Shown one piece after another: positions 1 to 64,000 of a stretch of 64,000 bases of DNA. The stretch lies in assembly GCF_019702945.1 (NCBI RefSeq), contig NZ_AP024749.1, positions 2,294,001-2,358,000 on the forward strand. Direction: 5' to 3'. The notes under the pieces were generated by a model. That model saw only the letters and a program-made list of their open reading frames with translations, searched no databases and had not been told where the DNA came from. The stretch's first letter is position 1; the number at the start of each line of letters is the position of its first letter. Source of the stretch: Flavobacterium okayamense (GTDB lineage Bacteria > Bacteroidota > Bacteroidia > Flavobacteriales > Flavobacteriaceae). The position numbers and the translations under genes are program-made.

Positions 1-600
1 AATTCTAATTTTTATCTACTTGGACATTCTTGGGGTGGAATTCTAGCAATGGAATACGCACTAAAATATCAAGACAATATGAAAGGTATGATAATTTCAA
101 ATATGATGTCTAGTTGTCCTGAATATGATAAATATGCTAATGAAGTATTAGCGAAACAAATGAGCCCTGAAGTACTAACAGAACTTATGGAGATTGAAGC
201 CAATAATGATTTTTCAAACCCAAGATACATGGAATTGTTACTTCCTAATTTCTATGAAAAACACATTCTTCGTTTCTCTGCAAAAGATTGGCCAGAACCT
301 GTTAATCGTTCTTTTGCTAAAATGAATCAATCTCTTTATGTAACAATGCAAGGCCCGAGTGAATTTGGAATTGCAGGCAAATTAGAAAACTGGGATAGAA
401 CTGAAGACTTAAAAAAAATTAACATCCCTACATTAGTAATTGGTGCTACACATGACACTATGGATCCTAAATTCATGGAAAAAATGTCAACTATCTTACC
501 TAATGGATCTTTTTTGCTATGTTCTAAAGGAAGTCACATGGCCTTTTATGATGATCAAGAAACGTATTTTAAGGGGTTAATTTCATTCTTGAAAAAGTAA
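1..600 (+). CDS. Proline iminopeptidase-like alpha/beta hydrolase (5' end cut by window)
   Basis: The reading frame is open from base 1, so the N-terminus lies outside the window. It begins with NSNFYLLGHSWGG, the nucleophile elbow (GHSWGG) of alpha/beta hydrolases; the W after Ser is typical of proline iminopeptidases (family S33), which release N-terminal proline from peptides. The C-terminal part holds the likely acid in HDTMDP and the catalytic His in GSHMAFYDD. Between them is a helical cap region rich in Asn and Met. The first internal Met, at base 49, lies after the catalytic Ser, so it cannot be the true start. S33 assignment is good; the exact substrate is inferred. Confidence 0.85.
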   Translation, partial: NSNFYLLGHSWGGILAMEYALKYQDNMKGMIISNMMSSCPEYDKYANEVLAKQMSPEVLTELMEIEANNDFSNPRYMELLLPNFYEKHILRFSAKDWPEPVNRSFAKMNQSLYVTMQGPSEFGIAGKLENWDRTEDLKKINIPTLVIGATHDTMDPKFMEKMSTILPNGSFLLCSKGSHMAFYDDQETYFKGLISFLKK

Positions 601-631
601 TGTTAAGCTTTTAAACTTTTAAACTTTACGT

Positions 632-639
632 TATATTTG
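632..639 (+). promoter_or_regulatory. -7 promoter element for pheT
   Basis: TATATTTG fits the Bacteroidota -7 consensus TAnnTTTG and is followed by CACTC. It lies 22 bases before the pheT start codon. No clear -33 TTG is visible at the usual spacing. Confidence 0.5.
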
Positions 640-660
640 CACTCTTAAATTCGATACAAA

Positions 661-3096
661 ATGCGTATTTCATACAATTGGTTAAAACAATTTATAAAAA
701 CTGATTTAAAAGCCGAAGAAATTTCTGAGATTTTAACCGATTTAGGTTTAGAAGTTGAAGGAGTTGAAAAATTTGAAAGTTTAAAAGGAGGTTTACAAGG
801 TGTTGTAATTGGACATGTACTAACTTGTGTTCAACATTCTAATGCTGATAAACTAAAAGTTACAACTGTAGATTTAGGTAACGGAGAAACTCCTGTACAA
901 ATTGTTTGTGGTGCACCAAACGTTGCCGCTGGACAAAAAGTACCTGTGGCTACAATTGGAACTAAATTATACGACAAAGAAGGAAACGCATTCGAAATTA
1001 AAAAAGGTAAAATTCGCGGTGAAGAAAGTCACGGAATGATTTGCGCAGAGGACGAATTAGGTTTAGGTGAAAGTCATGATGGAATTATGATTTTAGCTGA
1101 TGATTTAAAACCTGGCACTCCAGCTGCTAAAATTTTCAATATAGAAACAGACGAAGTTTTTGAAATTGGTTTAACACCTAATCGTGCAGATGCAATGTCT
1201 CACTTTGGAGTTGCTCGTGATTTGCGTGCTGGACTTGTTCAAAAAGAAAATTCAACAAATTTTGAAATTATCACACCATCGGTAAGTAATTTTAAAATTG
1301 ATAAGAGAACTTTAAAAATTGATGTTTCAGTAGAAGCCGATAAATTAGCACCTCGCTATTGTGGTGTAACCATTTCAGGAATAGAAGTAAAACCTTCTCC
1401 ATCTTGGTTACAAAACAGATTAAAAGCTATTGGATTAACACCAAAGAACAATGTAGTTGACGTTACTAATTATGTTTTACACGAATTAGGACAACCTTTA
1501 CATGCTTTTGATGCTGCAAAAATTAAAGGAAATAAAGTTGTTGTTAAAACTGTTCCAGCTGGAACAAAATTTACAACATTAGATGATGTTGAACGCACTT
1601 TAGATGCAGAAGATTTAATGATTTGTAATGCTGAAGGACCAATGTGTATTGCTGGTGTTTTCGGAGGTAAAGATTCTGGAGTTACGGAAACTACTTCATC
1701 AATTTTCCTTGAAAGCGCATATTTTAATCCAGTTTCGATTCGTAAATCGGCTAAAAGACATGCTTTAAATACAGATGCTTCTTTCCGTTTCGAAAGAGGA
1801 ATCGATCCAACTATTACAGAATACGCTTTAAAACGTGCAGCTCTATTAATTCAAGAAGTGGCAGGTGGCGAAATTACTTCTGATGTAGTTGACATTTATC
1901 CTAAGAAAATTGAAGATTTTCAAGTATTTCTTACGTTCGATAAAATTAAACGCGTTATTGGAGAGGAAATTCCAAAGGAAGTAATAAAGAAAATCTTAGT
2001 TTCATTAGACATAAAAATAAATAATGTTACAGAATCTGGACTTGGTTTAGTAATTCCGTCGTATCGTGTTGATGTACAAAGAGAAATAGATGTAATTGAG
2101 GAAATTTTACGTGTTTATGGTTACAACAACATTAAATTCTCTCAAAAACTAAATGCGACTATTTCAAATTCATCACGTACAGAAGAATTTAAAGTTCAAA
2201 ATATTATAGCCAATCAACTATGTTCATTAGGTTTTAATGAAATGATGGCTAATTCATTAACAAAACCAGAATACGTTTCTTTATCAGAAAGTTTAAAAGA
2301 AGAGTTTACGGTACATATGCTAAATCCTTTAAGTAGTGATTTATCAGTAATGCGTCAATCAATGTTGTTTTCGGCTTTAGAAGCTGTGTCTTTCAACATT
2401 AATCGTAGAAAAACTGATTTAAAACTATTTGAATTCGGAAAAACCTATCATAAGCTACCTTCAGGTTACGATGAAAACAAACATTTAACTTTAACTGTAA
2501 GCGGAAATCGTTCAGATGAAAGTTGGACAAATACCCAACAAAAATCAGATTTCTTCTTATTCAAAGGTTATGTAATGTCTATTCTTTCTAGAATTGGTTT
2601 AGATGCTAAAGTAACAACTTTACCATTTGAAGATGCTATTTACAACGAAGGTTTAGCGTTAGCTGTTGGTAAAGAAACTATATTAGAAATGGGTACAATA
2701 AAGAAACCTATTTTAAAACATTTCGATATTAAACAAGAAGTTTTATTTGCAGATATCTATTGGGATAAAATTCAAAAATACATTTCTAATAAAATTAAAT
2801 TTACTGACATTACAAAATATCCAGAAGTTCGTCGCGATTTAGCTTTATTAGTTGATAGTTCAGTTGCTTTTGAAAATGTGTTTAAAGTTGCAAAACAAAC
2901 AGAAAAGAAATTGTTGAAAGACATCAATTTATTTGACGTTTACGAAGGTAAAAACTTACCTGAAGGAAAGAAATCGTATGCGGTAAGTTTTACTATTCAA
3001 GACGATAACAAAACCTTAAACGACAAAGAAATTGAAAAAATAATGTCGAAGTTACAAACTAATCTTGAAAAAGAATTAGGAGCTACGCTTCGTTAA
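661..3096 (+). CDS. pheT: Phenylalanine--tRNA ligase beta subunit
   Basis: 811 aa, the usual length for bacterial PheT. It charges tRNA-Phe as an alpha2-beta2 enzyme in the cytoplasm. Visible domains are the N-terminal MRISYNWLKQFI, a tRNA-binding OB fold (about residues 40-150, HSNADKLKVTTVDLG), the B3/B4 editing domain (about 215-390), the B5 domain (about 410-480), the catalytic-like core, and a C-terminal ferredoxin-fold anticodon-binding domain (about 715-811, KYPEVRRDLALLVD). pheS is not adjacent, as is common in Bacteroidota, where the two subunits are unlinked. A promoter-like -7 box lies just upstream and a hairpin terminator follows. Confidence 0.97.
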   Translation: MRISYNWLKQFIKTDLKAEEISEILTDLGLEVEGVEKFESLKGGLQGVVIGHVLTCVQHSNADKLKVTTVDLGNGETPVQIVCGAPNVAAGQKVPVATIGTKLYDKEGNAFEIKKGKIRGEESHGMICAEDELGLGESHDGIMILADDLKPGTPAAKIFNIETDEVFEIGLTPNRADAMSHFGVARDLRAGLVQKENSTNFEIITPSVSNFKIDKRTLKIDVSVEADKLAPRYCGVTISGIEVKPSPSWLQNRLKAIGLTPKNNVVDVTNYVLHELGQPLHAFDAAKIKGNKVVVKTVPAGTKFTTLDDVERTLDAEDLMICNAEGPMCIAGVFGGKDSGVTETTSSIFLESAYFNPVSIRKSAKRHALNTDASFRFERGIDPTITEYALKRAALLIQEVAGGEITSDVVDIYPKKIEDFQVFLTFDKIKRVIGEEIPKEVIKKILVSLDIKINNVTESGLGLVIPSYRVDVQREIDVIEEILRVYGYNNIKFSQKLNATISNSSRTEEFKVQNIIANQLCSLGFNEMMANSLTKPEYVSLSESLKEEFTVHMLNPLSSDLSVMRQSMLFSALEAVSFNINRRKTDLKLFEFGKTYHKLPSGYDENKHLTLTVSGNRSDESWTNTQQKSDFFLFKGYVMSILSRIGLDAKVTTLPFEDAIYNEGLALAVGKETILEMGTIKKPILKHFDIKQEVLFADIYWDKIQKYISNKIKFTDITKYPEVRRDLALLVDSSVAFENVFKVAKQTEKKLLKDINLFDVYEGKNLPEGKKSYAVSFTIQDDNKTLNDKEIEKIMSKLQTNLEKELGATLR

Positions 3097-3106
3097 AAAT
3101 GTAATT

Positions 3107-3133
3107 TGTCACACTGAGCGCAGTCGAAGTGTC
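3107..3133. repeat. Short dispersed palindromic element, copy A
   Basis: Begins TGTCACACTGAGC and ends TCGAAGTGTC, so its ends are inverted (GACAC...GTGTC type). A longer relative lies on the opposite strand at 5748-5792. Elements of this look are scattered between genes in many Flavobacteriaceae. Confidence 0.6.
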
Positions 3134-3137
3134 TTAT

Positions 3138-3178
3138 AAAAAAAAACTCCAAAAATACATTTTGGAGTTTTTTTTTAT
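3138..3178. terminator. Bidirectional terminator between pheT and the LRR protein gene
   Basis: AAAACTCCAAAA and TTTTGGAGTTTT form a stem around a short loop, with an A run before and a T run after. It can serve pheT (plus) and the convergent LRR gene (minus). Confidence 0.85.
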
Positions 3179-3189
3179 TTACAATTCTT

Positions 3190-3278
3190 TGTCATTTCGA
3201 ACAAAGTAAGAAACGTGAGTTCATCGTAGCTAAATCTCATTATTTTGATTATGAGACTCCTCCTTTGTCGGAGTGACA
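3190..3278. repeat. MITE-like element with imperfect terminal inverted repeats
   Basis: Left end TGTCATTTCGAACAAAG (3190-3206) is an imperfect inverse complement of right end CTTTGTCGGAGTGACA (3263-3278). The interior contains AAATCTCATTATTTTGATTATGAGA, listed here by position 3231-3256, itself a small inverted repeat. There is no coding capacity. It resembles dispersed intergenic elements of Flavobacteria. Confidence 0.6.
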
Positions 3279-3284
3279 TTTTTT

Positions 3285-5645
3285 TTACTCTTTCACAAAC
3301 TTAGTCGTTGCACTACCTTTTTGTGTATTTACTTTTACGAAATACGTTCCAGCTTCTAAATTGGAAATATCAATAGTTTTAGTCGAATTTGGAATTGCAA
3401 TAACTATTTGACCAACCATATTATAAACCTCAGCTGATTTAATTTCAGCCTGATTTTTAGTTGAAATATTCAATGTTTTTTTTGTTGGATTTGGATACAA
3501 TACAAATTCATTTTCAAAAGGAAAATCTTGATTGCTTAATAAATTATTGATTGTTGTAACATATTCATTTGTTGTTATTGGAAAATTGTAATCGAAATAA
3601 ATATTAGCATCATTACTAAATGTATCGCCAACAGTTAATGTTGGCAAAGTTCTAATTTTAAACGCAACATAACCATCATTGGTAGCATCGTTAAAATCTA
3701 AATTGATGTTCTCAAAAATGAATTCTACTTTGTTGTCTTTAATTCGAGTATAAAATTCATGACTTCCATGTAACGGAACTAAAGTTGACAAATCAAATTT
3801 AGAAGTATCAATCATATCTTTTACAACAATGTTTTCCGCAGAATACGTTCCTGTATTTTCAAAACGAATTACATAATGAACGTATTCTCCAACCATTGAA
3901 ATATCTACCGATTCACCTTCAACACACGTTTTATCATTAGGATCGTAAGAACCAACCACAATTTGACGTAAACTCGATGAATTATTCGACAAATCTTCAT
4001 CAGTATTTGTGGTTGAAATTTCAGAGAAAATTCCTAAAACATCACCATTGTTAACAGCAGGAGTTTCGGTAGGTGAATTTACATTTAATACAACATCTAT
4101 TATTCTAGTTTCAAAAGGTAATAAATTAGTATAGTTCCAACTTAATGTAGTTGTATTAAATGAAGTAGATTGTGAATTAGAAGGTGATGAACTTGAAATA
4201 AAATCTAACACATCTTCTTGATAAGCAAATGTAACTTCGCCATTTTCTACTTGGTTACCTATATTTTTATAAATAATTCTATACTGCGCATCGAAACCAG
4301 GTCGTGCAGGAGTTATTGGAACTAAAACAATTTCAATATTTGAATGTACACCATTTGCTGTAACACAAAAATCTTGCGTAAAAGGACTTGCCTGTGTAGG
4401 GAAATTTACTGTATAACTTTGCGGAGAAATACTAAAATAAGATGGATTTTCTATAACAGGTGTAATAGTATGGTTACCAGCTTGCATGTAGAATTTATAA
4501 TTACCAGAAATATTGGAAATAAAACTTCCTATAGTGCTTCCATTTGTAATGTTAAATTTTAAGTTTGGATAAATAATATCTGATAAGCTACAACCGTCAT
4601 TATTATAATCAAATCTATTATTACCGTTAACTTCATAAAATGTTCCACCAGGCGTAAATGTGCAATATGAATTAGTATGACAATTTGTATAACCCGCTAA
4701 ATCAATTTTTTGTTGTATATAACTAATGTCCTCATAATCACAACAAATAAAATTTAAATTAGGACAGGTATTAATATTTAATGAACTAAAGGCTCCTGGT
4801 CTTCCATTTTTAAGATTTAAATTTTTCAAATATTGGTTACCTGCACAATCAACATTCATAACATTATAATTATTTTCCAAATTAATTTCTTCTAAAAAAG
4901 TACTCCTAACATAAAAATGAATCAGATTTGGATTTTGAGATAAATCTAATGATGTAATGCCCGAATATGTTATAGTTAACCCTTCCAATAATGTGTTATT
5001 CGTTAAATCTATATTGCTTAAACCTCTAAATCTAAGTGTTTTTAAAAGCGTATTATTTGTCAAATTCAAATTTGAAATATTATTAGCTGAACAATCTAAA
5101 TAATCTAAATTGATTAAATTAGACACGTTTAAACTAGATAAATTATTATTAAAGCAATCTATTTTCTCTAATAGGTTATTGTTAGTAAAATCTAATGAAG
5201 TTATATTATTTATATGGCATACCAGAGTTTTTAATTGCGTTAAATTTGATGTATTTAATTGTGTTAAATTATTTATATTACAATAAATAAATTTCAAATT
5301 AACATTGGAAAGTAAGTTTAAATTATTCAATGAGTTATTAGAACAATTTAAATATTCTAAGTTTATAAAAGCTTCTATACCTGTTAAATCAGCAATTGAA
5401 CTATTTTGAACACTTAAGTACTTGATTAAACTTGCTTCACTATATTGAATTTCTCCATCTCCATTTGTATCAATTACATGATAAGAGGTTACAGAACCTG
5501 TAGAACTTGGAGTTTGAGTGGAAGAGATATTTCCTGGGTTACTACTAAGTAATTTTGCTTTAAAATTAGCATCAGGAATATTAACAATTTGCGCATTAGT
5601 TAAAAAACTAAATACAAGAAATAGTAGAAAATAAAGTTTCTTCAT
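3285..5645 (-). CDS. Secreted leucine-rich-repeat protein with T9SS sorting domain
   Basis: 786 aa. An N-terminal signal peptide (MKKLYFLLFLVFSFLTNAQ) is followed by an EF-hand-like DTNGDGEIQYSEA segment (about 59-71). Next come about nine leucine-rich repeats of roughly 21 residues (about 75-310) with the recurring pattern LxCSxNxLxxLNLxxN. A Cys-rich transition leads to a beta-sandwich region, then a domain beginning YDPNDKTCVEG that is common in large flavobacterial surface proteins. The last 75 residues (NEFVLYPNPTKKTLNIST... KFVKE) are a type A C-terminal sorting domain, so secretion through T9SS and attachment at the cell surface are expected. The binding partner is unknown. It has its own -7-like box (TATTTTTG, minus, 5663-5670). 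Confidence 0.88.
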   Translation of the reverse strand: MKKLYFLLFLVFSFLTNAQIVNIPDANFKAKLLSSNPGNISSTQTPSSTGSVTSYHVIDTNGDGEIQYSEASLIKYLSVQNSSIADLTGIEAFINLEYLNCSNNSLNNLNLLSNVNLKFIYCNINNLTQLNTSNLTQLKTLVCHINNITSLDFTNNNLLEKIDCFNNNLSSLNVSNLINLDYLDCSANNISNLNLTNNTLLKTLRFRGLSNIDLTNNTLLEGLTITYSGITSLDLSQNPNLIHFYVRSTFLEEINLENNYNVMNVDCAGNQYLKNLNLKNGRPGAFSSLNINTCPNLNFICCDYEDISYIQQKIDLAGYTNCHTNSYCTFTPGGTFYEVNGNNRFDYNNDGCSLSDIIYPNLKFNITNGSTIGSFISNISGNYKFYMQAGNHTITPVIENPSYFSISPQSYTVNFPTQASPFTQDFCVTANGVHSNIEIVLVPITPARPGFDAQYRIIYKNIGNQVENGEVTFAYQEDVLDFISSSSPSNSQSTSFNTTTLSWNYTNLLPFETRIIDVVLNVNSPTETPAVNNGDVLGIFSEISTTNTDEDLSNNSSSLRQIVVGSYDPNDKTCVEGESVDISMVGEYVHYVIRFENTGTYSAENIVVKDMIDTSKFDLSTLVPLHGSHEFYTRIKDNKVEFIFENINLDFNDATNDGYVAFKIRTLPTLTVGDTFSNDANIYFDYNFPITTNEYVTTINNLLSNQDFPFENEFVLYPNPTKKTLNISTKNQAEIKSAEVYNMVGQIVIAIPNSTKTIDISNLEAGTYFVKVNTQKGSATTKFVKE

Positions 5646-5706
5646 ATAAATAAATTTGAAAGCAAAAATAAGCTAAAAAAGTTTGCACGATAAATTTAAA
5701 TCAAAA

Positions 5707-5738
5707 AAAATCCCGTTTCAATTAAGAAACGGGATTTT
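5707..5738 (-). terminator. Terminator of rpsA
   Basis: AAAATCCCGTTTC and GAAACGGGATTTT make a perfect 13-bp stem with a 6-base loop. The run of A before the stem on the plus strand becomes the U tract for the minus-strand rpsA transcript. Confidence 0.9.
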
Positions 5739-5747
5739 GTATTTATA

Positions 5748-5792
5748 GACACTTAGCTTCTCGACTCCGCTCGAAGTGACGGCTCAGTGTGA
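5748..5792. repeat. Short dispersed palindromic element, copy B
   Basis: Read on the minus strand it starts TCACACTGAGC and ends AGTGTC, like copy A at 3107-3133. It carries extra internal sequence with TCGAGCGGAGTCGA. It lies between the rpsA terminator and the rpsA stop codon, so it is transcribed in the 3' untranslated region. Confidence 0.55.
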
Positions 5793-5806
5793 AAAGGAAT
5801 AAGAGA

Positions 5807-7570
5807 TTATTTTTCTCCTTTTTCCATTTTAGCTTTTAATTCAGCTAATGCATCGATATCACCTAAAGTTGATTTCTCAGCATTGTTTGAAGAAGTTGAA
5901 GTTGTAGCTTCTTTAACAGCTTTTTCTTCTTCTTCACGGAAAATTGCAGTATGAGATGCAACTACTCTTTTGAATTCTTTGTTGAACTCAATTACTTTGA
6001 AGTCAGCAGTATCACCTTTTTTCAATTTTTTACCATCTTCCATTTCTAAATGACGTGAAGGAATAAATGCAACAACATCATCACCGAAATCTACAGTAGC
6101 ACCTTTGTCTACCATTTCTCCGATTGTTCCGTTGTGAATAGTTCCAACAGCGAAAGCATCTTCATGCTTATCCCATGGGTTTGCAGTAGTTTGTTTGTGA
6201 CCTAAAGATAATTTACGACCTTCTACATCTAACTCTAATACTACAACATCCATTTTATCACCTACGTTTACAAATTCAGATGGGTGTTTGATTTTCTTAG
6301 TCCAAGATAAATCAGAAATGTATACTAAACCATCAACACCTTCTTCTAATTCTACGAAGATACCAAAGTTTGTAAAGTTTCTAACTGTACCTGTGTGCTT
6401 AGAACCTACTGGGTATTTAGAAGTAATATCAGTCCAAGGATCTTGCGATAATTGTTTGATACCTAAAGACATTTTACGCTCATCTCTATCTAAAGTTAAG
6501 ATAACCGCTTCTACTTCATCACCAATTTTCATGAAATCTTGAGCTGATCTTAAGTGAGTAGACCAAGACATTTCAGAAACGTGGATTAAACCTTCAACAC
6601 CTTCAGCAACTTCGATGAAAGCACCGTAATCAGCTAAAACAACAACTTTACCTTTTACTTTATCACCAACTTGTAAGTTAGCATCTAAAGCATCCCATGG
6701 ATGAGCTTGTAATTGTTTTAAACCTAATTGGATACGTGTTTTCTCATCATCAAAGTCTAAGATAACTACGTTTAATTTTTGATCTAATTCTAATACTTCA
6801 CTTGGGTGATTGATACGAGACCAAGATAAATCAGTAATGTGGATTAATCCATCTACACCACCTAAGTCAATGAACACACCATAAGAAGTGATGTTTTTCA
6901 CAACTCCTTCTAATACTTGTCCTTTTTCTAATTGACCAATGATTTCTTTCTTTTGTTCTTCGATATCAGCCTCGATAAGTGCTTTGTGAGAAACAACAAC
7001 GTTTTTGAATTCGTGGTTAATTTTTACCACTTTGAATTCCATAGTTTTGTTTACGTATTGATCGTAATCACGAATTGGTTTAACATCAATTTGAGAACCT
7101 GGTAAGAATGCTTCGATTCCGAATACGTCAACGATCATACCACCTTTAGTTCTACATTTAACGAAACCGTTAACGATTTCACCAGACTCATTAGCAGCGA
7201 TAACTCTATCCCATGCTTTGATAGTTCTAGCTTTTCTGTGTGACAATACTAATTGTCCTGTTTTGTCTTCACGAACGTCGATTAAAACTTCTACTTTATC
7301 TCCAACTTTTAAGTTAGGATTGTAACGAAATTCGTTTAAAGAAATAACACCTTCTGATTTAGCATTGATATCAACGATAGCGTCTCTATCAGTAATTCTA
7401 ACTACAACTCCTTCTACAACTTCTTGATCATCTGTTGAAACGAAAGTTTTTGCTACTAAATCTTCGAATTCTTGTAAGTTTTTCTCATCTACTGCATCAA
7501 TTCCTTCTGCGTAATTGTGCCAGTTAAAATTTGCTAAAAACTCTTCTTGTGTTTTGTTAATTTCAGCCAT
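5807..7570 (-). CDS. rpsA: 30S ribosomal protein S1
   Basis: 587 aa with six S1 RNA-binding OB folds in series (approximately residues 48-112, 130-196, 217-284, 302-370, 389-457 and 476-544). The canonical repeats are clearest in domains 3 to 5, each with GVF/AFIDL or IEV followed by GLIHVSEMSW-type strands. S1 binds mRNA at the small ribosomal subunit. The tail is low-complexity and acidic/Ser-rich (EEEEKAVKEATTSTSS). The gene has its own promoter, a leader of about 110 bases able to fold, and a strong terminator, so it is probably monocistronic. In E. coli cmk and rpsA are neighbours; here cmk also lies upstream, with one transporter gene between. Confidence 0.96.
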   Translation of the reverse strand: MAEINKTQEEFLANFNWHNYAEGIDAVDEKNLQEFEDLVAKTFVSTDDQEVVEGVVVRITDRDAIVDINAKSEGVISLNEFRYNPNLKVGDKVEVLIDVREDKTGQLVLSHRKARTIKAWDRVIAANESGEIVNGFVKCRTKGGMIVDVFGIEAFLPGSQIDVKPIRDYDQYVNKTMEFKVVKINHEFKNVVVSHKALIEADIEEQKKEIIGQLEKGQVLEGVVKNITSYGVFIDLGGVDGLIHITDLSWSRINHPSEVLELDQKLNVVILDFDDEKTRIQLGLKQLQAHPWDALDANLQVGDKVKGKVVVLADYGAFIEVAEGVEGLIHVSEMSWSTHLRSAQDFMKIGDEVEAVILTLDRDERKMSLGIKQLSQDPWTDITSKYPVGSKHTGTVRNFTNFGIFVELEEGVDGLVYISDLSWTKKIKHPSEFVNVGDKMDVVVLELDVEGRKLSLGHKQTTANPWDKHEDAFAVGTIHNGTIGEMVDKGATVDFGDDVVAFIPSRHLEMEDGKKLKKGDTADFKVIEFNKEFKRVVASHTAIFREEEEKAVKEATTSTSSNNAEKSTLGDIDALAELKAKMEKGEK

Positions 7571-7603
7571 GCTGATTTAAAAAATTTGTATGTTGAATTT
7601 TTC

Positions 7604-7671
7604 CGGATTTCTAAACAGTAAAAAATACCAACAGTGTTTTACTTAAATAATTGATTCCTAATGGAAATCCG
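7604..7671 (-). promoter_or_regulatory. Structured rpsA mRNA leader (nested hairpins)
   Basis: Within the rpsA 5' untranslated region, CGGATTTC (7604-7611) is the exact inverse complement of GAAATCCG (7664-7671). Nested inside, AGTAAAA (7617-7623) pairs with TTTTACT (7637-7643). The structure sits between the predicted promoter and the start codon and may be a control element for S1 synthesis. The pairings are seen in the sequence; the function is inferred. Confidence 0.5.
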
Positions 7672-7689
7672 TTACTGCCAAAAGGTGCG

Positions 7690-7719
7690 CAAAATTACAA
7701 CTAATTATTGAAATACAAA
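7690..7719 (-). promoter_or_regulatory. rpsA promoter
   Basis: On the minus strand TTTG, 18 bases, then TAATTTTG match the Bacteroidota -33 and -7 consensus. A GC-rich discriminator (CGCACC) follows, similar in character to the stable-RNA promoters in this window. It implies a leader of about 110 bases. Confidence 0.65.
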
Positions 7720-7722
7720 AAC

Positions 7723-8949
7723 TTACGTTGCTTTTTTATGTAGAAAAATCTTAAACAAAAAATAGACTAATAAAACGATAGAAATTAATCCAGAAAAGAA
7801 GAACCATACTTGACTCCAATTAATAATGTTATTCAAAGAAAAGTAACTAGTAATTAAAATTCCACTAAAAAAACTACCTGATAATGAACCAAAACCATTT
7901 ACAAGCATAACCAAAAGTCCTTGAGCTCCTGCTCTAGTTTCTGTTGGTGTATTTTCATCTAAATATAAAGAACCTGGAACAATAAAGAAATCAAATGCCA
8001 ATCCGTAAGATATTGATGATAAAATGACAAATGATAATTCAAAATAGATACTTGCAAGATATAAAAACAAAAACTTACTTATCCATGCAATAAATCCAAA
8101 AACAAATAACCTTTGATTACTGTAGCGTAATAAGAAATAAGGCATGACAATTAAAAACAATAATTCAGAAATTTGTGAGACTGAAACTAATATAGCAGGA
8201 TATTCAACTAAAATTGAATTATTATTAATTGATGAGCTAATTTGATGAATAAAAGCATCTGTATAACCATTGGCAACAATTAAAGCAACTCCAAAAAAGA
8301 ATGCCAATAAATAAAACGGTATTAACTTCTTATTGTTTATCAGGCGTAATACATCAAACCCTAAAACTTGAACCCAATTTTTACCTGTTGCTGGTTTGTG
8401 TACTTTAATACTAGGCATTAGAAATGAAATTCCGAATAAAAGAAATGATGCAATTGCCGAATAATAAAATTGATTCACCGATGCTTCATTGCCAGTTAAG
8501 CTTATAATCCATAAAGCACAAATAAATCCGAAAGTTCCCCAAACTCTAATTTTTGGATAATTAACTTTTACAGAAATTGAGTTTTCATTTAATAATTGAT
8601 AGCTATAGGAAATCAACATGGGTAAAGTTGCCATATATAAAATCATATAGATAAGTAATATCCAGAAAAATGATAACGGATTATCTAAAAGTGGAACAAG
8701 TAGCATAATTATTCCTGCAGTTAGATGTAAAACTCTAAAAACTGTAGTTGTATTTAAATATCGATCACATAAAAAACCAAATAACGAAGGAAATCCAATT
8801 GCCGACAATCCAATTGTTGAATAAATATATCCGAATTGTTCAGGTTGCCAACCCAACGAAAAAAAATAGGTAGCTAAAGTTACTAACCAAGTACCCCAAA
8901 TGAAAAATTGAAAAAAATTGAGTGTTTTTAGCAGTGATTTTACTCCCAT
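7723..8949 (-). CDS. Nucleoside:H+ symporter family MFS transporter (NupG/XapB-like)
   Basis: 408 aa with about 12 hydrophobic segments. The N-terminus (LLKTLNFFQFFIWGTWLVTLATYFF) and the segment GFLCDRYLNTTTVFRVLHL match the nucleoside permease branch of the MFS (NupG/XapB). It would import nucleosides across the inner membrane with protons. It follows cmk by 22 bases on the same strand, which fits a nucleoside-salvage role, and is last in the porQ-cmk-transporter run. A broader sugar or nucleoside specificity cannot be excluded by eye. Confidence 0.82.
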   Translation of the reverse strand: MGVKSLLKTLNFFQFFIWGTWLVTLATYFFSLGWQPEQFGYIYSTIGLSAIGFPSLFGFLCDRYLNTTTVFRVLHLTAGIIMLLVPLLDNPLSFFWILLIYMILYMATLPMLISYSYQLLNENSISVKVNYPKIRVWGTFGFICALWIISLTGNEASVNQFYYSAIASFLLFGISFLMPSIKVHKPATGKNWVQVLGFDVLRLINNKKLIPFYLLAFFFGVALIVANGYTDAFIHQISSSINNNSILVEYPAILVSVSQISELLFLIVMPYFLLRYSNQRLFVFGFIAWISKFLFLYLASIYFELSFVILSSISYGLAFDFFIVPGSLYLDENTPTETRAGAQGLLVMLVNGFGSLSGSFFSGILITSYFSLNNIINWSQVWFFFSGLISIVLLVYFLFKIFLHKKAT

Positions 8950-8971
8950 TTTTAAACTAATGTGTTTAAAA

Positions 8972-9661
8972 TTAGGAATTTATTTTATCATTTACTAATT
9001 GTAATACTAAATTAAATTGCTCTTCTTTTGAAAGTGTAGAATTATCAACCACAATTGCATCTTCAGCCTGAACTAATGGAGAATCGTCTCTGTGTGTATC
9101 AATATAATCTCTTTGTTGAACATTTTCTAAAACTTCTTCAAAAGTTACACGTTGTCCTTTTTCGGTTAATTCTTTAAATCTTCTCTCTGCTCGAGTTTCA
9201 GCAGAAGCAGTCATGAATATTTTTAATTCTGCATTGGGGAAAACAACTGTACCAATATCTCTTCCATCCATAACAACTCCTTTTTCTTTACCCATTTCTT
9301 GTTGTTGTTGGACTAATTTAGCACGTACTTCAGAAATTTCAGCAACCTTACTAACATTTTGAGAAACTTCTAATGTTCGAATGGCTTGTTCTACATTGGT
9401 ATCATTAAGATACATTTCGGCAAATCCTAAATCAGCATTATATTGAAACTTTAAATTAACATGATTCAAATTAGAAATAATTACTTCTTTGTCTAAATGA
9501 TTTTCGGAAACCCAATTATTTTGCATGGCATAAAATGTAACTGCTCTATACATTGCTCCTGTATCTACATAGACATATCCTAAAACATTAGCAAGTTGTT
9601 TAGCTAAGGTACTTTTACCAGTTGATGAAAACCCATCTATTGCAATTGTAATTTTTTTCAT
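8972..9661 (-). CDS. cmk: Cytidylate kinase
   Basis: 229 aa, normal for bacterial Cmk. It phosphorylates CMP and dCMP with ATP. The P-loop is GFSSTGKST (about residues 10-18); GAMYRAVT, the substrate-binding MDGRDIGTVVFP and the lid segment ETRAERRFKEL are all present. It starts 3 bases after the porQ stop, so the two are likely cotranscribed. This porQ-cmk pairing recurs in Flavobacteria. Confidence 0.96.
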   Translation of the reverse strand: MKKITIAIDGFSSTGKSTLAKQLANVLGYVYVDTGAMYRAVTFYAMQNNWVSENHLDKEVIISNLNHVNLKFQYNADLGFAEMYLNDTNVEQAIRTLEVSQNVSKVAEISEVRAKLVQQQQEMGKEKGVVMDGRDIGTVVFPNAELKIFMTASAETRAERRFKELTEKGQRVTFEEVLENVQQRDYIDTHRDDSPLVQAEDAIVVDNSTLSKEEQFNLVLQLVNDKINS

Positions 9662-9664
9662 TCT

Positions 9665-10702
9665 TTAATAACGATTATAATCTCCGTCTAAATTAATAAG
9701 TAATCCAAATAGACTTGTATTTGCCGCAGCTGTATATCTAGAATACGAATAATTAAATCGAATTCTTCCAATACGTAAACCTATTCCCGCTGATATTCCG
9801 GAGAAATTTCTTTGATCGACAATTCTTAATTCTTCTGCTCTTCTAAAATTATATCCCAAACGAATATTAAATCCTTTTTCTGGAAATAATTCTGCCCCAA
9901 TTATTACGTGACGAAGTGCATTATTTATAAAAGATACTTTTTCTTCTGTTACTTCACCATCCAAAGACTCTTCTGCTCTATTCGGATTTGAAAAAGCAAT
10001 ATTCCATTCTTGTAAATTCTCTAATGTTAAATGCCAACGAATTGGAACGTGTTCTAATAATTGTGAAATACCCGCATCTATTGACAGTGGTAACTTTTCG
10101 TTTGTATCAGCATAAGGTTTTAACTGAAAACCAATATTTCTAAACGTTAAGCCGTAGTTAATATCATTTTTATCATCAATATAAAGAAAACCTACATCAG
10201 TTGCTGCGCCCCACGAATTATAACTTTCTAAAGTTGAAGAAATCAATTTTACATTAGCCCCCATGTAGAAGTTGGTCCAAGGAACATTGTAAGCATACCC
10301 AAAAGACAAAGCCGCTTCACTTCCTGTAAAATCAGAAGTTGGATTACCTAACTCATCATACCCTTCAAAAGTCCCATAATTTACATATTGAACTCCAGCA
10401 TGAAACGTTTGCACGTGTTGATCCCAAGTGTAGGCATAAGCTGCTGTTCCATAAGAAACTTCACCATAGTAACTTCCATAATTAACAGAAAGTTGTTTAT
10501 GCATATCTATGTTTATAGTAGCTGGATTATAAATTGCTTGCATTACATCGTAATCGACAACAGTGACGGTTTTACCACCTAATGCAGCTTGTCTTGGAGA
10601 TTGTGAAAGATTTAAAAACTGATAAACATACTTCCCTCCAATTTGTGAAAAGCTAGACAGCGATAAAATAAGGAAAAAGTAAACCAGTCTTCTTTGTAGC
10701 AT
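9665..10702 (-). CDS. porQ: Type IX secretion system protein PorQ
   Basis: 345 aa with a signal peptide (LVYFFLILSLSSFSQ), then GGKYVYQFLNLSQSPRQAALGGKTV, the characteristic PorQ opening, and many alternating beta strands typical of an outer-membrane barrel ending in an aromatic-rich strand. In Porphyromonas PorQ is part of the T9SS attachment complex (with PorU, PorV and PorZ). The window also encodes several proteins with T9SS sorting domains, which could be its cargo. It is the first gene of the porQ-cmk-nupG-like run and lies after the lon terminator. Confidence 0.88.
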   Translation of the reverse strand: MLQRRLVYFFLILSLSSFSQIGGKYVYQFLNLSQSPRQAALGGKTVTVVDYDVMQAIYNPATINIDMHKQLSVNYGSYYGEVSYGTAAYAYTWDQHVQTFHAGVQYVNYGTFEGYDELGNPTSDFTGSEAALSFGYAYNVPWTNFYMGANVKLISSTLESYNSWGAATDVGFLYIDDKNDINYGLTFRNIGFQLKPYADTNEKLPLSIDAGISQLLEHVPIRWHLTLENLQEWNIAFSNPNRAEESLDGEVTEEKVSFINNALRHVIIGAELFPEKGFNIRLGYNFRRAEELRIVDQRNFSGISAGIGLRIGRIRFNYSYSRYTAAANTSLFGLLINLDGDYNRY

Positions 10703-10768
10703 TTTTTTTATTTACTATATACTAAACGCAAATGCGAAGATAAAATTATATACACATATAAAAAACAA

Positions 10769-10792
10769 AATCCGATTATTTCTAATCGGATT
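10769..10792 (-). terminator. Terminator of lon
   Basis: AATCCGATTA and TAATCGGATT form a 10-bp stem with a 4-base loop. The A-rich stretch at 10760-10770 on the plus strand gives the U tract for the minus-strand lon transcript. Confidence 0.85.
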
Positions 10793-10802
10793 AAGCTTTG
10801 AA

Positions 10803-13286
10803 TTATAATTTCTTAGCATTTTTAACTTTCTGATTTATAATTGCTATATCAATTACTTCTTTCATTGTATCAACATAATGAAACGTTAATCCTTTTAAAT
10901 ATTCCGATTTTATTTCATCAATATCACGTTTATTTTCAGAGCATAATATAATTTCTTTAATATTTGCTCTTTTTGCAGCCAAAATCTTTTCTTTGATTCC
11001 ACCAACAGGTAAAACTTTACCTCTAAGCGTAATTTCTCCTGTCATTGCCAACGATTTTTTCACACGCTTTTGTGTAAAACTAGAAACCATTGAAGTTAAC
11101 ATCGCAATACCAGCACTAGGGCCATCTTTCGGTGTAGCACCTTCAGGAACATGAATATGAATATTATGTGTTTCTAAAACTTCTGGCTTAATTCCTAAAA
11201 TTTCTGTATTCGATTTAATATATTCTAATGCAATAGTTACAGACTCTTTCATTACATTTCCTAGACTTCCCGTCATGGTCATTTTCCCATTACCTTTAGA
11301 AATGGTAGATTCGATAAATAAAATATCTCCACCTACCCTTGTCCAAGCTAATCCTGTAACAACACCAGCAGAATCATTATTTTCATATTTATCACGCTCT
11401 AATTTAGGTGCTTTTAAAACTTCTACAATATCTTCATCTGTAACTTTTACATTGTAGTCTTCTTCCATGGCAATAGACTTAGCAGCGTGACGTACCATTT
11501 GTGCTATTTTCTTTTCTAAACCACGAACACCAGATTCTCTTGTATAACCTGTTACAATTTTTTCAAGTTGTTTCTTTCCAATAGTTAAATCTTTATCAGT
11601 TAATCCGTGCTCTTTTAATTGTTTAGGCAACAAATGTTGTTTAGCAATTTCAACCTTTTCTTCAATTGTGTAACCCGACATATTTATAACTTCCATTCTG
11701 TCTAATAATGCAGGTTGAATAGTTGAAAGACTATTTGAAGTCGCTATGAACATTACTTTCGATAAATCGTAACCTAATTCAAGAAAATTATCATGAAACT
11801 CTGAATTTTGTTCAGGATCTAAAACCTCTAACAATGCAGAAGACGGATCACCATTATGACTAGATGATAATTTATCAATTTCATCTAAAACAAATACTGG
11901 GTTAGATGTCTTCGCTTTTTTTATAGATTGTAAAATTCTTCCTGGCATTGCACCAATATAAGTTTTACGATGTCCTCTAATTTCTGCTTCATCACGTAAA
12001 CCACCTAAAGACATACGAACGTATTCTCTTCCAAGTGCTTCAGCAATTGATTTTCCAATTGATGTTTTACCAACACCTGGAGGCCCGTACAAACATAAAA
12101 TTGGAGATTTCATATCATTACGTAGTTTAAGAACCGCTAAATGTTCAACAATTCGTTTCTTAACATCTTCTAAACCATAGTGAGCCTTATCTAATATTTT
12201 TTGTGCCCGTTTTAAATCGAAATTATCTTTTGTATATTCATCCCAAGGTAATTCTAAAAACAATTCTAAATAATTTCTTTGAATTCCAAAATCGGGAGAA
12301 TTTGGATTTGTTCGTTGTAATTTTGAAACTTCTTTTTCAAAATGTTGAGCTACTTTTTCATTCCATTTTTTCGTTTTGGCTTTAGCTCTCATTTCTTCAA
12401 TTTCAGCTTCATGTGAAACACCACCCAATTCTTCTTGAATAGTTTTCATTTGTTGCTGTAAGAAATACTCGCGTTGCTGTTGATCTAAATCAAAACGAAC
12501 TTTAGATTGAATGTCGTTTTTAAGCTCTAATTTTTGAAGCTCTAAATTCATGAAACGTAAAGTCTCAAGGGCTCTTTCTTTTAAGTTATTTACTGATAAA
12601 AGCTCTTGTTTCTCTTTTACCAATAAATTCATATTAGAAGAAACAAAATTTACTAAAAACGGATTACTTTCAATATTTTTAATTGCAAAAGTAGCTTCTG
12701 TTGGAATATTTGGACTTTCCTTAATAATTTCAATAGCAAGCTCTTTAATTGAATCAATTATAGTTGAAAATTCTTTATCATCTTTTTCAGGGCGGATTTC
12801 AGGAACTTCCTTAATAGTAGCTTTTAAATAAGGTTCTTCTTGTGTAAATTTATCAATTGCAAAACGTTTTTTTCCCTGAAGAATAACAGTTGTATTTCCA
12901 TCTGGCATTTTTAAAACTCGAATAATTCGAGCAACAGTTCCAATATGATAAACATCGTTAGCTGTTGGTTCTTCAACAGCTTCATCTTTTTGTGCAACAA
13001 CTCCAATTACTTTTCCTGAAGCATTGGCATCATTTATTAATTTTATAGATTTATCTCTACCTGCTGTAATAGGAATTACAACACCAGGAAATAAAACAGT
13101 ATTACGTAAAGAAAGAATAGGTAAATCATTTGGCAACGATTCATTATTCATTTCCTCTTCATCTTCGGGAGTTAATAATGGAATTAACTCTGCATCTTGA
13201 TTCATTTCTTGTAGTGACAAATTGTCAATAGTAATTATTTTTGAATTTGGCATATCGTGTTTATGGGTCATTTTGTCATTAAACAT
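10803..13286 (-). CDS. lon: ATP-dependent protease La (Lon)
   Basis: 827 aa. The N-terminal LON substrate-binding domain (about 50-250) starts LPILSLRNTVLFPGVVIP. The AAA+ module has Walker A GPPGVGKTS and Walker B VFVLDEIDK, plus the GLRDEAEIRGHRKTYIGAMPG pore segment. The C-terminal protease domain has the catalytic Ser in TPKDGPSAGIAM and Lys in LRGKVLPVGGIKEK. It degrades misfolded and regulatory proteins in the cytoplasm. The N-terminus has an acidic extension, and two other Met codons (residues 6 and 12) could be the start. TAAATTTG (minus, 13339-13346) is a possible -7 box. Confidence 0.97.
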   Translation of the reverse strand: MFNDKMTHKHDMPNSKIITIDNLSLQEMNQDAELIPLLTPEDEEEMNNESLPNDLPILSLRNTVLFPGVVIPITAGRDKSIKLINDANASGKVIGVVAQKDEAVEEPTANDVYHIGTVARIIRVLKMPDGNTTVILQGKKRFAIDKFTQEEPYLKATIKEVPEIRPEKDDKEFSTIIDSIKELAIEIIKESPNIPTEATFAIKNIESNPFLVNFVSSNMNLLVKEKQELLSVNNLKERALETLRFMNLELQKLELKNDIQSKVRFDLDQQQREYFLQQQMKTIQEELGGVSHEAEIEEMRAKAKTKKWNEKVAQHFEKEVSKLQRTNPNSPDFGIQRNYLELFLELPWDEYTKDNFDLKRAQKILDKAHYGLEDVKKRIVEHLAVLKLRNDMKSPILCLYGPPGVGKTSIGKSIAEALGREYVRMSLGGLRDEAEIRGHRKTYIGAMPGRILQSIKKAKTSNPVFVLDEIDKLSSSHNGDPSSALLEVLDPEQNSEFHDNFLELGYDLSKVMFIATSNSLSTIQPALLDRMEVINMSGYTIEEKVEIAKQHLLPKQLKEHGLTDKDLTIGKKQLEKIVTGYTRESGVRGLEKKIAQMVRHAAKSIAMEEDYNVKVTDEDIVEVLKAPKLERDKYENNDSAGVVTGLAWTRVGGDILFIESTISKGNGKMTMTGSLGNVMKESVTIALEYIKSNTEILGIKPEVLETHNIHIHVPEGATPKDGPSAGIAMLTSMVSSFTQKRVKKSLAMTGEITLRGKVLPVGGIKEKILAAKRANIKEIILCSENKRDIDEIKSEYLKGLTFHYVDTMKEVIDIAIINQKVKNAKKL

Positions 13287-13393
13287 CTAAAAATGTAAAC
13301 CTCTAATTATATATAAATAAAACATAATCAGTAGTTTACAAATTTACATAATGTATTTCTATATAACTAAGTCAAGATTTATGCCATAAAAAA

Positions 13394-13416
13394 ACCCGAA
13401 ACTATACTTCGGGCTT
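13394..13416 (-). terminator. Terminator of the two-domain lipoprotein gene
   Basis: CCCGAA and TTCGGG (longer with flanking A/T pairs) form a hairpin. The A run just before it on the plus strand is the U tract for minus-strand transcription from 14435. Confidence 0.8.
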
Positions 13417-13436
13417 TTGTGATATTATATTATATT

Positions 13437-14435
13437 TTATTGATAAATTATATCAAAACTTCCATTAGTTATTTGATAACTTCCAGAAGTCAAAAAGCTT
13501 GTAGCAGTAAACTCAAAAGTTCCAACAATGCGTTTTGAACTTGTGTTATGAGTTGTAATTGTTACTGTACCTGGATCAGCTCCAAAAATATTTCCTGTAT
13601 TATCTAAATTATACATTCCTATATTATTATTCCCTAAAGGTAAATCATCTAAAGGATATGTGCCTGGTGAAATTGTTTGATTTAAGGTTAAACTAATTGT
13701 TTCTACAGCACCTCTTCTTCCAATAAGTGATATTTGACTACCTGTTATATAACCATCAACATTTGTTGGGTTATAATCAGCACCATCAACCTTACAAAAA
13801 AAACTATTATTTCCTGGTGAAGTATTATTAGCAGTATAGCTTAAATTAAACACTCCGTTTGTGAAAACTTTTGTTTCTGTATTTGTTAAAGTACTATCAA
13901 ATCTAACTCCTGTAAATTTAAAAGTTCCAGAAATTGTATTATTTGTAGTGTTTATAGAAGAAATAACTATTTCAGCAGTATCTGTATATCCAACATAACC
14001 TGTACCACTGGCTTGTGAATTGCTCAAACTTAAAAAAGATGTTTGTCCACTACCTGGAGAATAAGTAACCGCCATTGGATTATTTGGCGATGAATTAGCC
14101 CAAGTGTATGTCCCTACTGTACCATTTGGAATTGTAATTTGAAAAAAACTACCATTTAAATGTATTCCTGTCAATGCAATATAACTCGAATTTACAATAG
14201 CTTGCGTAGTGTTTGCATTCCAAGTTTGTCCATCAAAATCTGCTTTAAAAACACTTGATCCAGAACTACCACCAGAACCTCCACCGTTCCCTCCAGAACC
14301 AGAACCTCCACCATTATTTCCACCTGAGTTATTTCCCGAATTTGACAGTAATGATGGATCTAAAGGTTCAACATCACTACATGCTGCAAAAAATAAAATT
14401 GCAAAAACAGATAAAACTAAATTTATTTTTTTCAT
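13437..14435 (-). CDS. Lipoprotein with Gly/Ser linker and duplicated beta domain, function unknown
   Basis: 332 aa. The N-terminus ends in a lipobox (ILFFAAC, Cys about residue 19), so it is lipid-anchored. A low-complexity Gly/Ser/Asn linker spans about residues 31-60. Two related beta-rich domains follow: about 62-185, starting VFKADFDGQTWNA and ending NTISGTFKFTGVRF, and about 208-330, starting FFCKVDGADYNP and ending KRIVGTFEFTATSF. The pattern resembles the DUF6252-type lipoproteins common in Flavobacteria. The function and ligand are unknown. Confidence 0.75.
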   Translation of the reverse strand: MKKINLVLSVFAILFFAACSDVEPLDPSLLSNSGNNSGGNNGGGSGSGGNGGGSGGSSGSSVFKADFDGQTWNANTTQAIVNSSYIALTGIHLNGSFFQITIPNGTVGTYTWANSSPNNPMAVTYSPGSGQTSFLSLSNSQASGTGYVGYTDTAEIVISSINTTNNTISGTFKFTGVRFDSTLTNTETKVFTNGVFNLSYTANNTSPGNNSFFCKVDGADYNPTNVDGYITGSQISLIGRRGAVETISLTLNQTISPGTYPLDDLPLGNNNIGMYNLDNTGNIFGADPGTVTITTHNTSSKRIVGTFEFTATSFLTSGSYQITNGSFDIIYQ

Positions 14436-14473
14436 TATTTATTAGATAAAGTTTTTAGAATTGTCAAATATAA

Positions 14474-15763
14474 TTATTTCTTTGGTACGCGCAATAATAA
14501 AATAATTCCTACAACGAAAAACAATGTTAAAAACACTATTGAATTTCTCATAGAACCAGTAATTTGGTCAATCATTCCATAGATTAACATTCCAATTACA
14601 ATTCCAATTTTTTCTGCAACATCATAAAAACTAAAATACGAAGTTGTATCATTAGTTTCTGGCAATAATTTTGAATACGTTGAACGAGATAATGATTGGA
14701 TTCCTCCCATTACCAACCCAACAAATCCAGCTGTTAAATAAAAATGAATAGGTTCATAAATAAAATAGGCTACTATACATATAAAAACCCATATTATATT
14801 AATTATTATCAACGATTTAATATTTCCAATTTTTTCAGACAATTTAGAGGTTAACAACGCACCAAAAATCGCTATAATCTGAATTAACAAAATACTAATT
14901 ATTAGTCCTAGCACCTTTTCACTATCGTTTTTCCAATTAATTTCTTGCTCGCCAAAATAAGTTGCAACTAGCATTACTGTTTGCACTGCCATACTATAAA
15001 CAAAAAATGCTCCTAAATATCTTTTTAAAGCAATTTTATGGAATAATTCTTTTTGAACTTTAAGTAATTCTTTAAAACCATTCAAAATTACATCTCGAGA
15101 AATCTTATCTCCTTTTTTATTACCTTTAGGTAGATAATAAAAGGAATATTGGCTAAATAGTAACCACCAAACTCCAGTCAAAACAAATGAAATTCTCATT
15201 GCTTGCAACCTTGATTCTTCTGATGAGGCAGTGAACACAAAATACAAACATATGAGAAGAAGTAAAACACTTCCTGCATATCCTAGCGAATATCCTTTTG
15301 CACTTAATTTGTCTTGTTGTTCTGAATAAGCAATATCTGGTAGATAAGAATTATAAAAAACTAAACTTCCCCAAAAACCAATTAATCCTAAATAAAAACA
15401 TAAAATTCCAAAGTAAATGTTATCAGCTGTAAACCAATACATTCCTATACAAGATAATGCTCCTAAATAACAAAAAAACTGCATAAAGCACTTCTTATTT
15501 CCCATATAATCAGCAATCCCTGATAATAATGGGGATAAAATTGCCACCGTTAAAAATGCAAATGCTGTAACAAAACTTATTAAAGCCGTATTCTTTACAT
15601 CAAATCCCAAAAAATTAATTGTAGGGTTATCCTTTGGAAATAAAAAACCATAATAAAGCGGAAAAATTGATGACGAAATTACAAGAGCATAAACAGAATT
15701 TGCCCAATCGTAAAAAGCCCATGCATTGCGAAGCTTTAAACTACCTTTTTCTAATAGAATCAT
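14474..15763 (-). CDS. UMF1-family MFS transporter (Atg22-like)
   Basis: 429 aa, about 12 membrane segments. The N-terminal LRNAWAFYDWANSVYALVISS is the hallmark of the UMF1/Atg22-like branch, whose yeast member exports amino acids from the vacuole; bacterial substrates are not established. GGIQSLSRSTYSKLLPETN, in the second half, is also typical. It follows the M48 gene on the same strand but a terminator stands between them, so it is probably transcribed separately. Confidence 0.82.
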   Translation of the reverse strand: MILLEKGSLKLRNAWAFYDWANSVYALVISSSIFPLYYGFLFPKDNPTINFLGFDVKNTALISFVTAFAFLTVAILSPLLSGIADYMGNKKCFMQFFCYLGALSCIGMYWFTADNIYFGILCFYLGLIGFWGSLVFYNSYLPDIAYSEQQDKLSAKGYSLGYAGSVLLLLICLYFVFTASSEESRLQAMRISFVLTGVWWLLFSQYSFYYLPKGNKKGDKISRDVILNGFKELLKVQKELFHKIALKRYLGAFFVYSMAVQTVMLVATYFGEQEINWKNDSEKVLGLIISILLIQIIAIFGALLTSKLSEKIGNIKSLIIINIIWVFICIVAYFIYEPIHFYLTAGFVGLVMGGIQSLSRSTYSKLLPETNDTTSYFSFYDVAEKIGIVIGMLIYGMIDQITGSMRNSIVFLTLFFVVGIILLLRVPKK

Positions 15764-15777
15764 AGTTGAAATAAAAA

Positions 15778-15797
15778 ATCCCGACTAATATCGGGAT
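15778..15797 (-). terminator. Terminator of the M48 protease gene
   Basis: AATCCCGA and TCGGGATT form an 8-bp stem around CTAATA. AAATAAAA on the plus-strand left side supplies the U tract for the minus-strand transcript. Confidence 0.82.
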
Positions 15798-15820
15798 TTG
15801 TATTTATATAGAAAACAATT

Positions 15821-16639
15821 TTACTTAAAAGTAACACCAAATTTAGCAGCTTCCGCTTTTGCTTGAGGCACTAATTCAGTTAATTTTTGAATTCTAGTTT
15901 GATTACTTGGGTGTGTACTTAAAATTTCAGGTGGAGCTTGTCCGTTAGATTGTGCAGACATTCTTTCCCAAAGTGAAACAGCATTTTCGGGATTATATCC
16001 TGCAATCGCCATTAATGTTAATCCTATCATATCGGCTTCACTTTCATGTGATCTAGAAAAAGGCAGCATACCTCCAACTTGACTACCTACCCCATAGGCT
16101 TGCATTACTAAAGCTTGAGTTTGTGGATCTTTATTACCAACAGCCACTTGCGTTCCAACAGCACCTATTTGCTGAACTAATCCAGCACTCATTCTTTGTT
16201 GACCATGATTTGCTAAAGCATGAGCAACTTCATGTCCCATTACAGCTGCAATTCCAGCATCATCTTTACAAATAGGCAAAATCCCTGTGTAGAAAACAAT
16301 TTTACCACCTGGCATACACCATGCATTTAATTCATCACTTTGTACTAATTTGTATTCCCATTCATAACCGTTTAAATAATCTGCATGACCATTTGCATTT
16401 AACCATCTTTCAGCAGCAGTCTTAATTTTCATACCAATAGTTTCAATTTTTTTTGCGTCAGATGTTCCTGTTATTACTTTATTTTCATTCAGAAACTGAT
16501 CATATTGTTGAAATGCCATTGGAAAAATTTGACTATTAGGCACCAAAGCCATAGTACTTTTACCTGTAAAAGGGTTTTTAGCACATGATAAAACCAATGC
16601 TAACATTAGCCCTAGTATAATTCTAACTTTTACATTCAT
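15821..16639 (-). CDS. M48 family zinc metalloprotease, lipoprotein
   Basis: 272 aa. A short N-terminal signal ends in VLSCAKNPFTG, a lipobox, so it is probably periplasm-facing and lipid-anchored. The zinc motif HEVAHALANHG is in mid-protein, with the third ligand Glu in SRSHESEADMIG. NPFTGKSTMALVPNSQ is shared with the BepA/LoiP-type group of M48 proteases, which act in outer-membrane quality control in Proteobacteria. The substrate here is unknown. The promoter lies at 16655-16686 and a terminator follows. Confidence 0.9.
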   Translation of the reverse strand: MNVKVRIILGLMLALVLSCAKNPFTGKSTMALVPNSQIFPMAFQQYDQFLNENKVITGTSDAKKIETIGMKIKTAAERWLNANGHADYLNGYEWEYKLVQSDELNAWCMPGGKIVFYTGILPICKDDAGIAAVMGHEVAHALANHGQQRMSAGLVQQIGAVGTQVAVGNKDPQTQALVMQAYGVGSQVGGMLPFSRSHESEADMIGLTLMAIAGYNPENAVSLWERMSAQSNGQAPPEILSTHPSNQTRIQKLTELVPQAKAEAAKFGVTFK

Positions 16640-16654
16640 AACTTATGTTTTTAA

Positions 16655-16686
16655 CAAAATTAATCAATTATATTACTAACTTCAAA
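16655..16686 (-). promoter_or_regulatory. Promoter of the M48 protease gene
   Basis: On the minus strand TTTG, 20 bases, then TAATTTTG fit the Bacteroidota consensus. The box ends about 16 bases before the start codon at 16639. Confidence 0.55.
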
Positions 16687-16761
16687 ATTTGTTCCAAAAA
16701 TTATCTTAATTACAATAAGTGTTTTTTTTGATATACTTAAATTTGAAATAAAAAATATAAA

Positions 16762-17619
16762 ATGTCAAAAAAGAAAAATATATCTTCTGATAATATTCCA
16801 AAAACAATAATATATACCGCAAAAGCACTTCAATTTATATCTACTGATTTAGCCGTAAAATTTGCTAAAAAACTTTTTACAACTCCCATAAAACATAAAC
16901 TCCCGAAAAGAGAATTAGAGATGGAAACCAATTCAATTCAAGAATTTATTAAATTACCATCATTAAGTAAAAAAATAAGAATATACCATTATGGTTGTAG
17001 TAATAAAAAGGTTTTATTAGTACATGGATGGTCAGGAAGAGGAACACAATTAGTTAAAATTGCTGAGAAATTACTTGAATTAGGTTATAGTACAATTAGT
17101 TTTGATGCACCAGCACATGGAAAATCTCCAGGAAATAGTACTTTAATGACTGAATTTATCGCAAGTATACTTGAACTGGAAAAGAAATTTGGACCATTTG
17201 AGTACATTGTTGGTCATTCCTTAGGTGGAATGTCAACATTGAACGCCATTAAACAAGGATTAAAAGTTAAAAAGGCAGTAATAATAGGTAGCGGAGATAG
17301 TGTTAACGATATTCTCCAAGATTTTGTCTCAAAATTAGAATTGAATAAGAATATAGCTATTAAAATGAGAGATTCTTTTGAAAAAGAATACCAAATGGAT
17401 ATGGAAAGCTTTTCAGCTTATGTCGCAGCAAAAGAGGTTAAAGTTCCAGTATTAGTTGTCCATGATAAACTAGATAAAGATGTTCCTTATTCTGCTTCTG
17501 AAAACATTCACAAACATTTAGAAAATAGCGAATTACTTCTGACTGAAGATTTAGGTCATCGTAAAATATTAGGAGATAAAGAAGTTATTATTAAGATAGT
17601 TGATTTTATTTCTAAATAA
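16762..17619 (+). CDS. Alpha/beta hydrolase, substrate unknown
   Basis: 285 aa. VLLVHGWSGRG forms the oxyanion-hole region, the nucleophile elbow is GHSLGGMS, the likely acid is in VHDKLDKDVPY, and the catalytic His is in DLGHRKIL near the C-terminus. No signal peptide is seen, so it is probably cytoplasmic. TAAATTTG at 16738-16745 is a plausible -7 box. It stands alone, convergent with the rRNA operon. Its reaction cannot be told from sequence. Confidence 0.82.
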   Translation: MSKKKNISSDNIPKTIIYTAKALQFISTDLAVKFAKKLFTTPIKHKLPKRELEMETNSIQEFIKLPSLSKKIRIYHYGCSNKKVLLVHGWSGRGTQLVKIAEKLLELGYSTISFDAPAHGKSPGNSTLMTEFIASILELEKKFGPFEYIVGHSLGGMSTLNAIKQGLKVKKAVIIGSGDSVNDILQDFVSKLELNKNIAIKMRDSFEKEYQMDMESFSAYVAAKEVKVPVLVVHDKLDKDVPYSASENIHKHLENSELLLTEDLGHRKILGDKEVIIKIVDFISK

Positions 17620-17673
17620 ATTAGAAGAAATTTTGATATAAACTAAAAAAATAGTCCTAATTTTTAAAAACAA

Positions 17674-17704
17674 AAAATCCCCATCATTACTGATGAGGAT
17701 TTTC
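17674..17704 (-). terminator. Terminator of the rRNA operon
   Basis: AAAATCC-CCATCA and TGATG-AGGATTTT form a hairpin just beyond the 5S 3' end. The A-rich plus-strand sequence at 17664-17676 gives a long U tract for the minus-strand transcript. Confidence 0.85.
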
Positions 17705-17709
17705 AAAAG

Positions 17710-17819
<110 letters not shown>

Positions 17820-17989
17820 GTTTTAAGTCTAAAGTTAAAAGTTACAAGTCAAAAAGTATATCTTACTTTGGACTTTTGTCTTTCGACTTTTGACTGCAAC
17901 CATGGTTGCCAATATCTTAACATACTGAGAAAAGAATCTATTTGATTCAGAAAGAAAGTGTCCCCGCCCTAAAGCGGGGAGACGCGTAC

Positions 17990-20860
<2,871 letters not shown>

Positions 20861-20930
20861 CTTATTTAGCTTTACATTATAAAATGCAAAACTGTGCTTT
20901 CTATTCTACTTATTATATTTTTTCTTTTCT

Positions 20931-20947
20931 CAATATGTCAATGAACG
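20931..20947 (-). promoter_or_regulatory. boxA-like antitermination element before 23S
   Basis: Minus strand CGTTCATTGACATATTG. It is 16 of 17 identical to the element before 16S at 22906-22922 and resembles boxA of rRNA antitermination (NusB/S10 binding). Confidence 0.55.
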
Positions 20948-20965
20948 GTTATCCTTTCGGATATG

Positions 20966-21039
20966 TGGAGAATATCGGAGTCGAACCGATGACCTCCTGC
21001 GTGCAAGGCAGGCGCTCTAGCCAGCTGAGCTAATCCCCC
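20966..21039 (-). tRNA. tRNA-Ala (TGC)
   Basis: Cloverleaf with acceptor GGGGGAT/ATTCTCC, D arm TAGCTCAGCTGG, anticodon stem CCTGC/GCAGG with loop CTTGCAC (anticodon TGC) and T loop GTTCGACTCC. CCA is not encoded. It lies in the 16S-23S spacer. Confidence 0.97.
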
Positions 21040-21125
21040 ATTCTTAAATTCAGAATTATGAATTCAGAATTACGAATTTTGAATTCTCAACTTCCAGAAT
21101 TTCCTTAAAAAAAACTCAAAAATAG

Positions 21126-21199
21126 TAGTCCCGGGCAGACTCGAACTGCCGACCCCTACATTATCAGTGTAGTACTCTAACCAGCTGAGCTACGAGACT
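21126..21199 (-). tRNA. tRNA-Ile (GAT)
   Basis: Acceptor AGTCTCG/CGGGACT, anticodon stem CTACA/TGTAG with loop CTGATAA (anticodon GAT), T arm GCAGTTCGAGTCTGC. CCA is not encoded. The 16S, Ile, Ala, 23S order is the standard spacer arrangement. Confidence 0.97.
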
Positions 21200-21285
21200 C
21201 TGTATTTTTAGCTTTTTCATTAAATTTTTGAACTAACAGCGAGAGTAAAACTCATATCCAAACAAACCATCTTATCATTTCTCTA

Positions 21286-22800
<1,515 letters not shown>

Positions 22801-22905
22801 GTAGTTTTTAAATATTGTACGATAAGTGCTAGGTTTATTTAATTTCAATTCGCCTTACTCTCTTAATTTTTACAACTTACATCTCTGTAAGTCGTGCTGT
22901 CAATC

Positions 22906-22922
22906 CAATATGTCTATGAACG
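22906..22922 (-). promoter_or_regulatory. boxA-like antitermination element in the 16S leader
   Basis: Minus strand CGTTCATAGACATATTG, 16 of 17 identical to the copy before 23S. Downstream in the leader, ACTTACA and TGTAAGT (22873-22890) form a stem-loop. Confidence 0.55.
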
Positions 22923-22955
22923 TGTCTTCTATTCTTCTCGCCTCTCTCTCGATTA

Positions 22956-22993
22956 GCGGGTGCAAAAGTACAACCTTTTTTTTATCTCGCAAA
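22956..22993 (-). promoter_or_regulatory. rRNA operon promoter P1 (proximal)
   Basis: Minus strand TTTG (22990-22993), 19 bases, TACTTTTG (22963-22970), then the GC-rich discriminator CACCCGC. This exactly fits the Bacteroidota -33/-7 architecture, with an expected leader of about 155 bases to 16S. Confidence 0.8.
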
Positions 22994-23087
22994 TGTTTTG
23001 CAAATTTTTTTTGAAAAAATTTTAAAACCTTACTAAACACTAAAAAAATTAAGAACTCCTGCTTACTTTCCCCTCATTTAGGGACGG

Positions 23088-23120
23088 CAAAGATACTATC
23101 TTTATTTCTTACAATCCAAA
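23088..23120 (-). promoter_or_regulatory. rRNA operon promoter P2 (middle, weaker match)
   Basis: Minus strand TTTG (23117-23120), 21 bases, TATCTTTG (23088-23095), then CCGTCCC. The -7 box is perfect and the spacing slightly long. Confidence 0.55.
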
Positions 23121-23195
23121 TAAATTTTTAAGTTTTTTAAAACTTTTTTATTTATTCAAACTTCTCTATAAATCCAATGAACTTGCCTTATCAAA

Positions 23196-23233
23196 GCGGG
23201 TGCAAAAGTAGAACTCTTTTCGCAACTTCCAAA
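23196..23233 (-). promoter_or_regulatory. rRNA operon promoter P3 (distal)
   Basis: Minus strand TTTG (23230-23233), 19 bases, TACTTTTG (23203-23210), then CACCCGC. The 15-base core GCGGGTGCAAAAGTA (plus strand) is identical to that of P1, pointing to duplication of the promoter. Confidence 0.75.
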
Positions 23234-23296
23234 CTTTTTCCTCCCTTTTTTATAAAGTTTTTTTCTTAAACCTAAATATCAATTAGTTACAATTAA

Positions 23297-23330
23297 TCAA
23301 TTACGAATTAAAAATTACGAATTACGAATC
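23297..23330. repeat. AATTACGA simple repeat
   Basis: Imperfect tandem copies of AATTACGA/AAATTACGA. Similar tracts occur at 21047-21085 and 50112-50140. They look like low-complexity intergenic filler, not genes. The rest of the 638-base gap 22801-23438 holds the rRNA promoters, the 16S leader and the element at 23352. Confidence 0.5.
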
Positions 23331-23351
23331 GTTAACAACAAAACGCCTTGA

Positions 23352-23411
23352 ATAGCCCCGATGGTAACGACATCCTTTTTGAAAAAAAAGATATAGTGGA
23401 CAGCGGGAAAT
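23352..23411. repeat. Hairpin-forming intergenic element downstream of the DUF4294 gene
   Basis: Contains ATCCTTTTT and AAAAAAAAGAT as an AT-rich inverted repeat, flanked by AGCCCCGATGG on the left and GGACAGCGGGAAAT on the right. Sequences of this look occur repeatedly between genes in Flavobacteria. It lies just past the minus-strand gene ending at 23439 and could act as its terminator. Confidence 0.45.
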
Positions 23412-23438
23412 CTAACGAACTGAATGGAAGATTGTGTG

Positions 23439-24110
23439 CTACTCTCCTTCTTTATTTGATTTAGCCTTTTCGATACGCTCTCTCCAAATAGAAGCTAAGT
23501 TTTTTAAATCAATAGGTTTTGCAGGATCTTGTTTAACCAAATGACCTTGACGAAATGCAGTAACTAATATACTTTCTATATAAAAATCTTCAAGTTCATT
23601 AAAAGGTTGGTAATCTTCTTTAATATCAATATCAAACAACTTTGCAGTTTTACTAGACCAAAAGGCTTTCCAACCACTTTTATATTCTTTAATTAAATCG
23701 AAAGTTGTTTCTCCTGTTTGTCTATTGATTAATTTTACTAAAATTTGTCCGTCTTTGCGAGAAAGTTTTTTTAAACGCGGTTCAAACTCTTCTTCCAAAT
23801 ACTTTTCAACTATCTTAAAATATTTTTTCTTTTCTTTTTTAGTTTTCAGTTTTGCCATAGTTGTGTTTAACTGAACTAACTTTTCAGCTGTCATCTTTGC
23901 ATAAGGGTAAGTTTTATAAACCCTTCTTTTAAGAATTAACATTTTTTTACGCTCTTCATCTAAAGCGCTATTTCCCGCAACAACTACTTCTTTTAATTCA
24001 ATTGAATATAAAACAGCGGAATCTTGCTTAGTCATTTTAATAGTATCTTGCTCTTGAGCTGAAACTAAAAAAGAAAAGATTAGAAAATATGCTAATAAAA
24101 AATGCTTCAT
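23439..24110 (-). CDS. DUF4294 family secreted protein, function unknown
   Basis: 223 aa. A signal peptide (HFLLAYFLIFSFLVSAQ) is followed by YSIELKEVVVAG and a Lys/Glu-rich helical region (KTKKEKKKYFKIVEKYLEEEFEPRLKKLS) characteristic of DUF4294. LVKLINRQTGETTFDLIKEYKSGWKAFWW-like text marks the conserved core. It is probably periplasmic. It is divergent from the M42 peptidase gene (85 bases between starts), an arrangement seen in related genomes. No enzymatic residues can be identified. Confidence 0.8.
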   Translation of the reverse strand: MKHFLLAYFLIFSFLVSAQEQDTIKMTKQDSAVLYSIELKEVVVAGNSALDEERKKMLILKRRVYKTYPYAKMTAEKLVQLNTTMAKLKTKKEKKKYFKIVEKYLEEEFEPRLKKLSRKDGQILVKLINRQTGETTFDLIKEYKSGWKAFWSSKTAKLFDIDIKEDYQPFNELEDFYIESILVTAFRQGHLVKQDPAKPIDLKNLASIWRERIEKAKSNKEGE

Positions 24111-24195
24111 AACTTTACAAAACTAGTTTCAAAAATAAACAAATATTATCAAGTCTAGCACCAATTTCATATTTTAGCAAAAATTTAAATTAATT

Positions 24196-25284
24196 ATGAG
24201 TTCAAAATCGATATTAAAGAAATCTTCTTTAACCTTTTTAGAAAATTATTTGAATAATGCTTCTCCTACTGGTTGGGAAGCTTCAGGTCAAAAATTATGG
24301 ATGGATTACCTTAAACCTTATGTTGATACCTTTATTACAGACACCTATGGATCAGCTGTTGGTGTTATTAATCCTGATGCTCCATATAAAGTAGTAATTG
24401 AAGGACATGCTGATGAAATTTCTTGGTACGTTAATTATATTACTGATGACGGGCTAATATATGTAATACGTAATGGAGGAAGTGACCATATGATAGCTCC
24501 TTCTAAAAGAGTAAATATACATACTAAAAAAGGAATAGTTAGAGGGGTTTTTGGTTGGCCTGCAATTCATACACGTAATAGAGATAAAGAAGAACCTGCA
24601 AAAATTAGCAATATATTTATAGATTGTGGATGCGAAAGTAAAAAAGAAGTTGAAGATTTAGGAATACACGTGGGGTGTGTTATTACTTATCCAGATAATT
24701 TTGAAATCTTAAACGGAAATAAATTCATTTGTCGTGCTATTGATAATAGAATGGGTGGATTTATGATTGCAGAAGTTGCCCGTTTATTAAAAGAAAACAA
24801 AAAAAAATTACCTTTTGGTTTATATATTGTAAATTCAGTTCAGGAAGAAATTGGTTTACGTGGTGCTGAAATGATTACGCAAACAATTAAACCAAATGTT
24901 GCTATTGTAACTGATGTATGTCACGATACTACTACTCCAATGATTGATAAAAAAATTGAAGGTGATTTAAAAATGGGACGCGGACCAGTTATTGCTTACG
25001 CACCAGCGACTCAAAATGTATTACGAGAAATGATTATTGACACCGCAGTAGAGAATAAAATTCCTTTTCAACGTCATGCTTCTTCTCGTGTGACAGGAAC
25101 TGATACTGATGCATTTGCTTATAGCAATGGAGGAGTTGCTTCGGCATTAATTTCTTTACCATTACGTTATATGCATACAACAGTAGAAATGGTTCATCAA
25201 GAAGATGTAGAAAATGTGATTAAATTAATCTACGAAAGTTTACTTAAGATTGAAAACAACGAAACGTTTTCATATTTTAAATAA
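24196..25284 (+). CDS. M42 family metallo-aminopeptidase
   Basis: 362 aa, usual for M42 (glutamyl/leucyl aminopeptidase, historically also labelled endoglucanase). Metal ligands are recognisable: His in VIEGHADEI, Asp in CRAIDNRMGG, the catalytic Glu pair in SVQEEIGLRGA, Asp in IVTDVCHDT and His in YMHTTVEMVHQED. It is cytoplasmic and expected to be a large oligomeric shell with two metal ions. It is followed 8 bases later by the sensor kinase gene, so cotranscription is likely, though no functional link is evident. Confidence 0.9.
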   Translation: MSSKSILKKSSLTFLENYLNNASPTGWEASGQKLWMDYLKPYVDTFITDTYGSAVGVINPDAPYKVVIEGHADEISWYVNYITDDGLIYVIRNGGSDHMIAPSKRVNIHTKKGIVRGVFGWPAIHTRNRDKEEPAKISNIFIDCGCESKKEVEDLGIHVGCVITYPDNFEILNGNKFICRAIDNRMGGFMIAEVARLLKENKKKLPFGLYIVNSVQEEIGLRGAEMITQTIKPNVAIVTDVCHDTTTPMIDKKIEGDLKMGRGPVIAYAPATQNVLREMIIDTAVENKIPFQRHASSRVTGTDTDAFAYSNGGVASALISLPLRYMHTTVEMVHQEDVENVIKLIYESLLKIENNETFSYFK

Positions 25285-25292
25285 TACAAATA

Positions 25293-27221
25293 ATGTATAA
25301 ACTAGCCTTTTCTGTTTTAGTTTCTTTATTCTTATTTATAAATGTAGCTTTTGCAAACGATACAATTGTAAATACATTTAAAAAGAAAAATGAAATAGAA
25401 AAGGTTTCTTATTTTAGAAATCTTCATAAAGAAGATAAAATTCAATACTTAAAATTTTTCGAAACGTCTTTTTTAAAACTTTTGAATGATAATTTAAAGA
25501 GTAAAGAAAAGACAAAAAGTTTTCTTTTTTGCTTAGCATTGATTGAACAGCTTCAAGAAAAAGATATTTTAGCTATTTCCGATTTTAAAGCTTTACTTGA
25601 AGATGAAAAATTCAAATTAACTAATAGAGAACGCATGGATATATATGTCGCCATGCAAGAATCATATTTAAAGCTCAATTTATATTCAAAAGTTTTCGAT
25701 TGTAATAATCAAATTAATAATCTTATTGAACAAGGAGTCGATTATCCATTGTGGAGTTATAATATTCAAAGTAGATTATATTTACAACTTCAACAGTATG
25801 ATAAAGCAATTCCACAATTAAAAAAAGAAATTTCCTTTTTACTCCTAAACAAACAGCGTGATTCATTAATTATTCCTTCTGCTTATAACGATTTAGGATA
25901 TTATTATTCGTTAGTCAATAAAAATGATTCTGCAATTTATTTTTTTAATAAATCGCACCAACTTACATTAAAAAATAAAAACTACATTGATTCTGTAAGT
26001 TATAATAGCCTACTTTTAAATACTCAAGAAAATATTGCTAATAGTTATTTGCATAAAAATGAATATGACAAAGCAATAAATCAAATTTTATCAATTAATA
26101 ATCAGTTTGACTTAAATAAAGAAAGTCCTAATTATATAAGTCGACAAATAATGTTGGCAAATGCCTATTTAGGTAAAAATGATTTTGAAAAAGTCAGAAA
26201 CCTAATAATTGAGATTAATCAACTTTGTTGTTTCAATATTGTTTCTATAAAAATTCAATTTTTAAACTTAAAACATTCTTATTATAAAAAGACTGGAAAC
26301 GATAAGTTAGCCTACGAAAATTTACTTTTAATCAAAAATTACAACGATTCAATTTCAAACATTCAACAACAAAAACTTTTAAAAAGTACGGAACTTAATT
26401 ATGTAATTGAAGAAAACGAACGTGAGGTTCTTGAAAAGAATAAGATAATTAAAGAAAAGGAAGATACTATTTTTACAACAACTATTGTTGCACTTTCAAT
26501 TTTGTTAGTCATTAGTTTTTTGTTTGTAAGAATTAACCGAAAGAAGCGATTTGAAATTGAAAAAATGAACAATTCAATTGCTCAAAAAAACACGCAAATT
26601 GAAGCTTCATTGAAAGAAAAAGAAATACTCCTTAAAGAAATTCATCATCGTGTTAAAAATAATCTTCAAGTTATTTCAGGAATTTTAGACATTCAAAACT
26701 TTAGCATAAAAGAACCCGAAATTAAAGCGATTTTAAATGAAGGTCAAAACCGAATTCAATCTATTGCTTTACTACATAAAACAATGTATCAAAATCAGAA
26801 TTTTAATGCTGTAGATTTTGAACAATACGTAAATGAATTAATAACACATAGTAAACAATCTAATTATTCATTGAATAAGAATATTGATATCGATGTAAAG
26901 GTAGATTCAGTTCAACTAGAAATTGATTATGCAGTTCCACTTGGATTAATTATAAATGAACTCATAAACAATGCTTACAAACATGCATTTAATGATATTG
27001 AAAATGGTTCAATTACTATAAAGCTGGAAAAACTTGTAAAAAACAATTATTCACTTTTATTTAAAGATAACGGAATTGGTTTTCCTGAAAACTTTGATGA
27101 AAATAAATTGAATTCTGTTGGATTTGAATTAATAAACGGACTAACAAAACAACTAAACGGTAAATTATCCATTTTGAATAAAAATGGAGCAATTATCAAA
27201 ATAAACTTCAACACCAACTAA
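25293..27221 (+). CDS. TPR-containing sensor histidine kinase (HisKA_2 type)
   Basis: 642 aa. A signal peptide (about 1-22) is followed by a tetratricopeptide-like helical region (about 50-360), then a charged coiled coil (about 365-392), one membrane helix (about 395-412, TIVALSILLVISFLFV) and a second coiled coil. The dimerisation/phosphoacceptor box EIHHRVKNNLQVISGILDIQ (about 449-468) carries the likely phospho-His. The ATPase has N box NELINNAYKHAF and G box DNGIGFP. The TPR part would sense in the periplasm. The response regulator gene follows after one base. The stimulus is unknown. Confidence 0.88.
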   Translation: MYKLAFSVLVSLFLFINVAFANDTIVNTFKKKNEIEKVSYFRNLHKEDKIQYLKFFETSFLKLLNDNLKSKEKTKSFLFCLALIEQLQEKDILAISDFKALLEDEKFKLTNRERMDIYVAMQESYLKLNLYSKVFDCNNQINNLIEQGVDYPLWSYNIQSRLYLQLQQYDKAIPQLKKEISFLLLNKQRDSLIIPSAYNDLGYYYSLVNKNDSAIYFFNKSHQLTLKNKNYIDSVSYNSLLLNTQENIANSYLHKNEYDKAINQILSINNQFDLNKESPNYISRQIMLANAYLGKNDFEKVRNLIIEINQLCCFNIVSIKIQFLNLKHSYYKKTGNDKLAYENLLLIKNYNDSISNIQQQKLLKSTELNYVIEENEREVLEKNKIIKEKEDTIFTTTIVALSILLVISFLFVRINRKKRFEIEKMNNSIAQKNTQIEASLKEKEILLKEIHHRVKNNLQVISGILDIQNFSIKEPEIKAILNEGQNRIQSIALLHKTMYQNQNFNAVDFEQYVNELITHSKQSNYSLNKNIDIDVKVDSVQLEIDYAVPLGLIINELINNAYKHAFNDIENGSITIKLEKLVKNNYSLLFKDNGIGFPENFDENKLNSVGFELINGLTKQLNGKLSILNKNGAIIKINFNTN

Positions 27222-27222
27222 A

Positions 27223-27921
27223 ATGCAAACACCTTTACAAATATTAATTGTAGAAGACGAATTTATTACCCAAAAAACTATTTCTAATTACTTGGTTGAA
27301 ATTGGTTACGAAATTGCTGGTTTAGCAATGAGTGCGAAAGAAGCCAAAGAAATTTTAGACACTAAAAATGTAAATTTCGTAATCTTAGACATTAATATAA
27401 AAGGCGAACATAATGGAATTTGGCTTGGAAATTATATTAAAGAAAATTATAACCTTCCGTTTATCTATTTAACTGCTTATTCCGATAATGAAACAATCTC
27501 TAATGCATTAGAAAGTGAACCTTTTAGTTATTTAGTTAAACCATTTCAAAAACATGACTTACTTACTTCAATTGAAGTTAGTGTTCTAAATTACAATAAA
27601 TTAAATCCTAAAAAAGAAGATACTTTATTAATAAAACACAACGAAGTTTATAAAAAAGTTATCATTTCAAATATCAATTATATTGAAAGTGATAAAAATT
27701 ATTTAAAGCTCTATTGTGAAGAAGAAATATATAGATATCGTTCTACTATTACAGATTTTATAAGTCTTTTGCCAAAAGAATTCATTCAAACACATAAAGG
27801 ATTTATTGTAAATTCTAAAAAAATAACTGGTTTTAGTAATTCGTTTGTTGAAATCGAAAAAGTAAAAATTCCTATTTCTAAAACATTTAAAGATGATGTT
27901 TTAAACACTTTAAGTCTTTAA
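27223..27921 (+). CDS. Response regulator with LytTR DNA-binding domain
   Basis: 232 aa. The receiver domain (1-120) has acidic residues E11-D12, phospho-acceptor D56 in VILDINIKG, and the conserved Lys in YLVKPF. The LytTR domain (about 138-232) shows IISNINYIESDKNYLKLYCEE and EFIQTHKGFIVNSKKI. It should be phosphorylated by the kinase encoded just upstream and bind direct repeats in DNA. ATTTCATYC repeats lie directly after its stop codon, before the next gene. Confidence 0.92.
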   Translation: MQTPLQILIVEDEFITQKTISNYLVEIGYEIAGLAMSAKEAKEILDTKNVNFVILDINIKGEHNGIWLGNYIKENYNLPFIYLTAYSDNETISNALESEPFSYLVKPFQKHDLLTSIEVSVLNYNKLNPKKEDTLLIKHNEVYKKVIISNINYIESDKNYLKLYCEEEIYRYRSTITDFISLLPKEFIQTHKGFIVNSKKITGFSNSFVEIEKVKIPISKTFKDDVLNTLSL

Positions 27922-27927
27922 AATTAG

Positions 27928-27986
27928 ATTTCATCCCAAAATAATTTCATTCTTCCCAATAATTTTATAGATCTAACATTTCATTC
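27928..27986. repeat. Three ATTTCATYC direct repeats before the VGINT-type gene
   Basis: ATTTCATCC (27928-27936), ATTTCATTC (27944-27952) and ATTTCATTC (27978-27986). They lie in the 100-base gap between the LytTR regulator gene and the secreted protein gene. A role as regulator sites is a guess based on position and on LytTR proteins binding direct repeats. Confidence 0.35.
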
Positions 27987-28021
27987 AATTTTTGTGTCGC
28001 TAAACAACAACCATACACAAA

Positions 28022-29365
28022 ATGAGAAAAATTCTGCTTTTACTTATTTTTCCTTTAGTGATAAATGCTCAAGTAGGAATAAACACCACAACACCACATT
28101 CAAGCTCAATGCTTGATATTACTGCAACAAACAAAGGACTTTTAGTACCTAGAATTTCAATTCCAAACCTAAATGCTGCTGCTCCAGTATCAACTCCAGC
28201 CGAAAGCTTATTGGTTTACAATACTAATATATCAACAGGTATAGGTTTTCATTATTGGAACGGTTCTCAATGGGTTCCATTTACGGGTGCCGCAGATAAT
28301 GACTGGATTATTATAGGTAATGATATGTATAATGGTAATTCTGGAAATGTAGGTGTAGGAACCACTACTCCAACGACAAAATTTCACGTTGAAAATATTG
28401 GAGTTCCATCTACAGTTGTTAATCAAGATTTTGAAAGTAATTCAATTACACCTTTAACAACTTCAGGAAGTACGAACTGGGCAACACAAAGTACACAAGT
28501 ACAAGCAGGAACCTATGCAGCTGCTTCTGGAACAATTGGAGATAGTCAAAGTACATCAATTCAATACAATGCAACAATTCCTTCAGGCGGAGCAAATTTA
28601 AATTTTCACTATAGAGTAAGTAGTGAAAGTGGTTATGATTATTTACGTTTTTATATTGACGGAATTCAACAAGGCGAATGGTCAGGAATAGTAAATTGGA
28701 CATTATTTACAACTGTTCTAACTGCAGGTTCACATACTTTAACTTGGACTTACAGTAAAGATAGTTCAGCATCTTCTGGTGATGATAAAGCATATTTAGA
28801 TAATATTATCATTTCTACTTCTGCTCCAGCTGCGGTAAGAATTGTAGATGGTAATCAAGCTGTTGGTAAAGTTTTAACTTCTGATGGAAATGGAAATGCA
28901 ACATGGCAACCAATTACAAATACAAGTATAACTGATATTCCACTTATGGCTTCAATTCCAGGAATGGTAATACCTATTTGTAATAATATCTCAGCAGGTT
29001 CCACTGGTAGTTTTAGTATAACTATTAAAGGAGTTCCAACTACAGTTAACTGGGAAGTTTTAATAAAACAAGCTAAAAGTGGTTCAACAAATGTTTCTGG
29101 TCAACAAGTTGCAAACGCAGAAGTTTTAGCAGAAAGACTCCAAGTTAGATATGATTTTACGCCTCAATTACCATTTAATCCAAACGGTTTTATATTCAGT
29201 GCCAATAATAACAGCGGTCATCCAGATGTGTTTGTATTAAACTATGCAAATAAATCGCAAAGTTCTATTACTGTTAATATTGCAAGAGTAGATCGATTTG
29301 CAGAGCAGTCTGGAGCTAACTGTTGGCAAGGTCAGTTTTATTTTGATGCATTTATTACTGACTAA
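28022..29365 (+). CDS. Secreted protein with VGINTTTP opening, function unknown
   Basis: 447 aa. A signal peptide (RKILLLLIFPLVINAQ) is followed by VGINTTTPHSSSMLDITATNKGLLVPR, a motif common to many flavobacterial secreted and tail-fibre-like proteins, repeated as VGVGTTTPTTKFHV near residue 115. A middle beta-sandwich (about 138-268) with DFESNS and LDNIIIS resembles a MAM/jelly-roll carbohydrate or protein-binding module. The C-terminal about 150 residues are beta-rich and unidentified. No T9SS sorting domain is evident. It is probably a surface or extracellular structural protein. Confidence 0.7.
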   Translation: MRKILLLLIFPLVINAQVGINTTTPHSSSMLDITATNKGLLVPRISIPNLNAAAPVSTPAESLLVYNTNISTGIGFHYWNGSQWVPFTGAADNDWIIIGNDMYNGNSGNVGVGTTTPTTKFHVENIGVPSTVVNQDFESNSITPLTTSGSTNWATQSTQVQAGTYAAASGTIGDSQSTSIQYNATIPSGGANLNFHYRVSSESGYDYLRFYIDGIQQGEWSGIVNWTLFTTVLTAGSHTLTWTYSKDSSASSGDDKAYLDNIIISTSAPAAVRIVDGNQAVGKVLTSDGNGNATWQPITNTSITDIPLMASIPGMVIPICNNISAGSTGSFSITIKGVPTTVNWEVLIKQAKSGSTNVSGQQVANAEVLAERLQVRYDFTPQLPFNPNGFIFSANNNSGHPDVFVLNYANKSQSSITVNIARVDRFAEQSGANCWQGQFYFDAFITD

Positions 29366-29423
29366 TTAAGTTTGACTTTCTTTTCATTTATAATTAATAG
29401 AGAGTAATTTAGAGGTTATGTTG

Positions 29424-29448
29424 AAAAGCCCCGCATTGCGGGGCTTTT
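29424..29448. terminator. Bidirectional terminator between convergent genes
   Basis: AAAAGCCCCGCA and TGCGGGGCTTTT form a perfect stem. It sits between the plus-strand gene ending 29365 and the minus-strand gene ending 29471. Confidence 0.92.
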
Positions 29449-29470
29449 TATTAATTACTTAGAGTCAAAA

Positions 29471-29875
29471 TTATTTTCTTTTCTTAGCTTCTGTTAAAAC
29501 TTGAATTACTTCAGTAGCCTTAACTGATTTTGCATGATCTAAAGCTGTATTACCATTGTTGTCTTCTGTATTAATTTTTGCTCCTTTAGACAATAAAAAA
29601 CTAGTAATTTCTACATTATTATAGCGAGCTGCCATCATTAAAGGCGTTGTGCCTCTTTGAATTTTATCATTAACATCGGCACCATACTCTACAAGTTTTT
29701 TAACCAAATCAAAATCTCCTTTACTAATCGCAACACATAAAGGTGTTGCATCATAATAAGTTTCTACTCCTACTATTGTGCGAAAATCATTCACACTTGA
29801 TAATTCGTTTGCATTAACAGTTCCTAATCCTAGAAAAACTAATGCCATTCCTAAATAACTGATCGTTTTTTTCAT
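29471..29875 (-). CDS. Small secreted ankyrin-repeat protein
   Basis: 134 aa. A signal peptide (ISYLGMALVFLGLGTVNA) is followed by about three ankyrin repeats: TPLCVAISKGDFDLVKKLVEYGADVN, TPLMMAARYNNVEITSFLLSKGAKIN and TALDHAKSVKATEVIQVL (given by pattern). Bacterial periplasmic ankyrin proteins sometimes accompany catalases or redox enzymes, but no such partner is next to this one. The protein-binding role is inferred from the fold. Confidence 0.82.
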   Translation of the reverse strand: MKKTISYLGMALVFLGLGTVNANELSSVNDFRTIVGVETYYDATPLCVAISKGDFDLVKKLVEYGADVNDKIQRGTTPLMMAARYNNVEITSFLLSKGAKINTEDNNGNTALDHAKSVKATEVIQVLTEAKKRK

Positions 29876-30106
29876 GATAAAAAAATTTAAATGATTAATG
29901 ATTGATAATTGTAAGACGTTCGAAATATATTTCTGTTACCAATAATTTTTATAATAATATTTTTTTAACACTTTAGTTTTCAAACACCTACAATTCAAAA
30001 GTATTTATATAATTACAAAAACTCATTATTAAAAATGTTATACAATCATTAGTATATCTTAAATTATAAATCTTAAACTTAAATAGTGTTTACCATATAA
30101 ATTAAT

Positions 30107-30114
30107 TATCTTTG
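30107..30114 (+). promoter_or_regulatory. -7 promoter element for the RsmB-like gene
   Basis: TATCTTTG followed by CAGGC, 22 bases before the start codon. The remainder of the 261-base gap 29876-30136 is AT-rich with no other feature seen. Confidence 0.5.
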
Positions 30115-30136
30115 CAGGCTTATTTATTTTTAAAAA

Positions 30137-31351
30137 ATGAGATTACATAGAAATTTGTGTTTTACGGTTATCGATTCATTAATGGCTATCTTTAATGAGG
30201 GTGTTTATGCTGATAAAGTTGTTGCATTAGCCTTAAAAAAAGATAAACGTTGGGGAAGTAAAGACCGTAAGTTTGTTGCAGAAACTATTTATGAAATAGT
30301 ACGATGGAAAAGATTATATGCTGAAATTGCAGAAGTAAAAGAACCATTTACAAGAGATAATGTATGGCGCATATTTGCGGTTTGGGCAGTTTTAAGAGGC
30401 ATTACTCTACCAGATTGGAAATATTTTGAACATACCCCAGTAAGAAGGATAAAAGGAAAGTTTGATGAATTATCTAAAATTAGAAAATTCAAAGAGTCTA
30501 TTCCTGATTGGATGGATGAAATTGGTGTTAAAGAGCTTGGTGAAAAGAAATGGAGTCAAGAAATTGCAGCTCAAAACAAGCAAGCTGAAGTAATTTTAAG
30601 AGTTAATACGCTTAAAACAACAAAAGAAAAATTACGCGCCATTTTAATGGACGATAACATTGAAACTGAATTCTTAAAAGATTATCAAGACGCTTTAATT
30701 TTAAAAGAAAGAGCAAATGTGTTTTTAACACAAGCATTTAAAGATGGACTTTTTGAAGTTCAAGATGCTTCTTCACAATTAGTTGCTTATTATCTTGATG
30801 TTGAACCAGGTATGCGAGTTGTAGATACTTGTGCTGGTGCTGGTGGAAAGACGTTGCATTTAGCTTCTTTAATGAATAATAAAGGGCAATTGATCGCAAT
30901 GGACATTTATGAAAGTAAATTAAAGCAATTAAAAACCCGTGCAAAAAGAAATGGCGTACACAATGTAGAATTTAGAGTTATTGATTCTACTAAAGTAATA
31001 AAAAAGCTTCACGAAAAAGCTGATAGAGTTTTGATTGATGCTCCTTGTAGTGGACTTGGTGTTCTTAAAAGAAATCCAGATAGTAAATGGAAATTGCAAC
31101 CAGAATTTATTGAAAATATTAAAAAAACTCAAGCTGAAGTCTTAGACAATTATTCAAAAATTGTGAAACCTGGTGGAAAAATGGTTTATGCAACATGTTC
31201 GGTTTTACCTTCCGAGAATGAAGAACAAATTAAGCATTTCCTAAACTCTGAAGCTGGAAAAAATTTTAGTTTTGTAAAAGAACATAAAGTTTTAGCTCAC
31301 GAAAGTGGCTTTGATGGATTTTACATGGCTTTATTGGAAAGAAATAAATAA
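30137..31351 (+). CDS. RsmB/NOP-family RNA (cytosine-5) methyltransferase
   Basis: 404 aa. The N-terminal helical region (about 1-110, MAIFNEGVYADKVVALALKKDKRWGSKDRKFVAE by pattern) resembles the NusB-like part of RsmB. The SAM-binding motif is VVDTCAGAGGKTLHLASL. The two catalytic cysteines of m5C methyltransferases are in DAPCSGLG and YATCSVLPSENEEQ. It most likely methylates a cytosine in 16S rRNA; whether it matches RsmB or RsmF in site choice cannot be told. The start at MRLHRN fits related proteins. Confidence 0.88.
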   Translation: MRLHRNLCFTVIDSLMAIFNEGVYADKVVALALKKDKRWGSKDRKFVAETIYEIVRWKRLYAEIAEVKEPFTRDNVWRIFAVWAVLRGITLPDWKYFEHTPVRRIKGKFDELSKIRKFKESIPDWMDEIGVKELGEKKWSQEIAAQNKQAEVILRVNTLKTTKEKLRAILMDDNIETEFLKDYQDALILKERANVFLTQAFKDGLFEVQDASSQLVAYYLDVEPGMRVVDTCAGAGGKTLHLASLMNNKGQLIAMDIYESKLKQLKTRAKRNGVHNVEFRVIDSTKVIKKLHEKADRVLIDAPCSGLGVLKRNPDSKWKLQPEFIENIKKTQAEVLDNYSKIVKPGGKMVYATCSVLPSENEEQIKHFLNSEAGKNFSFVKEHKVLAHESGFDGFYMALLERNK

Positions 31352-31361
31352 ATTTAAGATT

Positions 31362-32516
31362 ATGAAAAAAAATTACACAATATTAACTTTATTATTTGCT
31401 GTTTTTATGACAGCACAGCAACCATCTGATTATTATGATTCAGCTATTGGTTTAACTGGGTATGCATTAAAAACGCAATTAAAAAAAATAATTGACGATC
31501 AACCTGATGGTATAACTAATGAATATTTACATAGTGATCAAGGTTATCCTGCTTTATGGACTTTATACGCTGGTAATAATGCATTTCAAGATCAGTATTA
31601 TGAAAATGACGGGACTCTTTTAGACATGTATTCTGAGAATCCTTCGGGGCCAGATCCATATAATTTTACATTAGTAACTAATCAATGTGGTTCTTATTCT
31701 GGTGAAGGTGATTGTTACAATAGAGAACATTTAGTTCCGCAATCTTACTTTGATCATTTTGCCGTAAACCCTATGAAAAATGATCCCTTTCATGCTGTCC
31801 CTTCTGATGGGTCTGTAAATGGTGCAAGAAACAATTTACCTTTTGGTGTTGTAAATTCTGCTAATTATACTTCTCAAAATGGTTCTAAAAGAGGTTCTAA
31901 TTTAGTTGATACTTATTCTACATACAATGGAACTGTTTTCGAACCTCTAGATGAATTTAAAGGCGATATTGCAAGATGTTTATTTTATTTTGCAACACGT
32001 TATGAAGATTTAATGGATGATTTTTACATTGGTGCAAATGCTGCAACATGTGAATCAAAAAATATGTTTGACGGTTCTACAAATAAAGTATTTTCAGATG
32101 CCTTTATCTTGAGATTAATCAAATGGCATTTAGACGACCCTGTTTCAGCTAAGGAAATTGCACAAAATCAAGCTATTTGGTTTCACCAAACAAATAGTAA
32201 TCCTTTTATTGATCATCCAGAATTTGTTTGTCAAATTTATACTGCTCAATGTGCTGCATTAAGTACAGATTCATTTGCTCTAGATACAATTTCTGTTTAT
32301 CCAAATCCAAGTTTAAACGGAACATTCTCTATTAATTCTCCAGTAGATTTATCTAAAATATCTGTTTTAAACGTAAACGGACAATTAGTAAAAGAGTATA
32401 ATAACCCATCTAAAGTAAATAATGAATATGAGGTTTCAGATTTGTCTTCAGGGTTTTATTTTATTCAATTAGAAACTGGTATAACTAAAGAAATTAGAAA
32501 AGTTATAGTACATTAA
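31362..32516 (+). CDS. Secreted endonuclease I family nuclease with T9SS sorting domain
   Basis: 384 aa from the ATG that opens a clean signal peptide (MKKNYTILTLLFAVFMTAQ); a longer in-frame start at 31305 lies inside the previous gene and would bury this signal. The endonuclease I domain (about 20-290) has the beta-beta-alpha-metal signature NREHLVPQS and SVNGARNNLPFG. The C-terminal about 75 residues (SVYPNPSLNGTFSINS... KVIVH) are a type A sorting domain. It should be exported by T9SS and degrade external DNA or RNA, for nutrition or biofilm modification. Confidence 0.9.
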   Translation: MKKNYTILTLLFAVFMTAQQPSDYYDSAIGLTGYALKTQLKKIIDDQPDGITNEYLHSDQGYPALWTLYAGNNAFQDQYYENDGTLLDMYSENPSGPDPYNFTLVTNQCGSYSGEGDCYNREHLVPQSYFDHFAVNPMKNDPFHAVPSDGSVNGARNNLPFGVVNSANYTSQNGSKRGSNLVDTYSTYNGTVFEPLDEFKGDIARCLFYFATRYEDLMDDFYIGANAATCESKNMFDGSTNKVFSDAFILRLIKWHLDDPVSAKEIAQNQAIWFHQTNSNPFIDHPEFVCQIYTAQCAALSTDSFALDTISVYPNPSLNGTFSINSPVDLSKISVLNVNGQLVKEYNNPSKVNNEYEVSDLSSGFYFIQLETGITKEIRKVIVH

Positions 32517-32540
32517 ATCATAGTTTAATTCTATAAAATA

Positions 32541-32578
32541 AAAAAGCATCAATTCTATTATGAAATTGATGCTTTTTT
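32541..32578. terminator. Bidirectional terminator between endonuclease gene and cco cluster
   Basis: AAAAGCATCAATT and AATTGATGCTTTT form a long stem with A and T runs on both sides. It serves the endonuclease gene (plus) and the SafE-like gene at the end of the cco cluster (minus). Confidence 0.9.
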
Positions 32579-32604
32579 TAATTAACCAATTAAAACTAAT
32601 ATTT

Positions 32605-33306
32605 TTAATGACAGTTTGCTTCTTGTTGTACAAATAAATCCATAGTACTTGGAGAAATATATGGAATACTTAATCCTAAACCTCTCATAATAAAAAGGAC
32701 ACCTATACAAACTGCAATAAAAGGAATTACTTTTTGAATTTTAGAACGAAATGATGTACTAAATGCATTTGAAATATAAGTTACAAGACTCATTAGTGGA
32801 ATTGTTCCTATTCCAAATAAAATCATATATAAAATTCCTAAATCAATAGAGTTCATTGCTAATGCCCCAAATAAAGCGACATAAACCATACCGCAAGGCA
32901 AAAATCCATTGAGTAAACCAATGGTAAAAAAAGAAGAAAAGGATTTCTTTTTAAACTGTTGTCCTAAAGAAGACTTTACTTTTGTTATAACTTTATAAAC
33001 AGGCTTTGAAAAATTATATTTTGCAAACTCCTTTTCAGGTACAATTGCAATTAAAATCATTATAACGCCTACTGCAATTGAAAGTTGTTGTTGCATTCCT
33101 GCGAAAAAAAATCCTTTTCCTAAAATTCCAAATAACAAACCTAAACTTCCATAAGAAACTAATTTTCCTAAATGATATGTTAGGGTTTGTAATACTCTTT
33201 TCGCTTCATTATTTTGGTCAACAGGGAGCATTAAGGCTATTGGCCCACACATACCTACGCAGTGTAAACTACTAATTAAACCAAATATTAAAGCTGTATA
33301 CAACAT
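32605..33306 (-). CDS. SafE/DsbD_2-type membrane protein of the cbb3 cluster
   Basis: 233 aa with about six membrane helices. The first helix ends in SLHCVGMCGPIALMLP, with a CxxxC motif seen in the UreH/DsbD_2-like group often annotated as sulfite exporter TauE/SafE. A second conserved Cys is in NGFLPCGMVYVALF, and the tail ends EANCH. The Cys and His residues and its place last in the cco cluster suggest a role in copper delivery or cytochrome maturation, but this is inferred. Two bases separate it from the FixH gene. Confidence 0.78.
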   Translation of the reverse strand: MLYTALIFGLISSLHCVGMCGPIALMLPVDQNNEAKRVLQTLTYHLGKLVSYGSLGLLFGILGKGFFFAGMQQQLSIAVGVIMILIAIVPEKEFAKYNFSKPVYKVITKVKSSLGQQFKKKSFSSFFTIGLLNGFLPCGMVYVALFGALAMNSIDLGILYMILFGIGTIPLMSLVTYISNAFSTSFRSKIQKVIPFIAVCIGVLFIMRGLGLSIPYISPSTMDLFVQQEANCH

Positions 33307-33308
33307 TA

Positions 33309-33755
33309 TTAATAATACATTGTTTCTTTATTCATATATGTATTAGATTCATAAGACCAATCAACTGTAATGTCCCAAAGACCGCCTACCAAACTATTCT
33401 TAGGTATGAGCAAATATGGAGTAGAAATTGAAATTGGAATTTCAAAATCTAACTTTTGGTCAGACGGTCTATATAGGAACACTTTTCCTTCAATTTCAGC
33501 CGGATTAAAATCCTTTGGAAAAGAAATTACAATACCTTCTTCGGTTTTATTAAATACTACTTTATCTTTTAACTCTAAAGCATTTTGCTGCTTTTCAATA
33601 TCACTTTGTACAGTAGATTCTTTTTTATAATACTCTTCAGTAACTAATTCATTATCATATTTTGAATTAGATTGTACTTTTATTACAAAGAATAATATAA
33701 AGCTAATGAACAACCCAAAAGCAATTACTATTCCTGTTCCCCAATTAATTTTCAT
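33309..33755 (-). CDS. ccoH: FixH/CcoH family protein, cbb3 oxidase assembly
   Basis: 148 aa. One N-terminal membrane helix (NWGTGIVIAFGLFISFILFFVIKV) is followed by a small beta-rich periplasmic domain with VFLYRPSDQKLDFEIPIS and GGLWDITVDWSYESNTYMNKE, typical of FixH. It is required for cbb3 assembly in other bacteria. It lies 11 bases after ccoG. Confidence 0.88.
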   Translation of the reverse strand: MKINWGTGIVIAFGLFISFILFFVIKVQSNSKYDNELVTEEYYKKESTVQSDIEKQQNALELKDKVVFNKTEEGIVISFPKDFNPAEIEGKVFLYRPSDQKLDFEIPISISTPYLLIPKNSLVGGLWDITVDWSYESNTYMNKETMYY

Positions 33756-33766
33756 CTTTTAAAATT

Positions 33767-35191
33767 TTAGTTAAAGCTTCTAGGTCCAAGGAAGTTTGTT
33801 GAAACTGTCTCAATTAATTCAGTACCATCATAAACTTCAATTTCAATTTTTGTTTTATCTCCTTCTAAAAAAACCGGGTGTATTTCTACAAACAAACTAC
33901 CTTCTCCTAGCCCTTGTTTCTGAACTTTTACATATTTATTTCCTACAGGTATTAATGTTCCTTTAGGACTCTTTAATTCAAAATAAATGCTATCTAAATC
34001 TTTTACCGTTTTGTTTACAATTTTAAACGTGTAAATATTACTAATATTCTCGCCTTTGTGTTGGAAAGTTTGACCTGGTAAACGCAATATTGTTGCTTCA
34101 ACTTCGCCTCGCATAAACAGCATAGCAACAAGTGCTAAAATTAATAATGAAAGTACAGCAATGTAACCCTTCATTCTTGTAGTAAGTTTGAATTTTTCTT
34201 TAAAATTTATCTCATCCTCACTAGCATATCGAATTAGCCCTTTAGGTAACCCTACTTTTTCCATAATAGTATCACACTCATCTATACAAGCCGTACAGTT
34301 AACACATTCTAATTGAGTTCCATTACGAATATCAATACCTGTTGGACAAACTACAACACATTGATTACAATCGATACAATCTCCATAACCTTCAGCAGTT
34401 CTATCTTCTCCATTTCTCCATTTTTTTCTTCCTTTTTCTCCTTCTCCTCTTACATGATCATACGCTACGTTTATCGATTTATTATCTAATAAAACGCCTT
34501 GCATTCTCCCATACGGACAAGCTATTATACAAACTTGTTCTCTAAACCATGCAAAAACAAAATAAAATACAGCCGTAAAAATTAATAATGCTACAAGTGT
34601 ATGCATGTTTTGCGCAGGTCCTTCAGTTATCATCTTGATTAATTCTTCATTACCAACTAAATATGCCAGAAAAACATTAGCTATACCAAAAGAAATAAGA
34701 AAAAATATAAACCATTTGGTTACACGTTTTCTTATTTTTTCTGCATTCCACTTTTGTTTTGCTAAACGTATTTGCGCTCCTCTATCTCCATCTATCCAAA
34801 ATTCTATTCTACGAAAAACCATTTCCATGAAGATTGTTTGTGGACAAAACCATCCGCAAAAAATTCTACCGAAGGCTACGGTAAATAAAGTAAGACCTAC
34901 AACACCAATAATCATAGAAATAACAAAAAGGTGAAAATCTTGAGGCCAAAAAGGAAAACTAAAAATATTAAATCTTCTTTCTAATACATTAAACATTAGA
35001 AATTGATTACCATTAATTTTAATAAAAGGTGCTGATATAAGAAATACTAATAAGACATAACTTAAAACTTTTCTTTTATCATAAAATTTACCAGAAGGTT
35101 TCTTTGGAAAAATATAGTTTCTTTTTCCATCTTTTGTAATAGTTCCTATACTATCTCTAAAGCTTTCTTCTGGAAGATTATTATTTGACAT
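33767..35191 (-). CDS. ccoG: Cytochrome c oxidase accessory protein CcoG (FixG/RdxA-like)
   Basis: 474 aa. About five membrane segments and two ferredoxin-type [4Fe-4S] motifs, CIDCNQCVVVCPTGI and CVNCTACIDEC (about residues 258-295). GRIFCGWFCPQTIFME is the NapH/FixG signature. The C-terminal Ig-like periplasmic domain runs to FLGPRSFN. CcoG reduces Cu(II) for delivery of copper to cbb3 oxidase in other bacteria. It is separated from ccoP by a 14-bp terminator hairpin. Confidence 0.95.
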   Translation of the reverse strand: MSNNNLPEESFRDSIGTITKDGKRNYIFPKKPSGKFYDKRKVLSYVLLVFLISAPFIKINGNQFLMFNVLERRFNIFSFPFWPQDFHLFVISMIIGVVGLTLFTVAFGRIFCGWFCPQTIFMEMVFRRIEFWIDGDRGAQIRLAKQKWNAEKIRKRVTKWFIFFLISFGIANVFLAYLVGNEELIKMITEGPAQNMHTLVALLIFTAVFYFVFAWFREQVCIIACPYGRMQGVLLDNKSINVAYDHVRGEGEKGRKKWRNGEDRTAEGYGDCIDCNQCVVVCPTGIDIRNGTQLECVNCTACIDECDTIMEKVGLPKGLIRYASEDEINFKEKFKLTTRMKGYIAVLSLLILALVAMLFMRGEVEATILRLPGQTFQHKGENISNIYTFKIVNKTVKDLDSIYFELKSPKGTLIPVGNKYVKVQKQGLGEGSLFVEIHPVFLEGDKTKIEIEVYDGTELIETVSTNFLGPRSFN

Positions 35192-35211
35192 GGCAATTTT
35201 TTATTGAGATT

Positions 35212-35243
35212 AAAAAGGATTTGAGTTTTCTCAAATCCTTTTT
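35212..35243 (-). terminator. Intra-operon terminator between ccoP and ccoG
   Basis: AAAAAGGATTTGAG (35212-35225) and CTCAAATCCTTTTT (35230-35243) form a perfect 14-bp stem with a TTTT loop. On the minus strand it ends in U5, so it would stop part of the transcription after ccoP. Confidence 0.8.
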
Positions 35244-35251
35244 AAAATTAA

Positions 35252-36181
35252 TTATTCAGTTTTTGTTGAATCCACTACAGTTTCAACAACTTCAGCAACT
35301 TCTTCAGTTGGAGCTGTTTCTTCTTTCCACTCATCACCCTCTGCAGGTTTTGCATCAACAGGATTTGAGCCTTGTAAAGAAAGTACATAACTTGCTACTT
35401 TTTGAATTTCAGTTGGTTTAAGTGATTCTTTCCATGGAACCATTCCTTTTCCTGAACGTCCACCTTCAGAAATAGTAGTAAATACATTTTTAATACCTCC
35501 TCCAAGAATCCAAAATTTATCTGTCAAGTTCGGTCCAATTGCTCCACCTCCATCTGCTTTATGACATGCAACACAATTTTCAGTAAAAATTGTTTTACCT
35601 TCTGCTAAGGCAGTTGCATCAGTTAATAAAGTAGCCTTTTCAGCATTCATTAAATCTGGAGCAGTTTTTAAATACTCCTGAATTTGTTTATCACTTTGTT
35701 CCATTTCAGCAATAAACTCTTCATCTTGAGTATAATCACCAATAATATGAAAACGTACTAAATATATTACAGCAAAAACAATACACGCATAGAATAGTCC
35801 TACCCACCATGGCGGCAAAACGTTATCAAGCTCTTTGATTCCATCGTAATCATGATCTAACATTACATCTGCTTCATGATCAATATCTTTAGATTTAGTA
35901 AGCATCTTCATTAACTTACTATCAGCAAAAGATACAGATTGAGCCTCTTCTAATTGTTTCTTTTGTTCATCTGTTAATAAATGATAAGTAACTTTATCAA
36001 CAGCACTAACAACAATTTCGATTGCAACTAATAAGAATAAAAACACTCCTAAAAATAAAGCAACCATAGGGAATTTAATAAATGCAGGTCTATCACCTGA
36101 ATCTATAAAGAATTCCAATCCGCCCATAACTAAGGCAAATATCAATGGAACTCTTACATATGCTGGAATTAATTTTTTCAT
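35252..36181 (-). CDS. ccoP: cbb3 oxidase cytochrome c subunit CcoP, monoheme form
   Basis: 309 aa. Two N-terminal membrane helices (about 10-65) and a third (PPWWVGLFYACIVFAVIYLVRF, about 124-145) precede one cytochrome c domain (about 185-275) with CVACH and the axial Met in KGMVPW. Proteobacterial CcoP usually has two haem c sites; only one is present here, a pattern seen in Bacteroidota. The tail is acidic (KEETAPTEEVAEVVE). It passes electrons to the CcoNO core. Confidence 0.92.
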   Translation of the reverse strand: MKKLIPAYVRVPLIFALVMGGLEFFIDSGDRPAFIKFPMVALFLGVFLFLLVAIEIVVSAVDKVTYHLLTDEQKKQLEEAQSVSFADSKLMKMLTKSKDIDHEADVMLDHDYDGIKELDNVLPPWWVGLFYACIVFAVIYLVRFHIIGDYTQDEEFIAEMEQSDKQIQEYLKTAPDLMNAEKATLLTDATALAEGKTIFTENCVACHKADGGGAIGPNLTDKFWILGGGIKNVFTTISEGGRSGKGMVPWKESLKPTEIQKVASYVLSLQGSNPVDAKPAEGDEWKEETAPTEEVAEVVETVVDSTKTE

Positions 36182-36193
36182 TTTAATCTTGTT

Positions 36194-36367
36194 TTAGTTT
36201 TCTTCTTTGAAAGGTAAATCACTAAGTTCTTTAATTTTATCTTTACTGTAGGTCATAGCCCATATTCCGAATGCTACGAATACAATAAAAAATATTGTCA
36301 AAGAAATAATCGGATAAACCTCTACATCAGAAATGGTTTCTAAATTATGTTTTACAAACTTTAACAT
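36194..36367 (-). CDS. ccoQ: CcoQ/FixQ-like small oxidase subunit
   Basis: 57 aa, found by reading the gap between ccoN and ccoP. The protein starts MLKFVKHNLETISDVEVYPI and has one membrane helix (about residues 20-39, ISLTIFFIVFVAFGIWAM). It ends with a short charged tail (KIKELSDLPFKEEN). Size, topology and position between ccoNO and ccoP match CcoQ, which stabilises cbb3 oxidase. The gaps are 11 bases to ccoNO and 12 to ccoP. Confidence 0.88.
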   Translation of the reverse strand: MLKFVKHNLETISDVEVYPIISLTIFFIVFVAFGIWAMTYSKDKIKELSDLPFKEEN

Positions 36368-36378
36368 GATGCTTTATT

Positions 36379-38559
36379 TTACTTGTTTTTTACCTTAATG
36401 TCAGTACCTAATCTCTGTAGGTAAGCAATTAAAGCTACAATCTCTCTATTTTTCATAGGAACAAATTCTTCTCCTCTAGCAGCAGCATTCTTTTTACTTT
36501 CTTCATAAGATTTTACAAAATCTGGATCAGCATGTAGGTTTTCTTCAATTTGCGAAGCTTGAGCATCTATACTCTTCATTGCATTTGCAATTTCTTCATC
36601 AGTATAAGGAACACCTAATGTTTGCATTACTTCCATTTTCTTTTGTATTAAAGAAAAATCCATTGGCTTATTATCATACATCCATTTGTACCCTGGCATA
36701 ATAGAACCTGGAGAAGTACTTTGTGGATCATACATGTGGTTAAAGTGCCAATTGTCATTATACTTACCACCTAATCTATGTAAGTCTGGTCCAGTACGTT
36801 TAGAACCCCACAAGAATGGATGGTCATATACATACTCACCTGATTTAGAATATTCTCCATATCGTTTCACTTCTGAACGGAATGGTCTAACTAATTGAGA
36901 GTGACAGTTATTACAACCTTCTCTAATGTATAAGTCTCTACCTTCTAACTCTAATGGTGTATAAGGTTTAACACTTGCAATTGTTGGAATATTAGATTTA
37001 ACAACTAACATTGGCACAATTTGGATAATACCCCCAATTGCAACTGCAATTGTAGTTAAAATTGTAAATTGGATTGGTCTTCTTTCTAACCATGAGTGCC
37101 ATTTTTCTCCTTTTAATTGGTATTTTGAAATTTTAGCTAAAGCTGGAGCTTCTGCTAGTTCATCTTCAATTGCAGAACCTGCTTTAACTGTTTTATAAAT
37201 ATTGTAAACTAAAGTTAAAATACCAATAAAATATAACGTTCCTCCCATAGCTCTCATTGCATGCATAGGGATGATTTGTGTTACCGTTTCAAGGAAGTTA
37301 CCATAAACTAGTGAACCATCTGGATTAAATTGTTTCCACATAAATGCTTGTGTAAAACCTGCTACATACATTGGTAATGTATATAAAACAATACCTAAAG
37401 TACCTATCCAGAAGTGGAAGTTTGCTAACTTTTGTGAAAATAAAGTTGTTTTTGTCATTCTTGGTATCATCCAATAAATCATACCAAATGTTAAGAAACC
37501 GTTCCAAGCTAAAGCTCCAACGTGAACGTGTGCTACAATCCAATCTGTAAAGTGAGCAATTGCATTAACATTTTTTAATGATAACATTGGTCCTTCAAAA
37601 GTTGCCATACCATAACCTGTAATAGCTACTACCATGAATTTTAAAACTGGATCAACTCGAACTTTGTCCCAAACTCCTCTTAAAGTTAATAATCCGTTAA
37701 TCATACCTCCCCAAGATGGAGCAATTAACATAATTGAGAATACAACTCCTAAGTTTTGAGCCCAATCTGGTAATGCAGAATATAATAAGTGGTGAGGACC
37801 TGCCCAAATGTAGATAAAGATTAACGACCAAAAGTGGATAATTGACAATCTATAAGAATATACGGGGCGATTAGCTGCTTTAGGAACATAATAATACATT
37901 AATCCTAAGAATGGTGTAGTTAGGAAAAATGCTACTGCATTATGACCGTACCACCACTGAACTAATGCGTCTTGAACACCTGCGTAAACAGAATAACTCT
38001 TGAATGCAGACACTGGAATTTCAATATTATTAAATATATGAAGTAATGCAACTGCTATAAATGTTGCAATATAAAACCATATTGCTACATAAATATGACG
38101 CTCTCTACGTTTTAAAATTGTACCTATCATATTTATACCGAAAGCTACCCAAACAATTGCAATTGCAATATCAAATGGCCATTCTAATTCGGCATATTCT
38201 TTTGAAGTTGTTATTCCTAAAGGTAATGTAATAGCAGCTCCTAAAATAATAAGTTGCCATCCCCAAAAGTTTAATTGGCTTAAAAAATTACTAAACATTC
38301 TTGCTTTAAGCAAACGTTGCATTGAGTAATAAGCACCAGCGAAAACAGCATTACCTACAAAAGCAAATATTACTGCATTTGTATGTAATGGTCTTAAACG
38401 TCCGTAACTTAACCATGGAATCCCATCGGTCATGTTCGGAAACAAATAAAAGAAAGCTACTGTTAAACCTACTAGCATCCCAATAACCCCGAATGCAATT
38501 GAGGCGTACAAGAAGTTTCTTACAATTTTGTTGTCATAATAAAATTGTTGCATCTCCAT
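36379..38559 (-). CDS. ccoN: Fused cbb3 oxidase subunits I and II (CcoNO)
   Basis: 726 aa, one continuous frame. The N-terminal about 480 residues are the 12-helix CcoN core that holds haem b, haem b3 and CuB; haem/Cu ligand His residues are visible in RPLHTNAVIF, WWYGHNAVAFF, AGPHHLLY and HVHVGALAWNG. The C-terminal about 220 residues are CcoO, with membrane anchor and a haem c site GCNNCHSQ, then GPDLHRLGGKY and the axial Met in PGSIMPGY. Separate in Proteobacteria, the two are fused in many Bacteroidota. The enzyme reduces O2 with high affinity. ccoS lies 2 bases upstream. Confidence 0.95.
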   Translation of the reverse strand: MEMQQFYYDNKIVRNFLYASIAFGVIGMLVGLTVAFFYLFPNMTDGIPWLSYGRLRPLHTNAVIFAFVGNAVFAGAYYSMQRLLKARMFSNFLSQLNFWGWQLIILGAAITLPLGITTSKEYAELEWPFDIAIAIVWVAFGINMIGTILKRRERHIYVAIWFYIATFIAVALLHIFNNIEIPVSAFKSYSVYAGVQDALVQWWYGHNAVAFFLTTPFLGLMYYYVPKAANRPVYSYRLSIIHFWSLIFIYIWAGPHHLLYSALPDWAQNLGVVFSIMLIAPSWGGMINGLLTLRGVWDKVRVDPVLKFMVVAITGYGMATFEGPMLSLKNVNAIAHFTDWIVAHVHVGALAWNGFLTFGMIYWMIPRMTKTTLFSQKLANFHFWIGTLGIVLYTLPMYVAGFTQAFMWKQFNPDGSLVYGNFLETVTQIIPMHAMRAMGGTLYFIGILTLVYNIYKTVKAGSAIEDELAEAPALAKISKYQLKGEKWHSWLERRPIQFTILTTIAVAIGGIIQIVPMLVVKSNIPTIASVKPYTPLELEGRDLYIREGCNNCHSQLVRPFRSEVKRYGEYSKSGEYVYDHPFLWGSKRTGPDLHRLGGKYNDNWHFNHMYDPQSTSPGSIMPGYKWMYDNKPMDFSLIQKKMEVMQTLGVPYTDEEIANAMKSIDAQASQIEENLHADPDFVKSYEESKKNAAARGEEFVPMKNREIVALIAYLQRLGTDIKVKNK

Positions 38560-38561
38560 AA

Positions 38562-38759
38562 TTAGATTGATTTTTGTTTCTCTTTTTGTGTTTGTATTAT
38601 TTTGTTAGGGTTTTTCTTAAGTTCATCGTCAAAAAGCATTCTGACAGATGGAGTATAGTCATCATCATACTGACCACTTCTAACTGCTTTTATAAAAGCA
38701 CCTAGAAAAATAATAGCCACAACTATACTAACTGTTATTAAAAGATAAATTACACTCAT
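38562..38759 (-). CDS. ccoS: cbb3 oxidase assembly protein CcoS
   Basis: 65 aa from the ATG at 38759 (MSVIYLLITVSIVVAIIFLGAF), which gives the normal CcoS N-terminus: one membrane helix followed by GQYDDDYTPSVRMLFDDE. An in-frame ATG at 38783 would overlap the predicted -7 box, so it is unlikely. CcoS is needed for cofactor insertion into cbb3 oxidase. It heads the ccoS-NO-Q-P transcription unit behind a Crp/Fnr-type operator. Confidence 0.9.
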   Translation of the reverse strand: MSVIYLLITVSIVVAIIFLGAFIKAVRSGQYDDDYTPSVRMLFDDELKKNPNKIIQTQKEKQKSI

Positions 38760-38780
38760 ACCATTCCAAATTTGCTTTAA

Positions 38781-38788
38781 CAAAGTTA
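38781..38788 (-). promoter_or_regulatory. -7 promoter element of the ccoS-NO-Q-P unit
   Basis: Minus strand TAACTTTG matches TAnnTTTG. There is no recognisable -33 TTTG at 17-21 bases, which fits a promoter that depends on an activator. The operator lies 21 bases upstream of this box. Confidence 0.65.
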
Positions 38789-38809
38789 TTATCCCTTACA
38801 TTCTTAAAA

Positions 38810-38825
38810 TATGACTTTTATCATA
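38810..38825. promoter_or_regulatory. Crp/Fnr-type operator upstream of ccoS
   Basis: TATGA-CTTTTA-TCATA, a perfect inverted repeat with the 6-base spacing of Crp/Fnr sites. It agrees closely with the site at 41258-41273, and flanking bases are also shared (TCATACTTT). Its centre is about 41 bases before the predicted transcription start. Confidence 0.72.
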
Positions 38826-38833
38826 CTTTGAAA

Positions 38834-41206
38834 TTATTTCTTTTTGGAATAAATATTTGACATTATAGTTACGAAACTAACTACAGTTATTGAACTCAAT
38901 GGCATTATAATAGCCGCGACTAATGGAGATAAATTACCTGTAATTGCAAAGCTTAATCCAACAATATTATATAGCAGCGAAAGACCAAAACTCATATAAA
39001 TAGTTTTCATTGCGTTTTTTGAAAACTTTAAAAAATAAGATATCGATTGAAATTGGCTTGCATCCATAATTCCATCACAAGCAGGAGAAAACACGTTTAC
39101 ATTTTCAGAAATTGCAAGCCCCACATTACTTTGTGCCAAAGCGCCAGCATCATTTAAACCATCACCAACCATCATTACATTTTTTCCCTGTTTTTGAAGT
39201 TCTTCAATAAATTGAAGTTTCTGTTCAGGTTTTTGATTAAATACTAACTGAGTATTTTTTGGTAGTAATTTTTCTAAAATTGGTCGTTCTCCCTCATTAT
39301 CTCCAGAAAGTACTTTTAATTCATATTGATGAGATAGATTTTCAAATAAGTCACTTAATCCTTCTCTATATTGGTTACTAAAAACAAAATTCCCTAAATA
39401 AACATCATCAATTTCAATGTGAACTTTAGTCTTTTTATGTGATGTTTCGCTAAACGTATCAACAAAACTAGATGAACCAAATTTTACTTTTCCTTCATTA
39501 AAAGTAGCATCAACACCTTTTCCTGTAATTTCTTCAAAAGAAATAGAATTGAGCTTTTCTACTTCGGGTAAATAATCATATAATCTTCTACTTAATGGGT
39601 GGTTTGAACCACGTAAGGCATTTTTTAATAACGTGATTTGAAAATCATTTAACTCTTTTCCATCGTATATTATAGCTGTTTTTTTATTTGTTGTAATGGT
39701 TCCCGTTTTATCAAAAACAATGGTATCTACTTTTGCCAATTGTTCTATTACAATGGCATTTTTCAGGTACATTTTTTTTCGTCCCATTATACGTAAAACA
39801 TTACCAAGAGTAAAAGGAGCCGTAAGGGCTAATGCACAAGGGCAAGCAACAATTAAAACTGCTGTAAATACGTTAAAAGCTTGGTATGTATCTATAAACA
39901 GCCATACAATTAAGACAGTAATTGCAAGTAATAACAAAATTGGCGTAAAGTATCTACTTACTCTATCGGTAATAGTTTTATGTTTTTGGTCTATTTTCTT
40001 CTGAAAAACATCATTACTCCACAATTGTGTTAAGTAACTTTGGGAAACCGAAAACAAAACTTCCATTTCGATTGTCGTACCTAATTGCTTACCGCCAGCA
40101 AAAATTTTATCCCCCGATTTTTTTTCAATAGGCACCTCTTCACCTGTAACAAAACTGTAGTCAATGGAAGATTTTGATGAAATTAATATTCCATCAACAG
40201 GAATTAATTCTTGATTACGAATTAATAATCGATCACCTTTTTCAATATCATATACTTGAACTTGTTCTTCTTTGTTATTGTTTATTCTAGTAACCGCAAT
40301 TGGAAAATATGATTTATAATCGCGTTCAAAAGACAAGAAACTATAAGTTTTTTGTTGGAATAATTTTCCTAATAACATAAAGAAGACTAAACCAGTTAAG
40401 CTATCAAAAAAGCCTTGTCCATATACCATTATTATGTCTATTGTACTTCGTACAAACATTACTATAATTCCAAGGGCTATTGGGATATCAATATTTAAAA
40501 TTCCTGAGCGTATGCTTTTATAAGCCGACTTGTAATAATCACTTGCAGAATAGAAGAAAGATGGTAATGATAAAGTAAAAATTAGCCATCTAAAAAAAGG
40601 TTTATATTGTTCTATCCAAAATTCATCAACTTCAAAATATTCTGGAAAAGAAAGAAGCATAATGTTTCCGAAACAGAAAAAAGCGATACCTAATTTGTAG
40701 ATTAAGCTTCGGTCTAGATCTTCTTTTCCAGCCTCATAGTTCTCTAAACTTATGTAAGGTTCATACCCTATTGAACTAAGTAAATAAACAATATCCTTTA
40801 AAGAAACTTCGGTTTTGTTGAATGAAATTCTAACTTTTTTCTCTGGAAAGTTAACTTGAGAAGTTATAATTCCTTTTTGAAGTTTTTGTAAATTTTCCAA
40901 AATCCAAATACACGAGCTACAGTGTATATGAGGAATGTATAATGAAACAATTGCTGTCTTATCTTCATCAAACTCTAATAATTTAGTAACGATTTCATCA
41001 TTACTTAAAAATTCATATTTACCTTGTATGTCTTGTGGCGTTGCTCCTGGAGCATTTTGAAAATCATAATAACATGTAAGATCATTTTGACTAAAGATTT
41101 CATATACAGTTTTACAACCTGTACAACAAAAACTTTTATCATCAAAAACGACTTCGTCTTTTGGTGTGATTTCAGTACCACAATGGAAACAATTTTTTGT
41201 ATCCAT
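38834..41206 (-). CDS. ccoI: Copper-transporting P1B-type ATPase CcoI
   Basis: 790 aa. The N-terminus has a Cys-rich metal-binding segment (CFHCGTEIT... CCTGCKTVYE, about residues 6-40) and an HMA domain with HIHCSSCIW (about 95). Eight membrane helices carry the metal-binding CPC in VACPCALALTAPF. Cytoplasmic motifs are VTGEEVPIEK, the phosphorylated DKTGTIT and GDGLNDAGAL. CcoI-type pumps supply copper to cbb3 oxidase. It is divergent from the Crp/Fnr gene and shares an operator with it; a second promoter starts after it, at ccoS. Confidence 0.95.
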   Translation of the reverse strand: MDTKNCFHCGTEITPKDEVVFDDKSFCCTGCKTVYEIFSQNDLTCYYDFQNAPGATPQDIQGKYEFLSNDEIVTKLLEFDEDKTAIVSLYIPHIHCSSCIWILENLQKLQKGIITSQVNFPEKKVRISFNKTEVSLKDIVYLLSSIGYEPYISLENYEAGKEDLDRSLIYKLGIAFFCFGNIMLLSFPEYFEVDEFWIEQYKPFFRWLIFTLSLPSFFYSASDYYKSAYKSIRSGILNIDIPIALGIIVMFVRSTIDIIMVYGQGFFDSLTGLVFFMLLGKLFQQKTYSFLSFERDYKSYFPIAVTRINNNKEEQVQVYDIEKGDRLLIRNQELIPVDGILISSKSSIDYSFVTGEEVPIEKKSGDKIFAGGKQLGTTIEMEVLFSVSQSYLTQLWSNDVFQKKIDQKHKTITDRVSRYFTPILLLLAITVLIVWLFIDTYQAFNVFTAVLIVACPCALALTAPFTLGNVLRIMGRKKMYLKNAIVIEQLAKVDTIVFDKTGTITTNKKTAIIYDGKELNDFQITLLKNALRGSNHPLSRRLYDYLPEVEKLNSISFEEITGKGVDATFNEGKVKFGSSSFVDTFSETSHKKTKVHIEIDDVYLGNFVFSNQYREGLSDLFENLSHQYELKVLSGDNEGERPILEKLLPKNTQLVFNQKPEQKLQFIEELQKQGKNVMMVGDGLNDAGALAQSNVGLAISENVNVFSPACDGIMDASQFQSISYFLKFSKNAMKTIYMSFGLSLLYNIVGLSFAITGNLSPLVAAIIMPLSSITVVSFVTIMSNIYSKKK

Positions 41207-41228
41207 AATTTGCTCATTTTACCTGTTA

Positions 41229-41237
41229 CAAAGGTTA
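41229..41237 (-). promoter_or_regulatory. -7 promoter element of ccoI
   Basis: Minus strand TAACCTTTG, one base longer than consensus between TA and TTTG. Its TTTG is placed relative to the operator at 41258-41273 exactly as the TTTG of the ccoS promoter is to its own operator. Confidence 0.5.
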
Positions 41238-41257
41238 CAATTCATTAAAAGATATTA

Positions 41258-41273
41258 TATGATATTTGTCATA
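41258..41273. promoter_or_regulatory. Crp/Fnr-type operator in the ccoI / regulator intergenic region
   Basis: TATGA-TATTTG-TCATA, a perfect inverted repeat with 6-base spacer. It lies between the divergent ccoI and Crp/Fnr genes and can act on both. Confidence 0.72.
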
Positions 41274-41280
41274 CTTTAAT

Positions 41281-41288
41281 TATATTTG
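41281..41288 (+). promoter_or_regulatory. -7 promoter element of the Crp/Fnr regulator gene
   Basis: TATATTTG, 24 bases before the start codon. The operator at 41258-41273 covers the place where the -33 element would be, which would suit autorepression. Confidence 0.55.
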
Positions 41289-41311
41289 ATAAAAATTTTA
41301 CAACACCGAAA

Positions 41312-41992
41312 ATGAGTAAATGTGAACAATGTATTGTACGAGAATTAAGTTCGTTAAAAGCTCTAAATAAAGATGAATTAATAAAACTCGCCGATTGTAA
41401 ATCAACTTACACTATTAAAAAAGGTGAGCCAATTTTTGAAGAAGGAGAAACCATTAATGGTGTTTTTTGCATTAAAGAAGGAGTTTGCAAATTAACAAAG
41501 CTTAGTGCAAATGGTAAGGACCAAATCGTAAAACTTGTAAAATCAGGAGAATTACTTGGACAACGATCTATGATTAGTGAAGAACCTACAAACTTAAGTG
41601 CTGTTGCTCTTGAAGATATGGATGTTTGTTTTATTCCAAAAAGTGAAGTAATGAGTTATTTCAATTCGAATAACCAATTTTCTATGGAAGTTATGAAAAC
41701 TATCTGTGGCGATTTAAAAGATGCTGATGATCACATGGTTTCTATGGCGCAAAAAACAGTTAAAGAACGTTTAGCGGAAACGTTATTATTTTTAGAAAAC
41801 AACTTTGGTACAAATAACGATGGAACTTTAAAAATTCAATTGACAAGAGAAGAACTTGCTGGAATGATAGGAACTGCTACTGAAAGCTGTATTCGATTAC
41901 TTTCTGAATTCAATAAAAACGATTTAATTGAATTAGTAGGAAAGAAAATTGCACTAAAAGATAAAACAAAATTGAAAAAATTATCTGAATAA
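41312..41992 (+). CDS. Crp/Fnr family transcriptional regulator of the cbb3 locus
   Basis: 226 aa. The N-terminus has CEQC (Cys 4 and 7), then a cyclic-nucleotide-binding-like beta roll (about 25-140) with FEEGETINGVFCIKEG and GELLGQRSMI, a dimer helix, and a winged HTH (about 165-215) whose recognition helix reads TATESCIRLL. Glu and Arg spaced as in CRP and FNR predict half-sites with core TGA, matching the TATGA repeats beside the cco genes. The four-Cys cluster pattern of E. coli FNR is not obvious, so whether it binds [4Fe-4S] is open. Likely oxygen or redox control of cco; inferred. Confidence 0.88.
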   Translation: MSKCEQCIVRELSSLKALNKDELIKLADCKSTYTIKKGEPIFEEGETINGVFCIKEGVCKLTKLSANGKDQIVKLVKSGELLGQRSMISEEPTNLSAVALEDMDVCFIPKSEVMSYFNSNNQFSMEVMKTICGDLKDADDHMVSMAQKTVKERLAETLLFLENNFGTNNDGTLKIQLTREELAGMIGTATESCIRLLSEFNKNDLIELVGKKIALKDKTKLKKLSE

Positions 41993-42020
41993 AAAAGCGA
42001 CTTTATAAAGTCGCTTTTTT
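41991..42020. terminator. Bidirectional terminator between Crp/Fnr and rhodanese genes
   Basis: AAAAAAGCGACTTTA and TAAAGTCGCTTTTTT form a perfect palindrome with A and T runs. The genes on both sides converge on it. Confidence 0.92.
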
Positions 42021-42025
42021 ATTAA

Positions 42026-42331
42026 TTATTCTTTAGGTCCATCCCATTCTGAAAAGCCTCCAACTAAATTATAGGCATTTTCAAATCCCATTTCACGCAT
42101 AATGTTGCAGGCGTTTGCACTTCTTCCTCCTGCTGCACAATACACATAATAGTTTTTAGATTTATCTAATTCATCAATTTGATAAATAAAACCTTGTCCT
42201 TTATAAATATCGATATTTATTGAACCTGGAATTTTTCCTGCATTTACTTCATCTTCTGTTCTCACATCAAGTATAACTCCTTTTTCATCAGTTAAAAACT
42301 GACTCCACCATTGTTGTTGTGATAAATTCAT
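42026..42331 (-). CDS. Rhodanese-like domain protein
   Basis: 101 aa, a single rhodanese domain. GVILDVRTEDEVNAGKIPGSINI is the CH2-type A motif, and the active-site loop is YCAAGGRSANAC with the catalytic Cys. No signal peptide, so it is cytoplasmic. It may transfer persulfide sulfur; the acceptor is unknown. Its promoter (TTTG-N17-TATTTTTG, minus, 42349-42377) lies back to back with the MarR operators. Confidence 0.9.
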   Translation of the reverse strand: MNLSQQQWWSQFLTDEKGVILDVRTEDEVNAGKIPGSINIDIYKGQGFIYQIDELDKSKNYYVYCAAGGRSANACNIMREMGFENAYNLVGGFSEWDGPKE

Positions 42332-42348
42332 GTCTTTTAATTTTTAAG

Positions 42349-42377
42349 CAAAAATAACACCTAATTTGATATACAAA
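42349..42377 (-). promoter_or_regulatory. Promoter of the rhodanese gene
   Basis: Minus strand TTTG (42374-42377), 17 bases, TATTTTTG (42349-42356). Confidence 0.5.
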
Positions 42378-42401
42378 AATTTTAACACAAAATTAATACA
42401 C

Positions 42402-42417
42402 ACTTGTATATACAAGT
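42402..42417. promoter_or_regulatory. Palindromic operator 1 upstream of marR
   Basis: ACTTGTATATACAAGT, a perfect 16-base palindrome. It shares TTGTAnnTACAA with operator 2. The centres are 33 bases apart, about three helical turns. Confidence 0.7.
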
Positions 42418-42431
42418 ATTAAAATTTAATA

Positions 42432-42450
42432 TATATTTGTACGTACAAAT
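42432..42450. promoter_or_regulatory. marR -7 box overlapped by palindromic operator 2
   Basis: The -7 box TATATTTG (42432-42439) runs into the perfect palindrome ATTTGTACGTACAAAT (42435-42450). A regulator bound there would block the promoter, as in MarR autorepression. Confidence 0.7.
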
Positions 42451-42463
42451 TTTGACATTACAA

Positions 42464-42922
42464 ATGAAAATAGAAGAAATAATAAAAGCAGTGTCTACAG
42501 TGAGCATTGAAAAGAAAATTTTACTAAACATTCTGTATACTCAAAATCTTATTTCAGAAAAGTTTAATGAAATTTTAAAACCTTATGACCTATCTACAGA
42601 GCAATTTAATGTTCTTAGAATTTTACGTGGACAAAAAGGAAAACCTGCAAATATGTGTGTTATTCAGGAGAGAATGATTGCTAAAACTAGTAATACTACT
42701 CGATTAGTTGATAAATTACTGGCAAAAGATTTAGTAACAAGAGAAGTTTGTCCTGATAATAGACGAAAAATGGAAGTATCAATTACACAAAAAGGTTTGG
42801 ATTTATTATCAACATTAGACCCATTAGTTATTGAACATGAGAAAAGTTTTGGATCAAACTTAACAGAATCAGAGCTTCAAGAATTAAATGTTTTATTAGA
42901 AAAAATTAGAAAAATCAAATAA
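42464..42922 (+). CDS. MarR family transcriptional regulator
   Basis: 152 aa from the ATG at 42464. An in-frame ATG at 42404 lies inside the operators and upstream of the -7 box, so it is not the start. The winged HTH spans about residues 45-125, with YDLSTEQFNVLRILRG, a recognition helix near TSNTTRLVDKLLAKDLV, and the wing CPDNRRKMEVSITQKG. It likely represses itself and the nitroreductase gene starting 6 bases after its stop, and possibly yceI. The inducer is unknown. Confidence 0.9.
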   Translation: MKIEEIIKAVSTVSIEKKILLNILYTQNLISEKFNEILKPYDLSTEQFNVLRILRGQKGKPANMCVIQERMIAKTSNTTRLVDKLLAKDLVTREVCPDNRRKMEVSITQKGLDLLSTLDPLVIEHEKSFGSNLTESELQELNVLLEKIRKIK

Positions 42923-42928
42923 ATTGCA

Positions 42929-43561
42929 ATGAATACCTTTATCACAAATCAAAATTGGCGCTATGCTACAAAAAAATTTGATGCATCAAGAAAAGTCTCA
43001 AATGAAGATTTACAAACATTAAAAGAAGCTATTCAATTAAGTACTTCATCATACGGATTACAACCTTATAAAGTTTTAATCATTGAGAATCCAGAAATTA
43101 GAAAGCAGTTACAACCTGTTTCTTGGGGACAAAGTCAAATTGTCGATGCTTCACATTTAATTGTTTTTGCAAACTTTACTAATATCGATGCTTCTCATAT
43201 TGACAGCTATATAAAAAACATAGCTCAATCAAGAGATTTACATCTTGAAAATTTAACAGGATATGCAGATTTTATGAAATCAAAAATTCTAGGTTTACCA
43301 AAAGAACAATTAGCCATTTGGACATCAAAACAAACCTATCTTGCTTTAGGTAATTTAATTAATGCAGCAGCTGAATTAAAAATTGATGTTACACCGATGG
43401 AAGGATTTGAACCTGAACAATACAATGAAATATTAGGATTAAACAAACAAGGTTTAAACGCTTCTTTAGTTGCTCCAATTGGCTATAGGCATTCTGATGA
43501 TGTTAACCAACATTTAGCTAAGGTAAGAAAACCTCTAAACGAATTATTTGAAACAATTTAA
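42929..43561 (+). CDS. Nitroreductase family NAD(P)H-dependent oxidoreductase
   Basis: 210 aa, a full-length nitroreductase fold that binds FMN as a dimer. Features are NQNWRYATKKFD near the start, LQLSTSSYGLQPYKVLII-like segment (SSYGLQPYK), YLALGNLINAAAELKIDVTPMEGFEP and a C-terminal GYRHSDD. It resembles NfsB/YdgI-type enzymes that reduce quinones, nitroaromatics or enones. It sits directly after marR, suggesting induction by a toxic electrophile or quinone. Confidence 0.9.
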   Translation: MNTFITNQNWRYATKKFDASRKVSNEDLQTLKEAIQLSTSSYGLQPYKVLIIENPEIRKQLQPVSWGQSQIVDASHLIVFANFTNIDASHIDSYIKNIAQSRDLHLENLTGYADFMKSKILGLPKEQLAIWTSKQTYLALGNLINAAAELKIDVTPMEGFEPEQYNEILGLNKQGLNASLVAPIGYRHSDDVNQHLAKVRKPLNELFETI

Positions 43562-43593
43562 ACTTAACATTTATACTCTTAATTTATTACATT

Positions 43594-44163
43594 ATGAATA
43601 ACACTATTAAATCATTTTTTTTAGCAGCTGTTACTATTTTAACATTTTCTGCTAATGCTCAAACTTCTAAGAAAGTAGATGCAACTAAAAGTTCTATTCA
43701 CTGGATTGGTAAAAAAGTTACTGGTCAACATGACGGGACTGTTAATATAAAAGATGGAATTTTAATGTTTAAAGAAGACAAATTAGCTGGCGGTAAATTT
43801 ACTGTTGATATGACATCTATAAGCACTAAAGACTTAGAAGGTGAATGGGCTGGTAAACTTGATGGTCACTTAAAATCAGATGATTTCTTTAGCACAGAAA
43901 AACACCCAAATGCTAATTTAGAGTTTAAAAAAATAGCTGATAAAGGAAATGGAGTTTATACTATTTTTGCCGATTTAACTATTAAAGGAATTACTAATCC
44001 TATTAATTTTGATATGACAGTAAACGAAAATTCGGCAACTTCAAAATTAATTATCGATAGAACCAAATACGACATTAAATATAAATCAGGATCTTTCTTC
44101 GAAAACTTAGGAGATAAAACAATTTACGACGATTTTGAATTAGATGTAAATCTAGTTTTCTAA
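43594..44163 (+). CDS. YceI family lipid-binding protein, periplasmic
   Basis: 189 aa with signal peptide (SFFLAAVTILTFSANAQ). The YceI beta-barrel (about 24-189) shows SSIHWIGKKVTGQHDGTVNIKDG, FTVDMTSIS, GHLKSDDFFSTEKHPNANLEF and the C-terminal DDFELDVNLVF. Family members bind polyisoprenoids in a lipocalin-like cavity. In Flavobacteria a marR-oxidoreductase-yceI trio is frequent, hinting at quinone or isoprenoid metabolism. It is 32 bases from the nitroreductase gene and ends in a terminator. Confidence 0.92.
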   Translation: MNNTIKSFFLAAVTILTFSANAQTSKKVDATKSSIHWIGKKVTGQHDGTVNIKDGILMFKEDKLAGGKFTVDMTSISTKDLEGEWAGKLDGHLKSDDFFSTEKHPNANLEFKKIADKGNGVYTIFADLTIKGITNPINFDMTVNENSATSKLIIDRTKYDIKYKSGSFFENLGDKTIYDDFELDVNLVF

Positions 44164-44186
44164 TCCAAATATTGCTATGAAAAAGA

Positions 44187-44217
44187 AAAGTCCGAAATTA
44201 AATTTTCGGACTTTTTT
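44187..44217 (+). terminator. Terminator of the marR-nitroreductase-yceI unit
   Basis: AAAAGTCCGAAA and TTTTCGGACTTTTTT form a stem followed by a T run. Confidence 0.9.
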
Positions 44218-44226
44218 AATTTTTTA

Positions 44227-44259
44227 TTTGGAATATCTAAATAAGTTTATATAAATTTG
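44227..44259 (+). promoter_or_regulatory. trp operon promoter
   Basis: TTTG (44227-44230), 21 bases, TAAATTTG (44252-44259). Transcription would start in the 7-base repeat that follows, about 20 bases before the leader peptide. Confidence 0.6.
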
Positions 44260-44260
44260 C

Positions 44261-44288
44261 AAAATACAAAATACAAAATACAAAATGC
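44261..44288 (+). repeat. Tandem 7-base repeat AAAATAC before the trp leader peptide
   Basis: Three exact copies of AAAATAC and a fourth, AAAATGC, whose ATG (44285-44287) is the start codon of the leader peptide. Confidence 0.85.
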
Positions 44289-44341
44289 AAAACATTTTAA
44301 ACAATACTTGGTGGTGGATTAACTTACGTCGAACGTCGTGA
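44285..44341 (+). CDS. trpL: trp operon leader peptide
   Basis: 18 residues, MQNILNNTWWWINLRRTS, ending in TGA. Three consecutive TGG codons (44309-44317) make it a tryptophan sensor: scarcity of charged tRNA-Trp would stall the ribosome there. It lies between the trp promoter and a terminator hairpin upstream of trpE. The stop codon overlaps the segment GTCGTGA (44335-44341), which is complementary to TCACGAC (44394-44400) in the terminator region. Confidence 0.88.
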   Translation: MQNILNNTWWWINLRRTS

Positions 44342-44380
44342 GCAAATCCTCTATTTGTATAGTTTAATCAAAATACATTC

Positions 44381-44413
44381 AAAGGCTTGTCAATCACGAC
44401 AAGCCTTTTTTTA
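44381..44413 (+). terminator. trp attenuator terminator
   Basis: AAAGGCTTGTC and GACAAGCCTTT form an 11-bp stem with loop AATCAC, followed by a T run (44407-44412). It ends 19 bases before trpE. A 7-base alternative pairing with the end of the leader peptide gene would open the top of the stem. Confidence 0.88.
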
Positions 44414-44431
44414 TGCTCAAAAATTAACAAT

Positions 44432-45832
44432 ATGACAAAATATAAATTTACAACATACAGCAAAAAAATAATCGCCGATACGATTACACCGGTTAGTTTA
44501 TATCTAAAAATTAGAGATGAATTCCCAAACAGCATTCTTCTTGAAAGTTCTGATTATCATGCAAATGACAATAGTTTTTCATATATCTGTTTCAATCCAA
44601 TTGCTTCTTTCAAAGTCGAAAATCAAAACATTCACATACAATTTCCAAACGAAAATGAGGCAATCAATCCGATAATAGAAAAAAATCAAGTAATAACTGA
44701 ATTGCAAAAATTTAGAAACGCATTTAAAACGGAAACAAATGAATTTAAATTTATTTCCAATGGTTTATTTGGTTACACGGCTTACGATGCCATTCAATAT
44801 TTTGAAAAAATAAACGTTGAGAGAAAATCAAACGACAGTACAATTCCTGAACTTTATTACGCAGTTTATCAAAATATAATTGCTATTAATCATTTTAAAA
44901 ACGAAGCCTATTTATTTTGCCATAGTTTAAATGATGAAAACAATATTTCTAAAATTGAACAAATCATCGCTAATCGCAATTTAGCGACCTACAACTTTAT
45001 AAAAATTGGTGATACATCTTCAAATATTTCAGATAATCAATTTAAAGAAAATGTAGCCAAAGCTAAACAACATTGCAAACGTGGTGATGTTTTTCAATTG
45101 GTTTTATCAAAACGATTCGATCAAGAATTTAAAGGAGATGAATTTAATGTTTATAGGGCTTTACGAAACATTAATCCTTCACCTTATTTATTTTATTTTG
45201 ATTATGGAAATTTTAAAATATTTGGTTCTTCTCCAGAAGCGCAATTAGTAATTCAAAATAATCATGCCGAAATTCATCCTATTGCGGGAACTTTTAAAAG
45301 AACTGGAAATGATGAACAAGATGTTGAATTAGCTAAGAAACTAACTGAAGATACCAAAGAAAACAGTGAACATGTTATGCTTGTTGATTTAGCTCGAAAC
45401 GATTTAAGCACCTATTGTAACGAAGTTAAAGTAGAAAAATACAAGGAAGTACAATATTTTTCCCATGTAATCCATTTGGTTTCAAAAGTAGTGGGTAAGC
45501 TAAAAAAATCCGATGCTGATTTAAACTTGGTTGCTAAAACTTTTCCAGCAGGAACGTTATCGGGAGCTCCAAAAGTAAAAGCCATGCAACTAATCGAAAA
45601 TATTGAAACTACAAACAGAAGTTTCTATGGTGGCGCAATAGGAATGCTAGATTTTAATGGCAATTACAATCATGCCATAATGATTCGTTCCTTTTTAAGT
45701 AAAAATCACAAGTTGTATTTTCAAGCTGGAGCTGGAATTGTTGAAAGTTCTAATGAAGAAAACGAATTACAAGAAGTATATAACAAAATAAATGCTTTAC
45801 AAAAAGCAATAGAATTAGCCGAAACAATTTAA
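44432..45832 (+). CDS. trpE: Anthranilate synthase component I
   Basis: 466 aa from the ATG at 44432 (MTKYKFTTYSKKI). An in-frame ATG at 44387 would put the attenuator hairpin inside the gene, so it is rejected. The chorismate-binding domain shows GDVFQLVLSKRF, PSPYLFYF, GSSPEAQL, HPIAGTFKR and LDLARNDLS-like VDLARNDLS, with the C-terminal FPAGTLSGAPKVKAMQLI and QAGAGIVESS. It converts chorismate to anthranilate with TrpG. The N-terminal LLESSDY motif matches the Trp feedback-binding site. Confidence 0.96.
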   Translation: MTKYKFTTYSKKIIADTITPVSLYLKIRDEFPNSILLESSDYHANDNSFSYICFNPIASFKVENQNIHIQFPNENEAINPIIEKNQVITELQKFRNAFKTETNEFKFISNGLFGYTAYDAIQYFEKINVERKSNDSTIPELYYAVYQNIIAINHFKNEAYLFCHSLNDENNISKIEQIIANRNLATYNFIKIGDTSSNISDNQFKENVAKAKQHCKRGDVFQLVLSKRFDQEFKGDEFNVYRALRNINPSPYLFYFDYGNFKIFGSSPEAQLVIQNNHAEIHPIAGTFKRTGNDEQDVELAKKLTEDTKENSEHVMLVDLARNDLSTYCNEVKVEKYKEVQYFSHVIHLVSKVVGKLKKSDADLNLVAKTFPAGTLSGAPKVKAMQLIENIETTNRSFYGGAIGMLDFNGNYNHAIMIRSFLSKNHKLYFQAGAGIVESSNEENELQEVYNKINALQKAIELAETI

Positions 45833-45835
45833 TCT

Positions 45836-45843
45836 TATATTTG
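45836..45843 (+). promoter_or_regulatory. Possible internal promoter before trpG
   Basis: TATATTTG in the trpE-trpG gap, 8 bases before the trpG ATG. The -33 element is not clear. A start here would yield an almost leaderless trpG mRNA. Confidence 0.35.
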
Positions 45844-45851
45844 CAGAACTC

Positions 45852-46415
45852 ATGAAAGTAGCCGTTATAGATAATTACGACAGTTTTACATACAACCTAG
45901 TTCACTACTTGGAAGATTTAGGTGCTGATATAACTGTGTTTAGAAACGATGAATTCGAATTAGAAGAATTAGATTCTTTTGAAAAGATTTTACTTTCTCC
46001 TGGTCCTGGTATTCCGGATGAAGCCGGACTTCTAAAAGAGGTTATCAAAACCTATGATAAAACGAAAGACATTTTTGGTGTTTGTCTAGGTTTACAAGCC
46101 ATTGGTGAAATTTATGGTGGAAAACTAACCAACTTAGATACTGTTTTTCATGGTGTTGCAACAAAAATTTCAGTAACCAATGATGATTACATCTTTACTA
46201 ACTTACCACAAAATTTTAATGTTGGTCGCTACCATTCTTGGGTTGTGGCTACTGAAAACCTACCCGAAACTTTAATCATCACTTCAACTGATGAAAATGG
46301 GGAAATCATGTCGTTAAAACATCAACATTTAAAGGTTCGTGGTGTACAATTTCATCCAGAAAGTGTTTTAACTCCAAACGGAAAGCAAATTTTAGAAAAT
46401 TGGCTTAAAGCCTAA
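45852..46415 (+). CDS. trpG: Anthranilate synthase component II (glutamine amidotransferase)
   Basis: 187 aa, class I glutamine amidotransferase. Catalytic Cys in FGVCLGLQAIGE, with His and Glu in VQFHPESVLTPNG. The N-terminal DNYDSFTYNLVHYLEDLGA and LLSPGPGIPDEAG are typical. It supplies ammonia to TrpE, and may also serve PabB, as in organisms with a single amphibolic subunit. It is 19 bases after trpE and 86 bases before trpD. Confidence 0.96.
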   Translation: MKVAVIDNYDSFTYNLVHYLEDLGADITVFRNDEFELEELDSFEKILLSPGPGIPDEAGLLKEVIKTYDKTKDIFGVCLGLQAIGEIYGGKLTNLDTVFHGVATKISVTNDDYIFTNLPQNFNVGRYHSWVVATENLPETLIITSTDENGEIMSLKHQHLKVRGVQFHPESVLTPNGKQILENWLKA

Positions 46416-46501
46416 TCCTTATCACATATTAATCCAATTTGAGAAACCTATTTATAGATTTCTTCAGTAGACTTTATTTCAATTTCTAAATTATTCAAAA
46501 A

Positions 46502-47497
46502 ATGAAAACTATTTTAAATCAATTAATTACACATCAAACACTATCAAAACAAGAAGCAAAAGAAGTGTTACTTAACATATCAAAAGGTGATTATAACGAA
46601 AGTCAAATCGCTGCATTTATCACTGTTTATTTAATGCGAAATATCACTTTAGAAGAGTTAACTGGGTTTCGTGAAGCATTATTAGAATTGTGTATTCCTG
46701 TTGACTTTAGTGATTATAACACTATCGATTTATGCGGAACTGGTGGCGATGGAAAAGATACTTTTAATATTTCAACCTTAGCTTCATTTATAGTAGCCGG
46801 TGCCGGAATTAAAGTTGCAAAACACGGTAATTATGGAGTTTCCTCAATTTCTGGTTCAAGTAATGTTATGGAAATAATGGGTGTGAAATTTTCAAATAAC
46901 CAAGATTTTCTAAAAAAATGTATTGAAGAAACAAATATTGCCATTCTTCATGCGCCACTCTTCCACCCTGCTTTAAAAAATGTGGGGCCTATTCGTAAAA
47001 ATTTAGGTATCAAAACATTCTTTAATATGTTGGGACCAATGGTCAATCCTTCGTTTCCAAAGAATCAAATGGTAGGTGTTTTTAGTTTAGAATTAGCTCG
47101 AATGTATGCCTATTTATATCAAAATACAGAAGTTAATTTCAGCATTTTACATGGCTTAAGTGGATTTGATGAAGTTTCTTTAACCGATAATGTAAAAGTT
47201 ATTACGAATACATCGGAACAAATTATTTCTCCTGAAGATTTTGGCTTTCATAAAATTAAATTAGAAGCTATAAAAGGAGGAACAACGACTGATGAAGCTG
47301 CTAAAATATTTTACAATATTATTTCAGGAAAAGGAACTTTGGAACAAAAACAAGTGGTTTGTGCAAATACAGCGTTAGCAATTCAAACCGTTGAAAAATT
47401 AACCTTTGATGAGGCTTTTTCTAAAGCAGAAGAAAGTTTATTAAGTGGGAAAGCGTTTGAAAAACTAAATAAATTAATTGCAATTAGTAAACAATAA
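46502..47497 (+). CDS. trpD: Anthranilate phosphoribosyltransferase
   Basis: 331 aa, normal for TrpD. The PRPP-binding GTGGDGKDTFNIST lies near residue 77, with KHGNYGVSSISGSSNVMEIMG and the conserved HAPLFHPALKNVGPIRKNLGIKTFFNMLGPMVNP (by pattern). It joins anthranilate to PRPP to give phosphoribosylanthranilate. trpC follows after 10 bases. Confidence 0.96.
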   Translation: MKTILNQLITHQTLSKQEAKEVLLNISKGDYNESQIAAFITVYLMRNITLEELTGFREALLELCIPVDFSDYNTIDLCGTGGDGKDTFNISTLASFIVAGAGIKVAKHGNYGVSSISGSSNVMEIMGVKFSNNQDFLKKCIEETNIAILHAPLFHPALKNVGPIRKNLGIKTFFNMLGPMVNPSFPKNQMVGVFSLELARMYAYLYQNTEVNFSILHGLSGFDEVSLTDNVKVITNTSEQIISPEDFGFHKIKLEAIKGGTTTDEAAKIFYNIISGKGTLEQKQVVCANTALAIQTVEKLTFDEAFSKAEESLLSGKAFEKLNKLIAISKQ

Positions 47498-47507
47498 AAC
47501 TTACAGA

Positions 47508-48296
47508 ATGAACATCTTAGATAAAATTATATCCGACAAAAAACGAGAAGTGGAATTAAAGAAAAAATTAGTTTCAGTCAACCAATTAGAAGCTACTGAT
47601 TTATTCAATTCGCGAACAAAATCGTTAAGTAAAATTTTAGCCAATAGTAACATTGGAATTATTGCCGAACATAAAAGACGTTCCCCTTCAAAAAGTATTA
47701 TAAATTTTAATCATTCAGTTGAAGATGTAACGTTGGGTTATCAAAACGCTGGAGTTTCTGGAATTTCTGTTTTAACGGATGGAAAATATTTTGGTGGAAG
47801 TTCAGACGATTTACTGTTAACAAAAGCAACTGTAAATATTCCAGTTTTGAGAAAAGAGTTTATTATAGATGAATACCAAATTTTAGAAGCAAAAGCATTT
47901 GGAGCTGATGTTATTCTACTCATTGCAGCTGTTTTAACTCGAGAAGAAATTCAACATTTATCACTGTTTGCGCAAAGTTTAGGTTTAGAAGTTTTATTAG
48001 AAGTTCACAATCGGGAAGAATTAGAAAAATCGATAATGCCAAGTTTAAATATGATTGGTGTTAATAATAGAAATCTAAAAACATTTGAGGTTAGTTTAGA
48101 TTACAGTAAGGAACTAGCACAACTCATTCCTGATGAATTTGTAAAAGTTTCGGAAAGTGGCATAAGTTCAATTGAAGCTATTAAAGACTTACAACAATTT
48201 GGTTACCAAGGCTTTTTAATGGGAGAACATTTTATGAAAACTGATAATCCTGGAAACGAAGCTAAAGCATTCATTCAAAAACTGATTAAATTATGA
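47508..48296 (+). CDS. trpC: Indole-3-glycerol phosphate synthase
   Basis: 262 aa from the ATG at 47508 (MNILDKIISDKKREV); an upstream in-frame ATG at 47478 lies inside trpD. The TIM barrel shows IIAEHKRRSPSKSII, GISVLTDGKYFGGS, LRKEFIIDEYQI, GADVILLIAAVL, GVNNRNLKTFEV and VSESGIS, the usual catalytic loops. It closes the indole ring from CdRP. Its stop overlaps the start of trpF by 4 bases. Confidence 0.96.
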   Translation: MNILDKIISDKKREVELKKKLVSVNQLEATDLFNSRTKSLSKILANSNIGIIAEHKRRSPSKSIINFNHSVEDVTLGYQNAGVSGISVLTDGKYFGGSSDDLLLTKATVNIPVLRKEFIIDEYQILEAKAFGADVILLIAAVLTREEIQHLSLFAQSLGLEVLLEVHNREELEKSIMPSLNMIGVNNRNLKTFEVSLDYSKELAQLIPDEFVKVSESGISSIEAIKDLQQFGYQGFLMGEHFMKTDNPGNEAKAFIQKLIKL

Positions 48297-48925
48297 AACC
48301 CAAATTAAAAATATGCGGTATGAAAAATCTTGAAAATATTCAGGAAATTTCAACTTTAGAATCTGAATTCATAGGCTTTATTTTTTGGGAACCTTCAAAA
48401 AGATATTGCGATTTAGAATCATTACCCTTGCTACCAAAATCTATTAAAAAAGTTGGTGTATTTGTAAATGCTTATTTCTATGATATAATGGAAAAAGTAA
48501 AACAATATAATTTAGATATAGTCCAACTTCATGGCAACGAATCACCAACACTTTGTAGAGATTTAAAGAAAGAAAATATTACGGTTATTAAAGCTTTTGC
48601 TTTAAATAATGGGTTCAATTTTAGCATTTTAAAATACTTTGAAGCCACTTGTGATTATTTTTTATTTGATACAAAAGGTAGACTTCCAGGTGGTAACGGA
48701 ACTACTTTCGATTGGAAAATATTAGAAAATTATAATTTGGACACTCCATTTTTTTTAAGTGGCGGAATTGGACTCAATCAAACCAAACAATTAAAAGAAT
48801 TCTTCAGTTTAGAAGTTTCAAAAAAATGCTATGCTATCGATGTAAACAGCCAATTTGAAACTGAATATGGAATTAAAAACAAAAGTGAATTAAAACAATT
48901 TCAACAACTACTAAACACATTTTAA
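48293..48925 (+). CDS. trpF: Phosphoribosylanthranilate isomerase
   Basis: 210 aa TIM barrel. The catalytic Cys is in [12 protein letters not shown], the Asp in [18 protein letters not shown], and the phosphate loop in [12 protein letters not shown]-terminal [15 protein letters not shown] is also typical. It shares ATGA with trpC, so translation is probably coupled. trpB starts 2 bases later. Confidence 0.95.
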
Positions 48926-48926
48926 G

Positions 48927-50111
48927 ATGAATTATACTGTAGATGAAAACGGATTTTACGGAAAATTTGGTGGCGCATTTATTCCGGAAATGTTGTATCC
49001 AAATGTAGAAGAATTAAAACAAAAATATCTTCAAATCATGAACGAACCTTCTTTTCAAGAAGAATATCAGGATTTACTGAAACAATATGTGGGCAGACCT
49101 ACGCCATTATATTTTGCAAAACGATTATCAGAACAATACAATGCTAAAATCTATTTAAAAAGGGAAGATTTATGTCATACTGGTGCTCATAAAGTGAACA
49201 ATACCATCGGGCAAATTTTAATGGCTAAACGTTTAGGCAAAAAACGAATTATTGCCGAAACGGGTGCTGGTCAACATGGTGTGGCAACGGCTACAGTTTG
49301 TGCTTTAATGGGGTTAGAATGTATTGTATATATGGGCGAAATTGATATTCAACGCCAAGCTCCAAATGTTGCAAGAATGAAAATGTTAGGTGCCGTAGTT
49401 CGTCCAGCAACTTCAGGCTCTAAAACGTTGAAAGATGCTACAAATGAAGCGATTCGTGATTGGATTAATAATCCTACAGACACTTTTTATATTATCGGTT
49501 CTGTGGTTGGTCCACATCCTTATCCAGATATGGTTGCCAAGTTCCAACGCATTATTTCTCAAGAAATTAAGTCACAACTAAAAACTTTAGAAGGAACTGA
49601 AAATCCAAATTATGTTATTGCATGCGTAGGTGGCGGAAGTAATGCCGCTGGTGCATTTTATGAATATTTAGAGGAAGAAAATGTACAATTAATTGCTGCT
49701 GAAGCCGCTGGTAACGGTGTAGATTCTGGTGAAAGTGCTGCTACTTCTGTTTTGGGAAAAATAGGAATTATTCACGGAAGTAAAACCCTTTTAATGCAAT
49801 CTGAAGACGGACAAATAACGGAACCCTATTCTATTTCTGCAGGATTAGATTATCCAGGTGTTGGACCTTTACATGCACATTTGTTCGATTCCAAAAGAGC
49901 CATTTTTGAAGCGGTTACTGATGATGAAGCCATGCAAGCTGGATTAAATTTATGCAAAAAAGAAGGAATTATTCCTGCAATTGAATCATCTCATGCATTA
50001 GCTGTTTTAGACAAAAGAAAATTTCAACCTGATGATATAATTGTCATTAATTTATCGGGTCGTGGCGATAAAGATTTAAGTACTTATATAGATTACTTTG
50101 ATATATATTAA
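48927..50111 (+). CDS. trpB: Tryptophan synthase beta chain
   Basis: 394 aa, normal TrpB1 type. The PLP-binding Lys is in [13 protein letters not shown] (about residue 85), with [12 protein letters not shown], the phosphate-binding [12 protein letters not shown] and the C-terminal [12 protein letters not shown]. It condenses indole with serine to tryptophan, in complex with TrpA. A 72-base gap with AATTACGA-like repeats precedes trpA. Confidence 0.98.
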
Positions 50112-50183
50112 AATTACGAATTATCAATTACGAAATAAAAGTATCAAATAAACGCATTAACAAACTAACGACTAAACATTGTT

Positions 50184-50945
50184 ATGAATAGAATTAATCA
50201 AAAACTTCAAGAAGATAAAAAACTTTTATCTATTTATTTTACAGCTGGTTTTCCAAACCTAAACGATACCACTACTATCATTAAAGAATTAGAAAAAAGT
50301 GGAGTCGATATGATTGAAATTGGTTTGCCATTTAGCGATCCTTTAGCAGATGGGCCAACCATTCAAGAAAGTTCAACAATTGCAATCGAAAATGGAATGA
50401 CTACAAAAGTTTTATTTGAACAACTGAAAGACATTCGTAAAACAGTACAAATTCCGTTAATAATAATGGGCTATTTTAATCCAATGATGCAATTTGGCGT
50501 AGATAATTTCTGTAATAAATGTGCAGAAATTGGAATTGATGGGCTAATTATTCCAGATTTGCCTTTAGAAATTTATAAAAGTGAATACCAATCTATTTTT
50601 GAAAAATACAATTTGAAAAATATCTTCTTAATTACGCCACAAACTTCCGAAAGTCGTATTCGAGAAATTGATGAATTATCCGAAAGTTTCATTTACATGG
50701 TGAGTTCGGCTGCAGTAACAGGAAGTCAGTCTGGTTTTGGAATCGAACAAACGGAATATTTCAAAAGAATTCACGATTTAAAATTGAAAAACCCTCAAAT
50801 TGTGGGCTTTGGTATAAAAGATAAAGAAACATTTAATCAAGCTATAGAATATCAAAAAGGAGCGATTATTGGTAGTGCATTTATAAATTTTATAAGAAAT
50901 CAACATTTCAATAAGATAAATGATTTTTGCAGCAACATATTGTAA
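50184..50945 (+). CDS. trpA: Tryptophan synthase alpha chain
   Basis: 253 aa TIM barrel. Catalytic Glu in IEIGLPFSDPLADGPTIQ and Asp in IDGLIIPDLPLE; phosphate site VSSAAVTGSQSGFG and GFGIKDKETF. It releases indole from indole-3-glycerol phosphate for TrpB. It is the last gene of the seven-gene trp operon. No terminator hairpin is obvious before the sulP promoter box. Confidence 0.97.
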   Translation: MNRINQKLQEDKKLLSIYFTAGFPNLNDTTTIIKELEKSGVDMIEIGLPFSDPLADGPTIQESSTIAIENGMTTKVLFEQLKDIRKTVQIPLIIMGYFNPMMQFGVDNFCNKCAEIGIDGLIIPDLPLEIYKSEYQSIFEKYNLKNIFLITPQTSESRIREIDELSESFIYMVSSAAVTGSQSGFGIEQTEYFKRIHDLKLKNPQIVGFGIKDKETFNQAIEYQKGAIIGSAFINFIRNQHFNKINDFCSNIL

Positions 50946-50969
50946 TTCAATAGAGCCAAATAAATTATG

Positions 50970-50977
50970 TACCTTTG
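50970..50977 (+). promoter_or_regulatory. -7 promoter element of the sulP gene
   Basis: TACCTTTG followed by GC-rich CCGC. It lies 31 bases before the start codon. No clear -33 TTG. Confidence 0.5.
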
Positions 50978-51007
50978 CCGCTTTTAAGCCAAAAAGTAGA
51001 TTTTTAA

Positions 51008-52543
51008 ATGCAAAAAGTATTCAACTTATTCGATTTTTCTCAAAAAGTAAATTATAAAACTGAAATATTAGCTGGATTAACCGTTGCTATGACGATGATT
51101 CCAGAATCGTTGTCATTTGCTATTCTAGCAGGATTTCCTCCTCTTGTCGGACTTTACGGCGCTTTTATCATGGGATTAATTACGGCTATTTTTGGTGGTC
51201 GTCCTGGTTTAATTTCGGGTGGTGCTGGAGCAACAGTAATTGTTTTAATTGCTTTAATGAAATCTCACGGATTGGAATATGTATTTGGTGCCATCATCAT
51301 CGCTGGAATTCTTCAAATATTTGTTGGATTATTCAAATTAGGAAAATTCATCCGTTTGGTTCCGCAACCTGTAATGTATGGTTTCGTGAACGGATTAGCG
51401 GTTGTAATTTTCATGTCACAATTGGAACAATTTAAAACCGTAATCAATGGAGAAACCACTTGGTTAAGCGGAAGTCCAATGTTAATCATGTTAGGATTAG
51501 TTGTATTAACTATTGCAATTGTTATTGGCTTACCAAAAATTACTAAAGCTATTCCTGCTTCATTAGTGGCTATTATGGTTGTTTTTGGAATTGTTTTAGC
51601 ATTTGGAATCGAAACCAAACAAGTAAAAGATATTGCTTCTGTAAGTGGAAGCCTTCCTCCTTTTCATATTCCTTCAATTCCATTAACTTGGGAAACCTTA
51701 CAAATCATTTTTCCTTATGGATTAGTGATGGCAGCTGTAGGCTTAACCGAAGGTTTGTTAACGCTTAATTTAGTCGATGAAATAACAGCTTCAAAAGGAA
51801 ATAGTAACCGTGAATGTTTAGCGCAAGGAACAGCGAATATTGCCAACGGATTTTTCTTCGGAATGGGTGGTTGCCCTATGATAGCACAAACTTTAGTTAA
51901 CTTATCTGCTGGTTCAAGAGCAAGATTATCAGGAATAATTGGGGCTTTAACCATTTTAGTAATCATATTAGTCGGTGCTCCAGTAATTGAATTATTACCA
52001 ATGGCTGCTTTAACGGGTGTTATGATTATGGTAGCGATTGGAACTTTTGAATGGACAAGCTTCAAAACTTTCAACAAAATGCCAAAATCGGATATTATTG
52101 TGATGTTAATTGTTACTTTGATTACGATTTTCATGCATAATTTAGCTTTAGCAGTCTTAATTGGAGTAATTATTTCAGCTTTAGTTTTTGCTTGGGAAAA
52201 TGCAAAACGTATTCGTGCGCGTAAATATGTAGATGAAAATGGAATAAAACATTACGAAATATTCGGACCCTTATTCTTTGGTTCTACGACAGCTTTTGCT
52301 GAAAAATTTGATATTCAAAACGACCCAAAAGAAATTATTATCGATTTTGCTGAAAGTAGAATTGCTGATATGAGCGCAATAGAAGCCGTAAACAATATTA
52401 CAAGCAAATACGCAAAAGAAGGAAAAACCGTTCATCTTCGTCATTTAAGCAACGATTGTATTGTGTTACTTAAAAATGCGGAAGCGATTATCGATGTCAA
52501 TATCTTAGAAGATCCTTCTTATAATGTAATGCCAGGAAAATAA
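51008..52543 (+). CDS. SulP family inorganic anion transporter
   Basis: 511 aa. About 12-14 membrane helices (about 20-400) with MTMIPESLSFAILAGFPPLVGLYGAF and GRPGLISGGAGATVIVLIAL near the N-terminus, hallmarks of SulP. The C-terminal STAS domain (about 415-505) shows IKHYEIFGPLFFGSTTAF and IIIDFAESRIADMSAIEAV. It could carry sulfate, bicarbonate or another anion; the substrate cannot be decided, and no sulfate genes or carbonic anhydrase are adjacent. Confidence 0.93.
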   Translation: MQKVFNLFDFSQKVNYKTEILAGLTVAMTMIPESLSFAILAGFPPLVGLYGAFIMGLITAIFGGRPGLISGGAGATVIVLIALMKSHGLEYVFGAIIIAGILQIFVGLFKLGKFIRLVPQPVMYGFVNGLAVVIFMSQLEQFKTVINGETTWLSGSPMLIMLGLVVLTIAIVIGLPKITKAIPASLVAIMVVFGIVLAFGIETKQVKDIASVSGSLPPFHIPSIPLTWETLQIIFPYGLVMAAVGLTEGLLTLNLVDEITASKGNSNRECLAQGTANIANGFFFGMGGCPMIAQTLVNLSAGSRARLSGIIGALTILVIILVGAPVIELLPMAALTGVMIMVAIGTFEWTSFKTFNKMPKSDIIVMLIVTLITIFMHNLALAVLIGVIISALVFAWENAKRIRARKYVDENGIKHYEIFGPLFFGSTTAFAEKFDIQNDPKEIIIDFAESRIADMSAIEAVNNITSKYAKEGKTVHLRHLSNDCIVLLKNAEAIIDVNILEDPSYNVMPGK

Positions 52544-52571
52544 GAATTTCAATTATTAATAAATTATAATT

Positions 52572-52598
52572 AGCTTTACTTTTTGTAAAGCTTTTTTT
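52572..52598 (+). terminator. Terminator of sulP, abutting the next start codon
   Basis: AGCTTTAC and GTAAAGCT form an 8-bp stem with a T5 loop and a T7 tail. The tail ends at the base before the ATG of the next gene (52599). Confidence 0.85.
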
Positions 52599-53102
52599 AT
52601 GCAGAAAATTTTCAGTGCTATACGAATATTGATCTCAATTACAATTATTGCAGTATTATTTAGATTAATGCATTGGCCTAATTCAATGTATCTTTTTCTT
52701 ATTGGACTTGGAGGAATATTTATTTTATATCCAATTCGATTTTATTTAAAAAAGGATAAAGTAGTTTTAGATTATATCAAACTTATTTTTGTAGAACTTT
52801 TTTGCTTTACAAGGTTTATTAAAATTCATCATTTACTCAAAATTGATACGTTAGAAATTATAACCGATATAATTGGAATTATTTGGATACTATTTGAAAT
52901 CTTTAATTTTATCAATAATATTAAACCTGAATACAAACCTATACTTCCAAAGTTTAATTTCAATTATATTTTTGCTTTAATAATACTTTTAGGAGCAATT
53001 TTCAAACTGATGCATTGGCCATATGCAAATATTCTGCTTGTAATAGGATTAATTTTATTGGCTCTATTTTTAATTTATGATGCTTTAAAACAAAAATCAT
53101 GA
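52599..53102 (+). CDS. Small membrane protein with duplicated GldL-like MHWP motif, function unknown
   Basis: 167 aa, about five hydrophobic helices. The sequence contains two related units: FRLMHWPNSMYLFLIGL (about residues 21-37) and FKLMHWPYANILLVIGL (about 131-147). F(K/R)xMHWP followed by a Gly-rich helix is the signature of the N-terminal membrane pair of GldL, the T9SS/gliding motor protein, so this may be a relative that lacks the cytoplasmic tail. It overlaps the M14 peptidase gene by 4 bases. No function is assigned. Confidence 0.7.
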   Translation: MQKIFSAIRILISITIIAVLFRLMHWPNSMYLFLIGLGGIFILYPIRFYLKKDKVVLDYIKLIFVELFCFTRFIKIHHLLKIDTLEIITDIIGIIWILFEIFNFINNIKPEYKPILPKFNFNYIFALIILLGAIFKLMHWPYANILLVIGLILLALFLIYDALKQKS

Positions 53103-54799
53103 AATACATTTTATTTTTCTTTTCAATATTTACAGTTGCCCAAAACCTAAAAACGCCTTTCGAATTAGGAAACGGAAATCAATCGACAACTTATTCGGAA
53201 TGTATTTCGTATTATGAAAAATTAGACAATCAATTTGAAACCATACAAATGCAAAAAATGGGTTTGACAGATAGTGGCGAACCGTTGCATATTGCAAGTT
53301 TTTCTTCTGATAAGAATTTTGATTTTAATTCGAATAAAGCTGTCATTTTACTTAATAACGGAATTCATCCTGGCGAACCTGACGGAATTGATGCTACTAT
53401 GATGCTGATGCGAGATTTGGCAACCAATACAATTAAAGTTCCGAAAAACTCAATTATAGTTGCGATTCCTGTTTACAATATTGGTGGCATGTTGAATCGA
53501 AATTCGCATTCTCGTGCTAATCAAAACGGACCAGAAGCCTATGGATTTAGAGGGAATGCACGTAACTATGATTTAAATCGTGATTTCATTAAATCGGACT
53601 CTAAAAATTCGAGAAGCTTCCAAGAGATTTTCCAATTGGTAAATCCAGATATGTTTATCGATAATCACGTTTCAAACGGTGCCGATTATCAATATACGTT
53701 TACTTGTATTGCTACGCAACACCAACGTTTGGGTGGAAAATTGGGTGAATTTTACAAAAACGAAATGCATCCTACTATCATGCAAAAATTAAAGCTGAAA
53801 AATATTGAAAGTGTTCCGTATGTCAACATTCATGGCGACATGCCGGATAACGGATTTGCGCAATTTATGGATTCGCCTCGATATGCTACTGGTTACACTA
53901 CGCTATTTAATGCATTAGGTTCGGTTCCAGAAACGCATATGCTAAAACCTTTCAAAGATCGTGTAAGAGTTACTTATGAGTACATGGTGGAAACCATTAA
54001 TTATGTAGATCAAAATGCTACAAAAATTAAAGCGTTGAAAAATCAAAATTTAGATAATTACAAAGCTGGAATGCAATATCCGTTACAATGGGAAATCGAT
54101 TCGACTAAAGTTTCTTATATCGATTTTATGGGTTACCAAGGCGGATATAAACCAAGTGATGTTTCGGGTAAAGAACGCTTGTATTATGACAAGAAACAAC
54201 CTTTTACTAAGAAAATTCCGTTTTATAATGATTATAAAGCAACGAAAGAAGTTACCATTCCAAGTTTTTATATCATTCCACAATCGCAATGGCCAATTAT
54301 TGAATTATTACAATTGAATAAAATTGAAATGCAACCGCTAGCTCAAGATACTGAAATTGAAGTGGAAAGCTATAAAATTGCATCTTTTGAAACGACTAAA
54401 TACCCATACGAAGGACATTACGGTCATTACATCACAACGGTTTCAAAATCAACTGAAAAAGTAAAATTTAGAAAAGGCGATTTTATGATTTCAACCAACC
54501 AAAAAGGAGTGAAATATTTATTGGAAACATTAGAACCAGAAGCAGTGGATAGTTATTTTAACTGGAACTTTTTTGATACGATTCTCCAACAAAAAGAATA
54601 TTTCTCAGCTTATGTTTTTGAAGATTTAGCAAAAGAGTTATTAGATAAAAACGCAAAATTAAAAGCGGAATTTGAAGCTAAAAAACAAAGTGATTCAAAA
54701 TTTGCAGAAAATGGTGCAGCCCAACTCGATTGGATTTATAAACATTCACCTTATTATGAAAAAGCGCATTTGCAGTATCCGGTTTATAGAGTTAAATAA
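53099..54799 (+). CDS. M14 family zinc carboxypeptidase, secreted
   Basis: 566 aa. A short N-terminal signal (ILFFFSIFTVAQ) is followed by an M14 catalytic domain (about 20-280). The HxxE zinc motif is NGIHPGEPDG, the Arg/Asn region is RNYDLNRDF, the third ligand His is in DNHVSNGADYQYT, and a likely catalytic Glu is in VPETHMLKPF. The C-terminal about 280 residues (PSFYIIPQSQWPIIELL) are the extra module seen in flavobacterial M14 proteins. It is probably periplasmic or extracellular. The start overlaps the preceding gene (ATGA). Confidence 0.9.
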   Translation: MKYILFFFSIFTVAQNLKTPFELGNGNQSTTYSECISYYEKLDNQFETIQMQKMGLTDSGEPLHIASFSSDKNFDFNSNKAVILLNNGIHPGEPDGIDATMMLMRDLATNTIKVPKNSIIVAIPVYNIGGMLNRNSHSRANQNGPEAYGFRGNARNYDLNRDFIKSDSKNSRSFQEIFQLVNPDMFIDNHVSNGADYQYTFTCIATQHQRLGGKLGEFYKNEMHPTIMQKLKLKNIESVPYVNIHGDMPDNGFAQFMDSPRYATGYTTLFNALGSVPETHMLKPFKDRVRVTYEYMVETINYVDQNATKIKALKNQNLDNYKAGMQYPLQWEIDSTKVSYIDFMGYQGGYKPSDVSGKERLYYDKKQPFTKKIPFYNDYKATKEVTIPSFYIIPQSQWPIIELLQLNKIEMQPLAQDTEIEVESYKIASFETTKYPYEGHYGHYITTVSKSTEKVKFRKGDFMISTNQKGVKYLLETLEPEAVDSYFNWNFFDTILQQKEYFSAYVFEDLAKELLDKNAKLKAEFEAKKQSDSKFAENGAAQLDWIYKHSPYYEKAHLQYPVYRVK

Positions 54800-54809
54800 T
54801 AAAATAAAT

Positions 54810-55469
54810 ATGAAATTGAGATTTTTAATTATATCGTACTTTTTTAGTATTATGTTATTTGCACAAGATAAAAATGAAAAAGATATTAAATACTATCAAA
54901 TTCAACATATTAATTCTGGCAATATTTTTTTAAAAAAAGGAAATGATTTTAATGCACTTCTTTCATTTCATTCTGTATTAGGATATAATTTTGATAAAAA
55001 TCCAATGACTGAGTATGAAATCTATGCAAGAAAAAAAATTGACTCATTATTTCCTATTTATCAGAAAAAGGAAAAGGAGAAATGGAAAGGAAAATGGAAA
55101 CTTCAACAACTACAAAATTTTGAATATAATTATGAATATATTGAGTTTAAAGATAGTTTAGTTCTTTTTTATAAAATTGAAGATGCTTTTAAACCATGTA
55201 GAATTGAAAATTTAAAATTTGCAAATTATAATGACCTAGATACATTAAATTTTTATAATTCTTTAGAATTTAAAAATAATGAGATTTGGGAATTTACTTT
55301 TGAAGTAATTAATGGAGAAAAAAGACTCAAAGTTTATTTACTAAGAGATGAAAATAAAGTTTATCGTACTTTATTGGATGAAAGAGGTCTTTTTAGAGAT
55401 GAACAAAAAAGAAAAAAAGCATTAGAAGAAGAAATACTTACATATTATGTTTTTGATCAAAATCAGTAA
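54810..55469 (+). CDS. Secreted protein of unknown function
   Basis: 219 aa from the ATG at 54810, which gives a signal peptide (RFLIISYFFSIMLFAQ); an in-frame upstream ATG at 54672 lies within the M14 gene. The mature protein is charged and rich in Lys, Glu, Tyr and Phe, with a helical start (INSGNIFLKKGNDFNALLSFHSVLGY, TPR-like) and a beta-rich middle (KWKGKWKLQQLQNFEYNYEYIEFKD by pattern). No family is recognised. It is 10 bases after the M14 gene and convergent with the next gene. Confidence 0.65.
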   Translation: MKLRFLIISYFFSIMLFAQDKNEKDIKYYQIQHINSGNIFLKKGNDFNALLSFHSVLGYNFDKNPMTEYEIYARKKIDSLFPIYQKKEKEKWKGKWKLQQLQNFEYNYEYIEFKDSLVLFYKIEDAFKPCRIENLKFANYNDLDTLNFYNSLEFKNNEIWEFTFEVINGEKRLKVYLLRDENKVYRTLLDERGLFRDEQKRKKALEEEILTYYVFDQNQ

Positions 55470-55473
55470 ACAA

Positions 55474-56064
55474 TTAGTTTGTCCCGTGTTTAATTCCACA
55501 ATCTTTAAAAAATTCTTTCATTAATTGCATTTTTTGAGTGCAAAGCTCTCCTACTGTAATTTCATTATTACTAGACCTATAATTATTACATTCAAAGCAA
55601 ATTTCAAGAAATCCAATTAAATTATTTTCATTGTCATAAAATAAAATTGCATTGCGGGGCATATAACAATCATTTACAACTAAGGTATTAACTTCTTCTT
55701 TAAACCCATAATTATAAATTAAATCTGTAAGTCTTTCTATTTGTTGAATATTTAATATTTGAATTTCATAAAAATTACTATCATTTAAAGAGTCTTTATT
55801 TGAAATAATTAAATCAAGATATTTTTGCAATTCTTCGCCTTCAACTCCTTCACCTTTATTTTGATAAGAAATAATTTTTATTTGGGAAGTAAAATTATAA
55901 GGGAAACTTAAAATCCTTTTTTCAAAACTTAACTTATTGCTTTTGAAACAGTTTGCTTTTTCAATTTCTTTTTCATACGTACTTTTCTTTTTTTGAGAAA
56001 ATGCAAAATTTGAAATTAAAATAGTTGAGATGCAAAAAACTAAAAACTTGATTGAATATTTCAT
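55474..56064 (-). CDS. Secreted protein of unknown function
   Basis: 196 aa with signal peptide (FLVFCISTILISNFAFSQ). Mature part has KKKSTYEKEIEKANCFKSNK, then alternating strands and helices, and a Cys-bearing end (LVVNDCYMPRNAILFYDNENN... EICFECNNYRSS... CTQKMQLMKEFFKDCG by pattern). ILFYDxxxxLIGFLEICFEC resembles the strand-loop core of small flavobacterial secreted proteins. No recognised domain. It is 4 bases from the convergent neighbour and 8 bases from the Nudix gene on the same strand. Confidence 0.62.
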   Translation of the reverse strand: MKYSIKFLVFCISTILISNFAFSQKKKSTYEKEIEKANCFKSNKLSFEKRILSFPYNFTSQIKIISYQNKGEGVEGEELQKYLDLIISNKDSLNDSNFYEIQILNIQQIERLTDLIYNYGFKEEVNTLVVNDCYMPRNAILFYDNENNLIGFLEICFECNNYRSSNNEITVGELCTQKMQLMKEFFKDCGIKHGTN

Positions 56065-56072
56065 TATAAATA

Positions 56073-56672
56073 TTAAATTACATTTTCAAACTCAAACAAC
56101 AATTTAATATTCTCGTACGAATTATCTAAAATAGTTGGAATATCTTTTGGTTTAATCCAGGCTACTTTTTCAATGCCTTCTTCAATTTGGCCTTCTGGAA
56201 TGCCTTCAAAATCAGATTTCATTTCAAACCAATAGGTTTGTTTCAATTTATAACGTCCGTTACGTTTAAAAACATGATAGGTTTTCGGAAGTTTTTTTAC
56301 AATCGATAAACCGTTCACTCCTGTCTCCTCTTCTACTTCTCGCATCGCCGTTTCTTCTATAGTTTCATTTTTCTCGGTTCCGCCTTTTGGCAAATCCCAT
56401 TTTCCATTTCTGAAAATAAATAAAACTTCTCCTTTTTTGTTATAAACCAATCCGCCGCCAGCTTTCACAACTGGAATTTTAGCTTTTAAGGTTTTCATAA
56501 TCAGCTTTTCATCGGGATGATATAAAAAAGCTTTCTGAATTTTATTTTGGAAAATCTTAACTATAAGTTTCTTAATATCAACACTTTCTAAAAGAAAAAG
56601 TTGAAAATCGGTTTCCTTTTGAACTTCATTAGTCAAAAAAAGTGGCTTATCGTTGACAAAAACTTTATACAT
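56073..56672 (-). CDS. Nudix hydrolase
   Basis: 199 aa from the ATG at 56672 (MYKVFVNDKPLFL). A longer in-frame start at 56699 would run into pyrE. The Nudix box GX5EX7REUXEEXGU is complete: GGTEKNETIEETAMREVEEETG (positions about 110-131). An N-terminal extension (about 75 residues) precedes it. WFEMKSDFEGIPEGQIEEGIEKVAWI is the C-terminal part. It hydrolyses a nucleoside diphosphate-linked substrate, identity unknown. It is divergent from pyrE with only 7 bases between starts. Confidence 0.88.
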   Translation of the reverse strand: MYKVFVNDKPLFLTNEVQKETDFQLFLLESVDIKKLIVKIFQNKIQKAFLYHPDEKLIMKTLKAKIPVVKAGGGLVYNKKGEVLFIFRNGKWDLPKGGTEKNETIEETAMREVEEETGVNGLSIVKKLPKTYHVFKRNGRYKLKQTYWFEMKSDFEGIPEGQIEEGIEKVAWIKPKDIPTILDNSYENIKLLFEFENVI

Positions 56673-56675
56673 TTG
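56668..56675 (+). promoter_or_regulatory. -7 promoter element of pyrE
   Basis: TACATTTG, ending 4 bases before the pyrE ATG at 56680. It would give a leaderless or nearly leaderless transcript and overlaps the Nudix start codon. -33 is not clear. Confidence 0.45.
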
Positions 56676-56679
56676 TAGT

Positions 56680-57327
56680 ATGATTTTTGATAACAACACA
56701 GCTAAAAAAACAGCCGAATTGCTTTTACAAATAAACGCAATTAAATTAAATTCTAAAAATCCTTTTACATGGGCTTCAGGCTGGAAGTCTCCAATTTATT
56801 GTGATAATAGAATTATCCTATCATTTCCCCCTGTTCGTAACTATATTCGCGAAGCTTTTGCTAAGCATATAGAAGAGAAATTTGGAAAGCCCGATGTTAT
56901 TGCTGGCGTTGCCACTGGCGCTATAGGTATTGGCATACTTGTTGCTGAATATATGGGACTGCCATTTGTATATGTTCGTCCAGAACCTAAGAAACACGGA
57001 CGTCAAAATCAAGTGGAAGGTTTTTTACAAAAAGGACAAAATGTGGTTGTTGTAGAAGATTTAATTAGTACTGGTGGAAGTAGCTTGTTAGCGGTTGAAG
57101 CCTTACGTAATGAAGGCGCAAATGTGAAAGGTATGGCGGCTATTTTTACGTACGGATTTGATATTTCGGTAGAAAAAATTGCTGCGGCAAATTTAGATGT
57201 ATTTACGTTAAGCAATTACAATGTATTATTACAAGAAGCTGTTAGTAAAAAATACATTACAGAAGAAGAGTTAATTACTCTTGAAGATTGGCGTAAAAGT
57301 CCATCGGAATGGAATGTAGAAGTTTAA
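56680..57327 (+). CDS. pyrE: Orotate phosphoribosyltransferase
   Basis: 215 aa from ATG 56680 (MIFDNNTAKKTAELLLQINA). The PRPP-binding motif is VVVEDLISTGGSSLLAV, with KNPFTWASGWKSPIYCDNR and YVRPEPKKHGRQNQVEG in the usual order. It makes OMP in pyrimidine synthesis. No other pyr genes are adjacent. An upstream in-frame ATG at 56653 lies before the -7 box. Confidence 0.95.
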   Translation: MIFDNNTAKKTAELLLQINAIKLNSKNPFTWASGWKSPIYCDNRIILSFPPVRNYIREAFAKHIEEKFGKPDVIAGVATGAIGIGILVAEYMGLPFVYVRPEPKKHGRQNQVEGFLQKGQNVVVVEDLISTGGSSLLAVEALRNEGANVKGMAAIFTYGFDISVEKIAAANLDVFTLSNYNVLLQEAVSKKYITEEELITLEDWRKSPSEWNVEV

Positions 57328-57350
57328 AATTATAATAGAAAAAGAATAAA

Positions 57351-57743
57351 ATGAATTTAGAAAGTCCAAAAGTTACTGTAGATAAATCAGCTGAATATAT
57401 TTTCAATGCTCTAACTGATGTTAAGAATTTTGAGAAATTAATGCCTGAAAATATTGCTAAGTTTGAAGTAATTGATGAAAATTGTTTTGAATTTGGTTTA
57501 AAAGGCATGCCAGAAATTAAATTGGTAAAAAAAGAAGCTATTCCAAATGATAAAATTGTTTTAGGAGCTGCTTCAAGTAAATTACCTTTTACATTAACAG
57601 GAATTTTAACAGAACTTGACGTTGAAAAAACTGAAATTCAATTACAGTTTGAAGGAGATTTTAACCCAATGATGGCCATGATGGTAAAAGGCCCAATTGG
57701 TAAATTTATAGAAACGTTAGCGCAAAATATGAACAAACTTTAG
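57351..57743 (+). CDS. SRPBCC (START-like) family protein
   Basis: 130 aa. SPKVTVDKSAEYIFNALTDVKNFEKLMPENIAKFEVIDE at the start and FEGDFNPMMAMMVKGPIGKFIETLAQNMNKL at the end fit the SRPBCC fold, which holds small hydrophobic ligands. No signal peptide. It often lies next to pyrE in Flavobacteria. The function and ligand are unknown. Confidence 0.82.
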   Translation: MNLESPKVTVDKSAEYIFNALTDVKNFEKLMPENIAKFEVIDENCFEFGLKGMPEIKLVKKEAIPNDKIVLGAASSKLPFTLTGILTELDVEKTEIQLQFEGDFNPMMAMMVKGPIGKFIETLAQNMNKL

Positions 57744-57773
57744 TTTGTAGTAATTTGCTGCTATTAACCCGAA

Positions 57774-57803
57774 AAACTCTTGCCAAAAGCGAGAGTTTTT
57801 TTG
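57774..57803 (+). terminator. Terminator after the SRPBCC gene
   Basis: AAAACTCT and AGAGTTTT form a stem with a longer loop and a T run. Confidence 0.72.
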
Positions 57804-57805
57804 TT

Positions 57806-57813
57806 ATATTTGA
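57806..57813 (+). promoter_or_regulatory. -7 promoter element of the TSUP permease gene
   Basis: TATATTTG directly after the preceding terminator, 13 bases ahead of the start codon. Confidence 0.5.
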
Positions 57814-57825
57814 TAAAACCCTGAA

Positions 57826-58557
57826 ATGCTTCAAAAAGTTAGTTTTCTTTTCCTTGTTCTTGCTTTAATTGCAGAAATTGTTGGTACCATTGGTGGATTT
57901 GGTTCTTCGGTTTTCTTTGTGCCATTGGCTAACTTTTTCTTCGATTTTCAAACCGTTTTAGGCCTAACAGCACTTTTCCATGTATTTAGTAACATTAGTA
58001 AAATAGCACTTTTCAGAAAAGGGTTAGATAAAAAACTATTGTTATCCATAGGAATTCCATCTGTAATTTTTGTAATAATTGGTGGGGTTTTAACGCAATT
58101 CTTAGATAATAAAATACTCGAAATAGTTTTAGCTGTTTTTCTAATTGCTTTTAGTTTGCTTTTCTTAATCAAAAAGGAATTGGTAGTTAAACCAACATCA
58201 AAAAGTACATTTCTTGGCGGTTCTCTTTCTGGATTTACAGCTGGTTTATTAGGAACTGGTGGTGCTATTAGAGGAATTACAATGGCTGCTTTCAACCTGG
58301 AGAAAAATGTTTTTATAGCAACTTCTGCAGCGATTGATTTTGCAATTGATTTTACGCGAACAATTGTATACTTCTTTAACGGATATATAAAAAATGATAT
58401 TTTAATTTACATTCCATTTCTGATTATAATAAGTTGGGTTGGGACATACATTGGGAAATACATTTTACAATTTATTCCTCAAGAAAAGTTTAAGCAAATT
58501 GCTTTAGGACTCATTTTATTTATAGGAATTGTAATGTTTGTTAAGATTATTCCATAA
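57826..58557 (+). CDS. TSUP (TauE/SafE) family membrane permease
   Basis: 243 aa with about eight membrane helices. EIVGTIGGFGSSVFFVPLANFF near the start and GGSLSGFTAGLLGTGGAIRGI in the middle are the two repeat signatures of the TSUP family (DUF81). It may export sulfite or organosulfonates, but the substrate cannot be told. It belongs to a different lineage from the SafE-like protein at 32605. Confidence 0.85.
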   Translation: MLQKVSFLFLVLALIAEIVGTIGGFGSSVFFVPLANFFFDFQTVLGLTALFHVFSNISKIALFRKGLDKKLLLSIGIPSVIFVIIGGVLTQFLDNKILEIVLAVFLIAFSLLFLIKKELVVKPTSKSTFLGGSLSGFTAGLLGTGGAIRGITMAAFNLEKNVFIATSAAIDFAIDFTRTIVYFFNGYIKNDILIYIPFLIIISWVGTYIGKYILQFIPQEKFKQIALGLILFIGIVMFVKIIP

Positions 58558-58559
58558 AA

Positions 58560-58585
58560 AAAAGCTCAGATTTCTCTGAGCTTTT
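58560..58585. terminator. Terminator between TSUP gene and tRNA-His
   Basis: AAAAGCTCAGA and TCTGAGCTTTT form an 11-bp stem with loop TTTC. Runs of A before and T after mean that it can serve both the TSUP gene and the convergent tRNA-His. Confidence 0.88.
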
Positions 58586-58597
58586 TCAACATTTAAG

Positions 58598-58672
<75 letters not shown>

Positions 58673-58681
58673 ATTTGTTTT

Positions 58682-58719
58682 GCGAGTGCAAATATAGATG
58701 TTTCCTACAATCTTACAAA
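58682..58719 (-). promoter_or_regulatory. tRNA-His promoter
   Basis: Minus strand TTTG (58716-58719), 19 bases, TATATTTG (58689-58696), then CACTCGC. It has the same architecture as rRNA promoters P1 and P3. Confidence 0.72.
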
Positions 58720-58735
58720 GATTTTTTTTACTTTT

Positions 58736-59452
58736 TTATTTCAAATCTGCTAAACTATTGACAGCCAAATATCTTTCAGTTGTAAAACCTTCAGCATAAT
58801 CTACTCCAACCAATCTTCCTAAGTCTTGTGCACGATAGGTAACGCTATCTGAAAAGTTTTTTGAAGTTATAGGTGAAACAGGTTCTTTCGAATCGGGATT
58901 GTAAAATTGAGAATCATAAGCCATTACGGCATCAATCTTATTTTGCATAAAACCAGAAACATCAACCACAAAATCTGGTTCAATATTTTCCCATTGAATG
59001 TAATGATACACAACTTTTGGTCGCCAAGCTTGTTGTATTTCTCCGTTTAGTTCGGTTTCAATCTTTCGTAAACCCGATAAAAAACATGCATCGCTTACTA
59101 ATTTACTTCCTTTTGCATGATCGATATGTCGATCTTGAATGGCATTGCATAAAACAATTTCAGGTTGGTATTTTCGAATCATCTTAATGATTTCTAATTG
59201 GTGTTTTTCATCATTTACGAAAAAACCATCTCTAAAACCAAGATTTTCTCGTACAGAAACTCCTAAAATTTTAGCAGCTTTTTTGGCTTCTTCATCTCTA
59301 ATTTCTGCAGAACCTCGTGTACCTAATTCTCCTCGAGTTAGATCTATAATTCCAACTTTTTTACCTAACGAAATTTCTTTTGCAATGGTTCCACTACAAC
59401 CTAATTCAACATCATCTGGATGAGCACCAAAGGCTAATATATCAAGTTTCAT
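58736..59452 (-). CDS. bshB1: Bacillithiol biosynthesis deacetylase BshB1
   Basis: 238 aa. Zinc-binding AHPDDVELGCSG near the N-terminus, then DLTRGELGTRGSAEIRDEEAKKAAKILGV and DRHIDHAKGSKLVSDACFLSG, all typical of BshB1. It removes the acetyl group from GlcNAc-malate in bacillithiol synthesis. bshA and bshC are not in the window. It is last in a minus-strand operon with the amidohydrolase (8-base gap). Confidence 0.93.
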   Translation of the reverse strand: MKLDILAFGAHPDDVELGCSGTIAKEISLGKKVGIIDLTRGELGTRGSAEIRDEEAKKAAKILGVSVRENLGFRDGFFVNDEKHQLEIIKMIRKYQPEIVLCNAIQDRHIDHAKGSKLVSDACFLSGLRKIETELNGEIQQAWRPKVVYHYIQWENIEPDFVVDVSGFMQNKIDAVMAYDSQFYNPDSKEPVSPITSKNFSDSVTYRAQDLGRLVGVDYAEGFTTERYLAVNSLADLK

Positions 59453-59460
59453 TATTTTTT

Positions 59461-60432
59461 TTATTTTAAAAGTAAATTTATTTCTGCTTCTGAAAGTTGC
59501 AATTTATTCATCAAAATTTCAAGATATTCATCACTATTATATAATGGATAATCTGTTCCAAAAACGATTTTTTCAAAACCTATTTTTCTGCAATAATTAG
59601 CCAATTCTTTAAATTCTGAATCTGTCAATTTATTCACACCTTCAGAATCTTTGTCTAAACAAACTGCCGAAATATCAAATTTAATATTTTGGTTTGCTAC
59701 CTTATTATTTGTTTTAAAAACTTCTATAAAGGTATCTAAAATCTCTTTTGTTTTAGAATTAAATCCGCCAGAAGTACCAAAATGAGCTATTTGCAAATTA
59801 ACATAATCAAGATTATTCAAAACTGAATTTGCAAAAATCTTGATGTCATTTTTTCCAAATTTTGGATGCGAATTGTCAAAATGCAATAAAATAGGTAATC
59901 TATTATCAGAAGCGTATTTAAAAATTTGCTGAATTTTGTGTAAATGTTCATTTTCAGTTAAATATACTTGAGAAGCATTATGATGAAGTTTTATACCATC
60001 TAATTTTAAAATTTTATGACAACGAATAATTTCTTCTAACATATTTTCTTGTAATGGATCAACGCTAAAAAAAGCTTTAATTCGTTTTGGATATTTATTT
60101 TTGACTGAAGCTAAATAATTATTCTCTGCTTCCATTTGAGACTTTACTTTATCTGACTTAGCTCCAAATTCTGGAGAAGAATATACATAAGCCATAGAAA
60201 TTAAAGACACTTTTTCAGCTTTATTAAATTTTAAAATACTGTCGATATTTGAATAGTAATAATCTGGTCTTGAAAATGGAATTCCCATATTTTTCCAAAG
60301 TGAAATTAGCTCTGGACTCATAATATGGACATGGTTATCTATAATGTTTCTACTTGTAACCCTTTTTTCAATACTACAAGAAAACATAATCCCGAAAATT
60401 ATAAATAAAACCGATTTTGAAGCTAATTTCAT
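59461..60432 (-). CDS. Amidohydrolase-family lipoprotein
   Basis: 323 aa. A lipobox (IFGIMFSC, Cys about 19) points to lipid anchoring. The TIM-barrel metal motif is NHVHIMSPE (HxH), with KLDGIKLHHNASQVYL (Lys and His), LLHFDNSHP, and the final Asp in IVFGTDYPLY. These are the metal ligands of the amidohydrolase superfamily 2 fold. The substrate is unknown, and a lipid-anchored member is unusual. The start overlaps the end of the isochorismate synthase gene by 4 bases. Confidence 0.8.
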   Translation of the reverse strand: MKLASKSVLFIIFGIMFSCSIEKRVTSRNIIDNHVHIMSPELISLWKNMGIPFSRPDYYYSNIDSILKFNKAEKVSLISMAYVYSSPEFGAKSDKVKSQMEAENNYLASVKNKYPKRIKAFFSVDPLQENMLEEIIRCHKILKLDGIKLHHNASQVYLTENEHLHKIQQIFKYASDNRLPILLHFDNSHPKFGKNDIKIFANSVLNNLDYVNLQIAHFGTSGGFNSKTKEILDTFIEVFKTNNKVANQNIKFDISAVCLDKDSEGVNKLTDSEFKELANYCRKIGFEKIVFGTDYPLYNSDEYLEILMNKLQLSEAEINLLLK

Positions 60433-61490
60433 TTCAATACTTTTTTAATTGTTTTCGATTTGTTTACCGTTTCGAAAAACTCTAATTCTGGTTGACTATC
60501 TTTTGTAATACCACAACCCACATAAATGTTAGCAATTTTATTTTCGATTTTCATACATCTCAAATTTACAAATAAATCGGAATTTTCGCATTCTTGATTT
60601 ACAGCTTCATAATTCAGTTCGCCTAAAAACCCAGCGTAAAACTCACGATTATAACCTTCATTTTCTAAAATAAAGTCTTTAGCTTTTTCTTTTGGAAACC
60701 CACAAACGGCTGGTGTAGGATGCAAAATATTTATCACTTCACCTAATTGCATTTTATTTTTCAATTGAGCCGAAATATCAGTTTTTATATGCAATAAATT
60801 TCCCGCCTGATACGTGTAAGGCTCTGAAACTGATTTTTCAGCAATAAAAGGTTCTAAGCTTTCAACAATAAAATCAGTAACTAACTGCTGCTCTACTACC
60901 TCTTTTTCGCCCCAATCTTCATCAATCTTATCTTTTGTTTTGGTTCCAGCTAAGGCGACTGTTTGAATAGTGTTTTTATTTACTTTCAATAATTGTTCAG
61001 GAGTAGCACCCATCCACATTCCTATTTCAGGATGAAAAGCACAATATTTAAAAGCAGTTGGATATAATTGAACCAATACTTTAAAACTTTTTATAAAGTC
61101 AAAATCTGGAATAGAAACAGTTTCACTTCTTGAAGTTACAATCTTTTTATAATTGCCAACTTCAATTTCTTCAATGGCATTTTTTACTAAATTTTCAAAC
61201 TTTAGCTTAACTTCTTCTGAATACGTTTCTTTTAATTCTGAAGTGGTTTCAATACCTTCAAAATTATTTTCAGTAGAAATTTGTAGACATTTATCTAATG
61301 GAAATAAAATCTTTTTTTCTGAAGTAAAGGAATTCAAAATAAAACCTTTTCTTTCGTAATTTTCTAAAAAATAAGAGTTAGAATCTTCTTGCAATAATCC
61401 AAAACTAGTTGATGAATTTGGTTTTGAATACATTACAAAAGCCAATTTTTGATTGTATTGTTGAGAAACTTTCTGAAAGAAATCGGACAT
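60429..61490 (-). CDS. menF: Isochorismate synthase (chorismate-binding)
   Basis: 353 aa, somewhat shorter at the N-terminus than E. coli MenF. The chorismate-binding core shows YKKIVTSRSE, MWMGATPEQLLKV, LAGTKTKD, LHIKTDISAQLK, HPTPAVCGFPKEKA and FYAGFLGE, ending VGCGITKDSQPELEFFETVNKS. It makes isochorismate for menaquinone. The gene for the hotdog thioesterase ends 1 base upstream, as in many Bacteroidota men clusters. No siderophore genes are nearby, supporting the menaquinone role. Confidence 0.88.
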   Translation of the reverse strand: MSDFFQKVSQQYNQKLAFVMYSKPNSSTSFGLLQEDSNSYFLENYERKGFILNSFTSEKKILFPLDKCLQISTENNFEGIETTSELKETYSEEVKLKFENLVKNAIEEIEVGNYKKIVTSRSETVSIPDFDFIKSFKVLVQLYPTAFKYCAFHPEIGMWMGATPEQLLKVNKNTIQTVALAGTKTKDKIDEDWGEKEVVEQQLVTDFIVESLEPFIAEKSVSEPYTYQAGNLLHIKTDISAQLKNKMQLGEVINILHPTPAVCGFPKEKAKDFILENEGYNREFYAGFLGELNYEAVNQECENSDLFVNLRCMKIENKIANIYVGCGITKDSQPELEFFETVNKSKTIKKVLK

Positions 61491-61491
61491 C

Positions 61492-61914
61492 TTATTTTTT
61501 TCTAGATAAAACCATATTAGACAACTTACAAAGTGAAATTAAATTTCCCTCTTCATCTTCAATTCTAATTTCCCAAAGATGTAAACTTCTTCCTTTGTGA
61601 ATTATTCTTGCTGTTCCGTAAACTATTCCCTCACGTTTCGCTTTTAAATGATTTGCCGAGATCTCAATTCCTCTCACCTCTTGTAGTTCAGGATTGATGA
61701 ACATGATTGAAGCTGCACTTCCCACACTTTCAGCTAAAGCTACACTAGCACCGCCATGTAATAATCCCATGGGTTGATGCACTCTTGGATTGACTGGCAT
61801 TTTTGCCATTAAAAAATCTTCTCCTGCATCTATATATTCTATCTCTAAAGTTTCCATTAAGGTGTTTCGAGATACTTTATTACATAATTCTAAAACTCTT
61901 TCCTTATCGAACAT
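61492..61914 (-). CDS. PaaI-like hotdog-fold thioesterase
   Basis: 140 aa. HQPMGLLHGGASVALAESVGS is the hotdog helix with its HGG and Glu motif; EISANHLKAKREGIVYGTARIIHKGRSLHLWEIRI (by pattern) is the central sheet. Next to menF, it may be the DHNA-CoA thioesterase of menaquinone synthesis (MenI role), but this is inferred from position. It is the first gene of the operon. Confidence 0.82.
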   Translation of the reverse strand: MFDKERVLELCNKVSRNTLMETLEIEYIDAGEDFLMAKMPVNPRVHQPMGLLHGGASVALAESVGSAASIMFINPELQEVRGIEISANHLKAKREGIVYGTARIIHKGRSLHLWEIRIEDEEGNLISLCKLSNMVLSRKK

Positions 61915-62026
61915 TCTTTTTTTCAGTAAAAATACTATTAAAATTTGTCTTGAAAAAGTATAAACTAAATCGAATATATTTTCGTTATCTGTAAAAAGTA
62001 CTATTTTTACCTAAAATTGTTTTTTA

Positions 62027-63559
62027 ATGAAGCATTATATTTTTGCCTTAGTAGGTTTATTCACAATACTTTTATCTTCTTGTAGAAGTGATTTTGATTT
62101 TCAACACGATGTAGGGAATCTAGGTTTTTCAAGAGACACCGTTTATTTAGATACTGTTTTTACAAACATTGGTTCAAGTACATATACATTAAAAGTCTAC
62201 AATAAAACAGATAGAAACATTTCGATTCCTAAAGTTCAATTAGGTAATGGTGAAAATTCAAATTACCGATTAATGGTCGATGGAATGCCAGGAAAAGTAT
62301 TTGAAAATGTAGAATTATTAGCGAAAGATAGTATGTTTGTTTTTATCGAAGTAACTTCTGATATCACAGACGCTAATCCAACTGATTTTTTATATACTGA
62401 TGAAATACAATTTGGAACAGATTTAAATTTTCAAAAAGTAGAATTGGTAACACTTATTCAAGATGCTGTTTTTCTTTATCCTGAAAAATTAGGGGATGGA
62501 ACTACTGAAACTTTACCCATTGGAGATGATGAAATTTACGGTTTTTATCTTGATAATGCAGATCCTATAAATGGAAACGAATTGCATTGGACAAATACAA
62601 AACCATACGTTATTTATGGGTATGCAGCAGTTCCTTCAAATGAAACTCTTATCGTAGATTCTGGCGCAAGAATTCATTTTCATGCAGAATCAGGTTTAAT
62701 TCTAGCTAATAACGCATCCATTCAAGTTAATGGAGGACCTTCATTAACTGAAGATTTAGAAAACGAAGTTATTTTTGAAGGTGATCGATTAGAGCCCGAC
62801 TTTTCTGATGTTCCAGGACAATGGGGAACCATTTGGTTTACACAAGGAAGTACAAATAGTACAATTTCAAATTTGACTATAAAAAATGCAACTGTTGGGA
62901 TGTTAGTGTCTGGAAATGATGGAACTCCTACTCCAACTATAGATATGCAAAATGTTCAAATTTACAATTGTTCAAATGTTGGAATTTTAGCACGAACAGG
63001 TAATTTGGTTGGGAGAAATGTTGTTGTAAACAATTGTGGCGAAACTGCTTTCGCTGGAACTTTTGGAGGAAGTTATGATTTTACACATTGTACATTTGCA
63101 AACTATTGGCCTATTCCAAATCAGTTTTGTGTTGTATTAGATGATTATGATGGAAGTGTTGAATATGCGCTTACAAAAGCAGATTTTAAAAACTGTATTG
63201 TTTATGGTTCACCAAATCGATCAATTTCGATAAACAAAGAAGGAACAGATGCTAATTTTAATTTCAACTTTGATTCTTGTTTACTAAAATTTGTAAACGG
63301 AAGTCAGTTTTCTTCAATTCCTGAATACGATTTTACAGGCTCTCATTATACAAACTGCCTAGTATCCTTAACGTTTAATTCCGGTTTCATTCCTGATTTT
63401 AAAAATGAAGATAATAATGAGTTAATCATTGGTGAAAACTCAACAGCAAAAGGAAACGCAAATTCTACTTATTCAACTTTTAATGATATTTTAGACAATC
63501 CAAGGAATTCAACTATTGGATATGATATTGGTGCTTATAATTTCATTATCTTTGATTAA
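62027..63559 (+). CDS. Lipoprotein with right-handed beta-helix, function unknown
   Basis: 510 aa. Lipobox LLSSC (Cys about residue 19). A beta-rich domain (about 25-150, with NLGFSRDTVYLDTVFTNIGSSTYTLKVYN by pattern) resembles the DUF1573-like/ Ig-like modules. About 185-470 forms a parallel beta-helix (repeating NLTIKNATVGMLVSG, MQNVQIYNCSNVGIL, GRNVVVNNCGETAF). Such proteins often bind or cleave polysaccharides; no catalytic residues can be named. The next gene starts 17 bases downstream. Confidence 0.75.
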   Translation: MKHYIFALVGLFTILLSSCRSDFDFQHDVGNLGFSRDTVYLDTVFTNIGSSTYTLKVYNKTDRNISIPKVQLGNGENSNYRLMVDGMPGKVFENVELLAKDSMFVFIEVTSDITDANPTDFLYTDEIQFGTDLNFQKVELVTLIQDAVFLYPEKLGDGTTETLPIGDDEIYGFYLDNADPINGNELHWTNTKPYVIYGYAAVPSNETLIVDSGARIHFHAESGLILANNASIQVNGGPSLTEDLENEVIFEGDRLEPDFSDVPGQWGTIWFTQGSTNSTISNLTIKNATVGMLVSGNDGTPTPTIDMQNVQIYNCSNVGILARTGNLVGRNVVVNNCGETAFAGTFGGSYDFTHCTFANYWPIPNQFCVVLDDYDGSVEYALTKADFKNCIVYGSPNRSISINKEGTDANFNFNFDSCLLKFVNGSQFSSIPEYDFTGSHYTNCLVSLTFNSGFIPDFKNEDNNELIIGENSTAKGNANSTYSTFNDILDNPRNSTIGYDIGAYNFIIFD

Positions 63560-63575
63560 CCAAAAACTACAAATT

Positions 63576-64000
63576 ATGAAAAAAACTATTTTTACTCTTG
63601 CTCTTGCAACGCTTACTTTAGTTTCTTGTAAAAAAGAAGAAAACCAACAAGTTGAAATTCCATTAGAAGAAGCTCCTGTTGAAGAAACGGTTGTAGAAGA
63701 GGTTTTAGAAACACCAGATTCAGCTGCAGTAGCTAAAGCATGGGAAGACTATATGTCTCCATCTAAAGCACATGAAATGTTAGCAAAAGATACTGGCACT
63801 TGGGAATCTGACCTAACTTTTTGGATGCCTGAAAGTCCAGAACCTCAAAAAGCTAAAGCACAAGTTGAATATAAAATGATTCTTGGAGGCCGTTACCAAG
63901 AGGGAATTCATACTGGAAACATGTGGGGAATGCCTTTTGAAGGTAGAGGTTTAGTTGCCTATGACAATGCAACTGAAGAATTTATATCTACTTGGATTGA
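63576..64000 (+). CDS. DUF1579-like lipoprotein (3' end cut by window)
   Basis: The first 141 residues are visible and the frame is open at the window end. A lipobox (LTLVSC, Cys about 18) is followed by a Glu-rich linker (EENQQVEIPLEEAPVEETVVEE by pattern) and then WEDYMSPSKAHEMLAKDTGTWESDLTFWM and YKMILGGRYQEGIHTGNMWGMPFEGRG, which fit DUF1579 (heme-nitrobindin-like small beta fold). The function is unknown. Confidence 0.78.
   Translation, partial: MKKTIFTLALATLTLVSCKKEENQQVEIPLEEAPVEETVVEEVLETPDSAAVAKAWEDYMSPSKAHEMLAKDTGTWESDLTFWMPESPEPQKAKAQVEYKMILGGRYQEGIHTGNMWGMPFEGRGLVAYDNATEEFISTWI

Follow-up and report, generated by a model that had tools for sequence, protein, structure and literature searches.

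What decides whether RNA polymerase enters the trp operon of Flavobacterium okayamense? In the 64,000-nucleotide stretch of DNA that we analysed (the window), the operon trpEGDCFBA is preceded by a leader with a short open reading frame (ORF), and the coordinates of the parts are collected in Table 1. The leader is a member of an already catalogued family, because it matches the Rfam covariance model RF01692 (Bacteroid-trp; described in Rfam as the Bacteroidete tryptophan peptide leader RNA) with 72.7 bits, against a gathering score of 49. In keeping with membership, its frame has consecutive Trp codons (WWW) and lies ahead of seven trp genes identified by Pfam. At gathering thresholds, RF01692 is the sole Rfam match at the leader, and no T-box or other trp element was found here. 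As in attenuators of the E. coli trp type, the peptide is rich in the regulated amino acid (three Trp in 18 residues) and an intrinsic terminator lies between the leader frame and the first gene. The leader region has a predicted folding energy of -41 kcal/mol, versus a mean of -20.1 kcal/mol for shuffled sequences (z -6.76). The closest TrpE proteins in named records are 93-94% identical and come from one Flavobacterium MAG and one Flavobacteriaceae MAG.

Upstream of the leader there are promoter-like elements with the motif TAnnTTTG, which we take to be the Bacteroidota promoter consensus. Just 5' of this box, and 3' of a YceI gene, is a terminator-like hairpin (44184-44217) that scored on both strands. 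Elsewhere in the window, a Flavo-1 RNA (RF01705, 58.3 bits) lies at 23350-23414 on the + strand, near an rRNA operon (17709-22802).

Table 1. Parts of the trp leader and operon, in window coordinates.
Feature	Position	Strand	Basis or remark
Promoter-like elements, Bacteroidota type: TTG and TAAATTTG (TAnnTTTG)	44228-44230 and 44252-44259, 21 nt between	+	sequence
RF01692 Bacteroid-trp match	44265..44391	+	full model 1-131, ending in terminator 5' arm
Leader ORF MQNILNNTWWWINLRRTS, 18 codons and TGA, ATG at 44285	44285..44341	+	sequence
Three consecutive Trp codons TGGTGGTGG, presumed stall site	44309..44317	+	sequence
Region 1, CTTACG	44323..44328	+	MFE fold: partner CGTGAG (44337-44342) in ORF hairpin
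Region 2, GTCGTGA, predicted 5' strand of antiterminator; includes TGA stop at its end	44335..44341	+	
Terminator stem, 11 pairs, loop AATCAC, followed by T tract	44381..44408	+	
Terminator 5' arm AAAGGCTTGTC	44381..44391	+	terminator scan
Region 3, TCACGAC, last four loop bases and first three 3'-arm bases	44394..44400	+	partner 44335-44341
Terminator 3' arm (to 44408) and T tract	44398..44413	+	sequence, terminator scan
trp operon	44432..50945	+	Pfam matches for all seven genes
trpE, trpG, trpD, trpC	starts 44432, 45852, 46502, 47508	+	Pfam
trpF, trpB, trpA	starts 48293, 48927; trpA 50184-50945	+	Pfam

An initial annotation of this DNA had proposed that GTCGTGA, at the end of the leader frame, pairs with TCACGAC, a segment of the terminator's loop and 3' arm. 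We re-read the sequence: the ATG, the Trp codons, both segments and the terminator are where they had been placed, and the two segments are exact complements. From the window sequence alone, this complementarity is only mildly improbable. Of 50000 shuffles of the 63-nt segment that preserve its dinucleotides, 2244 contained a perfect 7-mer match to the loop and 3' arm, and the stacking-energy p value from shuffles was 0.009-0.015. Chance would be a possible source of the match if we had the window alone, and it is made unlikely by conservation in relatives. The case for the pairing is built on that conservation, not on the single sequence.

RF01692 was matched (E<=0.001) in 19 of 40 relatives, in 42 of 395 phylum-wide genomes and in 208 of 299 genomes from the window's own bacterial family, f1. 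(The window's genome is included in all three counts.) Among other bacterial families, it was matched in 44 of 151 genomes from f25, 54 of 98 from f26, and 12 of 101 from f17. We fetched 255 loci, of which 7 gave no leader, and obtained 242 distinct leaders: 169 from f1, 30 from f25, 29 from f26, 12 from f17, and one each from f2 and f5. The run of Trp codons, which the initial annotation expected to be conserved, numbers three in 217 of these leaders, two in 24, and four in one.

In f1, the segment that follows the Trp codons pairs with the terminator loop and 3' arm at a shuffle p<0.05 in 153 of 169 leaders (48 at p<0.01). A contiguous helix between this segment and the terminator's 5' arm was significant by the shuffle test in 0 of the 169. 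The window's leader shows the same pattern (p 0.009 for the loop and 3' arm and 0.66 for the 5' arm). Outside f1, tests of single leaders gave p<0.05 for the loop and 3' arm in 8 of 30 leaders from f25 and 4 of 29 from f26, which is weak, and in 0 of 12 from f17.

We also considered 80 loci (L294-L373) that were chosen by their TrpE and not by the RNA. As some of their species are also in the first set, the selection is independent but the data are not. A leader whose best helix, of 5-8 bp, is at the expected place was found in 79 of the 80 loci, without a shuffle control. The helix has 7 bp in 45 of these loci, 6 bp in 15, 8 bp in 14, and 5 bp in 5 (at least 6 bp in 74). The 80th locus (L362) has the same parts with a GTG start. 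Across the leaders, the pairing shrinks to 4-5 bp in L055, L237, L051, L113, L305, and four Maribacter loci, and in L060 the best helix is elsewhere than the expected place.

TAnnTTTG is present within 45 nt 5' of the leader's ATG in 78 of the 79 TrpE-selected loci. In 30 of these 78, the box ends at most 7 nt before the ATG; in the window, the gap is 25 nt. With the box this close to the ATG (and given the general offset between such a box and the start site), many relatives may translate the leader frame from an mRNA that is all but leaderless.

The distance from the Trp codons is also conserved. TCGTGA is found in 161 of the 169 f1 leaders and starts 17-21 nt past the last Trp codon (18 nt in 127 leaders and 19 nt in 28). 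TCGTRA is found in 56 of the 59 leaders from f25 and f26, at 20-22 nt past the last Trp codon. The segment does end the frame in the window, as originally described, but in relatives its placement follows the Trp codons and not the stop codon. In the 161 f1 leaders, TCGTGA overlaps the stop codon in 98, lies wholly after it in 33, and lies wholly before it in 30, so that 63 are off the stop; and it occurs in all three reading phases (128, 28, and 5 leaders). Since the motif is found in three phases and before, across, or after the stop codon, it is an RNA segment that is conserved and not the end of a peptide. We rejected peptide conservation as the cause of the motif for this reason. A stalled ribosome has a footprint that would cover region 1, and region 2 is far enough from the Trp codons that it would stay exposed when the ribosome stalls there.

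Taken together, we think that this is very probably ribosome-mediated trp attenuation, with a predicted antiterminator that captures the terminator's loop and the upper part of its 3' arm. The reading as a trp leader attenuator, which goes back to the initial annotation, held up in the main comparative tests: the pairing in f1, the alignment described below, the register, the TrpE-selected loci, and the predicted folds. Some finer tests, taken up further on, did not add support.

The strongest competitor is classical attenuation, in which a long and interrupted antiterminator would form on the 5' arm and the loop/3'-arm match would be no more than its distal end. We consider this possible but clearly less likely. 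The nested fold of the window's nascent RNA contains the 7-base pairing and adds a weak continuation into the 5' arm (GCAA:UUGU and CCU:AGG), and in f1 class 1 and in f26 the consensus fold also reaches into the 5' arm. When we asked if the 22 nt downstream add pairing, they did so at p<0.2 in 20 of 29 leaders from f25 and 18 of 27 from f26 (at p<0.05, in 4 and 3). In f1, however, this extension is no better than in shuffles (30 of 161 leaders at p<0.2 and 3 of 161 at p<0.05; for the window, p is 0.60). The loop/3'-arm core is the most conserved part, and the canonical 5'-arm antiterminator is unsupported in f1 as the main pairing, given that none of its leaders has a significant contiguous helix there. 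The original suggestion that the antiterminator uses the terminator loop instead of a long helix is favoured for f1, with the reservation that a weak nested continuation into the 5' arm is predicted.

Other leaders in the same genome appear closer to the classical arrangement. The his leader (L271, upstream of hisG) has a run of five His codons (HHHHH) and the phe leader (L290, upstream of pheA) has a run of three Phe codons (FFF). Like the trp leader, both have a run of the regulated codon, a terminator, and a complementary region after the run. They differ in where that region pairs. In the his leader, GCTCAAGCG pairs with CGTTTGAGT in the 5' arm (p 0.0085 with the loop included and 0.005 without it). 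In the phe leader, GGGATT pairs with AATCCC and the 5' arm is again preferred, although this is not significant on its own (p 0.087). Two further his and phe leaders (L262 and L280), taken from other members of the genus, agree, so all four leaders that were tested prefer the 5' arm. Among RF01692 leaders, those of f17 appear to have the classical 5'-arm topology: 4 of 12 gave a significant pairing with the 5' arm. In f17 leaders such as L058, L059, and L144-L155, the segment after the stop codon seems to be the one that matches the terminator 5' arm; by eye, this is GGCAGCC with GGTTGCC in L058.

We then turn to predicted folds. When the full leader is folded without a ribosome, 216 of 217 leaders have region 2 paired with upstream sequence at P>0.5, and all 217 form the terminator. 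When the ribosome sits on the last Trp codon and the RNA ends at region 3, the pairing is predicted at P>0.5 in 215 of 217 leaders (161 of 161 from f1, 29 of 29 from f25, and 25 of 27 from f26). For the window's leader at this stage, P is 0.99 with the stalled ribosome versus about 1e-5 without it; across f1, the pairing still has P>0.5 without a ribosome in 36.6% of the 161 leaders. Once the whole terminator is transcribed, with the ribosome still stalled, nested thermodynamics give the window's terminator 0.956 and the pairing 0.0025. The consensus fold of 29 fragments from f25 has the top of the terminator, not the pairing. Since the complete terminator wins in nested folds, either the switch is kinetic or the pairing coexists with the terminator as a pseudoknot.

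Such an H-type pseudoknot would keep the lower terminator stem and act on polymerase as a strained or incomplete terminator. The order of the segments would allow it (region 2, 5' arm, region 3, 3' arm, with region 3 abutting the remaining 3' arm), and the lower 8 bp of the stem are compatible with the pairing. But nested alternatives suffice, and we consider the pseudoknot unlikely. The pairing had initially been called pseudoknot-like; this is possible but not required, as nested folding of the nascent RNA yields the pairing too.

Another explanation, which we rate as quite improbable, is that GTCGTGA is kept solely for the ORF hairpin, where it pairs with region 1, and that it matches the terminator loop incidentally, as a by-product. 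The ORF hairpin does hold region 2 in 216 of 217 folds. Also, because one motif recurs in many leaders, the conservation is in large part invariance. Covariation, which the initial annotation looked to for support, gave a mixed outcome. In an alignment of 149 leaders (A1), 90.3% of cells are paired for the 7-base pairing, its covariation is 0.267, and both sides are changed in 93 cells. For six slid registers, the paired share was 20-50%, covariation did not exceed 0.134, and no more than 7 cells had changes on both sides. (As a positive control, the terminator helix was 99.7% paired with covariation of 0.307. The helix of regions 1 and 2 was 70.5% paired, and a slid register covaries equally.) But two measures on this alignment do not exceed column shuffles: 121 of 500 shuffles were as high for pairs changed on both sides, and 394 of 500 for further pair types. 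Pair 28:119 is G-C in 91 leaders and A-U in 50, which is mostly one split between f1 and f25/f26. In tree-aware tests of the end pairs, a loop base was compared with base 30 and with base 23; each comparison had 6 supported independent pairs (median p of 1 and 0.5), which is too few independent changes.

Among variant leaders picked by hand, partner specificity was rare. We compared the native pairing of each of 16 such leaders to six class swaps, and 14 of the 16 do not beat all six. For instance, L314 (from an Aquimarina group of four; UGUUGUGU with ACACGGCA), L317 (GUCGUAAG with UUUACGAU), and L128 (GUCGUAG with CUGCGGC) keep 7-8 pairs, G-U included, without beating the swaps. The first exception is L222, in which GUCGCAAU pairs with AUUGCGAC within an 11-bp match that has two compensatory changes in the core; its native energy is -17.0 kcal/mol, versus -7.1 to -10.5 kcal/mol in the swaps. 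The second is L303 from Robiginitalea (UCGUGAC with GUCACGA), whose own partner is better than all swaps by just 0.1 kcal/mol.

Several observations nevertheless argue against a by-product. First, a terminator places no demand on the sequence of its loop, but UCAC is retained in f1. Second, in L222 the loop and region 2 have changed in concert, and the two differ jointly between f1 and the f25/f26 leaders that have GUCGUAAG and CUUACGAC or CUUGCGGC. Third, across 270 distinct leaders, native partners give -12.37 versus -11.35 for shuffled partners and are better than all 200 shuffles. For the 214 leaders from f1 and the named loci, the values are -12.62 versus -12.37, and 0 of 200 shuffles are as good; for the 56 leaders from f25 and f26, the partner shuffle is not significant (31 of 200 as good).

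Finally, a terminated leader RNA is expected, and a trp leader peptide is reported to act in trans in Sinorhizobium (PMC7298713), but it is very improbable that the pairing serves to shape a trans-acting small RNA instead of controlling termination, as it is not predicted in the finished leader (0.0025 with the 5' part masked; about 3e-9 for downstream pairing of region 2 in the whole leader).

Returning to attenuation with capture of the loop and 3' arm, the parts, their conservation and spacing, the complementarity, and the alternative folds lead us to infer the following scheme, in which ribosome stalling would cause a kinetic block of nucleation and then readthrough. Charged tRNA-Trp would be sensed via the position of the ribosome. 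If there is no ribosome, GUCGUGA would be held in the ORF hairpin and the terminator would form. If Trp is ample, the ribosome would reach the stop codon and cover GUCGUGA, and again the terminator would form. If Trp is scarce, the ribosome would stall on the UGG triplet and open the ORF hairpin, leaving GUCGUGA free. UCACGAC would then pair with GUCGUGA on leaving the polymerase, the top of the terminator (GUC/GAC and the loop) could not nucleate, and polymerase would continue into trpEGDCFBA. The eight lower base pairs of the terminator are untouched by the pairing and might still terminate. Whether capture of the loop and 3' arm alone suffices for antitermination seems to us an even call.

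More broadly, there may be a class of attenuators in Bacteroidota that block terminator nucleation by capturing the loop and 3' arm, without sequestering the 5' arm and with the register set by distance from the Trp codons. As the homologous leader in f17 appears to use the 5'-arm topology, one leader family would have switched between the two; we could argue this generalization either way. The rule for region 2, which covers nearly all of the leaders from f1 and from two other families, turns the catalogued RF01692 into a mechanism that a small number of point mutations could test. If antitermination does come about by occupation of the loop and upper 3' arm, then the controlled step would be nucleation of the hairpin, separated from the stability of the stem. 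And for the annotation of attenuators, searches that require pairing with the 5' arm would miss this type.

How does this leader compare to known systems? In the E. coli trp attenuator, a stalled ribosome frees region 2, which then pairs with the terminator's 5' arm. The window's leader is similar in having a leader peptide with Trp codons, mutually exclusive states, and a region 2 that a stalled ribosome would free. It differs in that the conserved pairing takes the loop and the loop-proximal part of the 3' arm instead of the 5' arm. The LEU element of Actinobacteria, as described in its report (PMC1262725), also has a leader frame for an amino acid together with a pseudoknot or alternative hairpin that is conserved; in contrast, its base stem runs between the Leu codons and the leuA Shine-Dalgarno box, and its authors propose a binding protein in place of classical attenuation. 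Closer to the window, strong clues for leader-peptide attenuation 5' of amino-acid operons are reported in F. psychrophilum (PMC9723704). RF01692 itself was catalogued in 2010 by Weinberg et al. (PMC2864571, available text). The Rfam model and the window share the same leader, the same ORF hairpin, and the frame with Trp codons before trp genes, but the structure line of the model has only the ORF hairpin, without an alternative pairing to the terminator. As the model stops at the 5' arm of the terminator, the 7-base pairing lies outside of it. Among the papers listed in our literature searches, no title or opening of an abstract was about a loop/3'-arm pairing, and supplements or subscription journals may hold an earlier description. 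The family of leaders is known, and what seems to be new here is the antitermination pairing with the loop and 3' arm of the terminator.
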